A DNA stretch of 64,000 bases from Saprospiraceae bacterium (lineage in GTDB: Bacteria; Bacteroidota; Bacteroidia; Chitinophagales; Saprospiraceae). Below are positions 1-64,000 of this stretch, piece after piece. The notes under the pieces are model-generated. The model was given only the letters and a program-made list of their open reading frames with translations, was not told the origin of the DNA and searched no databases. Where the stretch lies: contig JABSSL010000013.1 of the NCBI GenBank assembly GCA_013214355.1, positions 1 through 64,000 on the forward strand, given 5' to 3'. The position numbers were made by a program, and so were the translations under genes. How positions within the stretch are numbered: position 1 is the stretch's first letter; each line of letters begins with the position of its first letter.

Positions 1-374
1 CAATATTCCCATTGCTCGTACTCCAACTATAGCTCGCATTAGTAGCATTCGTCGTAGCCGTCAAGGTAATCTGACCATTAACTGCATTACAATCGATCTC
101 GTAAGGACCGCCAGCATCACAACTAGGCTTGTCAAGGTCCTCGGTTACCGTGGCATCGCAGCTGCTAGTACAGCCATTATCCGTATTGGTAATCATCACC
201 GTATAGGTGCCGGCCTTATTTACTACAGGCGTTGCCGTACTACCGCCACTGACAATATTCCCATCGCTCGTACTCCAACTATAGCTCGCATTTGTCGCAT
301 CTGTAGTTGCTGTCAATGTAATCTCGCCATTAACCGCATTACAATCGATCTCATAAGGACCGCCAGCATCACAA
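1..374 (-). repeat. Tandem 252-bp (84-codon) coding repeats
   Basis: Positions 123-374 form one full repeat unit and 1-122 the start of the next. The motif beginning caatattccc recurs at 1 and 253, exactly 252 bp apart, and the motif ccgccagcatcacaa at 108 and 361 is spaced similarly. The copies differ by scattered, mostly silent or conservative changes (for example NGE against NGQ and DAT against NAT). Further copies presumably lie to the left of the window. Confidence 0.85.
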
Positions 375-1486
375 ACACAAATTACTTCATCACAATCAGG
401 CTCAACTTCCACCTCCTTTGAACAATTAGGATTATTGGCATCTGTGATGGTGATCGAAAGGCTACCATTACTGACGAGGAAGGGACCGAAAAAAGGTCCA
501 TTTACTTGATCATAATCTAGATTTGACTGACTGTCGTCTCCGGTAATAGAATAGCTGCCACTAGAGCATCCTGGATCCGGATTATCTACTTGAATAGTGT
601 ACGAAAATTCATCATCATCCGGATTAGTAGTTCCTTTGTTATCACAAATAACAACGATGACCGGGTCAGGAATTACGCAATCATCCTCCAGGCAGCAGCC
701 TGTGAAGCAATTGGGAATGCTATTGGACTCGTTAGGTGTTGTCCCAGTTATATTATTGTTTTCTTTTAGTTCATCATTAATATCTGAATACCATTCGCTT
801 ATGTTGGCCGTCCAGGTACCGGAGTTTTCAATTTGATCCTCTATTGCCAGACATAGACCATCTCCCTCTAATGTACCAGAGTTAATCTGGAAGTTACCTG
901 ACTTATTTACTTTGACTGACATATCGCATGCTGTGATGGTATTGTTACTACTTTGAAAATTTCCATTCGCCAGAACAATTTGCGTGTCATATATATACAT
1001 TCGGTTACTGTTCTGAAAATCTCCAGAATCATCCCCGTCCTGCATACCAAAGCCGGTAGCGGTAGCATTATTTTTGCCTCGATCACCAATCTCTATACAA
1101 CAGCCGATAATGACATCCACACCACTGGTACCCATACCACTGCCTGTGCTTTCCAATTGGTAATTAGCGGTAACATTAATACAGCAATCTTTCAAATACC
1201 GATAGCCTCCATCATTTTGCCAGTCTGAACTAGACTGAGTATCGCTGGAGCTATTAAATTTGCCTTCCGTAAAGCCCTCATTTGCATCTTCTTCACCAGA
1301 TTCTACGGAAGTTCCCTCGATACACACTGCCGTGCCGGGTTTTTGCTGAAAATTTCCGAAGATGCGAAGAGCACCACCATTCATCAAGAATTTGGCGCTT
1401 GAACCTTCTACTTGCAAATCTCCTCCGTTTACGACCAAATCAGGACCATCGACAACCAAAATGGCATTGCTACCAGTAATTGAAGA
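1..1486 (-). CDS. Secreted protein with PKD/Ig-like repeats, continuation after frameshift, runs off left edge
   Basis: Translating the minus strand from the TAA at 1489-1487 to position 1 gives an uninterrupted frame of about 495 codons without a start codon of its own, consistent with being the body of the gene that begins at 1869 or 1854. The first part is Asn/Gly/Ser-rich with short phrases such as GNFQ and SGNFQINSG, like a beta-helix or filament. It then passes through Cys-rich linkers into tandem 84-residue modules (CDAGGPYEIDCNAVNG, YSWSTSDGNI, AGTYTVMITN) that resemble PKD/Ig-like adhesin repeats of Bacteroidota. Such proteins usually end in a type IX secretion sorting domain, but the C-terminus is outside the window. 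The frameshift may be real decay or an assembly error. Confidence 0.65.
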
Positions 1487-1869
1487 TTAAGTGAGTTTGG
1501 AACCAGTACCGTACCACAACCTGTAATCTTCGCCACCTGAGTAAAAGATTGACAAGGGCCTAAAGGAGTTGAGTTACTGTTATCCCACACTAAAGTCTCG
1601 CCCTCTAGGTTGATGACTACATCGTAAGTATTGGGCGGATTACAAATCGGATTCCGATCTGGAGGAGCATCACAGACTGGTACCAAGGCATTGGCAGGGC
1701 CAGTCTCAGGGAGTAAACTCGTCCCGCGGGCATTCGTTTGATACGAAAAGAGTAATAATAAGAGAGGTAGGAAGAAAAGCCGATAGAAGGGGCTTAGTTC
1801 ACTGGAGTTGGGGGGGTATACTGGGTCAGTAAAGGACACAGCATGACCTTTCATGGTAGAACTACACAT
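1429..1869 (-). CDS. N-terminal part of secreted repeat-containing surface protein (frame 1)
   Basis: This frame encodes the start of a secreted protein. A hydrophobic stretch rich in Leu and Phe around residues 30-42 followed by a small-residue region (TNARG) looks like a signal peptide. The start could be the first Met or Met6 (ATG at 1854-1852), which gives a more usual signal-peptide length. The mature part is Cys/Pro/Asn-rich and of low complexity. The frame ends in TAA at 1429, but the reading continues convincingly in the -1 frame from about 1480 (SLNLQ followed by ITGSNAILVVDG). I therefore read this as the first part of the gene described next, split by one missing base. No function beyond a probable surface or secreted role can be assigned. 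Confidence 0.65.
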   Translation of the reverse strand: MCSSTMKGHAVSFTDPVYPPNSSELSPFYRLFFLPLLLLLFSYQTNARGTSLLPETGPANALVPVCDAPPDRNPICNPPNTYDVVINLEGETLVWDNSNSTPLGPCQSFTQVAKITGCGTVLVPNSLNLQLLVAMPFWLSMVLIWS

Positions 1870-2254
1870 AAAACCTTAGTGTTTATTTGTTTCTAAATAA
1901 TATCACAAGGTCAACTGAAATTTCAGTTACACGCGTAGGACTCCATCACTACCATGTACAAATGATAATGACCTTAGTGTTGCCCATAGCGATGCAACCT
2001 GTCGACCGAAATCTAAAGTTATCTGAGGGACAATATGCGGCTGATATCAGCCAAGGTCTGAAATAGAGTTACTGCGGAAGTTAGCGTTTGCTGTACTGAT
2101 GCTTCCTACTTGGGTCTGAGAATAGATTAAAATAGAAGAACAAACGACTTTAGGGAGTCCAGGTTTAGGAGAGTTATTATTAAGAGTTATCCAAAAGTAA
2201 ACAACTAATCGTAGAAAAGCAAAAAATGCACTTTTAATTATATGTGTGTTATCC
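1870..2254. other. Intergenic region, no gene recognised
   Basis: About 385 bp between the repeat protein and the P450 3' end. It must hold the promoter of the minus-strand repeat protein, but no clear TAnnTTTG element was found. A short minus-strand open frame (2047-2289) overlaps the P450 end and resembles nothing known. Confidence 0.5.
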
Positions 2255-3607
2255 CTATACCAAGCTATCAAATATAATAGGAATCCCATTTTTAGGCCGA
2301 AGCGTCACCAAGGGAAGCATCTCAGGTGGTTGCTGGGAAGCCAAACGGATTCGGTATTTCCTCAGGTAATAAGCTAACACCAATTGCATTTCCATCATCG
2401 CGAAGCTATTCCCAATACACAATCTTGGCCCGCCACCAAAGGGTAAGTAAGAATAGTTAGTATTCATCTGCTTCCTACTCGTCGGTGCAAATCGTTCGGG
2501 TCGAAAGGCTTCGGGATCGTCCCAGAATTTTGCATCATGATGCAGCGCGTAGATCGCCAAAACGACCATGGTTCCTTTAGGCACCTCATGCCCCTTTATT
2601 TCATCATCTGCTGCTGCTTGTCGATCCGTTACCCAGGCGGGTGGATATAAGCGCATGCTTTCTTCGATCACTTGGGTGGTATAGGAAAGTTTGGGTACAT
2701 CCATGAAGGTAGGCTCACGGGAGCCGAGTACTTCCCGTAGCTCAGTGCGCAGAAGTTCCTGTTTATCAGGATGTTTGGCCAAGAGGTAAAAAATCCAGGA
2801 TAACGCATTGGCCGTTGTTTCATGACCAGCGGTAATTAAAATATTGGTCTCTTCTAACAATTGCTGATCCGTCATTCCCTCGCCAGTATCCTCATACCGT
2901 GCGTCCAGTAGCATTTGCAGCAAATCCTCTTTGGACTCCCCGGAGCTTCGTCGAGCTCGAATTAGGCCCAGTAGCACTTCATCAGCTTGTTTACTTAGCT
3001 TAACATGCTTGGCCAGTTGACCCGACATTCGAAACCAAGGATTCAGATAGGGTTGGCGGATTTGCTGGACCAAAAAGGCCTGAATCGTGGTGAGGCTATT
3101 GCTTAATAGATCCAACTTGTCAGCCGAAACGGCCGTACTGAACAAGGAGCGCGTGACGATATCAAAAGCCAATCGCATCATCATCGGGTATACATCTACA
3201 CGCTCATCACGCCCCTTCGCCCCTAAGGCCATGGGTTCTGATTCCATAATGACTTGATTCATGATCTCTACCAGGGCTTGCAGGCGCTGTTTATGAAAAC
3301 CAGGTTGGATTAAGCGACGCTGTTGCAGCCAATAAGGGCCTTCGCTGGTGAGTAGGCCATTCCCCAAAAAACGGCGGAGCTTCTCAAAGATCATCGGAGT
3401 CTTGATATAATTGCGATGATTCTTCTGCAAAACGTGCCGGATGATATCGGGATCCTTTGTGACCATCATGGGTTGGATGCCTCCCAAATAAGCACGATAG
3501 GTATCTCCGTGTTTCTGAAAATTATGCAGAAAGCCAGGAATGGGATTCTTCGAGTGCTTCATGGCAAATCGAAGAGATCGTAGGCGCAGGATTAATTTTG
3601 ATTTCAA
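2255..3607 (-). CDS. Cytochrome P450
   Basis: A 450-residue soluble P450 monooxygenase with all signature elements: the I-helix oxygen-activation motif AGHETT (residues 260-265), the K-helix ExxR (E316-R319, in EESMRLYPPAW), the PERF segment (about 370-373), and the haem-binding loop FGGGPRLCIG with the proximal Cys at 397. Length and motifs fit the CYP4/CYP102-like class common in bacteria and typical of fatty-acid or terpenoid hydroxylases; the substrate cannot be read from sequence. There is no N-terminal membrane anchor, as usual for bacterial enzymes. It starts 17 bp after the stop of the methyltransferase gene and is probably cotranscribed with it. No ferredoxin or reductase partner is nearby. 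A functional link to the carotenoid or isoprenoid genes farther along is possible but unproven. Confidence 0.95.
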   Translation of the reverse strand: MKSKLILRLRSLRFAMKHSKNPIPGFLHNFQKHGDTYRAYLGGIQPMMVTKDPDIIRHVLQKNHRNYIKTPMIFEKLRRFLGNGLLTSEGPYWLQQRRLIQPGFHKQRLQALVEIMNQVIMESEPMALGAKGRDERVDVYPMMMRLAFDIVTRSLFSTAVSADKLDLLSNSLTTIQAFLVQQIRQPYLNPWFRMSGQLAKHVKLSKQADEVLLGLIRARRSSGESKEDLLQMLLDARYEDTGEGMTDQQLLEETNILITAGHETTANALSWIFYLLAKHPDKQELLRTELREVLGSREPTFMDVPKLSYTTQVIEESMRLYPPAWVTDRQAAADDEIKGHEVPKGTMVVLAIYALHHDAKFWDDPEAFRPERFAPTSRKQMNTNYSYLPFGGGPRLCIGNSFAMMEMQLVLAYYLRKYRIRLASQQPPEMLPLVTLRPKNGIPIIFDSLV

Positions 3608-3624
3608 AACGCTAGGGTTGTTGG

Positions 3625-4152
3625 CTAGTGATCAATAGGTCGCTGTGTTCTTTGTCGGTTCCATTCAAAAAGTGCCATGCCTAAGGCCTGCACCACATTC
3701 ATCGAAGAATTGATACCTTGCATAGGGATGTGAATACAAAAATCTAAACGCTCCAGCACCTCCGCCGATACGCCCACATTTTCACTCCCCAGCCAGATGG
3801 CGATCGGTTGGCTCATCGGCAAGGCGCAATCATATAAGGATTTGCTATGGTTCGTAATTTCCAAGCCAATCAATTGATAACCCTCCCTGGCTAGCTGATC
3901 TAATACCTGGAGTTTATCAACAGAATGGGTAAAAGCAACCCGTTTATCGGTGGCTCGTGCAGTACGCTTAATTTTGCGGTTTGGCGGGGCGACGGAAGCT
4001 CCAACCAGATACAATTTTTCCACACCCATGGCATCTGCCAAACGGAATACGGACCCTACATTCAAAGGATCCAGCATATCCTCGCAGATGACCACTAGCG
4101 GAAAATTTCGTTTCCCGGTGGCCACTTCCTGATGTTCGAGTTGTCGCTCCAC
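3625..4152 (-). CDS. SpoU/TrmH-family RNA 2'-O-methyltransferase
   Basis: A 175-residue SPOUT methyltransferase. Motif 1 (DPLNVGSVFRLADAMG), motif 2 (IWLGSENVGVS) and motif 3 (IPMQGINSSMNVVQALGMALFEW) build the trefoil-knot SAM site. The Arg of motif 1 and the Glu-Asn of motif 2 are present. The short length, with no N-terminal substrate-binding extension, resembles TrmH-like or TrmL-like tRNA enzymes; the exact target nucleotide is unknown. The start is a GTG at 4152-4150 encoding VERQLEHQE; no in-frame ATG precedes the conserved region. Immediately upstream is a run of 7-bp repeats in place of an ordinary leader. The gene probably forms a transcription unit with the downstream P450. Confidence 0.9.
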   Translation of the reverse strand: MERQLEHQEVATGKRNFPLVVICEDMLDPLNVGSVFRLADAMGVEKLYLVGASVAPPNRKIKRTARATDKRVAFTHSVDKLQVLDQLAREGYQLIGLEITNHSKSLYDCALPMSQPIAIWLGSENVGVSAEVLERLDFCIHIPMQGINSSMNVVQALGMALFEWNRQRTQRPIDH

Positions 4153-4156
4153 GGTG

Positions 4157-4197
4157 TAATGTTTAATGTTTAATGTTTAATGTTTAATGTTTAATGT
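4157..4197. repeat. Heptanucleotide tandem repeat (TAATGTT, almost six copies) in the 5' leader
   Basis: Five perfect copies of TAATGTT (4157-4191) plus a nearly complete sixth lie 5 bp upstream of the GTG start of the SpoU methyltransferase and about 36 bp from the stop of the amidohydrolase. On the coding strand the unit reads AACATTA. There is no Shine-Dalgarno sequence between repeat and start. Confidence 0.95.
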
Positions 4198-4232
4198 AAA
4201 CTAAGACTTTCCTCATTATCAATTACTAACTA

Positions 4233-5939
4233 TCAATCCGCGCTGTACTTCACCTCTCCTCCCACAATAGTCATTTGTACCTCCGTCTCGAGAATTTCCT
4301 CATCGGTACAAGTCGTTAAGTCTTTAGATAGGACCACGATATCCGCCAATTTGCCTTCTTCAAGAGAACCTTTGTCTTGCTCTTCAAAGCCAGCATAAGC
4401 ATTCCACAAGGTATAGGAATACAGAGCTTCATCACGCGTCATGCGTTGCTCAGGGAAGAATTCCAGGCCCGTATCCACTCGTTTTCTGGTAACCGAAGCA
4501 TACAGGCATTCAAATGGATTGACATCTTCTACCGGTGCATCGGTTCCATTGGCCACTTTTGCCCCGGAATCCAAGAGGGAGCGCCAGGGGTAAGCACCTT
4601 CCTTAGCCCTTTGTTCCCCCAAACGCTTTACAACAAAAGGAGCGTCTGAAGTACAATGAATCCCCTGCATGGAAGCGATTACGTCTAAACTGCTGAAGCG
4701 GGCAATGTCCCTTGGGTGGAGGTGCTGAGCATGTTCTATTCGCCATCTCAGGTCCGTTTTATCTGGATTCTCTGCGAAATTCTTTTCCATAATATCTAAA
4801 ACCACCCGGTTGGCCCGGTCGCCAATGGCATGTACACAAAGTTGCATATTGTGATCAATGGCGAGTTTGGCGATCTTCTCCACCTCGGAGATCGGGGTAG
4901 TGTTTTGGCCATGGAATTCAGACTTATCGTTGTAGGATTTAAGTAGCCATGCACCAAATGCCCCTAAGGCGCCGTCGACCTCTGTTTTAATAGCCTTGCA
5001 GGTAAAGAAATTGTCTCCCGCATTAATAATTGGGAAGCCAGCCATATTGTCCTTCATCCGATCGTGCGAATGCCGCAGCATTACCCACAGCCGGAGGTTC
5101 AAATCCCCCTCCTTCGCCAACTCCTGATACCACTCAATGTCTTGGTAAGAAGAGCCTGCATCTTGGAAAGAAGTAACGCCATTTTCTAAGCATTCCTTTT
5201 GGGCGGCTTCGATTCCTTTGATCCAATTGTCTTTCTTCTGATCATCTGTAAGCGTATTCACGTATTCCTGATAAGCGGCTCTGATAATGGCTTGAGCCCG
5301 TTCCTCAAAAACACCAATGGCCTCTCCCCTGGAATCTCGTACAATCTCTCCCCCACTTGGATTTGGCGTCTCTTTACTCACTCCAGCCAACTCCATGGCC
5401 TTGGCATTAGCAAACAAGCCGTGACCACTGGCATGCCCGAGCAGTACAGGATTATCTGGAGATACCGCGCTGAGCTTATCGTGAAAAGGATAGCCCAGCA
5501 CATTTCGGTCCAAAGCTTCTAGCCATTTCTCTTGATGCCAACCTCTCCCCGTGATCCACTCACCCGGTTTGGCTTTCTTGGCAGCCTCGGCCACCATTTC
5601 AACGATCTCGTCCCAACTTTTAACTTTCAGAAAGTTTAGATTGAGCATACTTTGTCCCAATCCCGAAAAGTGGCCGTGCCCTTCAATTAAGCCCGGCATA
5701 GCAAATTGCCCCTCTAGGTCAATCACTTCTGTCGACTCCCCTTTCAAGAGCTCGATATCTGCTGTAGAACCTACCTTCATAATCCGTCCATCTTGGACAG
5801 CAATGGCTTGGGCTGTAGGTTGGTCAGCATTGACGGTGTAAAAATTACCGTTTATAAAGACCGTATCTGCGCTGTCTTTTGATTGGCAGGCAGATAATAG
5901 GAAGGCTAGAAGCATTCCTTGAAAAATCCGAATACGCAT
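4233..5939 (-). CDS. YtcJ-like amidohydrolase lipoprotein
   Basis: A metal-dependent hydrolase of the amidohydrolase_3 (YtcJ/LAF3) family with a lipoprotein signal (FQGMLLAFLLSACQSK; lipobox Cys about residue 18), so it is expected on a periplasmic or outer-membrane face. Domain signs in order are the N-terminal beta-sandwich (FINGNFYTVNADQP), the metal HxH in IEGHGHFSG, HAIGDRANR in the barrel, the late Asp in GTDAPVE, and the closing GSLEEGKLADIVVLS. The start at 5939 is chosen because it gives the signal peptide; an upstream in-frame ATG at 6044 would add 35 residues without signal character. The substrate is unknown. It is paralogous to the protein at 27354-29066. It may be the first gene of a unit with the methyltransferase and P450, 80 bp downstream. 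Confidence 0.9.
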   Translation of the reverse strand: MRIRIFQGMLLAFLLSACQSKDSADTVFINGNFYTVNADQPTAQAIAVQDGRIMKVGSTADIELLKGESTEVIDLEGQFAMPGLIEGHGHFSGLGQSMLNLNFLKVKSWDEIVEMVAEAAKKAKPGEWITGRGWHQEKWLEALDRNVLGYPFHDKLSAVSPDNPVLLGHASGHGLFANAKAMELAGVSKETPNPSGGEIVRDSRGEAIGVFEERAQAIIRAAYQEYVNTLTDDQKKDNWIKGIEAAQKECLENGVTSFQDAGSSYQDIEWYQELAKEGDLNLRLWVMLRHSHDRMKDNMAGFPIINAGDNFFTCKAIKTEVDGALGAFGAWLLKSYNDKSEFHGQNTTPISEVEKIAKLAIDHNMQLCVHAIGDRANRVVLDIMEKNFAENPDKTDLRWRIEHAQHLHPRDIARFSSLDVIASMQGIHCTSDAPFVVKRLGEQRAKEGAYPWRSLLDSGAKVANGTDAPVEDVNPFECLYASVTRKRVDTGLEFFPEQRMTRDEALYSYTLWNAYAGFEEQDKGSLEEGKLADIVVLSKDLTTCTDEEILETEVQMTIVGGEVKYSAD

Positions 5940-6074
5940 GTAGCTTAAGTTTTGTGTAAAGTGGAAATTGGTAGTAAACTGCCACGGAGGCAAGATTTTT
6001 TCAATGCCTTCAAATCTAATAATTATTGAGAAAAAATAATGCATAGAAAAATCCCCTTGATTTTCACAGGCCTT

Positions 6075-6082
6075 TATATTTG
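6075..6082 (+). promoter_or_regulatory. Candidate Bacteroidota -7 promoter element (TATATTTG)
   Basis: TATATTTG matches the TAnnTTTG -7 consensus and ends only 6 nt before the ATG of the acylphosphatase gene at 6089. A TTG at 6057-6059 is a weak -33 candidate with short spacing. If used, the transcript would be nearly leaderless. Confidence 0.45.
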
Positions 6083-6088
6083 CACCTC

Positions 6089-6364
6089 ATGCAACGGATA
6101 TCAATTGAATTACGAATTTCCGGAAAGGTACAAGGTGTCTACTACCGGGGCTCCACGAAAGCTAAAGCAGAGGAATTGGGACTTTGTGGATGGGTAAGAA
6201 ACGAAAGCAACGGAGACGTTTGTGCCGTTATAGAGGGGCCGAAGGAGCAGGTTGAGGAGTTGATTGCCTGGTGTGGGGAAGGACCAAGAATGGCTCGGGT
6301 GGACCATATTGAGCAGAAGCCAGGACCATTACAACATTTCGATAACTTTAGGATTTTGCGATGA
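6089..6364 (+). CDS. acyP: Acylphosphatase
   Basis: A 91-residue acylphosphatase, the normal size for the family, hydrolysing acyl phosphates such as carbamoyl phosphate and 1,3-bisphosphoglycerate. The signature GKVQGVYYRGST carries the phosphate-binding Arg, and GWVRNESNGDV holds the catalytic Asn. An in-frame TTG at 6080 would add three residues, but the ATG at 6089 aligns with family starts. The stop overlaps the start of the next gene by 4 bp (ATGA), so the two are translationally coupled. A -7 promoter element lies directly upstream. Confidence 0.93.
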   Translation: MQRISIELRISGKVQGVYYRGSTKAKAEELGLCGWVRNESNGDVCAVIEGPKEQVEELIAWCGEGPRMARVDHIEQKPGPLQHFDNFRILR

Positions 6365-6816
6365 ATATAACGATTAGGAAAGCTGCCAAAGCAGATCTCC
6401 AAGCGATTCATGACTTGGTGAGAGAATTAGCTATTTATGAAAAGGCGGAACATGAATTCGTAGCCACCTTGGCCGATTATGAAGCCGATTTCGAAGCAGG
6501 TATTTACGATGCTCACGTGGCAGCGGTTAACGGGAAAGTAGTTGGGATGGCCCTTTACTACATGACCTATTCCACGTGGAAAGGTCGAATGTTCTACCTG
6601 GAAGATTTTGTGGTATTGGAGGCCTACCGTAGGTTGGGGCTAGGCCAAATGCTATTTGACGCCTTCCTGCAGGAGGCAAAAGACCGACAATGTCGGCTAG
6701 TAAAATGGCAAGTTTTGGACTGGAATGAACCCGCTTTGCGTTTTTACCGTAAAAACAATGCAGTGATAGAAAAGGAATGGTGGAATGGTAAGATTTTCCT
6801 CACTGAACTCCACTAA
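6361..6816 (+). CDS. GNAT acetyltransferase, SSAT (diamine/thialysine N-acetyltransferase) type
   Basis: A 151-residue single-domain GNAT enzyme using acetyl-CoA. The acetyl-CoA loop is seen as RRLGLGQMLF (a variant of RxxGxG/A), preceded by beta-4 with YLEDFVV. The segment STWKGRMFYLEDFVV and the C-terminal NEPALRFYRKNNAVIEKEWW are characteristic of the spermidine/spermine and thialysine N-acetyltransferase branch, so the likely substrate is a polyamine or a lysine-like amine; this is a family-level inference. It overlaps the acylphosphatase stop by 4 bp and ends the small operon. No signal peptide is present, so it is cytoplasmic. Confidence 0.9.
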   Translation: MNITIRKAAKADLQAIHDLVRELAIYEKAEHEFVATLADYEADFEAGIYDAHVAAVNGKVVGMALYYMTYSTWKGRMFYLEDFVVLEAYRRLGLGQMLFDAFLQEAKDRQCRLVKWQVLDWNEPALRFYRKNNAVIEKEWWNGKIFLTELH

Positions 6817-7351
6817 TTGAAAGGTCAATGAGTAGTGGTAAATAAGTTGTACCGAATCTTATGAGGCTCTTTTGAAGATATGCTGCTTTACAGCAATATG
6901 CTGGTTAGCGCTGCTAGCATCCTGAGTTTCTCTGGCAGCTAAACAGGCTTGCGCCTCACCTAAATTCGCTATAGCACTAGTACTATTCCAGATCACTCAT
7001 CCACCACTACTTAAGTTAAAATCAAAGGGTCATTAGCTTAGCATTACAAATAGCTGCTGTGGTCATACTAAATACCGGTGAACCTACAGTAGCCAGCGAC
7101 TTATTTGTTAAAACCAAAATATCTTAATACCTTTGATTTCAGATTTGTTAATACTTTTCCCTACGGTTAGAAAGCTTCACTTCGCACTGATAACGTGCTG
7201 ATTCCACATAAGATATACTTAAAGATATAGTGTTTCATAGTGTGAGGGGTAGCCGCTTCGGTGGTTGCTCCTTTTCTTTTTTAGCGCATCAGACTCCAGC
7301 CTTTCCTAGCCAAGAAAAAGTACGAATTGAAGTTATAATTTAGGTGTAAAA
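6817..7351. other. Gene-free region between convergent genes
   Basis: About 535 bp between convergent acetyltransferase and prenyl synthase genes. I see no convincing open frame, tRNA or strong terminator. A 9-bp inverted repeat (AGTAGTGGT at 6831-6839, ACCACTACT at 7003-7011) is too distant to be an obvious hairpin. Confidence 0.5.
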
Positions 7352-8326
7352 TCAAAATTCCCGCACCAGAAGTTCGTGTGCTAAATCTGCCAACTCCTTT
7401 TTCCTTTCTGAAGACACTGCCACTTTTTCCAAATGCTTAAAAGCTTGGTCTTGGTAGCTTTGCATCTGTTCGGAAGCTACCTCTAATACTTGGTATTTTT
7501 CAAACAGCGAGGTAACAGCGGCTACCTTTTCAGCCTCTTCAAATTCCTTTGTACTCATCCAATGCTTGAGTGCCGCCTGATCTTCAGCATTAGCCAACTC
7601 CTGGGCCTTTAATAGTAGAAAAGTCTTTTTGTTATTCAGAATATCTCCGCCAACCTTTTTTCCAAACTTGGCTGGATCACCAAAGGTATCTAGGATATCA
7701 TCTTGCATCTGAAATGCCAACCCAATATTGCGCCCAAACGCGCCCAAATGATGGCAATTATCTGGTCCCGATTCTGCCAAAATCGCCCCAAGGCTCAAAC
7801 TCCCTTCGATTAGAGCCGCCGTTTTATATTCTATCATCTTTAAGTAGGCAGGAATGGTGACATCATCTCGGGTTTCAAAATCCATATCGTATTGCTGCCC
7901 CTCACACACTTTGATGGCCACTTCATTGAAGGTCTGCACCAAAGCCGGTATCAAAGCCGCTGGAGCTTTCAGCAAGAATTCATAGCACTTAATCAGCATA
8001 ACGTCTCCCGAAAGGATACCTGTATTCACATCGTATAGCTCATGAACCGTGGGTTTGCCACGCCGCAAAGGAGCTTCATCCATAATATCATCATGTACCA
8101 AACTAAAGTTGTGAAAAACCTCCACGGCTAAAGCAAGTGGTAAGGCTGGCTCATGTTTATCATGAAATAGGCGATACCCCATCAACACCAAAATGGGTCG
8201 GAGTCGCTTGCCTCCTAATTGCATAATATAATCTACCGGCTGATACAGGCCATTGGGGGCCTGATCAAAAGTATTGGCCTCCAAGTAGGCCATAAAATCG
8301 GAATAGTATGCGCTAACTAGTTGCAT
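7352..8326 (-). CDS. Polyprenyl (geranylgeranyl/farnesyl-type) diphosphate synthase
   Basis: A 324-residue trans-isoprenyl diphosphate synthase that condenses IPP with allylic diphosphates. The substrate motif GGKRLRP (about residues 34-40), the first Asp-rich motif DDIMDEAPLRR, the second QMQDDILDTFGD, and the intervening KTAALIEGS are all intact. Chain length cannot be set with certainty, but the fit is best to short-chain (C15/C20) enzymes of Bacteroidota, which supply quinone, carotenoid and undecaprenyl routes. Unusually for this window the start has a good ribosome site: AAGGAG, visible as ctccttt at 8332-8338, about 6-8 nt before the ATG. It diverges from the response-regulator gene. 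A carotenoid-type oxygenase 6 kb away may use its downstream products. Confidence 0.92.
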   Translation of the reverse strand: MQLVSAYYSDFMAYLEANTFDQAPNGLYQPVDYIMQLGGKRLRPILVLMGYRLFHDKHEPALPLALAVEVFHNFSLVHDDIMDEAPLRRGKPTVHELYDVNTGILSGDVMLIKCYEFLLKAPAALIPALVQTFNEVAIKVCEGQQYDMDFETRDDVTIPAYLKMIEYKTAALIEGSLSLGAILAESGPDNCHHLGAFGRNIGLAFQMQDDILDTFGDPAKFGKKVGGDILNNKKTFLLLKAQELANAEDQAALKHWMSTKEFEEAEKVAAVTSLFEKYQVLEVASEQMQSYQDQAFKHLEKVAVSSERKKELADLAHELLVREF

Positions 8327-8704
8327 GTTGGCTCCTTTTTAAATACGACAATGTCCATTCTTGTGAAGAGATCTGGACCAAATATCATTTCCTCTAATCT
8401 ATTTTCGAACAAAAGTCCCAAATATTCGTAATATGCCTCTAGGAGGGAACAATTATAAAAGCTATTTTTGGATATTAATCAATTTCGGGTTTAGGAGTTG
8501 GTATGAAAAGGGGGAACCAAGACTAGATACCGGCCTGTCTTCATCAACCAACATTCAAAGCAAGCATATTTTACTTGCTACGATACAAACGCTCCTAGCT
8601 TAAATAGATTAAGTGCAAAAAAGTTTGAAGATGAATTAGCTGTTCATCTTTTCAATTCAAAAAGGTATATTGGCCTTTCATTTGTTCATTTTATCCAAAG
8701 TGTC
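8327..8704. other. Divergent intergenic region
   Basis: About 378 bp separating divergent prenyl synthase and response-regulator genes. It holds the AAGGAG ribosome site of the synthase (minus strand, near 8332-8338). Promoters must lie here, but no full TAnnTTTG element with a matched -33 box was found. Confidence 0.5.
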
Positions 8705-9148
8705 GTGAAAGAAACCCGTCCATTTAATATTTTATTGATAGAAGATAACCCTGGGGATGTACGATTAACACAAGAGGCTTTCCGGGAAGGAAAGAAGGAG
8801 GTCAATCTGGAGGTAGTCATGGATGGAGTAGAAGCCATCAAATACCTGAGGCGTGAAGAGGGATTTGAAAAACGTCCAATGCCAGATCTTATTCTGCTGG
8901 ATCTGAACCTACCAAAGTGGGATGGGCGAGAAGTATTGAAAGAGATCAAAGCTGACTCAAACTTGAAGCGTATTCCCGTAGTTGTTTTGACTACGTCGAA
9001 TGCCGAGCAAGACATTATCCACAGCTATGACCTCCACGCTAATTGCTTCATTAACAAACCCGTAGACTTTGACAACTTCTTCGATATTATCCAGAAAATC
9101 GAAGAGTTTTGGCTAACAACCACCATACTGCCTTCTATGGCTAGCTAG
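8705..9148 (+). CDS. Single-domain response regulator (Rcp1/CheY-like)
   Basis: A 147-residue stand-alone receiver domain. Acidic pocket residues are in LLIEDNPGD (E13, D14), the phosphoacceptor is D66 in LILLDLNLP, the switch Thr lies in VVLTTSN, and the conserved Lys-Pro is in INKPVDF. The long beta-4/alpha-4 layout and the FEKRPMPDLILLDLNLPKWDG segment match the Rcp1-type regulators that work with phytochromes and hybrid kinases. It has no output domain, so it acts by phosphotransfer or protein contact. The start is a GTG at 8705. It lies 106 bp upstream of the multi-receiver protein and probably belongs to the same signalling module. Confidence 0.9.
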   Translation: MKETRPFNILLIEDNPGDVRLTQEAFREGKKEVNLEVVMDGVEAIKYLRREEGFEKRPMPDLILLDLNLPKWDGREVLKEIKADSNLKRIPVVVLTTSNAEQDIIHSYDLHANCFINKPVDFDNFFDIIQKIEEFWLTTTILPSMAS

Positions 9149-9254
9149 GTCAGTACGGACCAAATAACTTATTCATTATAACCTGCGTCTCCACTTTAGT
9201 TAAACTAACTGCTTTGTTGAACTTATTGCATTACTAGTCTTTTTCCCTATTTCA

Positions 9255-11177
9255 ATGAGTGCTCAAATCAACCATATATTAGTTATAGAGGATCTTGAAT
9301 CGGATGTTGAAATAATTAAGGCTTATCTAGAGGAAGCTTCCTTTAAGCACAAGCTATTTCATTCTGATACCTTAAAGGAGGCTATAAATCTTCTAGACGA
9401 AAACTCCATTGATCTGGTACTGCTAGATCTTTCCATTAATGATACTACTGGCTTCAGTACTTTGAAGAAATACCTAGATGAATCTTCTGATGTACCGGTT
9501 GTAGTCATGACTGGTAACAAAAATGAAATCGTCGGTATACAATCCGTGAAAGCTGGCGCACAGGACTTTCTAGTTAAAGGAGAATTTGATAGCAGACGGC
9601 TCGTTAATACCATCCGTTACTCTCTTCAACGGTTCAAGACACAAGCCAAACTCCAAAAACACGCTGAGGAACTTTCTATTACGGAAAAACGGCGACTCGA
9701 GGCCCAGAACATGGCCAAATTTGCCAACTGGGAAATGGACATTGTATCTAATGCCATGAGTTGGACAGAGGAAATGTTCCGAATCTTTGGTGTGCAACCC
9801 AATAGTTTTCAACCCTCCTTATCGGACTACTTAGATTTTGTCCACGTAGAGGATCGCGAGCAGGTTGAAGACTTCTTTGCTGAAGTTATCAAGACCGGGC
9901 AACTCAATCGGCTGGAACATAAAATCCTATTAAATAATCGACTCGTAAAGCACTTGACCATTCAGGCTCGTGTAAACTATGACGAGTTTACCAATAAGAT
10001 CATTCTAATAGGCTCAATTCAAGATACGACCTACCGACTTGATGAGGGGGAAACGGCCTTGCCAGAACCTTCAGATGAGCCACGGCCATCGGTGCAGAAT
10101 GGAGAATTCTACCGTTTCGGCTTCGGTATTCGGACGCCTTTTAGTTCTATTGTCAACCTAGTATACCTGTTAGAAAAGTCTAATCCCACCCCGCAACAAT
10201 CGGAATTGATCGATGGCTTGAAGACTTCGGTGGATGATTTGTCCATTGAGCTAAACAATATGCTCAATTTATCCTTGTTGATCTCCGATCATGTGCCTTT
10301 AAACGAGGAAGATTTTTCTCTATCAGATATGCTTGAGACGGTCCAGCGGGTGGCCAATCTCAAGGCCCAACAGTTAGAAATTCCAATCATTTACCAGAAT
10401 GAGAAAGAATTACCCAACATGGCAAAGGGCGATGCACCTAAGCTTTCGCAGTTGGTGCACAATCTCGTAGAACAGTGCTTTAGTCGCTCCAAAGCAGAGG
10501 GCCAGGTAGAGTTTCACGTTCATTGGTTCAAGCGTAAAAAAGATTTTCCTTTTGTTTTGACCGTACAATACCGCGGGGAGGCCTTCCCTACGGAAGAAGA
10601 GGTAAAGGAAAGAAGTCGACCCGTTCAAGATTCTGCTCAATCCTTACAAGAAGCCGCCGCGGATGATTCACTGAGTCTATCCATGATCTATCGACTGGTG
10701 GAAATCTTGGGTGCTAAATTAGAAGTCGAAGCACAAGGGGCCGGCAATACGATTAAACTAGCCGTTCCACTAGAATTGGGAAGTGAGGTTGAAGACGCTG
10801 GGATTCAAGCCCCTACACAACCTAAACGAATTCTATTGGTAGAAGATCATGTCATCAATCAAATTGCAACGAGAAAGGTATTGACCTCCTGGTCAGACTT
10901 ATTGACGGTAGATATTGCCGCAGATGGAGAGGAAGCGGTCGAAAAATTTCAGAACCAAAACTATGATCTGGTATTAATGGATTTACAAATGCCTAAAATG
11001 GATGGGTTGGAAGCTACGCTAAAGATTCGTTCTCAAAGCAAAATCCCAATTGTGGCACTTACTGCTAATTCATCTCGCCAAGAAGAAGAAAAATGCTTGG
11101 CGATTGGTATGAATGCTTACCTTGTCAAACCTTTTAAACCAGAAGAATTATACAGCAAGATTGCCAAGTTTTTGTAG
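9255..11177 (+). CDS. REC-PAS-degenerate histidine kinase-REC hybrid protein
   Basis: A 640-residue soluble protein: receiver 1 (about residues 6-125, phosphoacceptor D58), coiled linker, PAS-like domain (about 155-260), a histidine-kinase-like core (about 285-508) and receiver 2 (about 525-640, phosphoacceptor D576 in LMDLQMPKMDG). The kinase core looks inactive. The H-box reads FGFGIRTPFSSIVN, so the usual His-Glu is Phe290-Gly291. The N-box (NLVEQC) lacks its second Asn, and the G1 box DxGxG is replaced by YRGEAFP. Both receivers keep their pockets. It therefore probably serves as a dimeric phosphorelay scaffold or sink fed by other kinases, perhaps with the single-domain regulator just upstream. 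No membrane segments are seen. Confidence 0.88.
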   Translation: MSAQINHILVIEDLESDVEIIKAYLEEASFKHKLFHSDTLKEAINLLDENSIDLVLLDLSINDTTGFSTLKKYLDESSDVPVVVMTGNKNEIVGIQSVKAGAQDFLVKGEFDSRRLVNTIRYSLQRFKTQAKLQKHAEELSITEKRRLEAQNMAKFANWEMDIVSNAMSWTEEMFRIFGVQPNSFQPSLSDYLDFVHVEDREQVEDFFAEVIKTGQLNRLEHKILLNNRLVKHLTIQARVNYDEFTNKIILIGSIQDTTYRLDEGETALPEPSDEPRPSVQNGEFYRFGFGIRTPFSSIVNLVYLLEKSNPTPQQSELIDGLKTSVDDLSIELNNMLNLSLLISDHVPLNEEDFSLSDMLETVQRVANLKAQQLEIPIIYQNEKELPNMAKGDAPKLSQLVHNLVEQCFSRSKAEGQVEFHVHWFKRKKDFPFVLTVQYRGEAFPTEEEVKERSRPVQDSAQSLQEAAADDSLSLSMIYRLVEILGAKLEVEAQGAGNTIKLAVPLELGSEVEDAGIQAPTQPKRILLVEDHVINQIATRKVLTSWSDLLTVDIAADGEEAVEKFQNQNYDLVLMDLQMPKMDGLEATLKIRSQSKIPIVALTANSSRQEEEKCLAIGMNAYLVKPFKPEELYSKIAKFL

Positions 11178-11207
11178 CCGCGATATCATTTTGAACTGCG
11201 GCTCCCC

Positions 11208-11215
11208 TATCTTTG
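11208..11215 (+). promoter_or_regulatory. Candidate -7 promoter element (TATCTTTG) upstream of the reductase gene
   Basis: TATCTTTG fits TAnnTTTG, 31 nt before the ATG at 11247. A TTTTG at 11189-11193 is a -33 candidate with shorter than ideal spacing. An inverted repeat (AGCCGC / GCGGCT) just upstream could end transcription of the preceding gene. Confidence 0.45.
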
Positions 11216-11246
11216 TAATAATAGTTAGCAAACTGTAAAAAAGACT

Positions 11247-12230
11247 ATGATTACAAAGGAACTGATTATCATTGGCGGAGGCCCTACCGGAATCAATTGT
11301 GCCATTTCGGCAAAAAAGGCAGGCTTAGATTGCCTGGTTATTGAAAAAGGCTTACTCGTCAATTCTATCTATAATTTCCCCATCAATATGACTTTTTTCT
11401 CTACCTCCAAACTATTGGAGATAGGAGAAATTCCTTTCATCTCGCATGTTGAAAAGCCTACCCGCAAAGAAGCACTAGAATATTATCGCAGATTACAACA
11501 GTCCTATCAGATTGAGATCAATTTGTATGAAGCGGTCCAGAAAATGGAACGACTACCTTCCGGCAACTATAAGATAAGTACCTCAAAAGGAGTTTATCAA
11601 GCTCCATCCGTAATTGTTGCTACCGGCTTCTACGATACGCCTAGGCTGCTAAACGTACCCGGTGAAAAGCTCCCAAAGGTTAAGCATTATTACGATGATG
11701 CTCATCCTTATATTGGGCAAAAAGTCCTTATCGTCGGAGCAGCTAATTCAGCCTGTGACGTGGCCCTGGAGGCCTGGAATAAGGGAGCTGAAGTTACTAT
11801 GGCAATCCGTAAACATGAGATTTATCCAAAGGTCAAATATTGGATACGTCCCAATATCGAAAATCGGATAAAAGAAGGCAGCATCACGGCCCACTTCAAT
11901 ACGGTCGTAACGGAAATCAGGGAAACTGAAGTAGATCTGCTGGGCCCAGACGGTCCTTTTACCATCGAGAATGACTTCGTATTAGCCATGACGGGGTATA
12001 AACCTAACTATACACTCCTCGAAAACTTAGGCTTAGACATTCCCGACGATGAAGCCCGTATTCCCGTCCACGATCCGGAAACGCTAGAAACTTCCTTGCC
12101 TGGTGTATATTTAGCGGGAGTGGTTTGTGCAGGGATGCGGACTAGTAAGTTGTTCATCGAAAACACTCGAGATCATGGCGATGTCATCATTGAGCACATC
12201 CAAAAGCGTGCAGTGAGCACAACAGTCTAG
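11247..12230 (+). CDS. ypdA: YpdA-family bacillithiol disulfide reductase (FAD/NADPH)
   Basis: A 327-residue flavoprotein of the thioredoxin-reductase-like fold but without the CxxC redox pair. It has the FAD-binding IIGGGPTGINCAISA at the N-terminus, the second dinucleotide motif VLIVGAANSACDVALEAW near residue 155, and a C-terminal GVYLAGVVCAG segment with the conserved Cys. The PTGINCAI and NMTFFSTS segments are typical of YpdA (Bdr), which uses NADPH to reduce bacillithiol disulfide and keep the bacillithiol/bacilliredoxin system working; many Bacteroidota make bacillithiol. It is cytoplasmic. The gene ends convergently with the GIN-domain gene and shares a CTAG stop overlap. A -7 promoter element lies upstream. 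Confidence 0.88.
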   Translation: MITKELIIIGGGPTGINCAISAKKAGLDCLVIEKGLLVNSIYNFPINMTFFSTSKLLEIGEIPFISHVEKPTRKEALEYYRRLQQSYQIEINLYEAVQKMERLPSGNYKISTSKGVYQAPSVIVATGFYDTPRLLNVPGEKLPKVKHYYDDAHPYIGQKVLIVGAANSACDVALEAWNKGAEVTMAIRKHEIYPKVKYWIRPNIENRIKEGSITAHFNTVVTEIRETEVDLLGPDGPFTIENDFVLAMTGYKPNYTLLENLGLDIPDDEARIPVHDPETLETSLPGVYLAGVVCAGMRTSKLFIENTRDHGDVIIEHIQKRAVSTTV

Positions 12231-12790
12231 ATCACGGTAACAAAAAGTCCGAGTGCATTGACTTCCGCAAGGACGCTGCTGTAGTCCTTCCAATAGTTGG
12301 TTTTACCCTGCAGGAATAGTCGCCCAATGCCTTGACAATGGGTCTCGACCTTATTGGCATTTACCTTCAACAGTAATTCGCCATCCCCTTGGTGAAATAC
12401 TTCGAAAGATTCTGCGACTACTGCATGTTTCGTTTGTACCACACTTGATCCATCCAGGCGCAAACAATTTACGGATGGAGTACTAATGTATAATTTAACG
12501 GGCTCCCTCGTCCCCGGAGCATTCAGCACTTTAATATCCAAAACACCATCTCGACAGCTGTATTCTACTGGCCATGCCCTTCTCCCCCAACCCCTCCAGC
12601 ATAAGCTAGAACGCTCACGTTGCTCCACCACCACCTCCGCTTTTCCTCCGTGAATACGAATCGTGTCAAAGTACGGTAGAATGATCTCACGGCGCTCCCA
12701 AGGGTGGCTACCGCCCTGTTTTTTTGGCTTATCAACAGAAAAGATTCTCCTCCTTGTAGAGGCAATGACACGAACGATCTTTAATTTCAT
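12227..12790 (-). CDS. GIN-domain (DUF2807-like) protein
   Basis: A 187-residue protein with the repeating beta pattern of the GIN/DUF2807 head domain: YFDTIRIHGGKAEVVVEQ, then VEYSCRDGVLDIKVLN, then short repeated strands (LRLDGSSVVQTKH, VEVFHQ-like, LLLKVNANKVETHCQGIG) as in a right-handed beta-helix. These domains are common in Bacteroidota envelope proteins of unclear function. No signal peptide is evident; the N-terminus is basic, so it may be cytoplasmic or the true start may differ. Its stop overlaps the YpdA stop by 4 bp, so the two genes converge without an intergenic terminator. Confidence 0.65.
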   Translation of the reverse strand: MKLKIVRVIASTRRRIFSVDKPKKQGGSHPWERREIILPYFDTIRIHGGKAEVVVEQRERSSLCWRGWGRRAWPVEYSCRDGVLDIKVLNAPGTREPVKLYISTPSVNCLRLDGSSVVQTKHAVVAESFEVFHQGDGELLLKVNANKVETHCQGIGRLFLQGKTNYWKDYSSVLAEVNALGLFVTVI

Positions 12791-12941
12791 TTTTTGTTAA
12801 TGGTTATCAATCAATTTCTTAAGTAGCATCTGAGATGCCTCTTTTCTCCCTTTTCAGTTAAAATTATTCCATGGGAACTTTCAAACCCACTAAAATGTAG
12901 TGAAGAAGGAAGGAATACCGGTGAAATTTTCATAGCCGCTG

Positions 12942-12972
12942 TTTCATTCTTTTACAAAATCTTCTATATTTG
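12942..12972 (+). promoter_or_regulatory. Promoter of tRNA-Ala (TTTC-N19-TATATTTG)
   Basis: TATATTTG at 12965-12972 matches the Bacteroidota -7 consensus and TTTC at 12942-12945 sits 19 bp upstream as a one-mismatch -33 box. The tRNA begins 18 nt downstream, a suitable distance. Confidence 0.6.
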
Positions 12973-12990
12973 CATCCGCAGTGCGCAAAT

Positions 12991-13064
12991 GGGGCTATAG
13001 CTCAGCTGGCTAGAGCGTTTGACTGGCAGTCAAGAGGTCGTCGGTTCGACTCCGACTAGCTCCA
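12991..13064 (+). tRNA. tRNA-Ala (anticodon GGC)
   Basis: Full cloverleaf: acceptor GGGGCTA pairs with TAGCTCC (13057-13063), discriminator A at 13064; D-stem GCTC/GAGC; anticodon stem TTTGA/TCAAG with loop CTGGCAG giving anticodon GGC at 13025-13027; five-base variable loop; T-stem GTCGG/CCGAC with loop TTCGACT. CCA is not encoded (the next bases are CCC). It closely resembles bacterial tRNA-Ala(GGC), which reads GCC and GCU. Confidence 0.97.
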
Positions 13065-13067
13065 CCC

Positions 13068-13107
13068 AAAAGCAGCTTTACGATTCCTGAAGCTGCTTTT
13101 TTTGTTT
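13068..13107 (+). terminator. Rho-independent terminator after tRNA-Ala
   Basis: An inverted repeat (AAAAGCAGCTT at 13068-13078 and AAGCTGCTTTT at 13090-13100) forms a strong hairpin followed directly by a T-rich tract ending near 13107. Confidence 0.8.
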
Positions 13108-14318
13108 TTCAATTTTCTACAGTACTTGTCTTCTCATAGTATCCAATGGCAAGATCGGGGCATTTTTGGCAGTCTGCTGGGACATTTCAATAGGCTTGTT
13201 CAAGTTTTTAGGGAGTAAAGCGGCTGTTAATGTTTTACCAGTGAAGTCCCTGTAGCCTATCTCCTTCACAACACACTGAAAAACAGACTAAAACAACTTA
13301 AAATCGGCTATTAAGTGTAGATATTCTTGGCAATTTTATTCGCAATAAAACAATACATATACGCCTCGAATTTAAGAAATACGCTGCATGATGAGGAAAA
13401 GTAGGTACTGTACGGATAAATCATTCTCATTCAATTCCATCCTCAAAATGACTATTGTCAAGCTATCATGCCAGATTATTCGACGGAAACCGGATCTGAT
13501 AGAAGAATGAACAAACTAGCTAGTCTTTCGAAACTTCAAAGCTACCATTTATCCCCTCACGAGGTCGCTCGCTCAATGACCGCCAGCTTGGTCACAGTTG
13601 TCTCTATATTCGAGGGGATACCTAGCTTTTAGCTGCCTAAATTGAACTCAATCTTTACAAACTCAAGCTCAATCAAGAAGAAGTCAAGAGCGTAAAAGGT
13701 GGCTGCGTTAATTTGGAAGATATCGTCTTTTGATAACCGACACGGTTCTATGAAAACTAAGAACGCTCTAGCTAGGCTAAGCATGGCAACATGTCAAGAA
13801 CAAACTGTTCCCCCGGATGCAAATCTCTACCAGAGACCATGATCAACTTGATTGCGATGTAATGGTAAATATCAACCATTTGGCCTTCTAGCATCAGTAA
13901 AAAGCTAAATAGGTTCCCCCAGAAGTGCGCGCTCTTACTTTTCTTTCTTTCAATTCCTGTCTGAAGCGAAAGTCATATGTAATATTTTACTGTTAACCCA
14001 TTCAAGGTCCTCAGTAGCAGTTCAAGGCTTTTCCCCCCTCTATCACTTCGCTACCAACCCAACCACATGAAAGTTGAATGATCCATTCCCATTCAGTCTT
14101 GACGAACTGAACTACAGCCGATTTGAACTAATCTCATTTGTGTTGATTCCCTTTGCTACGAGGAGATGATCGCAGAAGGTTCTCGTAAAAGGTCATTTAT
14201 TTTGATATGAAGACAAAAAAACACCTAATAGATCAAGAATAGCCGAACATTTACTCCTCAGGCAAGTTTACTATGCACTACTTAATGATTTATAGATTGG
14301 TTAACAAAATTGGTTAAA
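13108..14318. other. Gene-poor 1.2-kb region
   Basis: No convincing protein gene was found between the tRNA terminator and the CrtA-like gene. One tiny frame at 13641-13733, lacking a standard start codon, ends in the pattern KLKLNQEEVKSVKGG followed by nine residues, reminiscent of Bacteroidota double-Gly peptide leaders (see findings). The rest is low in coding signal and may hold decayed DNA or unrecognised regulatory RNA. Confidence 0.5.
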
Positions 14319-15065
14319 ATGTCTTTGATGCCTGAACTATCGGGACAGGTCTGTACGATGACCTTCTTCAGATCTACGTCCCGGGCAAACAAAAAATGGG
14401 CCTTCAGCCAGATCGTAAGGGCTCGCGAGCCGCTTTCGAAAACGGATGGCCTGCAATTCTTCAAACTATTTGGCTTAGGTGGCGGACATGGTTACAGCTT
14501 AAATACCAAGTTTGACAAACACGGTTTCCTTGGTGTATGGGAAAGCATGGCACAGGCTGAGCGCTTCATGAATGGAACCCTCTTTGGAGAATACAAATCC
14601 AGAAGTGTTGAACTGTACACCATGATTATGCAACCACTATCTTCTCGAGGTACATGGTCTGGATTTGAAGACTGGCGCCCTGTCTCAAAGGCAAGTGCTA
14701 ACAATGAATTGGTTTGTGTATTAACAAGAGCAACGCTTCGGCCCGGTTACATCTTCCGTTTCTTTGGACAAATTGCAAAGGTTGTTCGTGATCACAAGGA
14801 ACGGAAAGGGTTGATACTGACACAAGGATTCGCGGAAATTCCACTCCTAGAGCAGGCCACCTTTTCCATCTGGGAAAACGAAACCCTAATGAAGGACTTT
14901 GCTTTTAATTCTGCCCATCAGGAGGTAATTAAAACCACGCGTGAGCGTAAGGGGTTTCGAGAGGAAATGTATACACGAATGCGACCTGTAGAGACAAGAG
15001 GGACCTGGAACGGAATAGATCCCCTGAAGCCACACATGACGAAGCTAGAGCAGCTAGCCCAGTAA
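14319..15065 (+). CDS. CrtA-like carotenoid (spheroidene monooxygenase family) oxygenase
   Basis: A roughly 248-residue protein resembling spheroidene monooxygenase (CrtA), which introduces keto groups at C-2 of acyclic carotenoid ends. Family-like features in order are TMTFFRSTSR with WAFSQIV, a Gly-rich LFGLGGGHGYS segment, VWESMAQAERFM, the twice-occurring RGTWSG/RGTWNG, VLTRATLRP, and PLLEQATFSIWENETLMKDFAF. Length suits the family. The start is placed at ATG 14319 (ATG 14328 is also possible; a TTG at 14310 would add three residues). It stands alone here, with no crtB, crtI or other carotenoid gene adjacent, so the pathway role is inferred. The family is believed to bind haem, which cannot be checked here. 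Confidence 0.8.
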   Translation: MSLMPELSGQVCTMTFFRSTSRANKKWAFSQIVRAREPLSKTDGLQFFKLFGLGGGHGYSLNTKFDKHGFLGVWESMAQAERFMNGTLFGEYKSRSVELYTMIMQPLSSRGTWSGFEDWRPVSKASANNELVCVLTRATLRPGYIFRFFGQIAKVVRDHKERKGLILTQGFAEIPLLEQATFSIWENETLMKDFAFNSAHQEVIKTTRERKGFREEMYTRMRPVETRGTWNGIDPLKPHMTKLEQLAQ

Positions 15066-15501
15066 GCCTTTTTAGGTTGGATTCGGACACAGAATTACGA
15101 AACCCAGATATACAATGCCAGGCAATTCCCTAAGCCCCCTACTGTTTGAGTTTTGCTGGTATGGTCCTAAGATCCACATCTGTCAATATCTTAACCATGT
15201 TGGGATATTATTCATCACTAGGCAGATTGACTATATCCCTAAATCACCCGACAACTCTCCTACCATCCGAAAATCGCAAAAGTCTAGCTTAAAACCGATA
15301 TCCCCTAAGCAGATGCTCAGGCTACTCCGCTACCCTAGCTTAGAGCCTTTTCAAAGTAAGGTAAGAAGTCCCTTACCTTTGCCTTCTTGGTTTCACCAGA
15401 TGTCAGGGAACTAGATCTCCCTTATTTAAGATGTACATGTTTCTATAGGAATTCCTTACTTTCGGCTCTCTATTTTTGTTACTGTACCTATTTTCAACCA
15501 T
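15066..15501. other. Intergenic region with a -7 promoter element at 15471-15478
   Basis: About 436 bp without a recognisable gene. Near its end TATTTTTG (15471-15478) fits the TAnnTTTG element 23 nt before the aminotransferase ATG; no good -33 box was seen. A 99-codon open frame inside (15115-15414) has no family-like features. Confidence 0.45.
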
Positions 15502-16833
15502 ATGACGGCAGTAGAAGCTAAGGATAATGCACTTCCTACTTTGTCCAAACGAGGGCAAGAGCAGGCTAGCAATTTGGCGAGAATTGACATCGAACTATTC
15601 ATGGAGGCCACGGATAACCTCTTCCATCCCACCGATAACCCGGAAGGAGCTTTCCCGCTAAATGTAGCGGAGAATAGCGTAATGGCGGGACGTATACAGG
15701 CCGAATTTAACAAAATACTGAAGGAAACGGAGCTACCGCTGTGGCCATTAAAGTATACCAGTACAGCGGGCTTTCCGGAAACCCTCGAGGTCATAGCCCA
15801 GTTTATGCGAAAGTACTTTCAAAGTGAAGCCATCTCCGCAGAGAAGTTGCTACATTCTGCCGGTGCAGCCGCCTCGCTAGAGGTCTTTTCTTTTGCCATT
15901 GCTAATCCAGGAGACCTAGTCGTCATACCAGCACCTGCTTACCCTATGTATAGTAACGATCTGGGGATTAAAAGTGGCTTGGTGCGCTGGGATCTTCAGA
16001 CCCATCACGATATCTCCGAGCACTCCAGTCTCGCCCTGGTCACCCCTGCAGACCTAGATCGAACCTGGGCAGACATTCAAGCTGCCGGAAAAGTATTCAA
16101 ACTGCTATTGCTCACTTCGCCGGATAATCCGACGGGATCTACCTACACTTCTGCACAACTAGAGGCCATCGCAGATTGGTGTATCCAGCATGAGGTCCAC
16201 CTGCTGGTGAATGAAATCTACGCCTTGTCCCAGATCGACACCTCACATCCCGAACTGACTCAAGACTACGCTAATCCTATCCCTTTCCGATCGTTTGCGG
16301 GCATTATGGCAGATCGTCAGAGCGACTATCTGCACTTGATCTATGCACTTTCGAAGGACTTTGCTATCTCCGGAATGCGACTGGGCGTGATCCACACCTT
16401 GAACGAAGCTATGTTAAGCGGTTTAGGGAATATCAATATTCCACAAATGGCTTCCAACCTGGTGCAATGGCTGGTACAGGAATTATTCAAGAGAGAATCC
16501 TTTATTGCCAGCTATGTAGAAGAAAACCAGCGACGGATTACAGAAAGCTATTTGGTCATCGTTCGTATGCTAAGACGGCTAGGCATCCCCTATACACCCA
16601 GCAGAGGCAGCCTTTTTATCTGGGCAGACTTCTCCGCCTACCTTAGTGCACCAACGGCCCAGGCCGAAGAGGACTTCTGGATGCAAATTTTCCGCGACAC
16701 GCAAATCCTCTTTACGCCTGGCACTGGCTTTCAGCATCAGAAAAAGGGTTTATTCCGCATCGTTCATACAGCTGTCCCTACAGAACATCTGCGAATAGCT
16801 ATAGATCGACTGGAAGCCTATTTGAAACAGTAA
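15502..16833 (+). CDS. PLP-dependent class I/II aminotransferase, ACC-synthase-like
   Basis: A 443-residue fold-type I PLP enzyme. Visible elements are FPLNVAENSVM, the YTSTAGFPETLEVIAQFM segment similar to the YGDxxGxxxLR region, AGAAASLEVFSFAIANPGDLVVIPAPAYPMY, LLTSPDNPTGSTY, VNEIYALS, and the Schiff-base Lys in IYALSKDFAISGMRLG. The pattern is closest to 1-aminocyclopropane-1-carboxylate synthase-like proteins rather than classic aspartate transaminases, but real ACC synthesis cannot be claimed. The position that is usually Asp in the VxDEIY motif (the residue contacting the pyridine nitrogen) is Asn here, in AAT codon context. It runs alone from its own promoter and converges with the PNPOx-like gene 4 bp downstream. 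Confidence 0.85.
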   Translation: MTAVEAKDNALPTLSKRGQEQASNLARIDIELFMEATDNLFHPTDNPEGAFPLNVAENSVMAGRIQAEFNKILKETELPLWPLKYTSTAGFPETLEVIAQFMRKYFQSEAISAEKLLHSAGAAASLEVFSFAIANPGDLVVIPAPAYPMYSNDLGIKSGLVRWDLQTHHDISEHSSLALVTPADLDRTWADIQAAGKVFKLLLLTSPDNPTGSTYTSAQLEAIADWCIQHEVHLLVNEIYALSQIDTSHPELTQDYANPIPFRSFAGIMADRQSDYLHLIYALSKDFAISGMRLGVIHTLNEAMLSGLGNINIPQMASNLVQWLVQELFKRESFIASYVEENQRRITESYLVIVRMLRRLGIPYTPSRGSLFIWADFSAYLSAPTAQAEEDFWMQIFRDTQILFTPGTGFQHQKKGLFRIVHTAVPTEHLRIAIDRLEAYLKQ

Positions 16834-16837
16834 TAAA

Positions 16838-17755
16838 CTAGGGGTTGAATGGGGAGTAGGAAAGAAATGTCCAGTCGACTTCATGATGTTGCCGGGTAAG
16901 TCTCCACTGTTCCGTGTCGAAAAGCCAAAAACGCCCCGTTTCTCCACTCTTACTCAAATCTGCTCCGCTGGTCTGGTCAAAGGCTAATTCTGCCTTGCCA
17001 CTTAACTGCAAAATCTCCCCCCTTTCAAAGTTGACAAACAAAAGCCCTGTGTTGGGATTTTCATAGATATTCCCTAAAGTTTGAAAAAGACTATTGCCGG
17101 GATAATCAGGAATCCGTAGCCTGCCATCTCCGAGAATTTCGATAAATCCTGGTCGCCCACCGCGATGTGAGGTATCTATCTTTCCGGCGGCACTTCTCGT
17201 AGCCATAACAAAGGTATCCGCCTGACTTACCCAAGCTTTCAAGGCTGCCGTTAGCGCTGATCCAGTTTGGGTTTCTGCTTTCAAGGGATTTCTTTCCTCT
17301 GGCAAAGAAATCGTACTGGCTTGGATGTATTTTGGGCAATTCCCAAAGGCCTCCTTTACGTTTAGCAAAAACTGATCTTCCTCCTTCCTTAATGGTCCAT
17401 TTAGCCGGTAACGTCGACGAGTCTCTGGTTCCATAAATAAGACTCCGACCTGGGGATTATGGGCAATATTTTGGTAAACAATATCTGAATCCGTACTGCG
17501 GATTAAGGGTTCATAAAAAATTACACCCCGCTCGTTGGCTACCTCTACAAAACCTCGTTCTCCCACCAGCAATGATGCCCAAAGTTGACCATTCTCATCT
17601 ACTGATCCCAGATAAGCCGTGGTCTGCTGCTCGATGAAGGGAATAGCTTGGCCCATAATTTCAGAACTAATCATCCGACCCACTCGTTTGGCCATATCTG
17701 ATTGTCCAGCCATTTTCTGCACCGCCAACTCGCCCTTATGAAATACTTCGCTCAT
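16838..17755 (-). CDS. Pyridoxamine 5'-phosphate oxidase-fold flavoprotein (two-domain)
   Basis: A 305-residue protein with two split-barrel (PNPOx-like) halves. The first is around FIEQQTTAYLGSVDENGQLWASLLVG and VGVLFMEPETRRRYRLNGPL; the second around ADTFVMATRSAAGKIDTSHRGGRPGFI, NTGLLFVNFERGEILQLSGKAEL. The DTSHRGG motif is seen in FMN/F420-type PNPOx relatives. The precise reaction is unknown; such proteins often reduce or bind small electrophiles with a flavin. The start is set at ATG 17755 because the preceding residues look like read-through; an in-frame start at 17803 is possible. It lies 70 bp after GAPDH in the same direction and may be the last gene of the TetR-controlled group. Confidence 0.78.
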   Translation of the reverse strand: MSEVFHKGELAVQKMAGQSDMAKRVGRMISSEIMGQAIPFIEQQTTAYLGSVDENGQLWASLLVGERGFVEVANERGVIFYEPLIRSTDSDIVYQNIAHNPQVGVLFMEPETRRRYRLNGPLRKEEDQFLLNVKEAFGNCPKYIQASTISLPEERNPLKAETQTGSALTAALKAWVSQADTFVMATRSAAGKIDTSHRGGRPGFIEILGDGRLRIPDYPGNSLFQTLGNIYENPNTGLLFVNFERGEILQLSGKAELAFDQTSGADLSKSGETGRFWLFDTEQWRLTRQHHEVDWTFLSYSPFNP

Positions 17756-17825
17756 GCTAATTTTTTTGCGAGAAGCTAGTTGACAGCTGAGCTGAGCTAT
17801 CAACTGCTTCTCATTTGATGCTTTC

Positions 17826-18815
17826 TTATAGTTCTAATATCTGTCTAATCATCTGATTCGTAAAACCCCATTCATTATCATACCAGGCCAGTATTTTTAT
17901 TAAATCTCCATCTACTACTTTGGTCATCTGCAAATCAGCAATGGAAGCATACGGACTTTTGATTATATCAGAACTTACGATGGGATCATTTGTGACTGCG
18001 AATACACCTTGATAGCGTTCCGTGCCGGCTTCTTCCGTAAGAATTTGGTTGATTTCAGCTACGGAAGTGGGTTTCTCTGTCACAATCGTGATGTCAGAGA
18101 GTGACCCGACAGCCAGCGGCACTCGCACCGCCATCCCATCGAATTTACCCACATACCAAGGCATGGCTTTAGTCGTAGCAATGGCTGCTCCAGTAGTGGT
18201 AGGGATCAAGTTATTGAGACCTGACCTGCCCATCCGAACATCTTTCTTGTGCGTGGTATCCACGGTTCGATTAGTAGCTGTATCGGCATGGATGGTCGTC
18301 ATTATGGCCTTCTTAATGCCAATTCTCCTACCGATGATCTCGATGACCGGGCTAATGTTATTGGTCGTACAGCTAGCACAAGAAAAGATTTGAGTATGGC
18401 CATCCTTGTTGTTGACTCCGTGCACCACGGTGGGCACATTGGGACTTTTGGTGGGTCCCGAAAGGACTACCGTTCCAGCTCCCGCATTAATGTGTTTTGA
18501 TGCATCTTCTTCCTGTGTGAACAAGCCTGTACTCTCAATCACGACGTCTATGGCTAGCTCTTTCCAAGGTAGTTGCTCGGGGTCTCGTTCGTTAAAAAAC
18601 TTTACCCGATGATCTCCCACAATCAATTCATCTGCACCTAGTTCTATTTTCTGTTCAAAAGTGCCATGTACACTATCATACTGGATTAGGTAAGCGATAT
18701 TATCAATTGGAGCAATGTCATTAACTGCTACCAATTCCAATTCAGGATGATCGATTAGGAGTTTGAAGGCCGTGCGGCCGATTCGGCCCATACCATTGAT
18801 TGCAATACGTTTCAT
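17826..18815 (-). CDS. gap: Type I glyceraldehyde-3-phosphate dehydrogenase
   Basis: A 329-residue phosphorylating GAPDH: NAD-binding INGMGRIGRTAFKLL at the start, Asp33 in VNDI pointing to NAD preference, catalytic Cys149 in SCASCTTN, His in TTIHADT, TTTGAA and the C-terminal WYDNEWGF. It catalyses oxidation of glyceraldehyde-3-phosphate in glycolysis or the reverse in gluconeogenesis. The phosphate-loop region (VRMGRSGLNNLIPT) differs from the usual RARAAALNIIPT, so this may be a secondary isozyme. It follows the OsmC gene by 22 bp under a TetR-type operator, and there are no other glycolytic genes nearby. This suggests a stress-linked GAPDH rather than the main housekeeping copy (inference). 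Confidence 0.95.
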   Translation of the reverse strand: MKRIAINGMGRIGRTAFKLLIDHPELELVAVNDIAPIDNIAYLIQYDSVHGTFEQKIELGADELIVGDHRVKFFNERDPEQLPWKELAIDVVIESTGLFTQEEDASKHINAGAGTVVLSGPTKSPNVPTVVHGVNNKDGHTQIFSCASCTTNNISPVIEIIGRRIGIKKAIMTTIHADTATNRTVDTTHKKDVRMGRSGLNNLIPTTTGAAIATTKAMPWYVGKFDGMAVRVPLAVGSLSDITIVTEKPTSVAEINQILTEEAGTERYQGVFAVTNDPIVSSDIIKSPYASIADLQMTKVVDGDLIKILAWYDNEWGFTNQMIRQILEL

Positions 18816-18837
18816 AATAGGTCTTTCTCCTTTAGGA

Positions 18838-19257
18838 TTAGGTTAATGAAGTTTCAATCTTGATTTCATTGAGCAGCGTCTTCTGGACAGGACATCGATC
18901 AGAGATCTCCAGGAGTCGTGCTTTCTGTTGCTCATCTAGGTTTCCCTTGAAGCGGAGTTTTTTCTGGATGAAATGGACATAGCCGTCTTCTGATTCACAA
19001 TTCTCACAATCTTTAGCATGTCTTCTCTCTTGGTCCAGTTCTATCTCAACTTCTTGCAAGTCCCAGCCCTTGCGATCAGCGTACATACGAAGGGTCATTC
19101 CCACACAACTGCCGACTGCCATGAGCAAAAACTCATAAGGATTCGGTCCTAAATCCTCTCCGTAAGGTTGAGGTTCATCAGCAATCAATTGATGGGTCGG
19201 TGTTATTATCTCTGTTTTATATTTTTCGGTTCCTGTGGTTACTTTGACCTGAGCCAT
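18838..19257 (-). CDS. OsmC/YhfA-family thiol peroxidase-like protein
   Basis: A 139-residue OsmC-superfamily protein. The two redox cysteines are in GSCVGMTLRMYADRKGW and SDRCPVQKTLLN, and the fold's N-terminal strand precedes GPNPYEFLLMAVG. Family members reduce organic hydroperoxides with Cys pairs; the YhfA-like branch has less defined substrates. It is cytoplasmic and normal in size. The gene is the first of a short operon with GAPDH, and a TetR-type palindromic operator lies 24-43 bp upstream of its ATG, so expression is expected to be induced by the ligand of the adjacent regulator. Confidence 0.92.
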   Translation of the reverse strand: MAQVKVTTGTEKYKTEIITPTHQLIADEPQPYGEDLGPNPYEFLLMAVGSCVGMTLRMYADRKGWDLQEVEIELDQERRHAKDCENCESEDGYVHFIQKKLRFKGNLDEQQKARLLEISDRCPVQKTLLNEIKIETSLT

Positions 19258-19280
19258 GGTTTCTGATTTTAAAGAAGTTA

Positions 19281-19300
19281 ATTACCGAACGATCGGTAAT
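19281..19300. promoter_or_regulatory. TetR-type operator upstream of osmC
   Basis: The sequence ATTACCGA-ACGA-TCGGTAAT is an inverted repeat with 8-bp arms and a 4-bp centre, lying between the regulator stop and the OsmC start. It shares the core ACCGAACGNTCGGT with the second site at 19900, supporting recognition by the same TetR-family protein. Confidence 0.85.
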
Positions 19301-19321
19301 ATATGTGGTTAAAAAAATAGT

Positions 19322-19879
19322 CTAACTATATCTTTCGGCGATATTTGCCAAGGTTTCCCCAAATAAATCTTGCTGCTGTAAGCCCTTTGACACGATTAGC
19401 GCTCCCTGGATATCGATCAAGGTTTGCACTGCTGCTTTCTTCGACGTTTCCAAATCCATTTTGACATCCTCTCCCAAGCGGGTGAAAGCCATAATGTATT
19501 TTTCCATACCGGCACGTATTTGCTGACCAAAAAGTTCAAGTCCAGAATGCGTAGATAAGGCCCTAAAAATGCAGATAGATTTTCCGCGATGATACAAAGC
19601 ATCTATATTTTGCAGTGCTAGATTGAGACGCTTCTTGGCCGGTTGAGCCGGATCAGTCAGAACTGCAAAAATGTTGGCCTCGACCCATTCTGCCACATAC
19701 TCCAAAACGGCTTCCGTCATCTGCTGCTTTCCGCCAGGAAAGCGATGATACAAGCTGGCCTTCTTGAGGCCGGTTGCCGTTGCCAGATCACTCAGACTAG
19801 CCCCATCATACCCTTTGGCACGAAGTACCAGCAGTAATCCTTCCATCAACTGCTTATGTTCAACTTTCTGTGGTCTCAT
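19322..19879 (-). CDS. TetR-family transcriptional regulator
   Basis: A 185-residue regulator with an N-terminal helix-turn-helix (SLSDLATATGLKKASLYHRFPGGKQQM, about residues 27-53) typical of TetR, and an all-helical C-terminal ligand domain with no assigned inducer. The G-LKKASLYHRF-GGK-M pattern places it near regulators of oxidative or electrophile stress genes. Two nearly identical palindromes, one ahead of its own start (19900-19913) and one ahead of osmC (19281-19300), suggest autoregulation and repression of the downstream OsmC-GAPDH unit. The stop is 64 bp from the OsmC ATG. Confidence 0.93.
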   Translation of the reverse strand: MRPQKVEHKQLMEGLLLVLRAKGYDGASLSDLATATGLKKASLYHRFPGGKQQMTEAVLEYVAEWVEANIFAVLTDPAQPAKKRLNLALQNIDALYHRGKSICIFRALSTHSGLELFGQQIRAGMEKYIMAFTRLGEDVKMDLETSKKAAVQTLIDIQGALIVSKGLQQQDLFGETLANIAERYS

Positions 19880-19899
19880 TGTTTCTGTTTACTATATTA

Positions 19900-19913
19900 A
19901 CCGAACGTTCGGT
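19900..19913. promoter_or_regulatory. TetR-type operator upstream of tetR gene
   Basis: A perfect 14-bp palindrome ACCGAACGTTCGGT, extended by TTA on the left and AAA on the right, 21 bp upstream of the regulator ATG. It matches the operator at 19281-19300 in both arms. Confidence 0.85.
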
Positions 19914-20211
19914 AAAATGTTTTGCAGACTAAGGTTAAAAGTCCTCGCTAAGACAGTTGGACCTATTTGAGACGGTATGTATCGACGTTGTTGAATGAAC
20001 AATTTTTATCTGGAAGGCATCAGTGAAAATCTATCTGGCTAGCAATGACAGGCACCCACACAGGCCGTTTGTGTTGGTCGCTATTTTCTCTAGCTGCGCT
20101 TAGCACTTGCAAGGGCACCGGATTACCCATTTACTCACCTCCTTGATCTCCCCAGCCGATGGATGGTATTTTCCACCACGATCTCTCTCGACTGCCTTAA
20201 TCTCAACGGAT
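19914..20211. other. Intergenic region, nothing recognised
   Basis: About 300 bp between the TetR operator and the end of the acetyltransferase gene. No gene, RNA or strong hairpin was seen. Confidence 0.5.
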
Positions 20212-20757
20212 TCAACCGTTCTTTTGCCACTCCTCCTTTAATATTCCGTAGCTTATTGAGTCGTAGTATTCCCCCTTCACTATTCTGGCTTTTCGGTACT
20301 GGGCTTCCCTCTTCATCCCTAGTTTTTCAGCTAACCTCATCATTCCTTCGTTTCCCGACCAAGTAGTTAAGCCTAATCTAATCAGGTCTGGGTTCGATGC
20401 AAATATCTCTTCTATCCACAGTTTGAGGGATTGATAACCGATCCCTTTACCCCAATTCTCCTCATTAAAAATAACAAGCCCTATTTCCATCCAATTTGTC
20501 TCTTCAGATTTCCAGTACCAATTTACCTCCCCAATTAATGCTCGATACTCATTCGTAATGATCCGCTTTCCAGGCAATGGATCTAGATCACCGGCGTTCA
20601 GTCTGCTCGAAATCAAGCTTATTTCAGCCTCTATTTCCTCCAGCGTTTGTTTCTTGAAATAGGGCCCATTGAAATCATGGTATTTATGATTCGGTAATTT
20701 CCAGTACCTGTAAATGGTCAAGTCATCCTTACTTATTTGTCGCAACTTAATTTCCAC
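20212..20757 (-). CDS. GNAT acetyltransferase (RimJ/RimL-like)
   Basis: A 181-residue GNAT-fold protein beginning with the RimJ-like MEIKLRQISKDDLTIYRYW. The acetyl-CoA binding turn is ENWGKGIGYQSL, and the C-terminal part (GNEGMMRLAEKLGMKREAQYRKA) is the usual GNxxxxRLxEKxGF segment of ribosomal-protein or small-molecule acetyltransferases. The acceptor is unknown. It lies 45 bp downstream of the operon encoding an ECF sigma factor and could be its last gene. Confidence 0.85.
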   Translation of the reverse strand: MEIKLRQISKDDLTIYRYWKLPNHKYHDFNGPYFKKQTLEEIEAEISLISSRLNAGDLDPLPGKRIITNEYRALIGEVNWYWKSEETNWMEIGLVIFNEENWGKGIGYQSLKLWIEEIFASNPDLIRLGLTTWSGNEGMMRLAEKLGMKREAQYRKARIVKGEYYDSISYGILKEEWQKNG

Positions 20758-20802
20758 TATATCAATCTATTTCTTTAGTCCTGGGAAAGGATGGTTGAAG
20801 GT

Positions 20803-21393
20803 TCAATGCTCATGTTGCTGCTGTATGCTCTCAAATCCTTTAATGATTCCATCCAATTTGCCCTGTTCTCTTCGGATCACCATTGGCCTGAGGTAAACCC
20901 AATTAAATCCAATCCAAATCAAAGTAAGGGAATAAGTGATAATTGACCAAGGAGACGGCATCAAAGATGCATACTCATATAGACAGAGGCAAAGCCCAAC
21001 GGTCATTACAATAAAATACAGCTGTAACATGCTAGTCTGTAAAATCTTTTGCTGCTGCTTCAGCTTAACTGCTGCCTCCAAAAACGCTCTATTACTCTGA
21101 TTTTCATCAACTTCCCTTAAAAGTGGGATGAGTCGATTGTATACAAATAGATAGCCAACTATTGCTATTATCATGGTCAATATCCCTACTTTCGTGCTAA
21201 TAAGCCGCGGCTCGACGTACTGCCAAAGAAGCACCATAGCAATGATCGTAATGAGCATTAAACCGTTTACGGCAAATACTTTTGCCAAGTTCTTCTTCTT
21301 AATCTTGGAAAATTGGGAAACCACTTCTTGTACTTGAGGTGGATTCATCCTTTGCTTCCCCCACAATTCATTTAGGTCTACATTATTCTCCAT
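20803..21393 (-). CDS. Membrane protein cotranscribed with ECF sigma factor
   Basis: A 196-residue protein with about four hydrophobic segments (around residues 38-57, 70-88, 117-139 and 147-170) and an N-terminal cytoplasmic part. I recognise no family. Its start overlaps the sigma-factor stop by 11 bp, so translation is coupled. By position it could be an anti-sigma factor or a membrane sensor for it, although it has no zinc-binding HxxxCxxC motif; this is inference from context only. Confidence 0.75.
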   Translation of the reverse strand: MENNVDLNELWGKQRMNPPQVQEVVSQFSKIKKKNLAKVFAVNGLMLITIIAMVLLWQYVEPRLISTKVGILTMIIAIVGYLFVYNRLIPLLREVDENQSNRAFLEAAVKLKQQQKILQTSMLQLYFIVMTVGLCLCLYEYASLMPSPWSIITYSLTLIWIGFNWVYLRPMVIRREQGKLDGIIKGFESIQQQHEH

Positions 21394-21850
21394 ATCCTCG
21401 AAATTTAATTCTCAATTTTTCTTTAATCCGGTGAATTTTCACTCGGACATTGCTGCTGGAAAGTCCAACAATATGGGCGATATCTGCTTGTTTGACATCC
21501 TCTAATTCAAGCGATATAATGATTCTGTCCATCTCAGGCAGTTCTGAGATACATTGATACAAGAACTTAATCTTGGGTTCCATGCTGGCTTGATCATCTT
21601 CCGCAAGATTTGCGGGGAAATTACCCTTTGGATAGCGCTTCTGGCGTTCAATTTGACGTAAGCAGATATTAGAGGCAATTCTAAAGATCCACGTATCTAT
21701 TTTCGATTCGTTTCTGAATTCAGGGAGTTTCTTAAGTACCACAATGAAGGTCTCTTGTGCTAGATCCTTTGCCAAACTTCGATCATTTACGTATCCCATA
21801 CATAAACGAAAGATCTTCTGCCAATACTTTTTATAGATTTCCTCGAACAC
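21383..21850 (-). CDS. ECF-type RNA polymerase sigma factor
   Basis: A 155-residue sigma-70 family member with only regions 2 and 4. Region 2 shows YWQKIFRLCMGYVNDRSLAKDLAQETFIVVLKKL and the -10 recognition helix WIFRIASNICLRQIE; region 4 is MDRIIISLELEDVKQADIAHIVGLSSSNVRVKIHRIKEKL. These sigma factors redirect RNA polymerase in response to envelope or stress signals. It sits 2 bp after the stop of the secreted hydrolase gene and overlaps the next membrane-protein gene, so all three form one operon. Confidence 0.93.
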   Translation of the reverse strand: MFEEIYKKYWQKIFRLCMGYVNDRSLAKDLAQETFIVVLKKLPEFRNESKIDTWIFRIASNICLRQIERQKRYPKGNFPANLAEDDQASMEPKIKFLYQCISELPEMDRIIISLELEDVKQADIAHIVGLSSSNVRVKIHRIKEKLRIKFRGYGE

Positions 21851-21852
21851 GT

Positions 21853-22698
21853 CTACTCTTTGTTTAAAAAACTAGACAGCTGTTCAAAATACCATTCTTT
21901 ATCATCATACATGATAAAATGAAGACCTTTATTGGCGTACTGTAAATCAGCAGATTCAAGTTTTTTGTATTGTTCAACAATAGCTGATTGAATGTTCTTG
22001 AAGCTAGATTCTAACAAGATTAAGCTGGGACATTTTACAGTTTTGATTCGATCTCTTAAATCGGTGTTCAAAAAATCGCAATACATTTTTGCAAAGGTTG
22101 CTCTGTCAGATTGCACACTCCAACTGGTGACAAGCTCAATCATCTCTGCGTTTTGAACGAGTTGTGATATGGTCATTTTTTGCATTTGATAAAACTGCTC
22201 CTTCGGCAGGCCTGAAATCTGTTTGACAGAAGCTGAGCAGTCTACCTGATCATCCTGTTTAAAATTTGGATTGGTTAATGCTGCTAGGCAAGGTAGAGCG
22301 TCTACAACGACTATCCTTTCAATAAGTGTGGGGTAATCAGCAGCTAATGCCATGGCTAAGCCTCCTCCCATGCTATGCCCAATAATGATTGGTTTTTTGA
22401 TCTGCTCTTCCTTGATGAATTCAGCAATGCCAGTTTTCCAGCCCTCAAAAGTTGGATTCTGTCCAGGCTCAGCATCTGCGAATCCGGCCATGGTGAGGGT
22501 ATAACAAGTGAAGTCATCCTCGTAGGTAGATCTGGTTTCAGTCCAAACATCACCCGAACAGGCAAATCCCGGGATGAATAGGATGGTTCGATTTCCCCGC
22601 CCGCTTTTCTCCACTTCAAACGGATAGGCGGAATCAGTTTGCGCAAAGCTTGGAGTAATTACAGATAGAGAGAGGCTGAATAGAAGCAATTTTTTCAT
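21853..22698 (-). CDS. Secreted alpha/beta-hydrolase
   Basis: A 281-residue alpha/beta-hydrolase with a signal peptide ending in SFAQ (about residue 20). The oxyanion region is IPGFACSGDVW, the nucleophile Ser109 is in GHSMGG, and the catalytic His is in GLHFIMYDD near residue 264. The acid residue probably lies in the region near residue 235-240. Esterase, lipase or dienelactone-like activity is possible; the substrate is unknown. It is likely periplasmic. It is the first gene of an operon with an ECF sigma factor and a membrane protein, an unusual partner for a sigma factor. Confidence 0.88.
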   Translation of the reverse strand: MKKLLLFSLSLSVITPSFAQTDSAYPFEVEKSGRGNRTILFIPGFACSGDVWTETRSTYEDDFTCYTLTMAGFADAEPGQNPTFEGWKTGIAEFIKEEQIKKPIIIGHSMGGGLAMALAADYPTLIERIVVVDALPCLAALTNPNFKQDDQVDCSASVKQISGLPKEQFYQMQKMTISQLVQNAEMIELVTSWSVQSDRATFAKMYCDFLNTDLRDRIKTVKCPSLILLESSFKNIQSAIVEQYKKLESADLQYANKGLHFIMYDDKEWYFEQLSSFLNKE

Positions 22699-22846
22699 TT
22701 TGTAGTTCCTATTGATTCGCCCTTTAGATACGAGGGACTACAAAATGTTACAGGCTAACTAATTTTTTTGTAGCGCTTTTTCAGAATGGCATGTAACTTG
22801 CGGCATAAGCTTTAGCTCATCATCGCACTGATATTTCTAATTGAAC

Positions 22847-23419
22847 ATGAAAGTATTCTTTATTCTCATTCTTCTGTTCTCTTCTTCTATTCCCCTCTTT
22901 TCTCAGGTGAAGTACGAAAAAGAACATCGGGTAAGTGCCGAAAAAGTACCCGAAGCCGCCACAAATGCTTTGGAATCGCGGCCTTTCTATAGCAAGGTTA
23001 AGTGGTACCGAGAAGAAAGTCTCGTTGCTACCACCTACGAGGCGAAAGTCAGGTTTCAGGGGAAGAAACTGAGTATTGAATTTGATAGCATTGGACAATT
23101 AGAAGATGTCGAAATCATAATTAAGTGGTCAGCGATCGAGGATATTGTCAGAACAAAAATTGATCAGGAGTTGAAAGGCGTTTTTAGCAAATATCGATTG
23201 GTGAAAATTCAGCGGCAATGGACCGGTAATACCGAGATTCTACTGAAGAGTCTCCCAGACGATCCTCCTCCCGACAAAGCCACAAAGCGATACGAGATAA
23301 TTGTCAAAGGGAAATCAGAAATTGGCTGGCACTGGCATGAGATGACTTTCTCCCTTACTGGTGAATTACTAAGTAACAAACGAATCATTTTGAGAAATAC
23401 CGATAATCTGGAGTATTGA
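22847..23419 (+). CDS. Secreted hypothetical protein (PepSY-like, Bacteroidota)
   Basis: A 190-residue exported protein: signal peptide (FFILILLFSSSIPLFSQ) followed by a mature part with alternating charged beta strands, such as VKWYREESLVATTYEAKVRFQGKKL. This pattern recalls PepSY-like or beta-lactamase-inhibitor-like periplasmic domains, but the match is only suggestive. An in-frame TTG at 22841 precedes the preferred ATG at 22847. The stop overlaps the start of the next gene by four bases (TTGA), indicating coupled expression with the outer-membrane protein that follows. Confidence 0.75.
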   Translation: MKVFFILILLFSSSIPLFSQVKYEKEHRVSAEKVPEAATNALESRPFYSKVKWYREESLVATTYEAKVRFQGKKLSIEFDSIGQLEDVEIIIKWSAIEDIVRTKIDQELKGVFSKYRLVKIQRQWTGNTEILLKSLPDDPPPDKATKRYEIIVKGKSEIGWHWHEMTFSLTGELLSNKRIILRNTDNLEY

Positions 23420-24108
23420 GAAAAATTGTAGGTAGCTTGCTAATTGTATTTTGTCTAGCAAGCGTAACAGTAATAGGGCAAAACAGTTATAGAAGTGGCC
23501 TTCTGCCCACTATTAACCTGAATCAAAAACTGAAGCAGGGATGGCGAATCAATTATCAATGGCAATCGCGCTGGATATTAGCGGAAGGACTATTTTCTGA
23601 ACCAGCTGAAACGAGATGGGCTTACGGTTTGTCTGATCTTTCCTTGGTAGTGAGTAAAAAAGTGCAAGGTAATACGGGGTTAGCCATCGGTTTCCTTACG
23701 CGATTTGTAGGTGATCTGCAGAGATTTCGTCTCCTACAGCAATATACAAGCGTTGAAAGGTTTCCAGCTTTCCGTCTCGGCCACCGGATTCGGGCTGACC
23801 AAACCTGGGGTGGAGAAGATGCCACTACCCTTAGACTCCGCTATCGGCTTTCCCTAGATGTCCCATTAAATGGTAATACGACCAATCCCAATGAATTATA
23901 CTTCAAACTTAATCATGAATACCTAACCGCTCTGGAATCAAAGGACCTGTCAATGGAAATTCGAATGGTCCCAATGCTTGGCCTACTGCTCACAGATAAC
24001 AATAAGTTGGAAACGGGCCTCGACTATCGGTTTGATAAGGTGGGAGCCCCCAAAAGTAGGCATAGCTTCTGGTGGGCTGTAAATTGGTATTATAGTTTTG
24101 GGAAATAA
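23416..24108 (+). CDS. DUF2490-type outer-membrane protein
   Basis: A 230-residue exported protein with signal sequence (LLIVFCLASVTVIGQ) and a series of alternating amphipathic strands such as YQWQSRWIL, RLRYRLSLDVPL and ETGLDYRFDK, closing with WWAVNWYYSFGK. This is the profile of DUF2490 beta-barrel proteins of Bacteroidota, of unknown function. Translation apparently starts at a TTG at 23416 overlapping the preceding TGA stop, so it is coupled to the upstream secreted protein. An internal downstream ATG would remove the signal peptide. Confidence 0.8.
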   Translation: MRKIVGSLLIVFCLASVTVIGQNSYRSGLLPTINLNQKLKQGWRINYQWQSRWILAEGLFSEPAETRWAYGLSDLSLVVSKKVQGNTGLAIGFLTRFVGDLQRFRLLQQYTSVERFPAFRLGHRIRADQTWGGEDATTLRLRYRLSLDVPLNGNTTNPNELYFKLNHEYLTALESKDLSMEIRMVPMLGLLLTDNNKLETGLDYRFDKVGAPKSRHSFWWAVNWYYSFGK

Positions 24109-24126
24109 TTTTTTCCACACAAGCAC

Positions 24127-24765
24127 TTAAGATCGAAGTTCCTTTTTTGTCAAGATGCGTTTCCGAATACGGCTTAGGGACTCGGGTTTGACCCCAAGGT
24201 AACTAGCCAACTGGTATTGGGGTACACGATGTATCAATTTTGGACGTTCGCGAATTAACTGTAAGTACCTTTCCTCTGGAGAGCTAGTCATGTAAGAGGT
24301 TAACAGGTTGTGATATACTGCAATTTGTCGTTCTAGACCTTGACGACACAAGGATTCAAAACGTGGAAAGCGGCTATACAATTCCTCTTCCTTTTCATGG
24401 CTCATCACAGCTAAAATAGTATCCTCTGTACATTCCAAGTAGTAATCTACTGGGGTATCAGCGATGGTACTATTCAAGGAAGAGATAGATTGCTCTTCAG
24501 TGTAGAAAAAAGTAGTTTTCTCCTCTCCACCTTTTAGGTAAAATTGACGGACACATCCTTGCACATTGTAGTAACAAGCCTTAGCATACTGTCCCTCTTG
24601 CAGCAATAAACTCCCCTTTTCGAAACGCTTAATTTCCACCATATTGAGGACAGCCTGCATTTCTTCGGGCTTTAGAAAGATTTCCCCAGTGACACAATCA
24701 TGCAGGGCCTCTTCGGCAGTAGGAATGGCCGAATTGTAGAGATAGGTATTGTGTGATGCTGTCAT
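24127..24765 (-). CDS. Crp/Fnr-family transcriptional regulator
   Basis: A 212-residue regulator. The N-terminal cyclic-nucleotide-binding-like beta-roll spans about residues 30-140 (FEKGSLLLQEGQYAKACYYNVQGCVRQF), and the C-terminal helix-turn-helix is QYQLASYLGVKPESLSRIRKRI (about 184-205). The residues PERYLQLIRERP before the HTH are typical of Bacteroidota Crp-like regulators. No Fe-S cysteine set typical of FNR is evident. The ligand and targets are unknown. It lies downstream of, and in the same direction as, two oxidoreductase genes. Confidence 0.93.
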   Translation of the reverse strand: MTASHNTYLYNSAIPTAEEALHDCVTGEIFLKPEEMQAVLNMVEIKRFEKGSLLLQEGQYAKACYYNVQGCVRQFYLKGGEEKTTFFYTEEQSISSLNSTIADTPVDYYLECTEDTILAVMSHEKEEELYSRFPRFESLCRQGLERQIAVYHNLLTSYMTSSPEERYLQLIRERPKLIHRVPQYQLASYLGVKPESLSRIRKRILTKKELRS

Positions 24766-24877
24766 GTTCTTGAACTCGTTTCTTCGTATTTTCGAAGCTA
24801 CGAATTGGCAGCAGTTTACCCCATTCCTTTCGATAGAAGTGAGGATTCTATCGATAGAAATCCGAAGTTCTTTTCTC

Positions 24878-25849
24878 CTATTTTTCTGGATTGATAATCA
24901 ACTTACCTCTCACCTCTCCCTTGCCCATTTTATCCAAAGCTTTAGGCACTTCAGCCAAGCTAAACTCTTGATCAATGACCGGCTTTAATTTTCCCACTAC
25001 CACTAATTCTTGCAAATACTCCAGATCCGCTGCCATGGGTTTATGCGCTAGGATCTTAAGCCTTCTACTTCCCGGTTTTGCCTTTCTCATTCCTCGGACG
25101 GCTAGGGCCAGCACTAAACGCATGTCTCCTCCAATCATAACAAAAACGCCGTCCGCTGACAAAGCTCGTCGGTAGTCAGCGATAGATCTCCGAGCTACAT
25201 TATCAATAATAAAGTCGTAGGCCCCGGTACGTGTATAGTCGGTAGTTTGATAATCCAGGGCTTCATCTGCCCCTAAGTCTTTGAGCATAGCTAGTTTATC
25301 AGCCCGATCAACTACCGTAACCTTAGCCCCCATTTCTTTGGCGAGCTGCAAGCCTAGCGTTCCTACACCGCCCCCCGCTCCATTGATCAAGAGGTGATCT
25401 CCGGCTTTCAGGCCCCTACCCTGTCTCAGGCCTTGCAAGGCTAGTACTCCAGCATGTGGCAGGGCAGCAGCTTCCTTAAATGTCAATTTTGAGGATTTGC
25501 GGGCTAATGGTTTCGGCGAAACACAAAGATATTCACCAAAAGCCCCCCAACCGTATTCGGAGATATCACCAAAGACTTCGTCACCTACTTCTAAATCCTC
25601 TACCTCCTCTCCTACTGCGTCAACCACTCCAGCTACGTCGAATCCAAGTACGGATTTTGAAGGCCGGAACAAGCCGCCAATAAGTCGGATTACAAAGGGC
25701 TTACCCATCAATTGATCCCAATCCCAAGAGTTAACCGATGCCGCTTTAATCTTGATACGAACTTCATCTGAATTTGGCACAGGGATAGGGACTTCCGCCA
25801 TTTTTAACTGCTCCGTCCCACCATATTTGTGATACACAATTGCTTTCAT
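24878..25849 (-). CDS. MDR-superfamily NAD(P)-dependent oxidoreductase (quinone oxidoreductase-like) 1
   Basis: A 323-residue medium-chain dehydrogenase/reductase. It starts MKAIVYHKYGG, has a GroES-like domain (VLGFDVAGVVDAVGEEVEDLEVGDEVFGD) and a nucleotide-binding GAGGGVGTLGLQLAKEMGAKVTVVD. The zinc ligands of alcohol dehydrogenases are absent, which suits quinone oxidoreductase-like reductases that use NAD(P)H on alkenals or quinones. The start at 25849 is chosen to match family starts and falls right after the upstream gene stop; upstream ATGs at 25861 and 25867 are in frame. It is a close neighbour and probable tandem duplicate of the next MDR gene. Confidence 0.9.
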   Translation of the reverse strand: MKAIVYHKYGGTEQLKMAEVPIPVPNSDEVRIKIKAASVNSWDWDQLMGKPFVIRLIGGLFRPSKSVLGFDVAGVVDAVGEEVEDLEVGDEVFGDISEYGWGAFGEYLCVSPKPLARKSSKLTFKEAAALPHAGVLALQGLRQGRGLKAGDHLLINGAGGGVGTLGLQLAKEMGAKVTVVDRADKLAMLKDLGADEALDYQTTDYTRTGAYDFIIDNVARRSIADYRRALSADGVFVMIGGDMRLVLALAVRGMRKAKPGSRRLKILAHKPMAADLEYLQELVVVGKLKPVIDQEFSLAEVPKALDKMGKGEVRGKLIINPEK

Positions 25850-25850
25850 A

Positions 25851-26846
25851 TTATTTTTCATGGGCATGGGAGATATTGATAATTACATGGCCAGACTTAC
25901 GCCCTGTATCAACGTAGCGATGGGCTTCCACAAGCTCTTCTAAAGGGTACTCACGGTCTATCACAGGCTTAAACAATCCGTCTTCGGCGAGCCGTCTCAA
26001 GGTTTCAAAATCCTTTACAGTCTCTCCTGCCAAGCCGGTCCGAACCGTCTTTTTTTGCCCACTTAGTCGGTTCCACAAAGAGCGCATGAGCATTGAAAAA
26101 GTGGGGTTTGCTCCTACGTAACGTCCACCAACCTTTAAGGAACTTAATTGGGCAGAAGACCAGTCTTGCCCAACCACATCAAAGATGACATCATATTGCT
26201 GTCCGTTGCGACGATAATCTTGTTGTTGGTAATCAATGACGTGATCTGCTCCCAGTCCTTCTAACATTCCCAATTTATCGGCACTGTCTACCGCAGTAAC
26301 CTCGGCTCCAAAGTGCTTCGCCAGTTGCACGCCATAGGTTCCAATACTCCCTCCAGCTCCATTGATGAGTACATGTTCTCCTGGCTGCACCTGAGCCATT
26401 CGAAGAAAATGGAGTGCATTGAGTCCTCCCGTTGGAATAGTCGCAGCTTCTGCATAGCTCATATTTTCTGGCTTCTTCGCGACAGTCTTAAAGCGATCAG
26501 TAGTCCGAAATTCCACATAGGCCCCGGCACCTAGACCAGCCATGCCAAAGACCTTATCTCCTGGCTTATATTGCGTAACTTCATCCCCTACCTCCACGAT
26601 CTCCCCAGCAAACTCTTGTCCCATAATCTGCATGCTCTTTTTGGGTTTGAACAAGCCAAATATTAAGCGGACTGGCAACCAAAATAAGGGAGTAATTTGG
26701 AAACGCCGCAACTCACAGTCACCAGCTGTAACCGTTGCGGCTCGCACCTTAATCAGTACCTCCTTTTCTTTCGGCATGGATAGTGGTACATTCCTTAGCT
26801 CTAAGACATCTGGTGGACCGTATCTCGGGCAAAGGATAGCTTTCAT
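25851..26846 (-). CDS. MDR-superfamily NAD(P)-dependent oxidoreductase (quinone oxidoreductase-like) 2
   Basis: About 331 residues, beginning MKAILCPRYGPPDVLELRNV. It has the GroES-like part (QEFAGEIVEVGDEVTQYKPGDKVFGMAG), the cofactor motif GAGGSIGTYGVQLAKHFGAEVTAVD and the C-terminal LVEAHRYVDTGRKSGHVIINI. As in its neighbour, no structural zinc cysteines are seen. A longer frame extends 46 codons upstream (to 26984), but its first part does not resemble the family, so ATG 26846 (or 26861) is preferred. It directly precedes the first MDR gene with essentially no spacer. Substrates are unknown. Confidence 0.9.
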   Translation of the reverse strand: MKAILCPRYGPPDVLELRNVPLSMPKEKEVLIKVRAATVTAGDCELRRFQITPLFWLPVRLIFGLFKPKKSMQIMGQEFAGEIVEVGDEVTQYKPGDKVFGMAGLGAGAYVEFRTTDRFKTVAKKPENMSYAEAATIPTGGLNALHFLRMAQVQPGEHVLINGAGGSIGTYGVQLAKHFGAEVTAVDSADKLGMLEGLGADHVIDYQQQDYRRNGQQYDVIFDVVGQDWSSAQLSSLKVGGRYVGANPTFSMLMRSLWNRLSGQKKTVRTGLAGETVKDFETLRRLAEDGLFKPVIDREYPLEELVEAHRYVDTGRKSGHVIINISHAHEK

Positions 26847-27353
26847 GCTTGTGGGTATCATACTTTTACTTGATTTAGTTGGTAATCTAGCGGCTCTTCG
26901 TTCTACCTCAGCTTCCGAAAAAAAGGAACCCAGTGCAAGATATAGATCGCCTTTAACACTTGGCAAATATAGGTGGTTAAACATTCTGACTTTGAAACGT
27001 TCAAGAGCAGAGGGGGTTCCCCTTTACGATCCGTTAAAGTACTCCGCTTGAAAGCTACGCGTAAGCTGCTTGTAGGAGATGCCACTGCTTCCGATTGAGC
27101 TAGTGTAGTCTTTTGGGTAGTATATCCCCACCATTGTTCTAGCGGCCTAAGGGGACGGCGAGGGGTTAAAGGGTTGCTTGCTGTTTTCATTTCCATACCA
27201 CAAAACTAAGCGTACCAAAACGGAGAGTCATTGACTTTGGTTAAGAAGTGCATTTATTATCATGGAAAGCTGTGATCTTCTTTCTCCAAAATTGATTACA
27301 TTGTACTGTCTCAGTGGGAATGAAGCCGTCTGTTACACCTATAAATCGCCATT
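26847..27353. other. Divergent intergenic region
   Basis: About 507 bp between divergent MDR and amidohydrolase genes. Only unconvincing short frames are present (for example minus strand 26903-27196). The region should contain two promoters, but none could be pinned down. Confidence 0.5.
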
Positions 27354-29066
27354 ATGTCCAAGTCCATGCTATTCTCTTCGGCCTTCCTCCTCTCCATTTT
27401 TGCCTGTACTTCACCCGCGGTGGCACCAGAACAAGCAGCAGACCAGATCTTCTACAATGCTGAAATCATTACCATGGATGAAGCCTATGATGGTAAGCAA
27501 AAGGTGGAAGCCGTTGCCGTTAAGGATCAAAAGATCATTGGAATTGGAAAGCGGCGAGCCTTGAGGAAATTTAAAGGAGAGCAAACGGAAATGCGTGACC
27601 TGCAAGGCAAAACACTATTGCCAGGCTTCATTGACGGACATAGTCACTTCGCATTTGGTGTACGGATGTTAAAACAGGCCAATCTCAGCTCTCCCCCCGT
27701 GGCTGAAGTTCGGAACATCCCGGACCTCATTGCTACCTTAAAGACACATCAAGAAAAGCAAAATATACCTAAAGGAGCGTGGATCTTAGGCTGGGGTTAT
27801 GATCCGGATCAGCTGGAAGAGCAGCGGCATCCAAACCAAGAAGAGTTGAGTAGAGCCTTCCCCAATCATCCAGTCTACATACGCCATGCCTCCTTCCACA
27901 TGGGAGTCGCTAATCAAGTTGCCCTGAAAATGGCAGGGATTGATGATGATACGCCTAACCCGCCTGGAGGTGTAATTGTCAGAGATAAAGCAGGTCAAGC
28001 TACTGGCTTACTACAGGAAACAGCCCAAGTACTAGTTGCGGATCTAATTCCTCCAATCGGTCCCGTTGAAATGCTCGATCTGGTATATGAGGGGCAAAAC
28101 TATTACGCTAGTTTCGGCATCACTACGATGCAGGAAGGACTGGCTGATAGTCTGGCTTATGAGGTTTTTAAACAAGCCGCTGCTATGGAGTTGTTCCTTC
28201 TTGACCTAGAGGTCTTAGGCAGTTTTCGGTACTTGGGTTATTACATGAAGGAAGGAAATTTTGGCCAATATAACAATGGATTGAAGTTAGCCGGAATCAA
28301 GGTCACAACAGATGGTTCTCCGCAGGGGAAAACGGCTTTTTTCAGAAGGCCTTACCGAACCAAGGTACCAGGGTGTATCCATGATTGTCGAGGATATCCG
28401 ATGGTCACACCTGCTTATTTGAAGCGAGTGATGACCATGTGTTATGACAAGGGCGTTCAGTTGTATGCACATGCCAATGGTGATGCTGCCATAGATATGT
28501 TGTTAGATACACATGAGGAGGTGACGGAAAACTTAGGTTTGGCGACCAATGAACAACGGACGGTAGTGATTCATTCACAATTTGTTCGGCCAGATCAACT
28601 GGATCGCTATGTAGAATACAGCTTCGTTCCTTCTTTTTTCACCAACCATGCCTTTTTCTGGGGCGATACGCACACCGCTAACTTGGGCCCCAAAAGAGCC
28701 AACTTCCTGAGTCCAATAAAAGCTGCGGACGAAATGGGCATCATAGCTACTAATCACACCGACTACCCGGTCACTCCGCCCGATCAATTATTCTTGCTCT
28801 GGACCTCTGTCGTTCGGCAGGCCAGGTCTGGAAACATCATGGGCAAAGAGCAACGAGCCTCCGTTTATCAGGGCTTAAAGGCCCTAACCATTAATGGTGC
28901 CTACCAACATCACACTGAAGATCTTAAGGGATCCATCAGCCTTGGAAAGTTGGCTGACTTTGTCGTCTTAGACAAAAACCCCTTAACCGTTGATGTACAA
29001 GAGATTAGAGACATCGAAGTGATGGAGACTCTGAAAGGTGGCCATACTATTTTTGAGAAAAAGTAA
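27354..29066 (+). CDS. YtcJ-like amidohydrolase lipoprotein (second copy)
   Basis: A 570-residue amidohydrolase_3-family protein with a lipoprotein-like N-terminus (FLLSIFACTS; lipobox Cys near residue 18). It shows the beta-sandwich IIGIGKRRALR, metal HxH in DGHSHFAFG, HANGDAAID, and a late Asp in NHTDYPV. The end GSISLGKLADFVVLDKNP is the usual C-terminus. It is a paralogue of the protein at 4233-5939 (for example NPPGGVIVRD here against NPSGGEIVRD there). The catalytic Lys position and substrate are unknown. It converges with a small unknown gene immediately downstream. Confidence 0.9.
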   Translation: MSKSMLFSSAFLLSIFACTSPAVAPEQAADQIFYNAEIITMDEAYDGKQKVEAVAVKDQKIIGIGKRRALRKFKGEQTEMRDLQGKTLLPGFIDGHSHFAFGVRMLKQANLSSPPVAEVRNIPDLIATLKTHQEKQNIPKGAWILGWGYDPDQLEEQRHPNQEELSRAFPNHPVYIRHASFHMGVANQVALKMAGIDDDTPNPPGGVIVRDKAGQATGLLQETAQVLVADLIPPIGPVEMLDLVYEGQNYYASFGITTMQEGLADSLAYEVFKQAAAMELFLLDLEVLGSFRYLGYYMKEGNFGQYNNGLKLAGIKVTTDGSPQGKTAFFRRPYRTKVPGCIHDCRGYPMVTPAYLKRVMTMCYDKGVQLYAHANGDAAIDMLLDTHEEVTENLGLATNEQRTVVIHSQFVRPDQLDRYVEYSFVPSFFTNHAFFWGDTHTANLGPKRANFLSPIKAADEMGIIATNHTDYPVTPPDQLFLLWTSVVRQARSGNIMGKEQRASVYQGLKALTINGAYQHHTEDLKGSISLGKLADFVVLDKNPLTVDVQEIRDIEVMETLKGGHTIFEKK

Positions 29067-29074
29067 CCGTAGGA

Positions 29075-29512
29075 CTAAGAAGAAGCAGGCTCAGGAAGGG
29101 ATATACTTTCAAATATTTCCAGAATTTTCTGGTCGGTCATACCCAAATTGGTTTCCTCCATTTTCTTGATTCGGTGATACTCTTTTTCCAAATCTAGGAT
29201 ATTGCGACAGCGATTTTGGACGGCCGTCTTGGTATGATTGGGAAGCTTGGTATAAGCGAGAATAGATTTCACTTGGCCAATGTTTAAGGCTGAACTCTGG
29301 AAGCCAAAAAAACCATTGACAGCTCGAAGTTTGGATTGTTCAAAATGAATCACAAACAACTTTCCATACTTAAATACTCTTCTGTGAAGGTCTGGGTCAT
29401 ACTGTCCAGCACTGATTTGGGCATGATCGTCAGGATATTGCAGCTTGGTTCTTTCCGCAAATCCATTTTGTAGTAGTAGTTGTGCAAATTGTTCAGAGGT
29501 AACGTAGGACAT
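29075..29512 (-). CDS. Hypothetical protein
   Basis: A probable 145-residue protein starting at the ATG 29512 (MSYVTSEQFAQLLLQNG), followed by VFKYGKLFVIHFEQSKL and a Lys/Glu-rich C-terminus. The same frame stays open back to 29866, but that part overlaps the AraC gene and looks non-coding. No family recognised. It lies downstream of the AraC gene in the same direction and converges with the amidohydrolase, 8 bp apart, so it may be cotranscribed with the regulator. Confidence 0.5.
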   Translation of the reverse strand: MSYVTSEQFAQLLLQNGFAERTKLQYPDDHAQISAGQYDPDLHRRVFKYGKLFVIHFEQSKLRAVNGFFGFQSSALNIGQVKSILAYTKLPNHTKTAVQNRCRNILDLEKEYHRIKKMEETNLGMTDQKILEIFESISLPEPASS

Positions 29513-29744
29513 TATTTCACATTTGGTAACGTAAAAGCTTCCAGTTTCTATGGCTGGTGCTAATGAGGTGCTTACTTTTCTCCTTACGGAATTTAGCAGC
29601 GAAAGTTGCTCAGTATTCCATTTAGAGCACATTCCGGACAAATTCAAGTATACAATTTGCATTTCCGGAAAATAGCCGTTCGAAATAGCAAGAAGCCCAT
29701 GGCAACTAGGGGCACTTATGAGGATCACCGCCGCCACTATTATG

Positions 29745-30617
29745 CTAGGAAATCGTTTTTCGCAACTCGGTGGGACTGCAACCCATTTTTTTTCTAAAAT
29801 AGCGGCTGAAATAATGGATAGATTCAAAGTGAAGTTCTTCACTGATTTGCATAATGCTCTTGTCACTGGTCAAGACTAACTCCTTAGCTCTTCGCATTTT
29901 AAGTTCGAGATGGTACTGGCGGGGAGACATACCTGTATACTTTTTGAACATCTTCCGGAAATTGGCATAAGTAACATGATATTGGGCCGCTAACTTTTGC
30001 AGGTCAATCTGAGCTTCGACATTTTCTCTCATATGTAGCAAAGCGCGTTGGATAACGTTCTCAATAGGTTTCCCGGAAAATTCACCTTGCTTCTGAAAGG
30101 CAACTAGATACCCCAGCAACTCTACCAACTGTCCTGCAGCAATCTGCTGAAATCCCGGACGTTCGCGTTCCACCCCAGCAAAGATCCTATGAAAACACTC
30201 GAGAATCTGATCCTGTATTCCACAACGTAAGACGGACTGTTGCAGGAGGAAAGTTGCCTGTTGGTAAAAATGTTGCACCAGATGTCCATTAAAACCTAGA
30301 TAATATTCTACCCAGCCAGTTTCGAGCAAGGGTCGATAGCGATGATATTCATTAGGGCGAATCAGCACCACACTTCCTGCTTCAAGTTCGAACTGCCCCA
30401 ACTCGTTTTCTAGTATTCCTTTCCCTTTCAGAATATAGATCAGCTGAAATTCATCTAGGACTCGTCCCTTCTTCCAAGTATAAAAATAACCGGTGGGATG
30501 TTCTCTGGACGGATAGATCTCTCCCGGATCGATGCTGGCCTTACCCACCACATTAAGAAAAACGCCCCATTCTCGATCCGTTTCTCCGGGGTTTAGATAC
30601 TCGAAAAAGTCTTTCAT
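29745..30617 (-). CDS. AraC-family transcriptional regulator
   Basis: A 290-residue regulator with an N-terminal cupin-type sugar-binding half (FQLIYILKGKGILENELGQFELEAGSVVLIRPNEYHRYRPL) and two C-terminal HTH motifs (IDLQKLAAQYHVTYANFRKMFKKYTGMSPRQY and the SIMQISEELHFESIHYFSRYFRKKMG segment). The domain order and length match RhaS/XylS-like activators. It is transcribed divergently from the 6-deoxysugar operon with 219 bp between starts, so it most likely controls that operon in response to its sugar (inference from position). Confidence 0.92.
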   Translation of the reverse strand: MKDFFEYLNPGETDREWGVFLNVVGKASIDPGEIYPSREHPTGYFYTWKKGRVLDEFQLIYILKGKGILENELGQFELEAGSVVLIRPNEYHRYRPLLETGWVEYYLGFNGHLVQHFYQQATFLLQQSVLRCGIQDQILECFHRIFAGVERERPGFQQIAAGQLVELLGYLVAFQKQGEFSGKPIENVIQRALLHMRENVEAQIDLQKLAAQYHVTYANFRKMFKKYTGMSPRQYHLELKMRRAKELVLTSDKSIMQISEELHFESIHYFSRYFRKKMGCSPTELRKTIS

Positions 30618-30796
30618 AATCCCAACAGTTCCTCGTTTTTATAGCCAGGGGCCAAATGAAAATCTAATTTTCCCAATAAATGCAAATTAAAGCACATTTT
30701 GTACAAATCCTGGCCATAATTAATTACTAACTATGCATGTATAAACACAGCCTGAGAGACAAAAAATACAAATACTGCCTTTGAAGGTGATCATTC

Positions 30797-30809
30797 AATA
30801 CACTGTATT
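30797..30809. promoter_or_regulatory. Possible operator: AATACA-C-TGTATT palindrome
   Basis: A perfect 6-bp-arm inverted repeat 28 bp before the start of the aldolase/dehydrogenase gene, in the shared promoter region with the AraC gene. AraC proteins normally bind direct repeats, so this could serve another regulator or be coincidental. Confidence 0.35.
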
Positions 30810-30836
30810 AAAAGCATAAAAGTCAAAAAAGATATA

Positions 30837-32939
30837 ATGATTATGGTTAAGGAATTTAAGCATGTAGACTACCTCTGGGAAGAGGAGAAAGCCAGTGAGT
30901 TGCAAGGAGATGAAATTGCACTCTTCTTGTACCGTTCTAATATTCTAGGTGCTGATTTACGCATTACCAACTACGGTGGGGGTAATACCTCCTGCAAAAC
31001 CATGGAAAAGGATCCCCTGACTGGTGTAGATGTGGAAGTTATGTGGGTGAAGGGCTCTGGTGGTGATATTGGCACCTTGACTCGACAAGGTATTGCTGGC
31101 TTATACGCAGATCGACTACGCGCCTTAAAGAATGTTTATCGCGGCTTAGCTTATGAGGACGAAATCGTTCCCCTTTACTATCACTGCCTTTATGACTTAG
31201 ATAGCAGGGCTCCCTCAATCGATACTGCATTGCATGGTCTTCTACCCTTCAAACACATAGATCATCTGCATCCAGATGCATTGATTTCCGTGGCAGCGGC
31301 AAAAGATAGCCAAGCCATAACACAAGAGATTTGGGGCGATAAAATGGGTTGGATTCCCTGGCAACGCCCAGGTTTTGACCTTGGTATTCAACTCGAAAAA
31401 TGCCTTAATGAAAATCCCGGCATTCGAGGAATCGTACTGGGAGGACACGGACTCTTTACCTGGGGAGATACTTCCTACGAATGCTACATGAATAGCTTGG
31501 AGGTAATAGAAATGGCATCCGACTACATTGCCGAGCGCGAAGGCAAAAATGGTCCCGTTTTCGGCGGTCAAAAAGTGGAAAGCTTACCAAAAGAAGGCCG
31601 CCTTAGTCAAGCAGCTGCCATCGCTCCTATCCTGCGAGGGCTATGTTCCAGCCATCAGCGAATGATCGGGCATTTTACCGATGATGAAAGGGTCTTACAA
31701 TTCATCAATAGTAATGACTTGAGTAGATTGGCTCCCTTAGGCACCTCCTGCCCAGATCATTTTCTACGCACTAAAATACAACCTTTAGTATTACAGATTG
31801 ACGCTGGCGAGGACCTGTCGGATACCGAAAATGTCCTAACCACCTTAAGGCCTGCTTTTGAACAGTATCGAAAAGAATATGCGGAATACTATGAAACTTG
31901 CAAGCGGGACAATAGCCCTGCCATGCGTGATCCAAATCCGGTAGTGATACTGTATCCAGGGGTAGGCATGTTCACCTTTGCCAAAAACAAGCAAACTGCC
32001 CGGGTCGCATCTGAGTTTTACATCAACGCCATCAACGTGATGCGCGGGGCTGAAGCAATTACTGAATACACCGCACTGCCCAGGCAAGAGGCCTTTGATA
32101 TTGAATACTGGCTGTTGGAAGAAGCTAAACTCCAGCGAATGCCGAAAGAAAAGCCACTGTCAAGAAAAGTAGCTTTAGTGACCGGTGCTGGTGGAGGAAT
32201 AGGTAAGGCGATAGCCGACAAGTTGGCGGAACAGGGTGCCAATGTAGTATTAACAGACATCTCCGAGGAGCGACTCGAAGCGGCCAATGCCTCCTTTGGG
32301 AGAGATGTCTCGATTTATTCCCTTTGTGACGTGGCCGATTTTAGTTCAGTCGAAGGAGCATACCAAGCAGCCTGTCTCGCCTTTGGTGGGGTAGATATTA
32401 TAGTTCATTCTGCGGGCTTGGCCATTTCAAAACCACTAACAGAAACGGAAGATAAAGATTGGGAGATTCTCCAAAATGTACTCGTCAAAGGACAATTTTA
32501 TATGGCCAAAGAAGGCGTCAAAATTCTTCGGAAACAGGGGCTAGGCGGGGACCTGATTCATATCGCTAGCAAGAACGGACTAGTAGCTGGGAAAAATAAT
32601 GTAGGCTATGGAACCGCTAAGGCGGCTCAACAGCATATGACTCGACTGTTAGCTGCAGAACTAGGATCGGAGAAGATTCGGGTCAATACCGTCAACCCCG
32701 ATGGTGTCGTAATCGGCAGCAAGATTTGGGAAGGGGGTTGGGCCGAAGGAAGAGCAAAGGCTTATGGAATTACGGTAGAAGAGCTGCCCGCCTTCTACGC
32801 CAAACGTAATTTGATGAACGAGATCATCCTCCCAAGTGATATAGCTAACGCTGTCTTTGCCTTAACGGCCATCTTAGACAAGACCACTGGAAATATGATC
32901 AATGTGGATGGTGGGATGGCTACTGCCTTTGCCAGATAG
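30837..32939 (+). CDS. Bifunctional rhamnulose-1-phosphate aldolase / L-lactaldehyde dehydrogenase (RhaEW type)
   Basis: A 700-residue fusion. The N-terminal class II aldolase half (about residues 1-430) has GGGNTSCK, the metal HxH in DHLHPD (143-147) and GGHGLFTWG. The C-terminal short-chain dehydrogenase half has the cofactor motif VTGAGGGIG (about residue 446) and the active-site Ser and YGTAK (near 590). This architecture is known from bacterial rhamnose pathways: it splits L-rhamnulose-1-phosphate to DHAP and L-lactaldehyde, then oxidises the latter to L-lactate with NAD. Fuculose-type substrates cannot be excluded from sequence. It heads an operon with the isomerase, kinase, L-lactate dehydrogenase and a permease. 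Confidence 0.93.
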   Translation: MIMVKEFKHVDYLWEEEKASELQGDEIALFLYRSNILGADLRITNYGGGNTSCKTMEKDPLTGVDVEVMWVKGSGGDIGTLTRQGIAGLYADRLRALKNVYRGLAYEDEIVPLYYHCLYDLDSRAPSIDTALHGLLPFKHIDHLHPDALISVAAAKDSQAITQEIWGDKMGWIPWQRPGFDLGIQLEKCLNENPGIRGIVLGGHGLFTWGDTSYECYMNSLEVIEMASDYIAEREGKNGPVFGGQKVESLPKEGRLSQAAAIAPILRGLCSSHQRMIGHFTDDERVLQFINSNDLSRLAPLGTSCPDHFLRTKIQPLVLQIDAGEDLSDTENVLTTLRPAFEQYRKEYAEYYETCKRDNSPAMRDPNPVVILYPGVGMFTFAKNKQTARVASEFYINAINVMRGAEAITEYTALPRQEAFDIEYWLLEEAKLQRMPKEKPLSRKVALVTGAGGGIGKAIADKLAEQGANVVLTDISEERLEAANASFGRDVSIYSLCDVADFSSVEGAYQAACLAFGGVDIIVHSAGLAISKPLTETEDKDWEILQNVLVKGQFYMAKEGVKILRKQGLGGDLIHIASKNGLVAGKNNVGYGTAKAAQQHMTRLLAAELGSEKIRVNTVNPDGVVIGSKIWEGGWAEGRAKAYGITVEELPAFYAKRNLMNEIILPSDIANAVFALTAILDKTTGNMINVDGGMATAFAR

Positions 32940-32988
32940 ACTTGGTAGCCCTTAGCTGTATTTCAATCGGATTCCTAAATCACAGTCT

Positions 32989-34272
32989 ATGAAGATTGAC
33001 TCATCACAAATACAAGACCTCAATCAAAGCTTATTGAGCGACCATCAGGATCAGTTTGATTTCTTAAGTCAGCAATTGACTAAAATCGATCTTGAACCTG
33101 ACCATATAGTTTCGAAGATACAAACCTTACAAGTGGCGATCCCCAGTTGGGCCTTGGGCGCCGGGGGAACGCGTTTTGGCCGTTTCTCAACCGGAGGAGA
33201 ACCTTCCTGTTTAGAAGAAAAAATTGACGATGTTGGGCTCCTACATGCCATAACCCAGGCTGCGGGAGCCATTTCCCTACACATTCCCTGGGACATTCCA
33301 GAGGATCCAATGGCTATCCGAGACCAAGCCAGCTCCCTTGGCTTAACCTTTGACGCTGTCAATTCCAACACTTTCCAGGATCAGCCTAATCAAGAACACA
33401 GCTATAAATTCGGTTCACTTTGCCATACTGATGCTGCCGTGAGAGCTCAGGCCGTTAAACACAACCTCGGGGTAATTCGTATTGGAGAGGCTCTAGGTTC
33501 TAAATCCATCACCGTATGGTTAGCCGACGGCAGTTCCTTCCCGGGTCAGCTTAACTTTAGGACCGCCTATCAACATACCAAGCAGGCTTTGCAGGATATC
33601 TATGCCAGCATGCCTGATGACTGGAAAATGTACATCGAGTATAAGCCTTACGAGCCCAACTTCTATTCTATGGTCATTCCAGACTGGGGCACCTCGCTTT
33701 CTTTAGCGCAAGAGTGTGGCCCCAATGCCTATACTTTGGTCGATCTAGGTCATCACCTGCCCAATACCAATATTGAGCAAATTGTGGCTATCTTAATGAT
33801 GAAGGGGAAATTGGGAGGTTTCCACTTCAACGACAGTAAATATGGAGACGATGACCTCACCGTTGGAAACGTTAAACCTTACCAACTATTCCTAATCTTC
33901 AATGAGCTGATTTATGGTACAGACAACAATGAGGCAAATAATCCCCCCTTGGCCTGGATGATTGACGCTAGTCACAACCTCAAAGACCCCTTGGAGGATT
34001 TAATTCAAAGTCTTGAGGCAATCCGCCTAGCTTACGCCAGAGCTTTGCTCATTGACCGACAAGCCTTGGCCCAAGCTCAGCAGGAAAACGATGTGACCCG
34101 TTGCCAGGAGATCTTGCAAACTGCCTTCCGGGTAGATGTTCGTCCCTTGCTGGCCGAGGCTAGAAAACGAAGCCATGGAGCACTAGCACCGCTCCAAGCT
34201 TATCGGGAATTGAGCGTGCGGCAGAAGCTCATAAAAGAAAGAGGAACCCATGTGGTGGCCACTGGCCTTTAA
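32989..34272 (+). CDS. rhaI: L-rhamnose isomerase (RhaI type)
   Basis: A 427-residue TIM-barrel sugar isomerase of the Pseudomonas-type L-rhamnose isomerase group, distinct from E. coli RhaA. Metal-site regions are visible as YIEYKPYEPNFY, TLVDLGHHLPNTN, GGFHFNDSKYGDDDLT and WMIDASHN. GAGGTRFGRF near the N-terminus is also typical. It converts L-rhamnose to L-rhamnulose, the substrate of the downstream kinase. It follows the aldolase gene by 49 bp and precedes the kinase by 35 bp, so the three are cotranscribed. Confidence 0.93.
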   Translation: MKIDSSQIQDLNQSLLSDHQDQFDFLSQQLTKIDLEPDHIVSKIQTLQVAIPSWALGAGGTRFGRFSTGGEPSCLEEKIDDVGLLHAITQAAGAISLHIPWDIPEDPMAIRDQASSLGLTFDAVNSNTFQDQPNQEHSYKFGSLCHTDAAVRAQAVKHNLGVIRIGEALGSKSITVWLADGSSFPGQLNFRTAYQHTKQALQDIYASMPDDWKMYIEYKPYEPNFYSMVIPDWGTSLSLAQECGPNAYTLVDLGHHLPNTNIEQIVAILMMKGKLGGFHFNDSKYGDDDLTVGNVKPYQLFLIFNELIYGTDNNEANNPPLAWMIDASHNLKDPLEDLIQSLEAIRLAYARALLIDRQALAQAQQENDVTRCQEILQTAFRVDVRPLLAEARKRSHGALAPLQAYRELSVRQKLIKERGTHVVATGL

Positions 34273-34307
34273 CCTCATGGCATTTAGAATAATAGTCTTT
34301 TCGATTT

Positions 34308-35687
34308 ATGCATACCTTGATTTTTGATATTGGAAAAACCAACAAAAAAGCTTTTGTCTTTGACAAAAAGTACAAGGAACTGCATAAGTCCTATGTCCAA
34401 TTCGAAGAAAAACAGGATGAGGATGGTTTCCCTTGTGATGACCTCGATGCCATCCAGCTGTGGATCCAGAAAACGCTAACTGCCCTATTGCAAGATCCCA
34501 ATTTTGATATCACCGCCATTAACTTCTCTAGCTACGGGGCTAGCTTGGTTCATCTGGATGCCACCGGCAAGCCGTTGACACCCCTATATAATTACCTCAA
34601 GCCGTATCCTCCTGAAGTTCTTACTTCCTTTTATGCCACCTTCGGTAAACCTTCGGACATGGCCAGAGAAACAGCCTCTCCCCGATTAGCAATGCTCAAT
34701 TCGGGACTGCAGCTTTACTGGCTCAAAAAAACACAGCCAGAGATCTTCAAGGCAGTGCGCTGGTCCCTTCACTTACCGCAATACCTTAGTTACTTATTGA
34801 CAGGAGTTCCGCTGAGTGAATACACAAGCATTGGTTGCCATACAACATTATGGGATTTCGAAAATCAAGCTTATCACGATTGGGTTCGAATGGAAAAGCT
34901 CGATCACATCCTTGCCCCCTTGGTACCAACCAACACGAGCATTAACCGCAAAATATTGGGCAAGCAGCTTAAGGTAGGGATCGGTATTCACGATAGTTCT
35001 GCGGCCTTGCTGCCCTATCTTATGGCGGAGCCAAACCCCTTCTTACTCCTCTCCACCGGTACCTGGAGTATTGCACTTAACCCTTTTAACCAAGAACTGC
35101 TAACGGAAGCTGAACTAGCACAAGATTGCCTGAACTTTCTGCGAGTAGATGGAAATCCTGTGAAGGCAGCTCGGCTTTTCCTGGGTGAGGAGTACAAAAC
35201 ACAGTTGCGACAATTGATCCAATACTACACTCCCGCTCCCCATGCGCATCGACAAGTAGAATTTGATCCTAGGCTCTATGCAAAAATCAGTGAGCGTCCA
35301 GGATATCTATACCGATTTAAACACTTGAACACATCTTGGCAACAGCCTCCAGAAACCCAATTCTCAGGAATGGCCACCTTCGAAGAAGCTTTCCATCAAC
35401 TCATGTGGGAACTGGTACAATTACAAATTCGGAAGGCAGAACTAGCCATTGGTAGCGGTACCGTAAACAAGATTTTTATTGATGGGGGATTTGCGGATAA
35501 TAAAGTTTATGTTGCTATGTTAGCGCATCATTTCACTAAAGCTAAAATTCGAACGACCGCATCGCCCTTAGGATCTGCCCTAGGAGCAGCGATGGTGGTC
35601 CGTGACAAAACAGTGGGAAAGAAATTTCTCAAGCGAAATTATGCTTTAAAAAAGTACAAACGACAAGTAGTAAGCCAAGATGACTGA
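34308..35687 (+). CDS. FGGY-family carbohydrate kinase, probable L-rhamnulokinase
   Basis: A 459-residue ASKHA-fold kinase: N-terminal FDIGKTNKKAFVFD, NFSSYGASLVHL, later GIHDSSAALLPY and LLSTGTWSIALNP (phosphate-2 region), and IDGGFADNKVY near the C-terminus. The order fits FGGY kinases. Within this operon the likely substrate is L-rhamnulose (or L-fuculose), forming the 1-phosphate for the aldolase fusion. Its stop overlaps the start of the next gene by 8 bp (ATGACTGA), so translation is coupled. Confidence 0.9.
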   Translation: MHTLIFDIGKTNKKAFVFDKKYKELHKSYVQFEEKQDEDGFPCDDLDAIQLWIQKTLTALLQDPNFDITAINFSSYGASLVHLDATGKPLTPLYNYLKPYPPEVLTSFYATFGKPSDMARETASPRLAMLNSGLQLYWLKKTQPEIFKAVRWSLHLPQYLSYLLTGVPLSEYTSIGCHTTLWDFENQAYHDWVRMEKLDHILAPLVPTNTSINRKILGKQLKVGIGIHDSSAALLPYLMAEPNPFLLLSTGTWSIALNPFNQELLTEAELAQDCLNFLRVDGNPVKAARLFLGEEYKTQLRQLIQYYTPAPHAHRQVEFDPRLYAKISERPGYLYRFKHLNTSWQQPPETQFSGMATFEEAFHQLMWELVQLQIRKAELAIGSGTVNKIFIDGGFADNKVYVAMLAHHFTKAKIRTTASPLGSALGAAMVVRDKTVGKKFLKRNYALKKYKRQVVSQDD

Positions 35688-36831
35688 ACTAAAGATTAAT
35701 CCAAGGTACCCTGATATCGATTTTTTGCGAGCAAAAGCGAAGAAACGAATCCCACGATTTGCTTTTGACTATCTCGATGGTGGCTGCAATTCAGAAGTAA
35801 ATCTCCGCAGAAATACGGCAGAAATTAGAGATATACAACTGAAACCCTACTACCTAAGACAATACGGGAAAGTCTCAACCGAAACCACTCTGTTCGGTAA
35901 AACCTACAGCGCCCCCTTTGGCATTTCCCCCATCGGACTACAAGGGTTAATGTGGCCAAGAGCTTCCGAAATACTAGCCAAGGCCGCCTTTGATCACAAT
36001 ATTCCGTACATATTAAGCACCGTTGCCACGGCAAGTCTCGAAACCATCAGCGAAATCACAGAGGGGAATGCTTGGTTTCAGTTATATCATCCCGTGGAAG
36101 ATACACTTCGGGATGACCTCTTACGCAGAGCCGCAGCAGCCGAGTATCCCGTACTAGTCATCTTGTCCGACGTACCAACTTTTGGATACAGAGCTAAGGA
36201 AATAAAGAATGGGCTGGCCATACCACCCAGGATGACATTGAGCAATATGCTACAAATCCTAGGCGCCCCAAACTGGGCCATCCAGACCTTATTGGCAGGG
36301 CAGCCAGAGTTTAAGACATTAAAACCATACATCCCTAAGGGCATGAGTCTGCGGCACTTGGGGCTTTTCATGAATAAGACTTTCAACGGCCGCCTGAATG
36401 AGGAAAAAATCAAAATATTACGAGATAAATGGAAAGGTAAATTGGTACTAAAAGGAGTGGCTAGTGAAGAAGACACCGAAAAAGCCGTCGCCTTAGGGCT
36501 AGATGGGATTATTGTATCCAATCATGGCGGTCGACAGTTGGATGCCGGTCAATCAACCATCAAATCACTGGAAGATATTGTGCCAAAGTATCGTGGAAAA
36601 ATTAAAATAATGATGGATAGTGGGATTCGTACCGGTCCAGATATTGCCAGCACTTTAGCGTCGGGTGCTGAATTCGCATTTCTGGGTCGATCTTTCATGT
36701 ACGGAGTAGCGGCACTTGGGAAGCAAGGAGGAAATCATACGATATCCATTTTGAAAAAGCAGTTTCAACAAGTCATGGAACAGGTATGCTGTGAGCGAGT
36801 CGAAGAGCTACCGAACCACCTAATACCATGA
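35680..36831 (+). CDS. lldD: FMN-dependent L-lactate dehydrogenase / alpha-hydroxy-acid oxidase
   Basis: A 383-residue FMN alpha-hydroxy-acid oxidase. Family landmarks are FDYLDGG, APFGISPIGLQGLMWP, FQLYHP, LVLKGV, the catalytic base region VSNHGGRQLD (essential His and Arg), MMDSGIRTGPDI and FLGRSFMYG. The enzyme oxidises L-2-hydroxy acids, most often L-lactate to pyruvate. In this operon it would consume the L-lactate produced by the lactaldehyde dehydrogenase half of the aldolase fusion. It overlaps the kinase by 8 bp. The long insertion between strands (roughly residues 180-250) is the membrane-association loop in related enzymes. Confidence 0.92.
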   Translation: MTELKINPRYPDIDFLRAKAKKRIPRFAFDYLDGGCNSEVNLRRNTAEIRDIQLKPYYLRQYGKVSTETTLFGKTYSAPFGISPIGLQGLMWPRASEILAKAAFDHNIPYILSTVATASLETISEITEGNAWFQLYHPVEDTLRDDLLRRAAAAEYPVLVILSDVPTFGYRAKEIKNGLAIPPRMTLSNMLQILGAPNWAIQTLLAGQPEFKTLKPYIPKGMSLRHLGLFMNKTFNGRLNEEKIKILRDKWKGKLVLKGVASEEDTEKAVALGLDGIIVSNHGGRQLDAGQSTIKSLEDIVPKYRGKIKIMMDSGIRTGPDIASTLASGAEFAFLGRSFMYGVAALGKQGGNHTISILKKQFQQVMEQVCCERVEELPNHLIP

Positions 36832-36861
36832 ACTGACTAAAACTTATTGACTGGAGTCCAG

Positions 36862-38304
36862 ATGAATAAGTTACATCAGTTCCATAACAACAGCAAAATG
36901 AGCCAGGAAAACCAACTTACCAAAACCGAAGAATTTGAACGACAACCCGTACCTTCCTCACACCTTAAAAGCTGGAAGAGTTTCCTAGGGATGTATGCCG
37001 GCGAACACGCCGCAGGAACGGAATTTGTCATTGGACCATTATTCTTAACGACTGGTGTCAGTGCCTTCGACTTAATTGTGGGGCTATTACTAGGTAACTT
37101 TCTCGCCGTACTATGTTGGCGCTTTCTGACTACAGAAATTGCGGTAAAGAATAGATTAACACTGTACTATCAGTTGGAAAAAATCTGTGGTAAAAACCTG
37201 GTAATATTTTACAATTTAGCAAACGGAATTCTCTTTTGCTTTTTGGCCGGAGCCATGATCACGGTCTCTGCTACGGCGGTAGGCGTGCCTTTTGACATGG
37301 AAATGCCGAAGCTATCCGATACCCTGCCCAATAGCCCACTTTTTGTCATGATTGTCCTGGCCGTTGGGGCTGTAATTTCGATTGTTGCCGCACGTGGATA
37401 CAATTCTGTAGCTAAGGCTGCCAACTGGATGGCCCCCTTTATTGTCCTGGCCTTCTTAGTCGCAGGAATTGTAGCCTTGGGGCAATTGGGGGTAAATAGC
37501 TTCAGCGATTTTTGGGCACTTTGGGGGAACGGAAGCGAACCCTTCCCCGGCCAAATCAAATATACTTTTTGGCATGTGGTAATCTGGTCATGGTTTTGTA
37601 ACGCGGCCATGCACATCGGCATGTCTGATTTAAGCGTGTTGAGATATGCTGACAAGCCATCTGTTGGTTGGACCACGGCCGCGGGGATGTACGTAGGGCA
37701 TTATATGGCCTGGATCGCAGCTGCCTTATTGTACGCTGTTTATCTACAAAGTCCAGAAGCACAGGCCTTCCTCAGTGCAGGAAATGCCCCTCCCGTTGCT
37801 CCCGGGCCATTGGCCTACAACGCCATTGGAATCTTTGGGATTATTGCTGTCATTATAGCCGGCTGGACCACAGCCAATCCAACCATCTACAGGGCGGGTT
37901 TGGCCTTCCAAGCCATTCTCCCACAAAAGAATCAGTACAGAAATGCAACGTTCTGGACGACGCTTTTGGCTGGCTCCCTGGCTACTATAGCAGGACTATT
38001 TCCGGCCTTTGCCATGAAGTTACTGGACTTTGTTGCCGTCTACGGTTTTATTCTTGCACCAGTCGGAGCCATTATTGTCTTTGAGCATTTCTTTGCAGAG
38101 AAAGCGGGAATTGCCAAAAACTACGCAGAAAAGGCGGGAATTTCTTTCAACTGGACAGTTCTGATCGCTTGGCTACTAAGTGTGGGTCTATTCTATACCC
38201 TATCGGTGAGTCAAGGTATTTTTCTGTCATTTTTGACGCTGCCCGCCTGGTTGGCCTGCGGAGCGCTATTTATCTTCTTGAGCAAACAGATGCAATCAGC
38301 CTAA
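36862..38304 (+). CDS. NCS1-family (cytosine/purine-type) permease in the deoxysugar operon
   Basis: About 480 residues with roughly 12 membrane segments. Family signs are GEHAAGTEFVIGPLFLTTGVSAFDLIVGLLLGN near the first helices, GYNSVAKAANWMAPFIVLAF, the Gly/Ala-rich GIFGIIAVIIAGWTTANPTIY, and FVAVYGFILAPVGAIIVFEHFF, as in nucleobase:cation symporters of the NCS1 (CodB) group. A nucleobase role is the usual reading, but the gene starts 30 bp after the L-lactate dehydrogenase stop in the sugar operon and is the only transporter there, so it may import the deoxysugar or an aldonic/hydroxy-acid product. The ATG at 36862 is preferred; 36898 is also possible. Confidence 0.85.
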   Translation: MNKLHQFHNNSKMSQENQLTKTEEFERQPVPSSHLKSWKSFLGMYAGEHAAGTEFVIGPLFLTTGVSAFDLIVGLLLGNFLAVLCWRFLTTEIAVKNRLTLYYQLEKICGKNLVIFYNLANGILFCFLAGAMITVSATAVGVPFDMEMPKLSDTLPNSPLFVMIVLAVGAVISIVAARGYNSVAKAANWMAPFIVLAFLVAGIVALGQLGVNSFSDFWALWGNGSEPFPGQIKYTFWHVVIWSWFCNAAMHIGMSDLSVLRYADKPSVGWTTAAGMYVGHYMAWIAAALLYAVYLQSPEAQAFLSAGNAPPVAPGPLAYNAIGIFGIIAVIIAGWTTANPTIYRAGLAFQAILPQKNQYRNATFWTTLLAGSLATIAGLFPAFAMKLLDFVAVYGFILAPVGAIIVFEHFFAEKAGIAKNYAEKAGISFNWTVLIAWLLSVGLFYTLSVSQGIFLSFLTLPAWLACGALFIFLSKQMQSA

Positions 38305-39017
38305 AAGAGATGTGCACCGCCATCTACCGGAAAATAGCCTTCGCAATTGCTAAACTCAAAGCGGTAGGAGGCCTGAGCCATATCAATGACTAGTCGATGC
38401 CGAGCTCCTGCTAGGGAGGAATCCCCTGAATCGTAGCCGGCATCACCTCGATATAGACAAATAACCTGACCAGCGGCATAGTGCACAACTGGCAAAACAA
38501 ATATCGGCTCTTGTTGAGCTAACAACTGGCGAACCTCCTGAACGGTCCTGCAATGGCTGATCACTCGTAGGCACAATATGGTGGGCGGCAACATGGCCTT
38601 TTGCTGTTTGGCCAGTTGTTGCAGGGCCTCATTAGGGCTCAACCATACATGCTCTACAATTTCACCATCATCAATAACCACTTGTGCATCGAGCTGCTGA
38701 ATATCCGCGAAAAAGAAATAAGTAGCAAAACGGCGAGGCGAGTTAGCAGGAGTGGTCCAATGCCGGAAGAAAATAAGTCGCTCGGGATCTATATCTAAGT
38801 TTGCCTCTTCCTTGGTTTCCCGAACAGCCGCCCGTTTTGCAGCTTCCAGTTCGGTAGTCGTTCCTTCAAGTTCATCTTCGTCAATCTTACCCCCAGGGAA
38901 CACCCAGGCCCCTCCTGCAAAATTTAGAGACTTATTCCGCCGAACTAACAAAACTTCGATATTACCTTCTTGCTCCCTGGCCAACATGATGGTTGAGGCC
39001 AACCGAATTTCAGACAT
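38301..39017 (-). CDS. Nudix hydrolase
   Basis: A 238-residue Nudix-fold pyrophosphatase. The box is stretched as GGKIDEDELEG...AAKRAAVRETKEEANLDI, matching the GX5EX7REUXEEXGU pattern with an insertion. This, plus the WVFPGGK start and long C-terminus, resembles the NUDT7/NUDT19-like CoA or dinucleotide hydrolases, but the substrate is not fixed. It converges with the permease, sharing a 4-bp stop overlap. Confidence 0.88.
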   Translation of the reverse strand: MSEIRLASTIMLAREQEGNIEVLLVRRNKSLNFAGGAWVFPGGKIDEDELEGTTTELEAAKRAAVRETKEEANLDIDPERLIFFRHWTTPANSPRRFATYFFFADIQQLDAQVVIDDGEIVEHVWLSPNEALQQLAKQQKAMLPPTILCLRVISHCRTVQEVRQLLAQQEPIFVLPVVHYAAGQVICLYRGDAGYDSGDSSLAGARHRLVIDMAQASYRFEFSNCEGYFPVDGGAHLF

Positions 39018-39150
39018 CTTGATTTTTTTTGCAAATCGAGCTAATACTTCCCATACTAATGCTCCTACATTAAAAAGGTTTACCCCCTACTTTAAAGCGA
39101 AAAGCTTATTATTGAGTAATAATTCACGACAGACAATATAACATTAACAC

Positions 39151-40044
39151 ATGAATCGCAGGAGTTTCAACACAAAAATGGGCATTTTGAGCGCAGCATC
39201 AATCCTTCCTTTCCAAGCTTGTTCGAAAGAAGCATCACCAAAGTTCAAAATGGGTTATCAATTATTCAGTGTCAATCAAGAGATGAATGATGATCCCATC
39301 AATACGCTAAAAGCCTTAAAGACAATGGGCTATCAAGACTTTGAAATTTATGGTTTTGATGACAAGAAGGTGACCTACTATGGTATTGATGCCAATGAAT
39401 TCAAAAAACAACTTGATGACTTAGAGTTGAGTGTTACCAGCGGTCACTATGGCTTTGCCACTTACTTATCAGAATCCGAAGATGAACTCAAGCGCTTTGT
39501 CGACCAATGCATTAAAGGCGCTAAGGCCTTGAAATCTCCCTACATCACCTGGCCTTGGATCGCTCCAGAGCAAAGAAACATGGAGACTTTCAAGCTGATG
39601 ACGGGAAAACTCAACCTCATCGGAGAACAGATAAAGGCGGCGGGCTTAGGCTTCGCCTATCACAATCATGGCTTTGAGTTTGAAGAACACGATGGAGAAC
39701 TAGGTTATGATGTAATTATGCAGGGAACGGATCCCGATTTAGTGAAATTGCAGATCGATATGTACTGGGTGATGCATTCCTCTACCCTCACACCCAAAGA
39801 ATGGATTGCCAAAGAGCCTGGAAGATTTGTCATGTGGCACATCAAGGATATGGATAAGGTAAGTAGAGACTACACGGAACTAGGAAATGGATCTATCAAC
39901 TACGAAGATATCATGCCTGATCCAACGGAATCCGGACTGGAATACTACTACCTAGAACAAGGAGGCAACTATGCACATAGTCCGATGCGAAGTGCCGAAA
40001 GTAGTGGTACTTTCTTTAAAGCCAAGCTGCAAAAATACTTGTAG
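39151..40044 (+). CDS. Exported TIM-barrel sugar phosphate isomerase/epimerase lipoprotein
   Basis: A 297-residue AP endonuclease 2/xylose-isomerase-like barrel protein. The N-terminus NRRSFNTKMGILSAASILPFQACSK has a twin-arginine-like start and a lipobox Cys. Barrel features include YHNHGFEFEEHDG (metal ligand region), LQIDMYWVMHSS, and MWHIKDMDK. In Bacteroidota such lipoproteins frequently accompany sugar or glycoside catabolic loci, and it lies just past the deoxysugar operon though separated by the Nudix gene. The substrate is unknown. Confidence 0.88.
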   Translation: MNRRSFNTKMGILSAASILPFQACSKEASPKFKMGYQLFSVNQEMNDDPINTLKALKTMGYQDFEIYGFDDKKVTYYGIDANEFKKQLDDLELSVTSGHYGFATYLSESEDELKRFVDQCIKGAKALKSPYITWPWIAPEQRNMETFKLMTGKLNLIGEQIKAAGLGFAYHNHGFEFEEHDGELGYDVIMQGTDPDLVKLQIDMYWVMHSSTLTPKEWIAKEPGRFVMWHIKDMDKVSRDYTELGNGSINYEDIMPDPTESGLEYYYLEQGGNYAHSPMRSAESSGTFFKAKLQKYL

Positions 40045-40144
40045 ATAGATGGATGGGGTCTCCGGTTAAAACCTGCTCCTAGGTGTTGGTGTTATACTTT
40101 GAGTATTCATCATTTACTCATTGTGGAGTCTAAAGGAAGAAGTC

Positions 40145-41716
40145 GTGAAATTTACTATAAAAGACAAATTCAATCAAGAATTACCAGCAGATCCAAATCG
40201 AACTAATAGCAGAAGACAAGTTTTTGAGGCTTGCTTTTCTTATGTCACCCCCAGGATACCTTCTGCTCCAAAGTTGCTACATGTAGCGGAGGAGATGGCC
40301 GCAAACTTAGGGTTGACCGACGAGGATATTGATTCTCAGGAATTTCTATCCATTTTTTCGGGTAGTTCCGTGCTTGCAGGCACGGCCCCGTATGCCATGT
40401 GTTATGGGGGACATCAATTTGGAAACTGGGCGGGTCAACTGGGCGATGGCCGAGCGATCAACTTAACAGAGGTAGAACATGCCGGCAAAAGTTGGACCCT
40501 GCAATTGAAAGGAGCCGGGGAAACACCCTATTCCAGAAGAGCAGATGGTTTGGCAGTGCTAAGATCCTCCATCCGAGAGCACCTATGTAGTGAGGCGATG
40601 CACCACTTGGGCGTTCCGACTACACGCTCCCTATCCTTGATTTTGACGGGTGACCAGGTCCTGCGGGATATCATGTATGACGGCAATGCTGCCTACGAAA
40701 AAGGGGCGGTCGTTTGCCGAGTAGCGCCTAGCTTTATCCGTTTTGGAAACTTCCAGATTTTCACCAGTAGAGGGGATCTAGAAAACCTTAAAAAACTGAC
40801 GGACTTTACGATCAGGCACTACTTTCCCATGATCCAAGCCGAAGGTAAACAAGCTTATATTGAGTTCTACCGAAAGGTAGCCGAACAGACCTTGGAAATG
40901 ATTGTGCATTGGCAGCGCGTGGGTTTCGTTCATGGTGTGATGAATACCGACAATATGTCTATTCTAGGGCTTACTATTGATTACGGTCCATACGGCTGGC
41001 TCGAAGGCTACGATCCAGATTGGACGCCGAATACCACGGATCGACAGTCTAGACGATATCGTTTCGGCCAACAAGCGGGAGTGGCTGCCTGGAATCTCAT
41101 GCAGCTAGGTAATGCTATCTATCCACTGGTAGAAGAGGTAGAACCCTTTAATGAAGTATTGCAGGCCTTCCAGAAGAATTACCGCACGGCCTACTTGGAG
41201 ATGATGGGGCAAAAACTCGGATTGACTGGAGCACCTGCCACCTTCCAAGATCTTGTCCAAAGTTTGGAAACCAATCTCCAGTTAACGGAAACGGATATGA
41301 CCATCTTCTTCAGAAATCTCGCTGATTTCAAAAGGGATGATGAGGAATCGGCCAATGCCTGGCTGGATCTAATCAAGGAAGCCTTCTATAAAGAATCCGA
41401 AGTAAAAGAATCGATCTACGAAAAATGGCAAACGTGGTTTAACCAATACCATAGAATCCTACAACAAGAGCCCAACACGGACCAAGAACGCAGGGAAAAC
41501 ATGAATCGGGTGAACCCCAAATATGTACTGCGCAACTATATGGCTCAGCTCGCCATCGACGCCGCTGATCAGGGCGATTACTCAATTGTGGAAGAATTAC
41601 ACGAATTGCTTAAGCAACCTTATGCAGAACAAAGTAGCCAAGGAAAATGGTTTGCGAAACGGCCAGAATGGGCGCGTCATAAGGTGGGTTGTTCAATGCT
41701 ATCTTGCAGTTCCTAG
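40145..41716 (+). CDS. selO: SelO-family protein adenylyltransferase (YdiU)
   Basis: About 523 residues of a SelO/YdiU pseudokinase that transfers AMP from ATP to protein hydroxyls. Diagnostic elements are GGHQFGNWAGQLGDGRAINL, the Lys in TLQLKGAGETPYSRRADG, REHLCSEAMHHLGVPTTRSL, GFVHGVMNTDNMS, and the reversed-orientation active site DYGPYGWLEGYDP. The C-terminus CSMLSCSS keeps the conserved Cys/Ser tail (a Cys where some eukaryotic members have selenocysteine). Translation likely starts at GTG 40145 (VKFTIKDKFNQEL), with AGGAAG upstream; an in-frame TTG at 40121 is less likely. SelO links to redox stress and glutathionylation. A strong terminator follows at 41798. Confidence 0.95.
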   Translation: MKFTIKDKFNQELPADPNRTNSRRQVFEACFSYVTPRIPSAPKLLHVAEEMAANLGLTDEDIDSQEFLSIFSGSSVLAGTAPYAMCYGGHQFGNWAGQLGDGRAINLTEVEHAGKSWTLQLKGAGETPYSRRADGLAVLRSSIREHLCSEAMHHLGVPTTRSLSLILTGDQVLRDIMYDGNAAYEKGAVVCRVAPSFIRFGNFQIFTSRGDLENLKKLTDFTIRHYFPMIQAEGKQAYIEFYRKVAEQTLEMIVHWQRVGFVHGVMNTDNMSILGLTIDYGPYGWLEGYDPDWTPNTTDRQSRRYRFGQQAGVAAWNLMQLGNAIYPLVEEVEPFNEVLQAFQKNYRTAYLEMMGQKLGLTGAPATFQDLVQSLETNLQLTETDMTIFFRNLADFKRDDEESANAWLDLIKEAFYKESEVKESIYEKWQTWFNQYHRILQQEPNTDQERRENMNRVNPKYVLRNYMAQLAIDAADQGDYSIVEELHELLKQPYAEQSSQGKWFAKRPEWARHKVGCSMLSCSS

Positions 41717-41797
41717 GCGCTTCAAACTCATCTACTAAGCCCTGAAAAATCAGCGTCATTCTGATAACTTGGGAATATTTACTATTTTGACTCACGC

Positions 41798-41836
41798 AAC
41801 TGGTTCGATGGGAGTGCACCGAACCAGTTTTTATTT
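41798..41836 (+). terminator. Rho-independent terminator after selO
   Basis: AACTGGTTCG (41798-41807) pairs perfectly with CGAACCAGTT (41820-41829) around a 12-nt loop, followed by TTTATTTTG. This 10-bp stem plus U-run is a strong terminator before the SulP gene. Confidence 0.88.
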
Positions 41837-41862
41837 TGTTTAACCTTGTGGCATACTAGTAG

Positions 41863-44073
41863 ATGGAAGTTACACCCAAAAAAGGTTTTCAAGGGTTAAT
41901 TGAAAATTGGCAGAGTGATTTAATAGCAGCAGTAAGTGTTGCACTGATTGCCTTACCGCTTTCTCTCGGTATAGCATTAGCGGCCGGAGCCCCACCAATG
42001 GCGGGCATTATCTCAGCAGTAGTGGGTGGTTTTGTCACCACACTCTATAGAGGAGGACATATTGCGGTAAATGGTCCGGCGAAGGGCGTCATTGCAGTGA
42101 TCCTGGGTGGAATTGCCATTATGGAGGATGGCTCGGGACAAACCTTTAACTATGTTTTAGCAGCCATTGTGGTTTCTGGGGCTATCCAGGTCATTTTAGG
42201 TTTGTTGAAGCTAGGACGCTTTGCCGATATCTTCCATTCTTCGGTCATTCATGGCTTGCTGGCGGCCATCGGTATTATCATTTTCGCCAAGCAGATCCAT
42301 GTCTCCTTGGGCACTCATTCTGAGAGTCACAGCATCGTGGAAAACCTCTTTGATGCCGTGCGATTCTTACCGCATGCGAATCCCTTTGTTATCATCATTT
42401 CTGGTGTAGGCCTGCTCTTATTGCTTTTCCACTCAAAGATCAGCTATAAGTTCTTTCATTTACTACCCACGCCGATGTGGGTGATCGCATTATCCATCCC
42501 GTTCGCCTATTTCTTCAATTTCTTTGAAGAGCACGATATGTCCTTTTTTGGCCATCCCTTCGCGGTAGGGCCAGAGTTGCTGTTGGATATTCCGGATAGC
42601 ATCGTAGAGTCAATCATGTATCCCAACTTCGGCAAGATTCAAACCATTGAATTTTGGACCACCGTATTTTCTATTTTGATGATCACCAGTATCGAATCCT
42701 TGGCCATTGCTAAGGCCATTGATAAGATAGACCCTTACAAAAGAAAGACAGATCTCAACAAGGACTTAACGGGAATTGGATTGAGTACGATGGTGGCTGG
42801 TTTTTTAGGTGGCTTACCGATCATCGCTGTGATCATCAGAAGCACGGTCAACGTACACAACGGAGCTAAAACCAAATGGTCCAATATGTATCAAGGTTTG
42901 CTGCTACTGATTTTCATCGTTGTCTTGAGTCCGATCATGCAACGGGTGCCGCTCTGTGCCTTTGCCATATTGCTAGTCTATACTGGATTCAAACTGGCCT
43001 CCCCTACTGTCTTCAAGCAAGTTTACAGTCATGGAGTAGAACAACTGATCTTCTTTGTGGGGACGATGGTGTTGACCCTATATACCAACCTTCTAATTGG
43101 ACTATTTGGGGGATTAATCTTGGTGTTGGTTAGTCATTTGCTCCTGGCCAAGGTTTCTATCCCCAGGTTCTTTAACATGGTCTTTAGACCCGGCTCCAAT
43201 CTGCTAATGAAACCAGATGGTAGTTATGAACTCAAGATTCGGGGGATAGCCAATTTCTTGGGTATTTTAAATATCAATAAGCTGGTAGCCCAGATTCCTA
43301 ATGGAGCCAATGCCACCATAGACCTTTCCGAGACCCGCTTGGTTGGTTTTACCGTATTAGAGGATCTCCATGATTTTCAGAAGATTCATCAACAAAATAC
43401 GGGCGGAAAAGTGCAGATAACGGGTCTGGACAGCCATGTATCCTCAACCAATCATAAGTTAGCGACCAAGATTCAAATTGACCCGGTCGAACCGCTGACC
43501 AGAAGACAAAGCAAGCTTAAGGAAATGGCCGATAGTTATGGCTGGAACTTCCAAACCGAACCGGTGGAGGATCTTGAATACTTCCAGTCCTTTTATTTCT
43601 TCAAAACCCGTCCCATTGAAGCAGAATCCAATTGTATCTCTGATCTAGATAAGGACATGCATTTGGAGCTAATCGATGTCACCTTTGAAGAAGGTTCCGA
43701 TATACTACCGGAGGAATACGACACCACGGTAGGCTTACTCAAGCTTCCCTTCTCCATTCCTAAATTCACTATTGAAAAGAAGGATTTTCTAGAACGCGTC
43801 CTACACTTATCTGAGCACAAGGATATTGACTATAGCCTTTATACAGATTTCCCGAAAGACTACATTGTGAAGGTAGACGATGTGGAAGCCATGGATAAAT
43901 TCCTGACTGAGAAACTTAAAGTTCTGATCGAAATTAGTGGCCTGCACCATCTAGAGAGTAATGGCGAGGCTATCTTGATTTTCAGCAACAATTTCGAATT
44001 GGCTCAAATCCAAGAATACGCCAAAATGATCCAGTTCGCCGAGAACTTTAAGTCTATGATTAAGGAGAATTAG
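41863..44073 (+). CDS. SulP-family anion transporter with C-terminal STAS and extra domain
   Basis: A 736-residue SulP/SLC26 transporter. The membrane part (about residues 15-425) has SLGIALAAGAPPMAGIISAVVGGFV, GHIAVNGPAKGVIAVILGG, FADIFHSSVIHGLLAAIGIIIF, and GLPIIAVIIRSTVNVHNGAKT. A STAS-like region follows (about 445-530; NATIDLSETRLVGFTVLEDL). After that comes an unusual stretch of about 190 residues rich in acidic residues with SPIPKF-like beta segments and IQEYAKMIQFAENF at the end, for which I recognise no domain. Substrates are anions such as sulfate or bicarbonate. The gene follows the selO terminator. Confidence 0.9.
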   Translation: MEVTPKKGFQGLIENWQSDLIAAVSVALIALPLSLGIALAAGAPPMAGIISAVVGGFVTTLYRGGHIAVNGPAKGVIAVILGGIAIMEDGSGQTFNYVLAAIVVSGAIQVILGLLKLGRFADIFHSSVIHGLLAAIGIIIFAKQIHVSLGTHSESHSIVENLFDAVRFLPHANPFVIIISGVGLLLLLFHSKISYKFFHLLPTPMWVIALSIPFAYFFNFFEEHDMSFFGHPFAVGPELLLDIPDSIVESIMYPNFGKIQTIEFWTTVFSILMITSIESLAIAKAIDKIDPYKRKTDLNKDLTGIGLSTMVAGFLGGLPIIAVIIRSTVNVHNGAKTKWSNMYQGLLLLIFIVVLSPIMQRVPLCAFAILLVYTGFKLASPTVFKQVYSHGVEQLIFFVGTMVLTLYTNLLIGLFGGLILVLVSHLLLAKVSIPRFFNMVFRPGSNLLMKPDGSYELKIRGIANFLGILNINKLVAQIPNGANATIDLSETRLVGFTVLEDLHDFQKIHQQNTGGKVQITGLDSHVSSTNHKLATKIQIDPVEPLTRRQSKLKEMADSYGWNFQTEPVEDLEYFQSFYFFKTRPIEAESNCISDLDKDMHLELIDVTFEEGSDILPEEYDTTVGLLKLPFSIPKFTIEKKDFLERVLHLSEHKDIDYSLYTDFPKDYIVKVDDVEAMDKFLTEKLKVLIEISGLHHLESNGEAILIFSNNFELAQIQEYAKMIQFAENFKSMIKEN

Positions 44074-44115
44074 GCCCCAAGGTATCCAAGTTTCTAGGCC
44101 TTCTATTACCTTAAT

Positions 44116-46527
44116 CTATTCTTCTCTCCGCAACGATTCCACCGGCGCAGCGGCAGCCGTTTGATAGGTTTGTCCACCTAGGGTTAGCGCAGCAATAAGC
44201 AAGGACACTATGCCAGCAATCAGATAGGCTAAGCCATTCTCAGGGGCGCGGTAGGCAAAGTTTTCCAGATAGCTGTTGATCCCCCACCAGGCGAATGGAC
44301 AAGCGATCACAAAGGCAACGATGATAATCCGCATAAAGCGTTTTAGCAACAAGAACATAATTTGCATCGTAGAAGCACCATTCACCTTCCGAATGCCAAT
44401 TTCCTTGACACGCTGTTGTACTTCGAAAAGGGAGATGCTAAATAAGCCTAGGGCAGATATAATTAAACCCACAAAGGTAAATAGGGAATAGATGGAGGCA
44501 ATGCGTTGATCTTCTTGATACATTTCCTGTACTTCATCTTCAAAATATCGATAGGAGAAATTATCTCCTGGATTAGCTTCTTTATGTAGCTCCTGCAAGA
44601 AGGCCAAAGCTTCTTCATCTTTACCTTCGGCTACCTGCATCATGTAACCAGAATCTTCTCGATCATCGTGATAGTAAATCACCAAAGGTGATATCGGATG
44701 AGATAAATGTTGATAGTAAAAATCTTTGATTACTCCAATGACTCGGAAAGGAGATTTCTCCGCACCCCAATAGGAATTGGCAATTCTCGCTTCAGTCAAA
44801 TCTTCAAACCCAAAGTGGAGCATGGCACGTTCGTTAATCACCACCTTTTGATCCCTGCTTTGATCTTGGTCTGGCTCAAAAAAGCGCCCATGCAGCACTT
44901 CAAAACCAAATAAATCTTTGATGTTAGGCGTCACTGACATGCCATGCATCGTTTGATATTCACCACCATCCATATTCTTCCAGGGCATTTCGTGGGTATT
45001 CAGGGGTGTATCACCAAAGGATAGCTTTGACAAGTTGGGATTGGCTTCAATTTCATTCACCACTCGACTTACCACCATGTCCGCCCTGGATTGGGCTTCC
45101 CGTCGTTGCGCCTGAAAAGCTTCCCATTCTTCCTCATTATCAGTTTCTGGGAATGATATTTTGTTTACCTCATCCTGAAAATCGAATCCAGCTCTGATGA
45201 TGTGTTGTCGCTCAATGCCTAGATCTCGCTTCAACATAAACTGCGTCTGTCGATGAAAGGATAGGGCCGCGATGAGTAGAATGATTGAAATTCCGAATTG
45301 GATGCCAATCACCCATTTACGAAAATCAGCCCCCTTTAGACCAGTAAATTTACCCTGCAGTAAAGTAATAGAGGTGAGTTTGGGGATCCGAATGATCGGA
45401 TAAATGGAAAGCACCACCGTTAGACCTACAATCAGGAGTAGCGCTAGTAGTATGTCTTCGGGAATACTGAGTGCAATGGGCTTGCTGGTAAATCGCTGTA
45501 ACCACGGCGTTAGATAGAGGATCAATATACTAGCTAACCAAACGGCTAAAAAGCTACTTATGAAGTTCTGAAGTAAAATCTCAGTGCTAAGCTCTCTGCG
45601 CGCTGCGCCAAACACCTTTTTAATACCAAATACCTTGGATTGCCTAATCAATAAAGCGAGAAAAATATTGACATAATTGAATAAACTAATTCCAAGGATC
45701 AAGGTAGCAGCAAGTAGCAGGATATATACATTCCTTAAATTGCCAGTGCGTAATATACCTTCGGACGTCACCGAATTATCGAAGTAGGAGTCTGCAAACG
45801 GTATAAATCGAATGCTACTTTCGGGAAATTGGGGATGTTCTCGTGCAGCAAATTCTATCTCCTCATTTAAAGGTTCAATACTCGCTCCAGCATTCAAGCG
45901 GACACACTCCAAGCCCATTCTCCCCCAGTGTCGCTTCGCATGATGGGGAACCAACACCTCAAAATCCAAACTGCTGTTTTTCGGCCATTCCCCGAGCAAG
46001 CCAGCCACTAGAAAGCGCTGACCTCTGAAAAGGACTTCCTTGCCCATCGGGTTCTCTTCTCCAAATAGCTTTTTAGCTACTGAGGGTTTTAGTAATAAAT
46101 CTTGCGGGTTATACAGTACGCTCCCCTCATCACCAGCTAGTAATGGAAAGTCAAAAACCTCTAGAAAAGCGCTGTCAACAACTAGTACCTGGGCGGGAAT
46201 AGCTTGTTCCTGGTATTCAAGTTTTTCATCATTGTATTGTATAATCCGGGTGAATGTGGAGACTTCTGGAAAAGTACTATACTCCTGTTTAAAAAAGTCA
46301 GTCAGCGTCATATACCTTGGCTCGCTTAAAGGAGTAGCTCGGATAGTGGCCCAGTAAATATCATCTACTCCTTCGTGAAAGCGGTCTGTATTCCATTCAA
46401 ATTGACCATATTTAAAAAGAAAAAGCGAACAGCTTAGGCCTAGGGTAAGCCCTAAGATGTTCAAAAAGGAATGAGGGCGGCCGGAAATTATGTTTCTAAA
46501 AGCTTCTTTGAAGTAAAAGGGTAACAT
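44116..46527 (-). CDS. FtsX-type ABC transporter permease (MacB-like, large)
   Basis: An 803-residue permease with two MacB_PCD/FtsX halves typical of Bacteroidota. Each half has an N-terminal helix (FLNILGLTLGLSCSLFLFKY), a long periplasmic domain, and three C-terminal helices; the FtsX motif VKEIGIRKVNGAST is near the end. No ATPase gene is adjacent. These permeases usually export lipoproteins, peptides or drugs, or sense envelope stress. It diverges from an NtrC-type activator and its kinase, and a candidate sigma-54 promoter lies 60-75 bp upstream of the start, suggesting control by that pair. Confidence 0.9.
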   Translation of the reverse strand: MLPFYFKEAFRNIISGRPHSFLNILGLTLGLSCSLFLFKYGQFEWNTDRFHEGVDDIYWATIRATPLSEPRYMTLTDFFKQEYSTFPEVSTFTRIIQYNDEKLEYQEQAIPAQVLVVDSAFLEVFDFPLLAGDEGSVLYNPQDLLLKPSVAKKLFGEENPMGKEVLFRGQRFLVAGLLGEWPKNSSLDFEVLVPHHAKRHWGRMGLECVRLNAGASIEPLNEEIEFAAREHPQFPESSIRFIPFADSYFDNSVTSEGILRTGNLRNVYILLLAATLILGISLFNYVNIFLALLIRQSKVFGIKKVFGAARRELSTEILLQNFISSFLAVWLASILILYLTPWLQRFTSKPIALSIPEDILLALLLIVGLTVVLSIYPIIRIPKLTSITLLQGKFTGLKGADFRKWVIGIQFGISIILLIAALSFHRQTQFMLKRDLGIERQHIIRAGFDFQDEVNKISFPETDNEEEWEAFQAQRREAQSRADMVVSRVVNEIEANPNLSKLSFGDTPLNTHEMPWKNMDGGEYQTMHGMSVTPNIKDLFGFEVLHGRFFEPDQDQSRDQKVVINERAMLHFGFEDLTEARIANSYWGAEKSPFRVIGVIKDFYYQHLSHPISPLVIYYHDDREDSGYMMQVAEGKDEEALAFLQELHKEANPGDNFSYRYFEDEVQEMYQEDQRIASIYSLFTFVGLIISALGLFSISLFEVQQRVKEIGIRKVNGASTMQIMFLLLKRFMRIIIVAFVIACPFAWWGINSYLENFAYRAPENGLAYLIAGIVSLLIAALTLGGQTYQTAAAAPVESLRREE

Positions 46528-46585
46528 TTGCTTCTGATTTTTGAGCTTAGCGTTCTTCTTTTCTTAATGGATTCACTCCTCCTAT

Positions 46586-46602
46586 TCCAAACCCAATGCC
46601 AA
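46586..46602 (-). promoter_or_regulatory. Candidate sigma-54 promoter for the ABC permease
   Basis: On the minus strand this segment reads TTGGCAT-TGGGT-TTGGA, close to the -24/-12 consensus (TGGCAC-N5-TTGCA) with the -24 GG and correct spacing, but with GG instead of GC at -12. Transcription would begin about 45-50 nt before the permease ATG. The neighbouring sigma-54 activator makes this plausible. Confidence 0.45.
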
Positions 46603-46796
46603 TGCTGATTACTTTCGGTCAACAGGTAGGTGCATTCCTACCATAAACCGGAATTAATTAAACATAAAAAACTCATAATCAATTCAGTAGAATAAAAGTC
46701 AAACAATGCCAGCATATCAATTTCACTCGAAATTTTCAATCTTGGAATTCTCCTACTTTTTGATTTCCAGGAATTTCGTCAAAATATTGGACATAC

Positions 46797-46819
46797 GAGT
46801 GTCTAATTTTTTGACACTC
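46797..46819. promoter_or_regulatory. Inverted repeat GAGTGTC-N9-GACACTC, possible activator site
   Basis: A perfect 7-bp-arm inverted repeat in the divergent region, 43 bp before the activator gene and about 200 bp upstream of the candidate sigma-54 promoter on the other strand. Its size and distance suit an enhancer site for the NtrC-type regulator. A weak hairpin role cannot be excluded. Confidence 0.45.
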
Positions 46820-46861
46820 ACTTTGAGATTAACTCTATCTTAGAGTGGTAATAATAATTGG

Positions 46862-48223
46862 ATGGCCATAAAAAAGAATAACCTATTATTAATCGATGAC
46901 GATCGCGCTACCTTGAGAGCATTACAGCTACTTCTAGGAGAGCAATACCGTTCTGTAAATATCTGCAACCATCCAGAACAAATACCTGAACTGTTAGCGC
47001 AACAAAGCTACGATGCGATCCTATTGGATATGAATTTTAGACCCGGGGCACGTTCTGGTAATGAGGGGCTCTATTGGTTGAAGAGAATCAGAGCTATTGA
47101 TCCAGCTGTAGGAATTGTGCTTTTGACTGCTCACGGAGAAATCGATTTGGCGGTCCAGGGTATGAAAATTGGTGCCATTGATTTTTTGCAGAAGCCTTGG
47201 GACAATGATCGACTTTTTGCTAGTCTGCATTCCGCAGTGCAAGTTTCAAACTCGCGCAGGAAGGCTAAGGGTAGCCTGGTAGAGGGTAGAAATGAAGAGG
47301 GTTTTGGAGAAAAAATGATCTTGGGGCGTTCCCCAGCCATGCAGCAGGTTTTAGAAATGGTCGACAAAGTAGCTGCTACCTCCGCTAATATTTTGCTTAC
47401 TGGGGAACATGGGACGGGAAAATCCATGATTGCCAGAAAGATACACCAAAGTTCCCCCCGGAAAGACCGGCCCTTTATCAGTGTTGATCTCGGCTCGATC
47501 GCTGAATCCCTCTTCGAAAGCGAATTGTTTGGCCATGCGAAGGGTGCCTTCACGGGAGCGGGACAGGAACGAGTCGGAAAATTTGAGCAGGCGGATGGGG
47601 GCACGCTGTTTCTGGATGAAATCGGCAACCTAAGCCCTCCCCTGCAGGCGAAGCTATTGGTAGCCTTGGAAAATCGCGCCATTACCCGAGTTGGCGGCTT
47701 CCAGGCAAAACCAATCGACATTCGTTTGATCACCGCCACGAACCAATCGCCCTCCGCCTTAGTGAAAAAAGGGACTTTTCGCGAAGACTTATTATTCCGT
47801 ATAAATACCGTTCAATTGGAGTTGCCTCCCCTCCGAGCACGCGCTGATGATCTGTTTCTATACGCACAACATTACTTTGAAAGTTTCGGCAAAAAATATG
47901 GCAAACTTGGGCTTTACCTTAGCCCGGAAAGTAAGCAATTGATGAGGCATTACCGCTGGCCAGGTAATGTGCGAGAGCTAAGGAATATCATTGAACGAGC
48001 CGTTATTTTAAGTGATACCAAAACCTTGCATCCAGCTGCGCTAAATTTTCAAGATGCAGAACTCTTAGAAGAAGAGGAAGTTGCCTTTACCCTAGAAGAA
48101 ATGGAACGTAAAATGATCTTGAAAGCGATCGATCAACACCAGGGAAATTTCAGCGCGGCGGCAGAACAATTGGGGATTTCTCGGCAAACCCTCTACAACA
48201 AGATCAAGAAATACAATTTGTAA
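46862..48223 (+). CDS. Sigma-54-dependent NtrC-family response regulator
   Basis: A 453-residue regulator: receiver domain (phosphoacceptor D56; acidic IDDD at 11-14), AAA+ domain with Walker A GEHGTGKS (His for the usual Ser at the third position), the sigma-54 contact loop GAFTGA, Walker B GGTLFLDEIGN, and RYRWPGNVRELRN, and a C-terminal Fis-type HTH (GNFSAAAEQLGISRQTLYNKIKKY). It activates sigma-54 promoters after phosphorylation, most likely by the kinase encoded 40 bp downstream. Its divergent neighbour is a MacB/FtsX permease, the probable target. Confidence 0.95.
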   Translation: MAIKKNNLLLIDDDRATLRALQLLLGEQYRSVNICNHPEQIPELLAQQSYDAILLDMNFRPGARSGNEGLYWLKRIRAIDPAVGIVLLTAHGEIDLAVQGMKIGAIDFLQKPWDNDRLFASLHSAVQVSNSRRKAKGSLVEGRNEEGFGEKMILGRSPAMQQVLEMVDKVAATSANILLTGEHGTGKSMIARKIHQSSPRKDRPFISVDLGSIAESLFESELFGHAKGAFTGAGQERVGKFEQADGGTLFLDEIGNLSPPLQAKLLVALENRAITRVGGFQAKPIDIRLITATNQSPSALVKKGTFREDLLFRINTVQLELPPLRARADDLFLYAQHYFESFGKKYGKLGLYLSPESKQLMRHYRWPGNVRELRNIIERAVILSDTKTLHPAALNFQDAELLEEEEVAFTLEEMERKMILKAIDQHQGNFSAAAEQLGISRQTLYNKIKKYNL

Positions 48224-48263
48224 ACGCTGAGCCTGGATGGGCCCTTGACAGTCTCAATACATT

Positions 48264-49607
48264 ATGCTCAATCGTCAGCTTTTCGGAATCATTTTGGCCA
48301 ACGCCATACTTATGGCAGGTTTATCTCTGTTTACAATCTGGACTTATTACCACTATCAGAGTGTAGCTTTATTGAGTTTTCCGATATCCTTAGTGATCCT
48401 ACAAATACTCGGCTTCACCTACTACCTCAATCGAAGAAATAAGCAATTGGCCACCTTCTTAACCTCAATAGAACAGGAAGATACTGCCATTCGCTTTCCT
48501 ACGGAAGTCAAAAATCAATCCCAACGCTTGTTGCACACCCAGCTAAATCGCGTTAATCAAATCCTACAAGACATAAAACTGAAACATGGTGCACAGGAGC
48601 AATACTATAGGACGTTACTTGATCAAGCCAGTACGGGGATCTTAGTCATCAATGCAGAGGGGCAGGTTCCCACCATAAATCAAAGGGCTTTGGAGTTGAT
48701 CGGGCGTCAGCATCTAAGGCACCAGGATCAACTGGCAGCGGTTGATCAGCAATTGCACCAAACCATTAAATCTATAGGTAATGGCGAAAAACAGTTATTA
48801 GCCTTACGAATTGAGGAGCAATTGGTGCAATTAATGGTTAGCAGTGCCAGCATCATCAGTTTAGGGGAATCTTATAGGCTAATTACCTTGCAGGATATTC
48901 GTAACGAATTGGACAAAAAGGAATTGGATGCCTGGATTAAGCTGATTCGGGTGATCACACACGAAATAGCCAATACGATAGGCCCGGTGCTCTCCTTATC
49001 CCGAGGCATGCAAAAACACCTAGAAGAATTGCCTCCAACTGATCATTCCCGCTTTCTTCATGAAGCCCTAAACATCATTACAGAACGGGGAGAAAACCTA
49101 TCTAGCTTCATCACCAGGTATCGCCGATTGATGAAGGTCCCTAACCCAGTGCTCAAAGCAGTAAGCCCTCTGTCCATCATAGATAAGCTACGCATCTTGG
49201 TGAGTCACCAGCTCGCTGAAAGTGGAGTGAAACTAAGCGTTAATAAGCATATTCCACCCCTACCCTTCTTGGTCGACGAAGGACTCTTTACGCAAGCCCT
49301 TTTGAACCTAATCAAAAATGCGGCGGAGGCCCTTCAGTCTACACCCGATGGACAAATAAGTATTCAGGTTCGAATAGATCAAAATCACCAGCTGAACTGG
49401 GAAGTGATGGACAATGGGCCGGGCCTCCCAGCAGAAAATCTGGAAGATATTTTTGTACCTTTTTTTACCAATAAAGAGGAAGGCTCGGGTATAGGTCTAA
49501 ATATTGCCCGGCAGATCGTTCGTCTTCATGGAGGCACGCTGAGGGCTCAGAATCGGAAGGAAGGCGGGGCACTGTTCCTAATTGCTCTTCCCCTTCGCAT
49601 TGATTGA
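48264..49607 (+). CDS. Membrane histidine kinase (partner of the NtrC-type regulator)
   Basis: A 447-residue kinase with two N-terminal membrane segments (about residues 7-26 and 33-54), a PAS-like segment (ASTGILVINAEGQVPTINQRAL), the phosphoacceptor His233 in VITHEIANTIGP, the N-box ALLNLIKNAAEAL, the DNGPGLP box, and GSGIGLNIARQIV. The HEIxN-type H-box places it with NtrY-like kinases. It probably phosphorylates the regulator just upstream in response to an envelope or intracellular signal. A decayed second copy of its 3' end occurs at 51158-51234. Confidence 0.93.
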   Translation: MLNRQLFGIILANAILMAGLSLFTIWTYYHYQSVALLSFPISLVILQILGFTYYLNRRNKQLATFLTSIEQEDTAIRFPTEVKNQSQRLLHTQLNRVNQILQDIKLKHGAQEQYYRTLLDQASTGILVINAEGQVPTINQRALELIGRQHLRHQDQLAAVDQQLHQTIKSIGNGEKQLLALRIEEQLVQLMVSSASIISLGESYRLITLQDIRNELDKKELDAWIKLIRVITHEIANTIGPVLSLSRGMQKHLEELPPTDHSRFLHEALNIITERGENLSSFITRYRRLMKVPNPVLKAVSPLSIIDKLRILVSHQLAESGVKLSVNKHIPPLPFLVDEGLFTQALLNLIKNAAEALQSTPDGQISIQVRIDQNHQLNWEVMDNGPGLPAENLEDIFVPFFTNKEEGSGIGLNIARQIVRLHGGTLRAQNRKEGGALFLIALPLRID

Positions 49608-49703
49608 TAATAGCTTACCTACTACGGTTGATGCTAGTAGAGGATGGCAAACCTCTTATTATCTCCTGCTAGCTTGAAAATAATCTGGGAGATGCAAAGG
49701 CTT

Positions 49704-50870
49704 CTATGCATGACCTAAGAGGGTGACCAGTTCTACTTTTTCCAATTTTCCTCGGAGCATCACCTCTCCTAGGGATTTGATCCTACGATTTAGAAACGAA
49801 ATATCAATATGGTCTACTAACTTTTTGGATAGCAAAATTTTAACCTTTTTCTCATTACACAGACTTTGTATTCTAGCAGTAGTATTTAAGACATCACCAG
49901 AATAGACGATCTCCCTCTTCACAGCACCCACCTCTCCTGCGATGACCTTGCCATAATGCAGTCCTGCCTTGAATTCGGGTTGAACGCCATACTTAGCCTG
50001 AAAGTAGTCGGATTTTTCTTTCAGCATCTTTTCCACAGCAAAGTAACAACGAATACAGTTGGCCTTGGTAAAACCAGACGTGACATCCCAAGTAATCACA
50101 ATCTCATCGCCAACATACTGGTAAATTTCTCCGTAAGTGGATAGAATACCAGGTGTCGACATTTTAAAAGTATCATTGAGAAAATTAAAGTATTTTTCTT
50201 CACCTAATTCCTCTGCGATAGTAGTCGAGGATTTTAAGTCCATAAACATAAAAATCCGCTCCTCATTTCTTGGGTGGAAGTACTTCCCTCCAATAAACTT
50301 CGTGAATGTCTTTGGGCCAAATTTATCTCTTACCATTAAAAGCAAAACGGTAACAATTGATACCAGCAGCCAAAATAAGAAATCAGGCAGAGTAGCTAGG
50401 CTAAATATGCTATGGAAAACTGTTTGAACCACACCCCCATCTTTAATGACATTAGGATCATTGGCAGCAAAAGCGATAACAAACAGCATGGTCATGAGAA
50501 CATTGAGGGAAGCGTAAATCAATATGATATAGAGAAAAGCTTTACGAAAAGAAACCTTCCTCAACCAAAAGCCCCATAAATACACCAATATCACACCTCC
50601 CAAGGCCCCAAAAAAAATGAGCCCGATAGCTCCACTGCTGACAATACCTTGTGGATTAGCATCATCGAAGCAGTTATTCTGTTTCAGGACAGAGTAATGA
50701 TCTAGATATTTCCAAATACCTAATAGAAACCAAAGCGCACTAACCCAAAAACCTGTAACCAGTTTATCCTTGAATTCATAGGAAATCTTTTCCTTGCTAA
50801 AGAAGTGTTTCATGTAAAGCGATAGTTTATCCTTGACCGTACTCCAAGAAAATCTGTAAATCAAAGGCAA
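49704..50870 (-). CDS. Membrane class III adenylate/guanylate cyclase
   Basis: A 388-residue protein with a hydrophobic N-terminal half carrying about four membrane segments (around residues 38-55, 80-103, 112-133 and 160-180) and a C-terminal cyclase domain (about 205-380). Catalytic features are the metal Asp in FMFMDLKSST, the second Asp in YQYVGDEIVITW, GLHYGKVIAGEVG, and YSGDVLNTTARIQ with the conserved Asn and Arg. It should form cAMP or cGMP at the membrane. The start might be Met20 (50813) instead of 50870. It is transcribed against the neighbouring kinase gene. Confidence 0.9.
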   Translation of the reverse strand: MPLIYRFSWSTVKDKLSLYMKHFFSKEKISYEFKDKLVTGFWVSALWFLLGIWKYLDHYSVLKQNNCFDDANPQGIVSSGAIGLIFFGALGGVILVYLWGFWLRKVSFRKAFLYIILIYASLNVLMTMLFVIAFAANDPNVIKDGGVVQTVFHSIFSLATLPDFLFWLLVSIVTVLLLMVRDKFGPKTFTKFIGGKYFHPRNEERIFMFMDLKSSTTIAEELGEEKYFNFLNDTFKMSTPGILSTYGEIYQYVGDEIVITWDVTSGFTKANCIRCYFAVEKMLKEKSDYFQAKYGVQPEFKAGLHYGKVIAGEVGAVKREIVYSGDVLNTTARIQSLCNEKKVKILLSKKLVDHIDISFLNRRIKSLGEVMLRGKLEKVELVTLLGHA

Positions 50871-51157
50871 AAATAATATTGTCTTGCTTTCGTCAATAGA
50901 GTAATGAACGGGTTGACAATTAGAGGCTAGATATGCGTTGGAAGCTGTATTTTTTTTTGTAGTAAGAAATAATGCGGTAGGTCGCGTACTTTCTAGCCTA
51001 ATCCACTCTAATCTGGAAGATGATGCACCTGTTGGGGTACTAATCAGGTATAAAATAGCAGAGCTTACCGCCAGCTTTCTGGCTTTTATAGTCTTTCCTT
51101 GGTCTTATCTCTTGTTCGACCCAACTTTGCTATTTACCAATCAATGGCAAAGTTCCA

Positions 51158-51234
51158 GTGGGACACCTACGGCTCAGCATCGGCAAGAAGGAGGAGCATT
51201 CCGTTACTTTGTTCTCCCCCTCCGTACCGATTAA
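51158..51234 (+). pseudogene. Decayed 3' end of a histidine kinase gene
   Basis: The last 25 codons here (SGTPTAQHRQEGGAFRYF then VLPLRTD) match the C-terminus of the kinase at 48264-49607 (GGTLRAQNRKEGGALFLI then ALPLRID) at 14 of 25 residues. The DNA similarity continues past the stop codon (cttacctactacggttgat against cttaccaaccacggtcgta). Nothing upstream resembles a kinase. It is a relic of a duplicated or deleted kinase, separated from the intact copy by the cyclase gene. Confidence 0.75.
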
Positions 51235-51286
51235 CAGTCACTTACCAACCACGGTCGTAGCCATGGAAACCGGCCGGCAAGCTGCC

Positions 51287-53113
51287 CTAAGTTGTTATCT
51301 TTTCAACGCCCACTATTTGGTAAACTTTGCCATTGGACTTTGTTAGTATGTACAACTCTCCCTCTGCATCAACCCCTATTCGCAGCTCCACCCGTCTACT
51401 ACCGGTTACAGCAACTAAATCTGTTACTTCCCCACCAAAAGACACATCTAGACGATAAATTGGAGCTTGCTGGCCTGCCACTACATCGGCAATATTCGTG
51501 TAGAATAAGGTTCCAAGAGAAATATCACCAAAGATGTATTTCCCCTTTAGCTCCTCCACCGCTTCACCAGCATATACATAACCGCCAGAGACCGCACTTC
51601 CCTCATCATGATCATATTGAATAACCGGATCGGTATACTTTCCTTCATCTCCCTCAACGGGATAGACCAATTCGGGATTGGCATATACATCAAATAAGAA
51701 AGTTCCCTCTCGGTGGGGCCAACCATAATTCGCTCCGGCCTGCCCCAGGTTCACTTCCTCCAAGCTGTGCTGACCGATATTGGTAATCAACATTCTACCG
51801 GAACCCGTTTCATCCCAACTTATCCGGTGAGGATTCCGGAATCCATAAGCCCAAATTTCAGGTAGAGCCTTTGGCGTATTGACAAAGGGATTGTCAGCAG
51901 GAATTCCATACTTCCCATTGCGGCTATCTCTACCTAAGGGATCAATCCGAATTACCGAACCCCAGATATGTTCGATATTGTCACAAAGGGAAGGAAGTCT
52001 CTTCAAGGCCAAGCTAGCATCCCCAATTCCTAGATACAACTTACCATATTCCTGGCTACCAGGTGTGGCTAGAGGATTAAAGTTTAGTTCTTGAAAGGTG
52101 TGGGCACCTGAAGCCATATCTACTCTCAATACCTCCCTCTTTGTTCCAGAAAAAATAGAACTAGCAGGGTCGTCTGCTTTCCATTCTAGTAATACAAACT
52201 GTAGGGCAATTTTAATGGAGTCAGGTACTGTGTAATCAGCAGCTGCACTTCCAGCTTTTTCGCTATGGGTCGTGTAGAATAGACCGTTCGTCTCAAAATC
52301 AGGATGAAAAGCCCAACTGGCTAAACCGGATCCTTTACCGGGGTTATCCACAAATTGCGGCAGCTCTGCGGCAGCATCTAGATAAACGGAAAGCGTCCGA
52401 TCCTTTTTTATTTCAAATAGTTTACCGCGCAGATCATGGATAAAAACACGACCTCCAGGAATGGGTTCCATTTGGTTGATTCGGGATACCGGAGTCACTT
52501 CAGAACTTGGAGGGATCTCCAGGTATTCTTCAAGCTGCAAACTTAAACCGGAGGAGGGAATTTTCTCCGCAACGGGATTTAATAGTCCTCCTGGCCGGTT
52601 ATTGGTATTGCGTTTTTCTCCCTCCGAGAATTTATGGATAAAGCCCAAAAGGTCTTCTAAATCCTCGTCTCCCAGCATGGCAAAAGGCGGCATATATTGC
52701 TTGTACTTGGCAAAAAGTTCTTTTGATCTCGGGTCACCTTTCTCTATCATTTCTGGCGGGTTCTTAATAAAAGCCACCAACCAATCTTTTTCTACTTCTG
52801 AAGTCACCCCACTCAGATTTGGGCCTATCCCATTTTCTGCAAAGCTATGACAGCTGGCACAATGTAAATTGAACAACTGCATTCCGCGTTGGATAACCAT
52901 TTCCCCCGTGGAGTACTCGCCTTTCGGCTTGGCACTAGCCTGTGCTGTTTCCACATCAGAACCTGGTGCACAACTGGGTAAAAGTATAAAACTGAATATA
53001 GAAAGTAAGGCAGGGATCAGTAGATGAAATTGAGAAAGGCGTCCTTGGCTTCTTGAGAAATTAGCATAATGATTACTTCCCCACAGCGGGTGCTGTGACA
53101 CTTGTCGTCGCAT
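51287..53113 (-). CDS. Lipoprotein with cytochrome c and PQQ-type sugar dehydrogenase domains
   Basis: A 608-residue exported fusion. A lipobox Cys48 (FILLPSC) follows a basic N-terminus. A c-type cytochrome domain has the haem motif CASCH (C85, C88, H89) and an axial-Met candidate in YMPPF. The second part is a six-bladed beta-propeller like soluble glucose/sorbosone dehydrogenases (GLASWAFHPDFETNGLFY, WAYGFRNPHRISWD, DVYANPELVYPVEGDEG). This family oxidises sugars or sugar alcohols with PQQ or a related cofactor and passes electrons to cytochromes, here built into the same chain. It would act on the outer face of a membrane. Confidence 0.9.
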   Translation of the reverse strand: MRRQVSQHPLWGSNHYANFSRSQGRLSQFHLLIPALLSIFSFILLPSCAPGSDVETAQASAKPKGEYSTGEMVIQRGMQLFNLHCASCHSFAENGIGPNLSGVTSEVEKDWLVAFIKNPPEMIEKGDPRSKELFAKYKQYMPPFAMLGDEDLEDLLGFIHKFSEGEKRNTNNRPGGLLNPVAEKIPSSGLSLQLEEYLEIPPSSEVTPVSRINQMEPIPGGRVFIHDLRGKLFEIKKDRTLSVYLDAAAELPQFVDNPGKGSGLASWAFHPDFETNGLFYTTHSEKAGSAAADYTVPDSIKIALQFVLLEWKADDPASSIFSGTKREVLRVDMASGAHTFQELNFNPLATPGSQEYGKLYLGIGDASLALKRLPSLCDNIEHIWGSVIRIDPLGRDSRNGKYGIPADNPFVNTPKALPEIWAYGFRNPHRISWDETGSGRMLITNIGQHSLEEVNLGQAGANYGWPHREGTFLFDVYANPELVYPVEGDEGKYTDPVIQYDHDEGSAVSGGYVYAGEAVEELKGKYIFGDISLGTLFYTNIADVVAGQQAPIYRLDVSFGGEVTDLVAVTGSRRVELRIGVDAEGELYILTKSNGKVYQIVGVEKITT

Positions 53114-53339
53114 ATTGAATGGTTTTTCGTTTTTAACTTCTTGTACGAATGACGATTTATCTTTACGCCAGTGAAATTACAGACTTATCTCCTAAAACAC
53201 CCTATTTATTAACCTTTATGCACTTTTTAGACACCGACAATAGACGATAACCGTAGCTCGGGTTCTGTACACCCTTCATAAACCAATCAATTACTTAAAG
53301 GAACTCAACCAAGAGTTGCGTTTTGATAGATTACGATAA

Positions 53340-54212
53340 TCACGTTTTTTTAAAGGACACTTCCGTACCATTCGGGGCAATCCTCTTTACTCGCGCCTCA
53401 TTTCCAGTAGAAAACTCCAGCACCCATAGGCTTCCATCGGAAGCAACTAATCCTCCGGAAGGAGACCAGCTGCCCTTTGACTGATAAATGGTCTCGCTTG
53501 TCCCGTCGGGACTAATCCTTTTGATCTTTTTGCCACCAAAAAGCGCCACATAAACCCTATGTTGTAGATCCGTCCAAACGCCCATTACATAATGGCGGTC
53601 CCGAACAAAGCTAAACAGCGGTTTTCCTTCCTTTAGATTGGCTGAAAGGATAGTCACTTCCCCATTATTGGTCACTCGTTTTAGTTGTAGATGATCCACA
53701 ACATAAACTTCACCTATTCTACCCGGTACATGAAGCCAGCGGATATCATTAAACTTATGGGCAGAATGCCTTTGGACCTTACCAAAGGCACTAGTCCTAT
53801 TTAGCATTTCTCCATCATCAGCTTTCTCCGACCAGTAGCTTGCACCTTCTACATCCCTTCGTAGACTATTATCCTTAGGAAAACCTTCGGAATCTTCGAC
53901 CACTTTTTCAAAGCTTCCGTCGCTCGACAAACACCAGATAAAGTGTCCCCATTTATCCGTAGCCTCACCTTCATACCAGATGTGCTCACCATACAGATTA
54001 TCTGCCTCGTCTACAAACAATTCGTGGGTGTGAACATCTTGTACTGCAATGGTATGTTCTCCAGTGGGAGTGATTTTCCAGACGTGGGTAAGATCGGTGT
54101 AAAAAACATTTCCTTGACTATCCATAACAATCCCAATTCCGGGATGAGCAGATAGAGGGACGATAGAAGAGAAAGAGAGCCCCAACAAGAGATAGAGGAT
54201 TTTTCTATACAT
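53340..54212 (-). CDS. Secreted NHL/SMP-30-like beta-propeller protein
   Basis: A 290-residue protein with a signal peptide (ILYLLLGLSFSSIVPLSAH) and repeated propeller blades such as GIVMDSQGNVFYTDLTHVWKITPTG, WTDLQHRVYVALFGGKKIKRISPDG, and GLVASDGSLWVLEFSTG. The fold resembles NHL or SMP-30/gluconolactonase-like propellers. No catalytic set for lactonase was identified. The start is placed at ATG 54212 as the 27 residues upstream look unlike a signal. It lies downstream of the dehydrogenase gene's start, in the same direction, and may relate to sugar sensing or binding. Confidence 0.8.
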   Translation of the reverse strand: MYRKILYLLLGLSFSSIVPLSAHPGIGIVMDSQGNVFYTDLTHVWKITPTGEHTIAVQDVHTHELFVDEADNLYGEHIWYEGEATDKWGHFIWCLSSDGSFEKVVEDSEGFPKDNSLRRDVEGASYWSEKADDGEMLNRTSAFGKVQRHSAHKFNDIRWLHVPGRIGEVYVVDHLQLKRVTNNGEVTILSANLKEGKPLFSFVRDRHYVMGVWTDLQHRVYVALFGGKKIKRISPDGTSETIYQSKGSWSPSGGLVASDGSLWVLEFSTGNEARVKRIAPNGTEVSFKKT

Positions 54213-54387
54213 ACTTTTCTTTTTACTGGAAGGCCTGATTGTTTCCAATAAAAGTAGACAACAGATCGATCCCGTATAGAAAAAGGATACCAACTACGAG
54301 TAAGGGTAGCGTAATTACTGATATCGGACTAGCAAAAGAAATGGTTGGACTGAATAGTGGCGTGATACAAGATGGAAAGAATGCCGA

Positions 54388-56214
54388 CTAATCCAACTTA
54401 GGTATTTCAATAAAGAATTGCGTGCCTTTACCAGGTGCACTTTCGATATTCCACTTGCCGTTAATATTTTCTAGGCGAGATGTGATATTCCGTATTCCGT
54501 ATCCATTGGTCATTTGTCCTACTTCAAAACCAGCACCATCATCGCTGACGGTTAACAAGATATTGTCGCCATCTTCCGAAATACTAATCCAACCATTATC
54601 TGCATCTGCATGCTTCAAGATGTTATTGATCATCTCCATGATGATGTTATAGATATGATAGCTGAGAGAGCCAAAATCGAAGTCTGGTCCTGTATTAACG
54701 AGTAGTTGAAAACTTGTTTTATTATTCTGCTTCAGTTGGGTTAGCAAACTCTGCAAAGCAGCAATCAAGCCGATGGCCTCGACCTTTTCTGGCATTAAAT
54801 TATGGGATATCAAGCGTACGTCCTCATAAACATCGTCAACTAAGACCAGCGTCTTGTCCAAGATACCTTGGGCCTTTTCACCCACGGTAGGGCCGACGGC
54901 TTCCAATTGCCAACGGATAGCGGCAATCTTTGTGTTCAAGTTGTCATGCAATTCCACGGCCATCCGTTTTCGTTCTAGGTTTTGCCCTTTCAATTGAGCT
55001 AGTAAAACTTCTTTATTTTTCTGTTCTAACTCTTTATTCTTTTTACGTAACCTCCAATTTAGGATCGTGATAAATCCCAGCAAAAGGCCTGCCACTAGGA
55101 TAATCCAGAAGAAGAAATCACGCGTCTGCTGTAAGTTCTCATTTTGTAAACGCGTAATTTCTTCTTCCTTCTTTTTACTTTCCAATTGTGCTTCCAAAGC
55201 TGCATAGCGATTGCTAGCTTGCTGCTTCTTCATGCTGTCCTGAGCCACAATGTACTGCTCATAATAATTCAGCGCATTTTCGTAGTCCCCTAAGGCCTTG
55301 TAGGTATAGTAAAGCTGCCAATCTGCCCTGGAAGCAAATTCAATCCAACCAGAGGCAACTGCATATTGATAGGCTTCCAATTTAAGTTGCAGGGATTCCT
55401 GGTGCCGATCTTGTTCATCCAGCACTTCTGCCCTATCGAAAAACAAGGCATAAATCACCCCATAATTTCCGCTTTTCTCGGCTTCCTCCAAAGATTTCCT
55501 AAAGTATTGCTCCGACCGCTCCTTTTGTCCTAATCGTAAAAAGACATTAGCTAAGCCATGATCATTATCAGACCTGAAGTAGCTGTCAAAATTATATTTA
55601 TCGATGAATGAATCCGCCGCTACATAGTAGTGCAAGGCAGAGTCAAACCGCTCTTGCTGATAGGCACTGTAATAGTAATAATCTCCAAAAAAGTCCAAGG
55701 CTACCAATTGATTCTTAAGCTGTCCTGATCGCTTGGCATATTCATATCCTTCCCGAATTGTTTCCAGCGCCTGTTGATGATATCCCGTATGTAATAAAAT
55801 AAAGCCTGCCCCCACTAGAGAGGTCGATAGATCCTGATAATCCGCCCCAGCAAGTCGCAAGGTATCCACCGCCTGATGATAGAATTTAAGCGCCTGGTCC
55901 ATATTACCTTGGACGTCGTAATAGCGACCCTGGGCATTCCTTAAGACCCCCTCAGCTTTGGCCCAAGTAGAGCTTTTTGCCAATTGAATCAATGTGTCTA
56001 AAAGCAGTTCTGAGTCTTCGTATCTTTCATTGATTCGGTAGACGGCATAAGCTGCGTAAGCTCTCACCGATTGTGAATCTCGTTCTGCGGCAGCCTCCAA
56101 TTGTAGGCTTTCCTGATAGTTTTGATACAGACCAATCCAGCCTTGTGTTTTTCCCGCGATGGGAAGGAAAAACAGAATCAAGAAGGGGATCAGATTAATT
56201 CTAGTGCAATTCAA
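54388..56214 (-). CDS. TPR-containing NarL-type sensor histidine kinase
   Basis: A 608-residue kinase with a signal-like N-terminus, a large periplasmic or extracytoplasmic TPR region (about residues 35-330), a coiled-coil, one membrane segment (367-385), and a HisKA_3 domain with phosphoacceptor His423 in AVELHDN. The ATPase part has MEMINNILKHAD, DDGAGFE and YGIRNITSRLENI. This is the common Bacteroidota two-component sensor paired with NarL/LuxR regulators. The gene start overlaps the regulator stop by 4 bp. It probably reads protein or peptide signals in the envelope, relevant to the Ser/Thr kinase cluster just upstream. Confidence 0.93.
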   Translation of the reverse strand: MNCTRINLIPFLILFFLPIAGKTQGWIGLYQNYQESLQLEAAAERDSQSVRAYAAYAVYRINERYEDSELLLDTLIQLAKSSTWAKAEGVLRNAQGRYYDVQGNMDQALKFYHQAVDTLRLAGADYQDLSTSLVGAGFILLHTGYHQQALETIREGYEYAKRSGQLKNQLVALDFFGDYYYYSAYQQERFDSALHYYVAADSFIDKYNFDSYFRSDNDHGLANVFLRLGQKERSEQYFRKSLEEAEKSGNYGVIYALFFDRAEVLDEQDRHQESLQLKLEAYQYAVASGWIEFASRADWQLYYTYKALGDYENALNYYEQYIVAQDSMKKQQASNRYAALEAQLESKKKEEEITRLQNENLQQTRDFFFWIILVAGLLLGFITILNWRLRKKNKELEQKNKEVLLAQLKGQNLERKRMAVELHDNLNTKIAAIRWQLEAVGPTVGEKAQGILDKTLVLVDDVYEDVRLISHNLMPEKVEAIGLIAALQSLLTQLKQNNKTSFQLLVNTGPDFDFGSLSYHIYNIIMEMINNILKHADADNGWISISEDGDNILLTVSDDGAGFEVGQMTNGYGIRNITSRLENINGKWNIESAPGKGTQFFIEIPKLD

Positions 56215-56849
56215 ATCAACTTGTATTTAAGGGCAAATTTGACCAGGCCGATGGCATTCTTTACATCCAGTTTTTTGAAAATGTTATGCCGGTGCGTTTC
56301 TACCGTCCCCTGACTAATGAATAACTCCTCTGCAATTTCCGCAGACGAATATTCTCGTACAATCAGCTTAATGATCTCTAGTTCTCTTTTGGTCAGGTGT
56401 TTGATCTTTTCAAATTGATCATCTCCTTCTTTGGTGGATAGTAACGTCCGCATTACTTCTTGGCTAAAGTGCAACTGACCTGCTGCTATTGTCCGAATGG
56501 CATTTTCCAGTTCTACACGTCCCGCTTTTTTCATCACGTAACCAGATATTCCCGCCTTAAAAGCATCCTGAATACGATCCCCTTGATCGTTGACGGTGAG
56601 CATGAGGATTTTCATATCGGGATACTTTTCCTTGATCTGAAAACTCAACTCAATCCCATTCATGTAGGGCATGCTCATATCCGTAATCAAGATGTCTACC
56701 TCTTTCTCTCCCAGCAATTCCAAGACTTTTCTACTATCATTGACAGTGGCCACCAAATCTATCCCGTCCATAAGATCAAAGAGCAGCCCTAAACTATCTA
56801 GAATGATCTGATGATCATCCACTAGCATTATCCGAATGGACTCTGACAT
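56211..56849 (-). CDS. NarL/LuxR-family response regulator
   Basis: A 212-residue regulator with an N-terminal receiver domain (phosphoacceptor D57 in ILITDMSMP, Lys in VMKKAG) and a C-terminal LuxR HTH (LTKRELEIIKLIVREYSSAEIAEELFISQGTVETHRHNIFKKL). It is the cognate partner of the TPR kinase, whose start codon overlaps its stop. It begins 12 bp after the outer-membrane barrel stop, so it belongs to the same transcription unit. Target genes are unknown; autoregulation of the cluster is likely. Confidence 0.95.
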   Translation of the reverse strand: MSESIRIMLVDDHQIILDSLGLLFDLMDGIDLVATVNDSRKVLELLGEKEVDILITDMSMPYMNGIELSFQIKEKYPDMKILMLTVNDQGDRIQDAFKAGISGYVMKKAGRVELENAIRTIAAGQLHFSQEVMRTLLSTKEGDDQFEKIKHLTKRELEIIKLIVREYSSAEIAEELFISQGTVETHRHNIFKKLDVKNAIGLVKFALKYKLI

Positions 56850-56861
56850 AAAAATCTCTGT

Positions 56862-57494
56862 TTATTCGAAAAAGTAGGTTAAGCCAAAGTGGAACCTAAC
56901 CGTTGTAAAATCCAGTGTCTCACCTAAATCGCCCACATCAGTTCCTGAAAGGGAGGTTGAACCGAAGTTACCGAATCCGATTCTGCCGTCCGCATTAAAA
57001 CTGAGATTCGGAATGATAAATATATGGAATCCACCACCGACAGCAGCGCCCACACCACTACTTTTTAGCTCAAACAATGTGTTTCCATCGAAGGTGATAG
57101 GATCAATGAGTAAGTTATTAAAGGAAATAGCCCCTTCCAGAAAGGGTCGGAACCAACGCAGGGTAGCACCAAAATTATAACGACCACCTACATCAACGGT
57201 AGTCAATTGATAGTCATCCCAATCCAATTCCTGGACAAAGCCAACTTTGCTATAGGAAAATAACACTTCAATATTCTGGTTGATCCCATAAGCAGCCTTC
57301 AAACTGTAACCGACACCGGAAGGTTCGATGTCATCCAAGTCCCCCATAAAGGTACTTTCGGAGTTCCAACTTCCCAGCACCAAACTCACATTAGCAGAAA
57401 AGCCTTTGGTGGAGGATTTTATATCTTGAGCAGCCAGCTGCCAATTTAAGACTAGTACTAACACAAAACCGAGGTAATACTTTGTATAATTCAT
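56862..57494 (-). CDS. Outer-membrane beta-barrel protein
   Basis: A 210-residue exported protein: signal peptide (YYLGFVLVLVLNWQLAAQ) and many alternating beta strands such as YGINQNIEVLFSYSKVGF, YNFGATLRWFRPFLEGAI and GGGFHIFIIPNLSFNADGRIGFG, ending with the aromatic VRFHFGLTYFFE expected of OmpA/OprF-like barrels. It lies between the Ser/Thr kinase and the response regulator in the co-directional cluster, with 51 and 12 bp spacers, so it may be the sensed or regulated envelope component. Function unknown. Confidence 0.85.
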   Translation of the reverse strand: MNYTKYYLGFVLVLVLNWQLAAQDIKSSTKGFSANVSLVLGSWNSESTFMGDLDDIEPSGVGYSLKAAYGINQNIEVLFSYSKVGFVQELDWDDYQLTTVDVGGRYNFGATLRWFRPFLEGAISFNNLLIDPITFDGNTLFELKSSGVGAAVGGGFHIFIIPNLSFNADGRIGFGNFGSTSLSGTDVGDLGETLDFTTVRFHFGLTYFFE

Positions 57495-57545
57495 GATTGA
57501 TAAGTTATGATTCTTAATAGATCCTACACCTTTAGCGGTAGATCT

Positions 57546-59399
57546 TCAGAAAGATTTGTTAAGTGTAATGTTGGTAGATTTCAATTTGATGCGGTTCAAT
57601 TGACTTCCTCGCTTAAATTCCACCAGATCTTTGGATAGATTACTGTATTCCGGGTAAGAAATCGTTAACCATTGGCCATTGATCGCCTGTACAGATTGAA
57701 GATTAATGGCTAAAAATGCTCGTTTTTTTCCTTGGGCACGACGAACCTTTTTCACCGTAGCCTTGACTTTTGCTCCTCTAGGGATGATCAAGTGGTCACC
57801 TTGGTAGATATCGGTGCTTGTGCTTAGATATACGCTTTGCCCTTCGTAGTTCTTCTCACTGGAGACCGTCTCAGCAAAAGTGGCAGAAAGGAACATATCC
57901 GGGATTCGGATCTTCACCGCTTCTCCTGCACTTCGACGTGCTCGATTGTCTGGAGATTCAATTTGACGCGGTACCATTTCTTTTTGGACCGGTGCTTCTT
58001 CCGCAAGGGTCGTTGTAGATTTAGTCGATGGCTTCTCAACAATCTGTTCAGGTTTTGATTCTTTCTTTTGGGGCACTTCCTTCTTCTTTTGTTCCTGCAC
58101 ACCCGACCGTTTCTTGCTTGTAGAATTGTTTGAATTGCTTTTCTTGTTCGTTGTCTTTTTCGCCTTGGTCGATGACTTTTTCTCTGCTTGTTTTTCTGAC
58201 TCTCCCTCGGCGATAGTCGGCTCCTCCTCAAAGCGTTCCAAAAATTCAATAGTACGACCTTCAGGCTGCCCCAATTGAGAAGAATTGACGGGCGTAAGAT
58301 CAGCAAGCACCTCCTCTTTTTCTCCCTCCAATTCCAGGGTAGAAGGAGCATTCTTATCTACTACTATGCCCCCTTGCTCCTTATCTCCACCTCCTCTCCG
58401 ACCAATTACAACAATCAGTAGGCATAAAAGCAAGGCCCCAGCCAATATTCTAAGATCTAGATCAAAGGGTAGTTGGATAGCTTTGAGCTGTGGAAACTTT
58501 GGAAGGCTGAATTGCACAGGCAAAGCCATCCGTGAATTTGAGCTAGGTTTTTGATGTTCTATCTTCTCCACAATCAAGCGGGTATCCACTTTCCCTGTCC
58601 GATAATGTTGTTCCAAATCATGGATAACTTCTTGGGTAGATTGGTAGCGTTTGTTTGGGTCTTTGTGTATTAGCTTTTTGATGATTTGAAGTAGGCGTTT
58701 ATTGGCCCCAGGAATCTGCACCTTCGCCTTCTCGTGCGCAATCTGATACATCAAGGCAGCCTCGGTTTCTCCAGAAAACAAAGATTGCCCACTTAACATT
58801 TCGTAAAACATAACGCCTACAGCGTACAAGTCTGAAGCTTTCGATGGAGCACCTCCTTTCACCAATTCCGGAGAGAGATACTCCAAAGTGCCAATTACGC
58901 TGTTCTGTCTCGTCATTCGCTCCGTATTCTCTAGCCGAGCAATACCAAAGTCCATTAGCTTTACGAAGCCGCGATGCGTGATCATTATGTTACCGGGCTT
59001 CAAATCTCGATGCATAATGCCCAACTCATGGGCCGCGCCCAAACCTTCTAGCACTTGCAGAATAATCTTAGCCGCTTCCGTTTCAGGCAATCGCCCCTGC
59101 AGTTTCAGCATATCATCCAATGCCTGACCATTCACAAACTCCATTATAATGAAATGGGTATCATCCGCAGCTTGAAAATTGAACAAGGTAGCTACATTGG
59201 GATGTGAGATTCTGGCGGATAAGTGGGCTTCATTGCGAAAACGCTTAAAGCTGTCGGGATTGCTCACCAAAAATGGATGCAGCATTTTGATCGCCACTGT
59301 CCGATTCAAGTGTAGGTCGGTAGCTTTGTAGACTGTTCCCATCCCGCCTTCACCGATCCGTTCATTGATATGGAAATTGGATAGTTTTCGACCAATCAT
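57546..59399 (-). CDS. Membrane Ser/Thr protein kinase (Hanks type) with extracytoplasmic domain
   Basis: A 617-residue kinase. The catalytic domain (about residues 8-270) has the Gly loop GEGGMGTVY, Lys38 in AIKML, H130-R131-D132 (HRDLKPGN), and D150-F151-G152, all intact. A membrane helix is near 317-333. A low-complexity Lys/Ser/Gln-rich tether follows, then a C-terminal beta domain (about 505-617; RIPRGAKVKATVKKV, ISYPEYSNL) that I do not recognise as PASTA; it resembles the beta regions of TraB/VirB10-like proteins. Its start overlaps the PP2C stop by 4 bp. It probably phosphorylates envelope-associated targets including the FHA protein encoded upstream. Confidence 0.93.
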   Translation of the reverse strand: MIGRKLSNFHINERIGEGGMGTVYKATDLHLNRTVAIKMLHPFLVSNPDSFKRFRNEAHLSARISHPNVATLFNFQAADDTHFIIMEFVNGQALDDMLKLQGRLPETEAAKIILQVLEGLGAAHELGIMHRDLKPGNIMITHRGFVKLMDFGIARLENTERMTRQNSVIGTLEYLSPELVKGGAPSKASDLYAVGVMFYEMLSGQSLFSGETEAALMYQIAHEKAKVQIPGANKRLLQIIKKLIHKDPNKRYQSTQEVIHDLEQHYRTGKVDTRLIVEKIEHQKPSSNSRMALPVQFSLPKFPQLKAIQLPFDLDLRILAGALLLCLLIVVIGRRGGGDKEQGGIVVDKNAPSTLELEGEKEEVLADLTPVNSSQLGQPEGRTIEFLERFEEEPTIAEGESEKQAEKKSSTKAKKTTNKKSNSNNSTSKKRSGVQEQKKKEVPQKKESKPEQIVEKPSTKSTTTLAEEAPVQKEMVPRQIESPDNRARRSAGEAVKIRIPDMFLSATFAETVSSEKNYEGQSVYLSTSTDIYQGDHLIIPRGAKVKATVKKVRRAQGKKRAFLAINLQSVQAINGQWLTISYPEYSNLSKDLVEFKRGSQLNRIKLKSTNITLNKSF

Positions 59400-60256
59400 G
59401 ATATTCTTATCTTTTGCGTAGGATTATTCGCTTGGTTTAGATCTGTTTGGAAGGTCTCGACAATGAGTACCGAAATGTTGTCATGCCCCCCTCTTTGTTT
59501 AGCCAAATCAATCAAGGACTGAGAGGCTTGACTCATCTTATTGTGAGTAAGGATATGCTTCAGCTCCTCCTCTTTCACATACTCATATAAGCCATCGCTA
59601 CAAATCACCAGTCTATCTCCGACCTCAAATCGTAGCTTGTGTTTTAGAAAGTCCGCTTGTAACTTTGGTGAGGTCCCCATCGCTCTTGTAACCACGTTGC
59701 GTTGAGGATGACTTAAGCTTTCCTCCTCCGTAATCTGGCCGGTGTCTAAAAGATGCTGTACTAAGGTGTGATCATTGGATAACTGTATCACCTGATCTCC
59801 TTTCAATAAATAGGCTCTGCTATCTCCCACGTGGCCCAGATAGATTTCATCTTGTAAAAGAACCACTCCCGTACAAGTGGTACCCATCCCTTTAAACCGA
59901 GGATCTCTGGCGGCCCGCTGATAAATAGCTTTATTGGCTTTTTCGAAGGATTTTCGTAGCGCAGATTCAATGTTATTGTTAGCATCAAAGTAGGTTCTGC
60001 TAATAATATCCGTAGCCATTTTTGAGGCCAACTCTCCATAGCTATAGCCTCCCATCCCATCCGCCACCAGTGCCAGACAACCATGACTAGCCCTAGTTTT
60101 AAGATCAAAGGGACGGATAAATACGAGGTGATCCTCATTATTGTCCCGTACAGAACCTACATCCGTGAGCGCTACCGCTCGATAATCAATTGCGATTGGA
60201 GCTTGGTTTTTCGGGCGAGGTTCGGGTTTCTGTCTCTTCAGGAATGAAAATGCCAT
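59396..60256 (-). CDS. PP2C-family Ser/Thr protein phosphatase
   Basis: A 286-residue PPM/PP2C phosphatase. Metal-binding motifs are DVGSVRDNNEDH, VADGMGGYSYGE, HVGDSRAYL, CSDGLYEY and GGHDNISVLI, with all expected Asp residues. It lacks a membrane segment, so it is cytoplasmic. It overlaps the Ser/Thr kinase gene and would reverse its phosphorylation, forming a phosphoswitch. It starts 109 bp after the FHA-protease gene stop; the three likely form one signalling operon with the downstream genes. Confidence 0.95.
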   Translation of the reverse strand: MAFSFLKRQKPEPRPKNQAPIAIDYRAVALTDVGSVRDNNEDHLVFIRPFDLKTRASHGCLALVADGMGGYSYGELASKMATDIISRTYFDANNNIESALRKSFEKANKAIYQRAARDPRFKGMGTTCTGVVLLQDEIYLGHVGDSRAYLLKGDQVIQLSNDHTLVQHLLDTGQITEEESLSHPQRNVVTRAMGTSPKLQADFLKHKLRFEVGDRLVICSDGLYEYVKEEELKHILTHNKMSQASQSLIDLAKQRGGHDNISVLIVETFQTDLNQANNPTQKIRIS

Positions 60257-60365
60257 AGCCGGAGAATATTTTGTTTGAATGAATTCCTTGGATTTGTAAG
60301 GTGTTTCGGAAGAAGTTATGTCTCAGCTTATATTTTCGCTGAAACATAACTTCAACTGTTTCGAT

Positions 60366-62048
60366 TTATTGAATTACCGGTGTCAAGTGCATCAAGTCTA
60401 GACCGTATTTGATTGGAATGGCGAATGTAATTCTAGCTCCTTCGGCCGAAGTAGTTGAGGCGGCAAAGATGGCGATGACTTTTCCATCTTTATCAAAAAC
60501 AGGTCCTCCACTATTTCCTGCACCAGTTTCGCTGGCTGTCAGCTGGTAGTATTCACCCATTGGACTGTAATAGCCGCTTAGTTCGGCATTATTAGATAGA
60601 TTACTTCCTCTAATGATCTTACCAATGGTACCATCTGTAATGGTTGGATCAGGTACAACTTTGACTTCTCCTGCAGCTCTACCAAATTCTTGCGTAGCTC
60701 GTCCATAGATTACCGTTGGAGAGATTCCTGGATAACCCATTACGGCAATCTTTTGCCCTTGTACGGCTTCTGCTCCATCCTCCTTCAGTTCTACGGGTGC
60801 AAACTCTGCCATGTGATCCACTTTGATCATTGCTACATCATGATTAGAACTTGATTGTACCATTCTAGCATTGATTCTGGAATCTGTTTTCGCGAAGGTG
60901 ACGTTCATGTAAGTGCTCTCTCCTGCCAAGATCTTTCCAGAAACAGGCTCTCTTCCGAAGAATTTGGATTCAGAGGGTATCCATCTGGCTGGGGCTTTCA
61001 CTCGGCCGGTTATCTTCCACTTTCCTTCAACCCTTTGATATAGCAAGCCCTGAGAAGCTTCGCGTGGGAAAGTGTAAGGGTATTTCCAAGGTTCAGCGAT
61101 GTGCTTATTGGTAAGGATGTAACCATCTTCATCTACGATGAAACCCGTACCAGAGAGGGATGACATAGCAATAGGAGCTCCCTCTACCACATCTTTCTTC
61201 AATCCTAGCAATGGCTCTATCACACCAGGCTCCATTTCAATAAACAGTGGCATTACATATTCCTTTCCGGTTTTTTCATCCTTCTGGCGAGTATACTGAT
61301 GGTAGATATCGTCTCCGGTAGGTGCATGGATCAATTTGAACCCAAACTCGATAAATACTACCTTATCGGTGTTTTCCTTGGCAATTCTTGCAGGAGAAAA
61401 GGCTTCTTCCACTACCGTGGTGGTATTGGTGATTACTTTCACCGTATCGGTTCCCGCTGTAAAGTCATCTTTGGAAGGGATTAATTGATCTTTAAAAGTA
61501 TATCCTAAAGCTGTAGTCACTAAAAGGATAGCCCCAATAACAGAGATTAAGGTTTTTTGAGATCGCTTGCGTTCGGTGAAAATCGCTCGCTCAAAGGTTT
61601 CCTTACCGATCCCTTGCTTAGCAGGAGTGGTTTCTACAATACTGTGCTCCATAGTAGGATCTGCTGCTGGAATTTGAATCAATTGCGTAGCTGCTTCCCC
61701 AACTGGGCTAGGATTAAGGTCAAATTGAAAACGTGGTCCCTTGGCGCCTAAAGACACCTCATCTCCTGGGCGTAGATGGTGACTCCCCGTAATCTTTTGT
61801 CCGTTTACATAAGTGCCGTTCAGACTATTGTGATCGGTAATTGTGAAGGTCCCAGCTGTTTCTCCCCTTTCAATTGCACCATGTTCTCGGCTTACAGCGC
61901 TGTCCTGATCAACATCAAATTGCAGTTGATTGTGCGCAGCACGCCCGAAGCTAATCGTATTGTTATCCTGATAATCAAATTCCTCAATTTGATTCGCCTT
62001 ACTCCCACTCAGGTGTCTAATGATGATTTGTTTTATCTCCTTGTTCAT
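60366..62048 (-). CDS. FHA domain-transmembrane-trypsin-like serine protease
   Basis: A 560-residue protein. An N-terminal FHA domain (about residues 1-110: SFGRAAHN, SREHGAIE, NSLNGTYVNG) should bind phospho-Thr. A membrane helix (166-183) follows, then an extracytoplasmic trypsin-like domain with catalytic His316 (TNKHIAEP), Asp404 (NHDVAMIKVD) and Ser513 (GAGNSGGPVF). The G-T-GFIVDEDGYILTN start is HtrA-like, but no PDZ domain is present. The layout joins an inside phosphosensor to an outside protease, next to the PP2C and kinase genes. Confidence 0.93.
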   Translation of the reverse strand: MNKEIKQIIIRHLSGSKANQIEEFDYQDNNTISFGRAAHNQLQFDVDQDSAVSREHGAIERGETAGTFTITDHNSLNGTYVNGQKITGSHHLRPGDEVSLGAKGPRFQFDLNPSPVGEAATQLIQIPAADPTMEHSIVETTPAKQGIGKETFERAIFTERKRSQKTLISVIGAILLVTTALGYTFKDQLIPSKDDFTAGTDTVKVITNTTTVVEEAFSPARIAKENTDKVVFIEFGFKLIHAPTGDDIYHQYTRQKDEKTGKEYVMPLFIEMEPGVIEPLLGLKKDVVEGAPIAMSSLSGTGFIVDEDGYILTNKHIAEPWKYPYTFPREASQGLLYQRVEGKWKITGRVKAPARWIPSESKFFGREPVSGKILAGESTYMNVTFAKTDSRINARMVQSSSNHDVAMIKVDHMAEFAPVELKEDGAEAVQGQKIAVMGYPGISPTVIYGRATQEFGRAAGEVKVVPDPTITDGTIGKIIRGSNLSNNAELSGYYSPMGEYYQLTASETGAGNSGGPVFDKDGKVIAIFAASTTSAEGARITFAIPIKYGLDLMHLTPVIQ

Positions 62049-62059
62049 GACTATATTTT

Positions 62060-62183
62060 TTAATAATTGTTATTAAATCAAGTATGACACAAAGATGGGG
62101 CGGAATGCACGCCTGGGAAATAGAGGTTTGCCTGGGAATTCGATTAAGAAAGCCTGGATATTTTTCTATAGGTTTTCCTATAG
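62060..62183. repeat. Two short inverted repeats upstream of the FHA-protease gene
   Basis: TTAATAA-TTG-TTATTAA at 62060-62076 lies 12 bp before the protease start, and CTATAGG-TTTT-CCTATAG at 62166-62183 forms a tight 7-bp stem farther out. They lie in the 363-bp gap (62049-62411), which otherwise holds no gene. The first could be an operator or part of the promoter; the second a hairpin. Confidence 0.5.
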
Positions 62184-62411
62184 ATGAATTCTTTATCTAT
62201 GGTATGTTGCTTAAGAAATAAGAGGGAAAGATGCCGTTTCAGCTTGAGTAAGGAGAAAAGAAACACTACATAAATCTATGACTATCAACAACTAATAATC
62301 AAAATACAGAAATAAAAAAACACAGCGGGACCTTAATGGAGGTTTGGAAGACGGGGATTGAATTTTGTCGTTAACATGATTTTGAAAGCCAGTGTATTGA
62401 GTCGATGTAGC

Positions 62412-63068
62412 CTAGTGATCGGCTAGGTAAACTTCAATTTGCGCCTTCAAGGCTTCGGATTCTTCTATTACTAGTTGGTAGTCTCTCAATTTTTGCCCCA
62501 CTAAGGATTGATAAATAATCAGTGTATTTTGAAGCACCAGGAGTTCCCCGTCCGGAAGCAGCCGCATGTTCAACAGGTCTGTATTAAATCGTAGCCAAGT
62601 CACCAATTCATCCAAAAAATAATCCGCTTGGATTTCATTCTTGCTGATGGTCTCTTGAACTCTCCCATCATAAAAGTCACTCAGCGTCTTCTGCAATTGG
62701 GGATCATCAATCAGTTTGAGCTTTCCGGAGGACTTCATGGAATTGTAGATGGAATTATTGGGAGCATAATTTTCTACCTGTAAGATGGATGGTAATTTAC
62801 CTTCCGCAGCTCCGACATTATTGGTAGATAAAAATAGAAGGAGGCTATCTACGTCTTCTTGATAATTTCTATTAAACGGAATCTGGTAATCTTCAAAAGA
62901 CTTAATATCTGCCTCAAGGTCATTCACCATAGAACGCATCAATAATCGGGCTTCCTTACGCTCCTCATTCGTCTTACCTCTAGCATCAACGTAAAAGGCT
63001 AGATAAACGCCCAGTATGACAGCTATGAAATTCAGGAGATGATTTAACCAATTGTATCTTTTCTTCAT
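62412..63068 (-). CDS. Membrane-anchored hypothetical protein (DUF6090-like)
   Basis: A 218-residue protein with a single N-terminal membrane helix (LNHLLNFIAVILGVYLAFYV, about residues 9-28) and a long, highly helical extracytoplasmic part with charged heptads (ERKEARLLMRSMVNDLEADIKSF and more). The YNSMKSSGKLKLIDDPQLQKTLSDFYDGR segment is similar in style to Bacteroidota DUF6090 proteins of unknown function. It lies between the protease gene and the subtilase. Confidence 0.65.
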   Translation of the reverse strand: MKKRYNWLNHLLNFIAVILGVYLAFYVDARGKTNEERKEARLLMRSMVNDLEADIKSFEDYQIPFNRNYQEDVDSLLLFLSTNNVGAAEGKLPSILQVENYAPNNSIYNSMKSSGKLKLIDDPQLQKTLSDFYDGRVQETISKNEIQADYFLDELVTWLRFNTDLLNMRLLPDGELLVLQNTLIIYQSLVGQKLRDYQLVIEESEALKAQIEVYLADH

Positions 63069-63285
63069 CTTTTACTTGGATTCAAGACTTCTACAAGAAA
63101 GCCCTTATTTTGCCAGACTCCAATAAATATACGGCAAAAATCAATGGTACAATTCGTACTTATTATGGCCAAGATAACTTCTGTAGGAACAGCAGTATAC
63201 ACATTATGTTTTCGCAAGAGAAAGGAAGAGAAACTAATAATGAAAAATTCTTCAGGAGGGATAAATAGTAAAGGAGGAACGCCAT

Positions 63286-63321
63286 CCAGTGTAAGGGGCT
63301 ATTAGTGCACCCTTACACTGG
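63286..63321. repeat. 12-bp inverted repeat (hairpin) downstream of the subtilase gene
   Basis: CCAGTGTAAGGG (63286-63297) and CCCTTACACTGG (63310-63321) form a perfect 12-bp stem with a 12-nt loop, about 60 bp beyond the subtilase stop on its strand. No T-run follows on either strand, so a simple intrinsic terminator is not supported; the region (63069-63379) holds no other gene. Confidence 0.8.
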
Positions 63322-63379
63322 TTTCGCATTCCCCCTATTTTTCTTGTTCAATTTGATACAACCTTCAAACCATTTCGGT

Positions 63380-64000
63380 TTACTTCGGTCGCATCACATG
63401 TAAGTTATGAATATGGGGGGTTACTTTAAAATAGTGGTATCCTTTCTTCCGCTTTCCCCCACATAGTAAGGCTCCAGAAAAATTAGGTGCAGCCATGGAA
63501 GTTCCTGACATGTATCGATATCCTCCATTTTTATAAGTAGAATATATGTTATCCCCCGGAGCGGCATAGTCAACTGGCGGCTTTCCAAAATTGGAAAATT
63601 GATTAGCGAACGGACTCCACCACCAAGATTTGCCTTGTTGAGTAGCCGCAATAGTATAGACCCTGCGGGCATTTAGTCTCGCCGGATGGTATTCCCTAGC
63701 GTGTAGCTTATCATTACCTGCGGCAATTACAACAGAGACACCTTTAGCGCCCAACCTCTTGATAGCTCTTTCGACTAAGGTCTCAGGAGCGCTAGGGGAG
63801 ATCTTTCCACCGATGCTGAAGTTGACCACATCACCCGCAATACTGTTGTTGTATACCCAGTTTAGCCCCGCGATGAACCAGGAATAAGAGCCTCGATTAC
63901 TTGAGTTCAACACTTTGATAGGGACAACCGTGGCACCTGCCGCAACTCCTACTGCTCCATAACTATTGTTTTTGGCTGCCGCAATTCCTGCCACATGAGA
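63380..64000 (-). CDS. Subtilase (S8) family serine protease, 5' end outside the window
   Basis: The C-terminal 207 residues of a subtilisin-like protease. The frame enters from the right edge with SHVAGIAAAKNN, so the catalytic Asp and His lie just outside. Visible are the oxyanion Asn region (VVIAAGND) and the nucleophile Ser in MSGTSMAAPNFSGALL. After the catalytic Ser the chain ends soon (HNLHVMRPK), so no long sorting domain is present unless this end is truncated. It is likely secreted. A perfect hairpin lies about 60 bp beyond the stop. Confidence 0.9.
   Translation of the reverse strand, partial: SHVAGIAAAKNNSYGAVGVAAGATVVPIKVLNSSNRGSYSWFIAGLNWVYNNSIAGDVVNFSIGGKISPSAPETLVERAIKRLGAKGVSVVIAAGNDKLHAREYHPARLNARRVYTIAATQQGKSWWWSPFANQFSNFGKPPVDYAAPGDNIYSTYKNGGYRYMSGTSMAAPNFSGALLCGGKRKKGYHYFKVTPHIHNLHVMRPK

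Follow-up and report, generated by a model that had tools for sequence, protein, structure and literature searches.

One gene in the 64,000-nucleotide stretch of Saprospiraceae DNA analysed here (hereafter the window) encodes a protein laid out like a hybrid histidine kinase, in which the histidine expected to carry the phosphoryl group is replaced. A first-pass annotation had read it as a kinase that lost catalysis while selection kept the phosphoacceptors of its two receivers. To our knowledge, few pseudo-histidine kinases have been described, and these mostly as single cases. The locus raises the question of whether the loss belongs to this copy or to its whole lineage, and of what a dead kinase would be kept for. 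The features concerned are:

8705-9148, forward strand: single-domain response regulator of the Rcp1/RcpA family with phospho-Asp66 (codon 8900-8902); Pfam Response_reg, 74.1 bits
9255-11177, forward strand: pseudo-histidine kinase, REC-PAS-DHp-CA-REC, 640 aa; single ORF, Pfam, 138 homologues without the His (H-less)
9255-9629, forward strand: REC1, Asp58 codon 9426-9428; Pfam, family alignment, AlphaFold model
9720-10040, forward strand: PAS_3 domain; Pfam, 42.3 bits
10107-10289, forward strand: DHp (degenerate HisKA); alignment with His-bearing paralogues, two-helix DHp in the model
10122-10127, forward strand: Phe290-Gly291 replacing His-Glu, within the DHp
10134-10136, forward strand: Thr294 (H+4), within the DHp
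10290-10778, forward strand: CA (degenerate HATPase_c); Pfam, alignment, fold retained in the model
10821-11174, forward strand: REC2, Asp576 codon 10980-10982, full receiver quintet; Pfam, invariance across the family

The receivers of the window protein were matched by Pfam at 163.9 bits (Response_reg, twice). The two kinase domains scored below their curated cut-offs, HisKA with 19.1 bits (cut-off 26.9) and HATPase_c with 23.9 bits (cut-off 26.4), and residues 290-640 gave NCBIfam matches to ArcB, LuxQ and TorS that were far under cut-off. No Hpt match was found in the protein with Pfam at E up to 10. The PAS_3 domain, which is separated from REC1 by a long helix, was matched by 29 of 29 members of the first homologue set (A2). 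In an AlphaFold model built on 26 aligned sequences (mean pLDDT 80.2, pTM 0.47), the DHp still forms two helices and the CA keeps its fold; as predicted there, the order of the domains is reliable and their arrangement relative to each other is not. Among the top Foldseek matches of the model are hybrid or sensor kinases, for example ShkA; for its DHp-CA region, RetS is one of them.

Alignment with L032, a His-bearing paralogue from the same genome, revealed the extent of the degeneration. The H-box SVSHEMRTP of the paralogue corresponds to RFGFGIRTP in the window protein, which bears out the exchange of His-Glu for Phe-Gly that had been noticed from the letters. The N-box and G1 box are degraded, as had also been claimed: Gln407 stands for the N-box Asn, Tyr439 for the G1 Asp and Ala443 for the second G1 Gly. 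The G2 box has changed from GLGL to SLSL (S472, S474), and one of six ATP-site residues is left. The receiver site of REC2 is complete (E530, D531, D576, T603 and K625). The window protein has the DHp-CA fold and the homology of a HisKA kinase (sub-cut-off Pfam and NCBIfam matches, the model and Foldseek), and it lacks the phospho-His, an acidic residue at H+1 and the ATP residues of the N, G1 and G2 boxes. Because these three defining features were looked for and are absent, we did not place it in an active kinase family.

Homologues were collected from a starting set of 29 full-length H-less proteins (L001-L029, the window's own included) that came from a search of 100 relatives. When a profile made from these 29 was run against 398 genomes of the same family (Saprospiraceae), 154 matched at 1e-90; in a class-wide profile search of 295 genomes, the matches retrieved from outside the family (L189-L196) bear a normal His. 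The alignment comprised 168 distinct proteins from 179 loci, identical ones being merged, with 138 lacking the His and 30 bearing it. The H-less family has at least 138 members, lower-scoring homologues such as G133, G141, G223 and a G199 fragment having been left out, and as collected it spans 138 genomes and 53 genus groups. These genomes are Lewinella-like Saprospiraceae, and the nearest named relatives are uncultured Lewinella and a Saprospiraceae bacterium. No His-bearing protein scored above 534 bits on the family profile. A literature search by name and by feature, whose coverage left out most subscription papers, found no publication on the family.

His290 was found in 0 of 138 H-less homologues, whereas all 30 related kinases aligned with them have it, indicating that its absence is not due to chance. 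The loss of catalysis that had been proposed is, at the level of the kinase residues, fixed family-wide and not peculiar to this copy. The opposing case that the annotation had named, a recent mutant among homologues with a normal His, fails, and a recent mutation of the window copy is ruled out. Position 290 is Phe in 128 of the 138 proteins (Tyr in 4, Ser in 3, and Pro, Lys and Glu in 1 each). It ranks 68th in conservation over 640 positions, so Phe290 is conserved rather than drifting; Thr294 ranks 41st. At position 291 we found His in 62, Asn in 31, Gln in 29, Gly in 5, Asp in 2 and Glu in none of the 138. The RTP motif that follows is present in all 30 His-bearing kinases and was retained by most H-less members (Arg293 in 129, Thr294 in 132 and Pro295 in 130 of 138). 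The ATP site has decayed to varying degrees: at least five of the six residues are kept in 31 of 138 members and two or fewer in 95, and all six are present in 30 of 30 His-bearing kinases.

Both receivers of the window protein keep their Asp, as first described, and the view that selection kept the phosphoacceptors holds strongly for REC2 across the family, with D531, T/S603 and K625 in 137 of 137 proteins and D576 in 136. The sole exception at Asp576 is L278, which has Asn there and whose H-box and CA are degraded too. The same view fits REC1 less well, since residue 58 is Asp in 110 of 135 proteins, Glu in 17, Asn in 7 and Ser in 1. The changes to Glu and Asn hint at a locked REC1 in part of the lineages.

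The same genome encodes K (G000:C198), a paralogue 31% identical to the window protein, with intact HisKA and HATPase_c; it is an intact SHE/D-type kinase with the same layout as the pseudokinase. A tree of 76 proteins, 46 of the 138 H-less and 30 His-bearing, was built with the H-box columns left out, and in it the H-less proteins occupied one side of a branch with support 100. On this tree one change suffices, and multiple independent losses of the His are unneeded. In a mixture-model tree with outgroups, which took in 19 of the 138 pseudokinases, clades were formed by the pseudokinases (100/100), by K (100/99) and by the outgroup kinases S (100/100). The three together made up one clade (98/93), and the sister grouping of pseudokinases and K was weak (88/45). 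The early pseudokinase branches of this tree (L226, L234, L013, L187 and L185) are among those that keep the ATP site. Because the early branches of a single H-less clade still hold this site, the simplest history suggested by the sequences is a single loss of the His, ahead of the decay of ATP binding. In the window's lineage both are gone.

Among three genus-mates, dN was 0.007-0.037 in the DHp, 0.026-0.041 in REC2 and 0.061-0.071 in the CA; dN was used alone, and dN/dS ratios were set aside because synonymous sites are near saturation among these genomes. By these values, the window protein is under purifying selection. Mean pairwise identity in the H-less family was 60% for REC2, 47-48% for REC1 and the DHp, 46% for the PAS and 24% for the CA, the last compared with 47% in the K clade. 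One mark of pseudo-histidine kinases of the DivL type, beside a non-catalytic binding of receivers that depends on phosphorylation, is a loss of the phospho-His that is fixed across orthologues with the remainder under selection, and this mark was found here. Judged from its homologues, the window protein is almost certainly an ancient dead kinase under selection.

The gene upstream of the pseudokinase, 106 bases away, encodes a receiver whose best solved relatives are RcpA (1k68, 5e-45) and Rcp1 (1i3c, 9e-41). With Rcp1/RcpA as its nearest relatives, no output domain and the phospho-Asp present, it has the marks of an Rcp1-type single-domain regulator, and all five receiver residues are present in it and in the family-linked copies. 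It belongs with Rcp1/RcpA by sequence and differs from them in its neighbour, which is the pseudokinase and not a phytochrome kinase. The pseudokinase-linked receivers share 67% mutual identity, with the acidic pair and the Asp in 89 of 89 (one short sequence of 90 was dropped). An Rcp1-like receiver lies directly upstream in 87 of the 131 members with enough DNA, or in 90 when three overlapping frames are counted, and even then 41 of the 131 have no adjacent receiver. The single receiver reported just upstream is there in the window, but it is absent in about one third of the family. At 1e-35, no Rcp1-like receiver was found in the three pseudokinase-less genomes searched.

Other genes recur around this pair. 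A Pyr_redox_3 gene lies downstream (window 11247-12230), and the cluster of its product, which we take to be YpdA-like, recurs in 11 of 36 loci. A divergent gene at window 7352-8326, presumably for a polyprenyl synthetase-like product, precedes the receiver-pseudokinase pair, and its cluster recurs in 20 of 36 loci. Consensus promoters and terminators were sought over 8300-11300; the 11 and 2 matches compare with averages of 6.9 and 2.4 in shuffled sequence and were left aside.

An HPt gene follows K, or is fused to it, in 16 of 17 K loci examined. Of three separate HPt proteins tested with Pfam, two were above cut-off and the own-genome copy was below (20.2 against 24.6). The own genome (G000) has 93 HisKA matches and only 3 Hpt matches above cut-off; since a K-linked HPt was missed by Pfam, the HPts of this group are probably under-counted. 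In L307:2727-5432, K is a protein of 902 aa with the HPt fused at its C-terminus. Immediately upstream of K, 16 of 17 loci encode a protein of about 115-140 aa; six of these form one BLAST cluster and the other ten were judged by position and letters alone. The own-genome copy (L151:7424-7792, contig 198) had no Pfam match at E up to 0.1.

Of the 138 genomes that encode the pseudokinase, K was found in 120, compared with 13 of the 260 that do not encode it; by genus the figures are 48 of 53 and 1 of 59. This co-occurrence stems partly from shared descent, because both proteins may derive from one duplication, which by itself would produce much of it. One genome, G026, was counted as K-absent with a K-type match at 2.3e-141 whose position was not listed. 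A deeper search of the 18 pseudokinase genomes that lack K (11 at least 90% complete, 7 less than 90%) gave no more K-like matches, the best non-pseudokinase place scoring 452 bits. REC2 Asp576 is kept in all 18, which argues that K is not the sole reason for keeping it. In raw counts, Phe/Tyr290 was lost in 6 of 18 K-lacking genomes and 0 of 120 K-bearing ones, and RTP in 7 of 18 and 9 of 120, respectively (p 0.001 for RTP). On the tree, decay of the DHp upon absence of K was not significant: the Phe290 losses amount to two events, RTP gave mixed signs, and there was no significance in independent pairs.

Loci L309-L311, from another family of the class, bear on the origin of this arrangement. 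In each, an Rcp1-like receiver precedes a hybrid kinase that bears the His and two receivers, and an HPt is present as well: a separate gene in L310, a fusion by Pfam in L309, and in L311 a 38-bit match only, to a custom HPt profile. Identity between their Rcp1-like receivers and the pseudokinase-linked ones is 55-59%, compared with 35-38% for other such receivers. From their gene content, these loci are likely to be a living picture of the ancestral operon. Because the outgroup operon has all the parts and receivers this similar, we infer that the pseudokinase locus resembles the receiver half of a formerly complete relay, and the K locus its kinase-HPt half.

The facts given so far hold across the sequences of the family, and from them we infer the wiring. 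That the pseudokinase is a non-autophosphorylating node of the relay of its paralogue K has, in our estimate, about an even chance. A duplicated phosphorelay would have divided its parts, with K keeping the HPt beside it and the dead copy keeping the Rcp1-like receiver. Judging by the residues, autophosphorylation of the DHp is as good as excluded, so REC2, if used, needs an outside donor. Its phosphoryl group would most likely arrive by reversible exchange with an HPt, and descent and co-occurrence make that of the K relay the first candidate; other hybrid kinases are possible donors, since Asp576 remains where K is missing. Input from PAS and REC1 would be read out through the dead DHp, which is, by its sequence conservation, too conserved for a mere linker. 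The DHp may still dock a receiver, whether its own, the Rcp1-like protein or that of K, and would sense or dephosphorylate it. In sum, the node would gate, drain or divert the phosphate flow of the K relay, and would give phosphate to the Rcp1-like regulator or withhold it. A sharper and more tentative version is that the whole operon was duplicated, that one copy retained kinase and HPt, and that the other, with Phe fixed at its phospho-site, became a dedicated PAS-controlled phosphoryl acceptor/phosphatase, which would drain the sister relay via REC2 and gate a private receiver.

We also consider it possible, with the balance of probability against it, that the protein is a dedicated phosphatase, whose DHp would bind a phosphorylated receiver, the Rcp1-like one or another, and remove its phosphate by hydrolysis via Thr294 under the control of PAS and REC1. 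Phosphatase activity is often supported by nucleotide binding, which has probably been lost in the window protein and thus counts against this reading. In HisKA proteins, according to the available part of PMC3510030, the acidic residue beside the His serves the kinase activity only and a Thr or Asn at H+4 the phosphatase activity only, as measured on CrdS, HK853, HK1190 and HK4262, and CrdS with its His changed to Ala retained most of its phosphatase activity. The family matches these rules, the kinase residues His and Glu being gone in 138 of 138 members (Asp stands at H+1 in two) and Thr294 kept in 132. However, R-T-P is shared with 30 of 30 kinases and may be structural, PleC requires its His for phosphatase activity (same part of PMC3510030), and DivL, as far as the accessible text of PMC4211667 goes, has the usual boxes yet neither kinase nor phosphatase activity. 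The relay node was ranked first and the phosphatase second because the residue pattern fits the phosphatase rules, but a DivL-like domain may only bind.

Direct inhibition of K is less probable still. Here the pseudokinase would pair with K through DHp/CA contacts and block or tune its autophosphorylation, much as GacS is blocked by RetS (PMC4866733, in the portion available). Common ancestry and co-occurrence with K favour such pairing, as do the Foldseek matches of the model's DHp-CA part to RetS (TMt about 0.6) and to the RetS-GacS complex in the PDB; but the DHp sequences of the pseudokinase and K have diverged, and the RetS match shows the HisKA/CA fold only. A plain phosphate sink, which the annotation had suggested alongside an allosteric scaffold, would have receivers that absorb phosphoryl groups from other kinases and then lose them by hydrolysis; it could make use of the intact REC2 site (136 of 137) and of the 93 HisKA matches of the genome as possible donors. 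We regard it as improbable, as it leaves the conserved PAS, DHp and Phe290 unexplained, and also a dN as low in the DHp as in the receivers. It is more doubtful again that the family hides a cryptic kinase with another acceptor, for example the His291 of 62 of the 138 members, though 31 of the 138 do keep at least five of six ATP-site residues. Position 291 is elsewhere Asn, Gln or Gly (31, 29 and 5 of 138), so His291 as a substitute acceptor is not general in the family; it is ruled out for the window protein, which has Gly291 and whose ATP site is gone. A decaying pseudogene would account for the CA, the fastest domain and less conserved than in the K clade, and for little else: it is already contradicted by homologues in 138 genomes, a near-invariant REC2 and low dN, and we give it next to no credence.

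Several known proteins provide comparisons for how the pseudokinase may work. RetS differs from the window protein in having kept its H-box His, in its two C-terminal receivers, in being membrane-bound and in carrying a 7TMR-DISM sensor. It is alike in being a hybrid kinase that acts on another (PMC4866733, same portion) and, by the model, in its DHp-CA fold. In DivL of Caulobacter crescentus an aromatic residue likewise replaces the His and the DHp fold is kept; its kinase activity is not needed, and it is tied to the CckA-ChpT hybrid kinase-HPt relay and to the single receiver DivK (sections of PMC4211667 and PMC9430884). Unlike the window protein, DivL carries multiple PAS domains, lacks receivers and retains its ATP-site boxes, and the homology shown here is that of the HisKA/CA module. 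RcsD resembles the active hybrid kinase RcsC in architecture, has an inactive kinase domain and acts as a relay node (excerpts of PMC13317618); it keeps an HPt and has no receiver, whereas the window protein keeps receivers, the HPt being left with the active copy. CCNA_03265 / CC_3162 of Caulobacter is a hybrid kinase without the conserved His in which the receiver Asp is kept, and its authors raise two possibilities, that an HPt phosphorylates it and that it forms heterodimers with another hybrid kinase (PMC11481889, in part). It is a single case and is likened to the H-less family by function alone. The ChrS pseudokinase variant of C. glutamicum is a dead kinase that works via a paralogous kinase, but it arose in the laboratory by a frameshift in the CA and its His is intact (PMC9491836, in part).

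Collectively, these data suggest that the window protein probably works by controlling or drawing on its sister relay, not as a kinase. Some members of the family keep the ATP site and others have lost it; together with an intact paralogue and a seemingly complete outgroup operon, this lets one ask in what order a kinase dies and what a dead kinase is retained for. Since the kinase-only residues are lost and the phosphatase-only residue is retained, a cheap and decisive test is possible. If the draining of the sister relay is true, the family would represent a family-wide, naturally evolved kinase-minus/phosphatase-plus hybrid protein that serves as a drain or branch point.

Follow-up and report, generated by a model that had tools for sequence, protein, structure and literature searches.

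What could bring the enzymes of serine/threonine phosphorylation together in one operon with a protease and an outer-membrane protein? Bacterial Ser/Thr phosphorylation has seldom been tied to a defined event across a membrane, and a locus in a Saprospiraceae bacterium unites a phosphothreonine writer, eraser and reader with a protease predicted to lie outside and an outer-membrane protein. The locus spans positions 54388-62048 of the window, by which we mean the whole 64,000-nucleotide stretch analysed. It comprises six ORFs, all on the minus strand, encoding an FHA-trypsin protease (60366-62048), a PP2C phosphatase (59396-60256), a transmembrane Ser/Thr kinase (57546-59399), a beta-barrel (56862-57494), a response regulator (56211-56849) and a histidine kinase (54388-56214). 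Gaps and overlaps, read from the protease gene to the histidine kinase gene, are 109, -4, 51, 12 and -4 bp, and a scan of the minus strand found no terminator-like site in the 109-bp gap after the protease gene. An earlier note had described this arrangement and read the six genes as one unit; the ORF coordinates agree with it, Pfam and NCBIfam profiles bore out the domain calls for all six genes, and the reading as a unit is supported.

The earlier note had also looked to gene order in other genera as the test of its proposal. The order protease-PP2C-kinase-barrel is indeed kept across families, but the conserved entity is this four-gene core and the six-gene form is confined to one clade. 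The core consists of an FHA-TM-trypsin protease, a PP2C, a Ser/Thr kinase with a TM segment and periplasmic domain, and a small barrel; its order is identical across at least four Bacteroidota families, with protease identity of about 35-50%. Judged from gene order, this recurrence is more than chance. Active sites of the kinase, phosphatase, FHA domain and protease are intact in the core sequences. Its distribution is patchy (18 of 398 family genomes), the protease tree departs from taxonomy, and no full-length relative was found on plasmids. The cluster resembles the PpkA-PppA-Fha module of type VI secretion in combining a membrane Ser/Thr kinase, a PP2C and an FHA protein, but here the FHA domain is fused to a predicted periplasmic protease, and a barrel and a VirB10-like tail are added; no T6SS genes occur among the flanking genes scanned. 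The components are known; of their combination, our literature search found no published description among open-licence full texts.

The protease gene encodes 560 aa in which an FHA domain, a TM segment and a trypsin-fold serine protease domain follow one another (Pfam FHA, 1.5e-16; Trypsin_2, 3.3e-19). From Pfam matches and an alignment of orthologues, the FHA domain (residues 32-101; 61746-61955, minus strand) is predicted to be cytoplasmic and the protease domain (residues 300-548; 60405-61151, minus strand) periplasmic, with the TM segment at residues 167-185 (61494-61550, minus strand; Kyte-Doolittle 2.03). A GNSGG motif (GNS513GG) and a His-Asp-Ser triad (H316/D404/S513), both invariant in 20 orthologues, identify a trypsin-fold serine protease. 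Also invariant in the 20 orthologues are the FHA ligand residues G35, R36, S53, R54, H56, N77 and G78, and the G-R, S-R-x-H and N-G residues predicted to bind phosphothreonine are all present. Just past the FHA domain, in an otherwise variable linker, Thr121 (codon at 61686-61688, minus strand) is invariant (20/20). The residue at +3 from it is mostly I, M or V, and the distant FHA-trypsins L043, L045 and L046 also carry a Thr at a similar place. T121 is a candidate phospho-switch, and the intact FHA domain together with this invariant residue makes phospho-dependent control of the protease plausible. Protease output is not universal, because one FHA homologue (L084) lacks a protease. An AlphaFold model of the protease, built from four sequences, was poor (pLDDT 33) and was not used.

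The label "HtrA-like" given earlier to the protease proved too strong. The fold stands, and with HtrA, DegS and MarP the protein shares a membrane anchor and a (here predicted) periplasmic location; but an FHA domain stands in front, a Pfam scan found no PDZ domain, and scores fall far below the NCBIfam cut-offs, placing it outside these families (54.7 against 416.2 bits for HtrA/Do, TIGR02037; 30.7 against 423 for DegS; 50.1 against 250 for MarP). This bears on the possibility that the operon serves plain envelope quality control, with a phosphorylation-tuned protease degrading misfolded periplasmic or outer-membrane proteins and no role in conflict. A trypsin-fold protease outside, a barrel and a two-component activator would all suit such a role, to which we give a little less than an even chance. 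Unlike HtrA, the protease has no PDZ or other substrate-binding domain; unlike housekeeping proteases, the core is missing from most relatives; and sister operons with TIR and patatin (see below) would be left unexplained.

The PP2C, a cytosolic protein of 286 aa, is of the Stp1/IreP type, scoring 252.7 bits against an equivalog cut-off of 230 (NCBIfam NF033484). The 617-aa kinase (Pkinase, 6.5e-59) consists of a kinase domain (residues 9-260), a TM segment (314-332; hydropathy 2.63), a low-complexity linker and a C-terminal beta domain, and like the protease it crosses the membrane once. PASTA kinases (PknB/Stk1), which act with Stp1, are alike in kinase domain, PP2C type, single TM and extracytoplasmic sensor domain. 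However, no PASTA repeats were found by Pfam scan, and the match to the PASTA kinase equivalog, 305 bits against a cut-off of 450, stops at residue 277 and leaves the protein outside that family; a VirB10/TraM-like domain takes the place of PASTA.

This periplasmic domain (57549-57932, minus strand) was placed by profile and fold comparisons. Its match to Pfam TrbI (E=0.0018; 18.6 bits) is under the 35-bit cut-off and does not confer membership, and hhalign against a five-sequence TrbI set gave no match. TraM was matched by the tails of 3 of 16 orthologues, and by hhalign at E=2.6e-5, with unrelated controls at 0.16 or worse. Foldseek placed ComB10, CagY and TrwE at the top (probability 0.99 but E 0.11; VIA Z 4.8), using a low-confidence AlphaFold model built from four sequences (pLDDT 49). 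When the PDB was searched with a sequence profile of the tail, no VirB10 chain came up, and the genome itself yielded no TrbI or TraM match. The domain resembles the VirB10/TraM tail, perhaps in fold as well. With VirB10/TrbI/TraM of conjugation machines the proteins share N-in topology, a long linker and a predicted C-terminal periplasmic beta domain, differing in having an N-terminal kinase or, elsewhere, TIR.

Next to the kinase lies the gene for an outer-membrane beta-barrel of 210 aa with a signal peptide, similar to NspA, OmpA and OmpW (NspA profile, 2.4e-6). Its match to Pfam OMP_b-brl is weak (4e-5), yet 13 of 14 orthologues match the same family. A relationship to conjugative TraO was considered and rejected, there being no such Pfam match. 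From the adjacency of the genes, the barrel may contact the kinase tail.

The earlier proposal that phospho-signalling parts inside are joined to a protease predicted outside is supported by these features, and we consider it somewhat probable that the operon encodes a trans-envelope phospho-switch governing the periplasmic protease. The barrel and the VirB10/TraM-like kinase tail would form a sensor spanning outer to inner membrane, and disturbance of the envelope would alter kinase activity. The kinase would then phosphorylate itself or the protease linker, where T121 is the favoured candidate; the FHA domain would bind the resulting phosphothreonine and cluster the protease with the kinase, clustering would activate the periplasmic protease domain, and the PP2C would reset the switch. 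Both the phosphorylation and the physiological role are what we infer from sequence. The protease might instead be the sensor, cutting the kinase tail or barrel upon stress in the manner of DegS, with the kinase then signalling inward. Such a scheme fits the predicted topology, which brings the protease, the kinase tail and the periplasmic face of the barrel together in the periplasm, but the FHA domain would then lack a clear purpose, though its ligand residues are invariant, and we regard this as improbable. For the phospho-switch, a mapped candidate operator (described next) and a single candidate phosphosite make each step testable.

The last two genes are accessory and clade-specific. They encode a NarL/FixJ-type response regulator (Response_reg and GerE over cut-off) and a TPR sensor histidine kinase (HisKA_3, HATPase_c and TPR), and with a receiver plus GerE HTH and HisKA_3 plus HATPase_c they qualify as a NarL/LuxR two-component pair. 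The histidine kinase has a signal peptide, one internal TM (367-385) and predicted periplasmic TPRs. The pair had been taken for a constant member of the set; it is linked to the core in 9 genomes of 6 genera, which cluster on the protease tree, and was not seen beside core operons of other clades. In G045, G548, G140 and G737 the gene that best matches the regulator is found at the core operon or close to it, and the regulator's DNA-binding helix is alike across linked genomes.

About 120 bp upstream of the protease gene is a palindrome, CTATAGG-AAAA-CCTATAG (62166-62183), the presumed site of the NarL-type regulator. CTATAGG-N4-CCTATAG has this single exact copy in the 11.19-Mb genome (expected, 0.005). 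G199, G200 and G045 carry an exact copy at the same place, and G462 has one upstream of its regulator gene. The palindrome recurs where the pair is linked, sometimes in degenerate form (G548 keeps a half-site alone), and was not seen at operator geometry before core operons without the pair. It starts 86 nt from a Bacteroidota -7-like box (CATCTTTG; 62090-62097, minus strand), and the spacing is usually 85-88, as seen in the G000 genus, G045 (two sites), G462, G548 and G737 (two sites). A distance of about 86 bp from operator start to -7 box suits an activator. Scanning for sigma-70 promoters gives no useful information in Bacteroidota. From the co-occurrence, the regulator probably binds the palindrome. 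Operator co-occurrence and near-fixed -7 geometry together indicate that the pair most likely drives core transcription through a dedicated operator and is not fed by the core, the reverse of the earlier suggestion that the core feeds a two-component response. It is strongly supported, on these genomic grounds, that in one clade the pair governs core transcription, along with that of its own genes where these lie inside the core; in the phospho-switch scheme it would turn on the core via the palindrome. A chance neighbourhood of pair and core seemed conceivable, given that most core operons lack the pair and NarL pairs are abundant. But the orthologous pair accompanies the core in several genera whose layouts are rearranged, and the operator precedes the core solely where the pair is linked, at near-fixed spacing; we regard chance linkage as highly improbable and reject it on the operator evidence.

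The same beta domain and barrel family are also found with the beta domain fused to TIR, adjoining a patatin gene. The TIR keeps its conserved glutamate motif and the patatin an intact GTSTG/DGG, and three kinase-type operons are flanked by patatin genes as well. Aligned alone, the TIR-type tails gave no hhalign match to TraM. Barrels that match well adjoin a beta-domain protein of kinase or TIR type; weak matches (L127 and L140-L143), with no beta-domain protein beside them, were left out of account. Bacterial immune effectors include TIR and patatin proteins, such as the TIR of Thoeris and CapV of CBASS. The sister operons have these effector folds in common with them, but tied to a predicted envelope-spanning sensor, an arrangement that would couple immune-type effectors to sensing at the envelope. 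We infer that barrel and beta domain make up a portable sensor of the envelope that can be joined to different outputs, possibly immune ones, with TIR and a patatin gene elsewhere taking the place of kinase and protease.

The operon might be read as serving immunity or conflict: attack on the envelope by phage, predator or toxin would be sensed by the barrel and beta domain, and the kinase and protease would give a damage or cell-death output, as TIR and patatin would in the sister operons. The shared sensor parts, flanking patatin genes, patchy spread and discordant protease tree favour this reading. We hold it to be doubtful: PADLOC yielded matches of a generic sort only, to kinase, trypsin and PP2C, stress responses more commonly have a two-component activator of their own, and the protease is predicted to lie outside the cytosol. 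Similarly doubtful is a general form, in which barrel and VirB10/TraM-like domain would be a portable outer-to-inner-membrane receptor into which Bacteroidota plug kinase/FHA-protease or TIR/patatin, a cell-surface immune receptor detecting attack at the outer membrane before entry into the cell. Trypsin, FHA, kinase and TIR are also exchangeable modules of vWA-MoxR and related conflict systems (PMC7159879). Those systems, however, have no envelope barrel/beta-domain sensor, and the terms "outer membrane" and "patatin" are absent from that paper. Relatives of the kinase-tail domain also exist as short secreted proteins without a partner.

The six ORFs at window positions 54388-62048, their common minus strand, and their overlaps and gaps are as the earlier note described them. 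Searches of Pfam and NCBIfam confirmed FHA and trypsin domains in the protease, an Stp1-type PP2C, a Ser/Thr kinase, a NarL-type regulator and a TPR/HisKA_3 histidine kinase; the barrel gene was weakly supported. One strong transmembrane (TM) segment follows a cytosolic domain in both the protease and the Ser/Thr kinase; the histidine kinase has one TM segment and a signal peptide. The genome holding the window is 11.19 Mb, and its named close relatives are MAGs labelled Saprospiraceae bacterium and uncultured Lewinella. Downstream of the operon lies a glucose/sorbosone dehydrogenase domain fused to cytochrome c (51287-53113), and upstream a membrane protein without known family (62412-63068), retained in that position in two congeners (L072 and L073).

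Searching with the protease recovered full-length relatives from all four genomes of the genus, from 18 of the family's 398 genomes (9 of 112 genera) and, outside the family, from f21, f30 and f44. The recurrent order around them is protease, in some cases an extra kinase, PP2C, kinase and barrel, with some contigs stopping within the operon. The earlier note had held that an order unique to this genome would count against the unit; because the same order recurs in relatives' neighbourhoods it is not unique, and the conserved core is four genes (protease, PP2C, kinase and barrel). In family f74, a bare FHA protein stands where the protease would be and the kinase bears PEGA repeats.

Among 20 proteases compared, FHA residues G35, R36, S53, R54, H56, N77 and G78 and the catalytic triad H316, D404 and S513 are unvarying. 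T121, in the linker between the FHA domain and the membrane, is also present in all 20 amid varying neighbours: residue 120 is A in ten and K in ten, and position +3 is I, M or V in 19. Distant FHA-trypsins of another operon type have a threonine at a similar place. A threonine adjoining the FHA domain is a usual phospho-switch, as in GarA and Fha1, and by analogy T121 is a candidate for this role.

The two-component pair is accessory to the core. In genomes G045, G548, G140 and G737, the best whole-genome match to the regulator is found within the core operon or close to it, at 51-62% identity, and the runner-up never exceeds 46%. Where other clades carry the core, their top match is no higher than 44% and located elsewhere. 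The pair is divergent in G140, about 10 kb from the core in G737, and in G462 downstream of the barrel, with three other genes in between. On the protease tree, linkage requires 3 changes versus 6.1 for shuffled labels. Near the protease, five loci without the NarL pair (L039, L065, L066, L067 and L068) encode a sigma-70-family (ECF-type) factor and a TPR protein, which may serve as regulator in its place.

About 118 bp upstream of the protease is the palindrome CTATAGGAAAACCTATAG (62166-62183), a putative operator. It occurs exactly in G199, G200 and G045 and upstream of the regulator gene in G462; scores of 11-12 of 14 were found upstream of the core operons of G201, G462 and G737 and of the gene heading the G140 operon, and G548 has a half-site. 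Within 500 bp of thirteen pair-less operons, the best scores were 8-10, equal to background. Genome-wide, the exact palindrome occurs once in the window's genome (0.005 expected) and twice in G045. G737 has three near-matches, all of them within 5.4 kb around the operon. Pair-less G114 has a single two-mismatch site, and by a reversed-pattern control two-mismatch matches in the window's genome are at chance level.

The Bacteroidota -7 element is NAnnTTTG. Such a box starts 86 nt after the palindrome start in the window's genome, G199, G200, G201, G462, G548 and G737, 85 nt at both G045 sites, 88 nt at a second G737 site, and 88 or 62 nt in G140; the spacing is not kept at the G462 regulator-gene or G737 histidine-kinase sites. 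In 2.8 million positions of fetched loci, a palindrome scoring at least 11 with a box at 84-89 nt occurred only in pair-bearing genomes. Linked regulators have similar DNA-binding helices (GTVETHRHN or close to it), and that of a non-linked one differs. Because palindrome and near-fixed spacing track the pair, and these helices are alike, the pair is most likely an activator of the core, with the regulator predicted to bind the palindrome; in the window's genome it most likely also activates itself through the same putative operator, a positive loop. The second G045 palindrome (contig 11, L193:8021-8038), 85 nt before its box, precedes a gene whose secreted product is a DUF5122 beta-propeller ending in a type IX sorting tail; this gene probably also belongs to the regulon. 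Two more operator-like sites in G737 (L086:4308-4325 and 6320-6337), one upstream of an unknown/ABC transporter gene pair, the other at a second TPR histidine kinase, appear to form a local regulon with the core.

The last ~128 residues of the Ser/Thr kinase match Pfam TrbI at 0.0018, three kinase orthologues weakly match Bacteroides conjugative TraM, and the top PDB matches of a low-confidence tail model are ComB10, CagY and TrwE. A joint profile of kinase and TIR-protein tails matched TraM at 2.6e-5 over 121 columns, with all unrelated controls at 0.16 or worse; the same profile missed a five-sequence TrbI set, and TIR-type tails alone gave no TraM match. We read the tail as probably a beta domain distantly similar to VirB10/TraM. 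It is no component of a type IV secretion machine, since neither TrbI nor TraM is matched in its own genome. Short secreted proteins, one of them in the same genome (contig 13, L172:9331-9966), also carry related domains, and the domain is thus wider than the kinase/protease system.

With the barrel as query, matches were found in 39 of 388 family genomes, and their neighbourhoods are of three main kinds. The first is the kinase/FHA-protease operon. The second, present in about eleven genomes and interrupted by contig breaks in some, joins a TIR-TM-beta-domain protein to barrel and patatin. The third, present in four genomes, is an operon of kinase, PP2C and FHA-kinase that includes a MotA/ExbB-like protein. 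Seven further matches, weak or truncated, fall outside all three. A profile of kinase tails only picks up the tails of the TIR proteins (1e-17 to 1e-30), and the reverse search also works; because each profile finds the other set, the tails are the same domain. We infer that the barrel and the beta domain together make up a single, portable sensor. The TIR and patatin motifs appear intact, and three kinase-type operons have a divergent patatin gene alongside. Writer/eraser/reader clusters, periplasmic proteases, VirB10 tails, TIR and patatin are each already known; no paper uniting them was found among open-licence papers. An immune-receptor reading is compatible with the data but not shown by them.

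Eight loci (L098, L099, L100, L130, L132, L134, L136 and L137) encode a patatin phospholipase, a TIR-TM-VirB10/TraM-like protein and a barrel of the same family, an operon for which we found no published description. Five others (L128, L131, L133, L138 and L046) encode zinc-ribbon-FHA, FHA-kinase, MotA/ExbB-like proton channel, PP2C, TM kinase and coiled-coil proteins, the last with a vWA match in the L046 copy; the first four loci carry a barrel of the same family, and L046 an FHA-trypsin.
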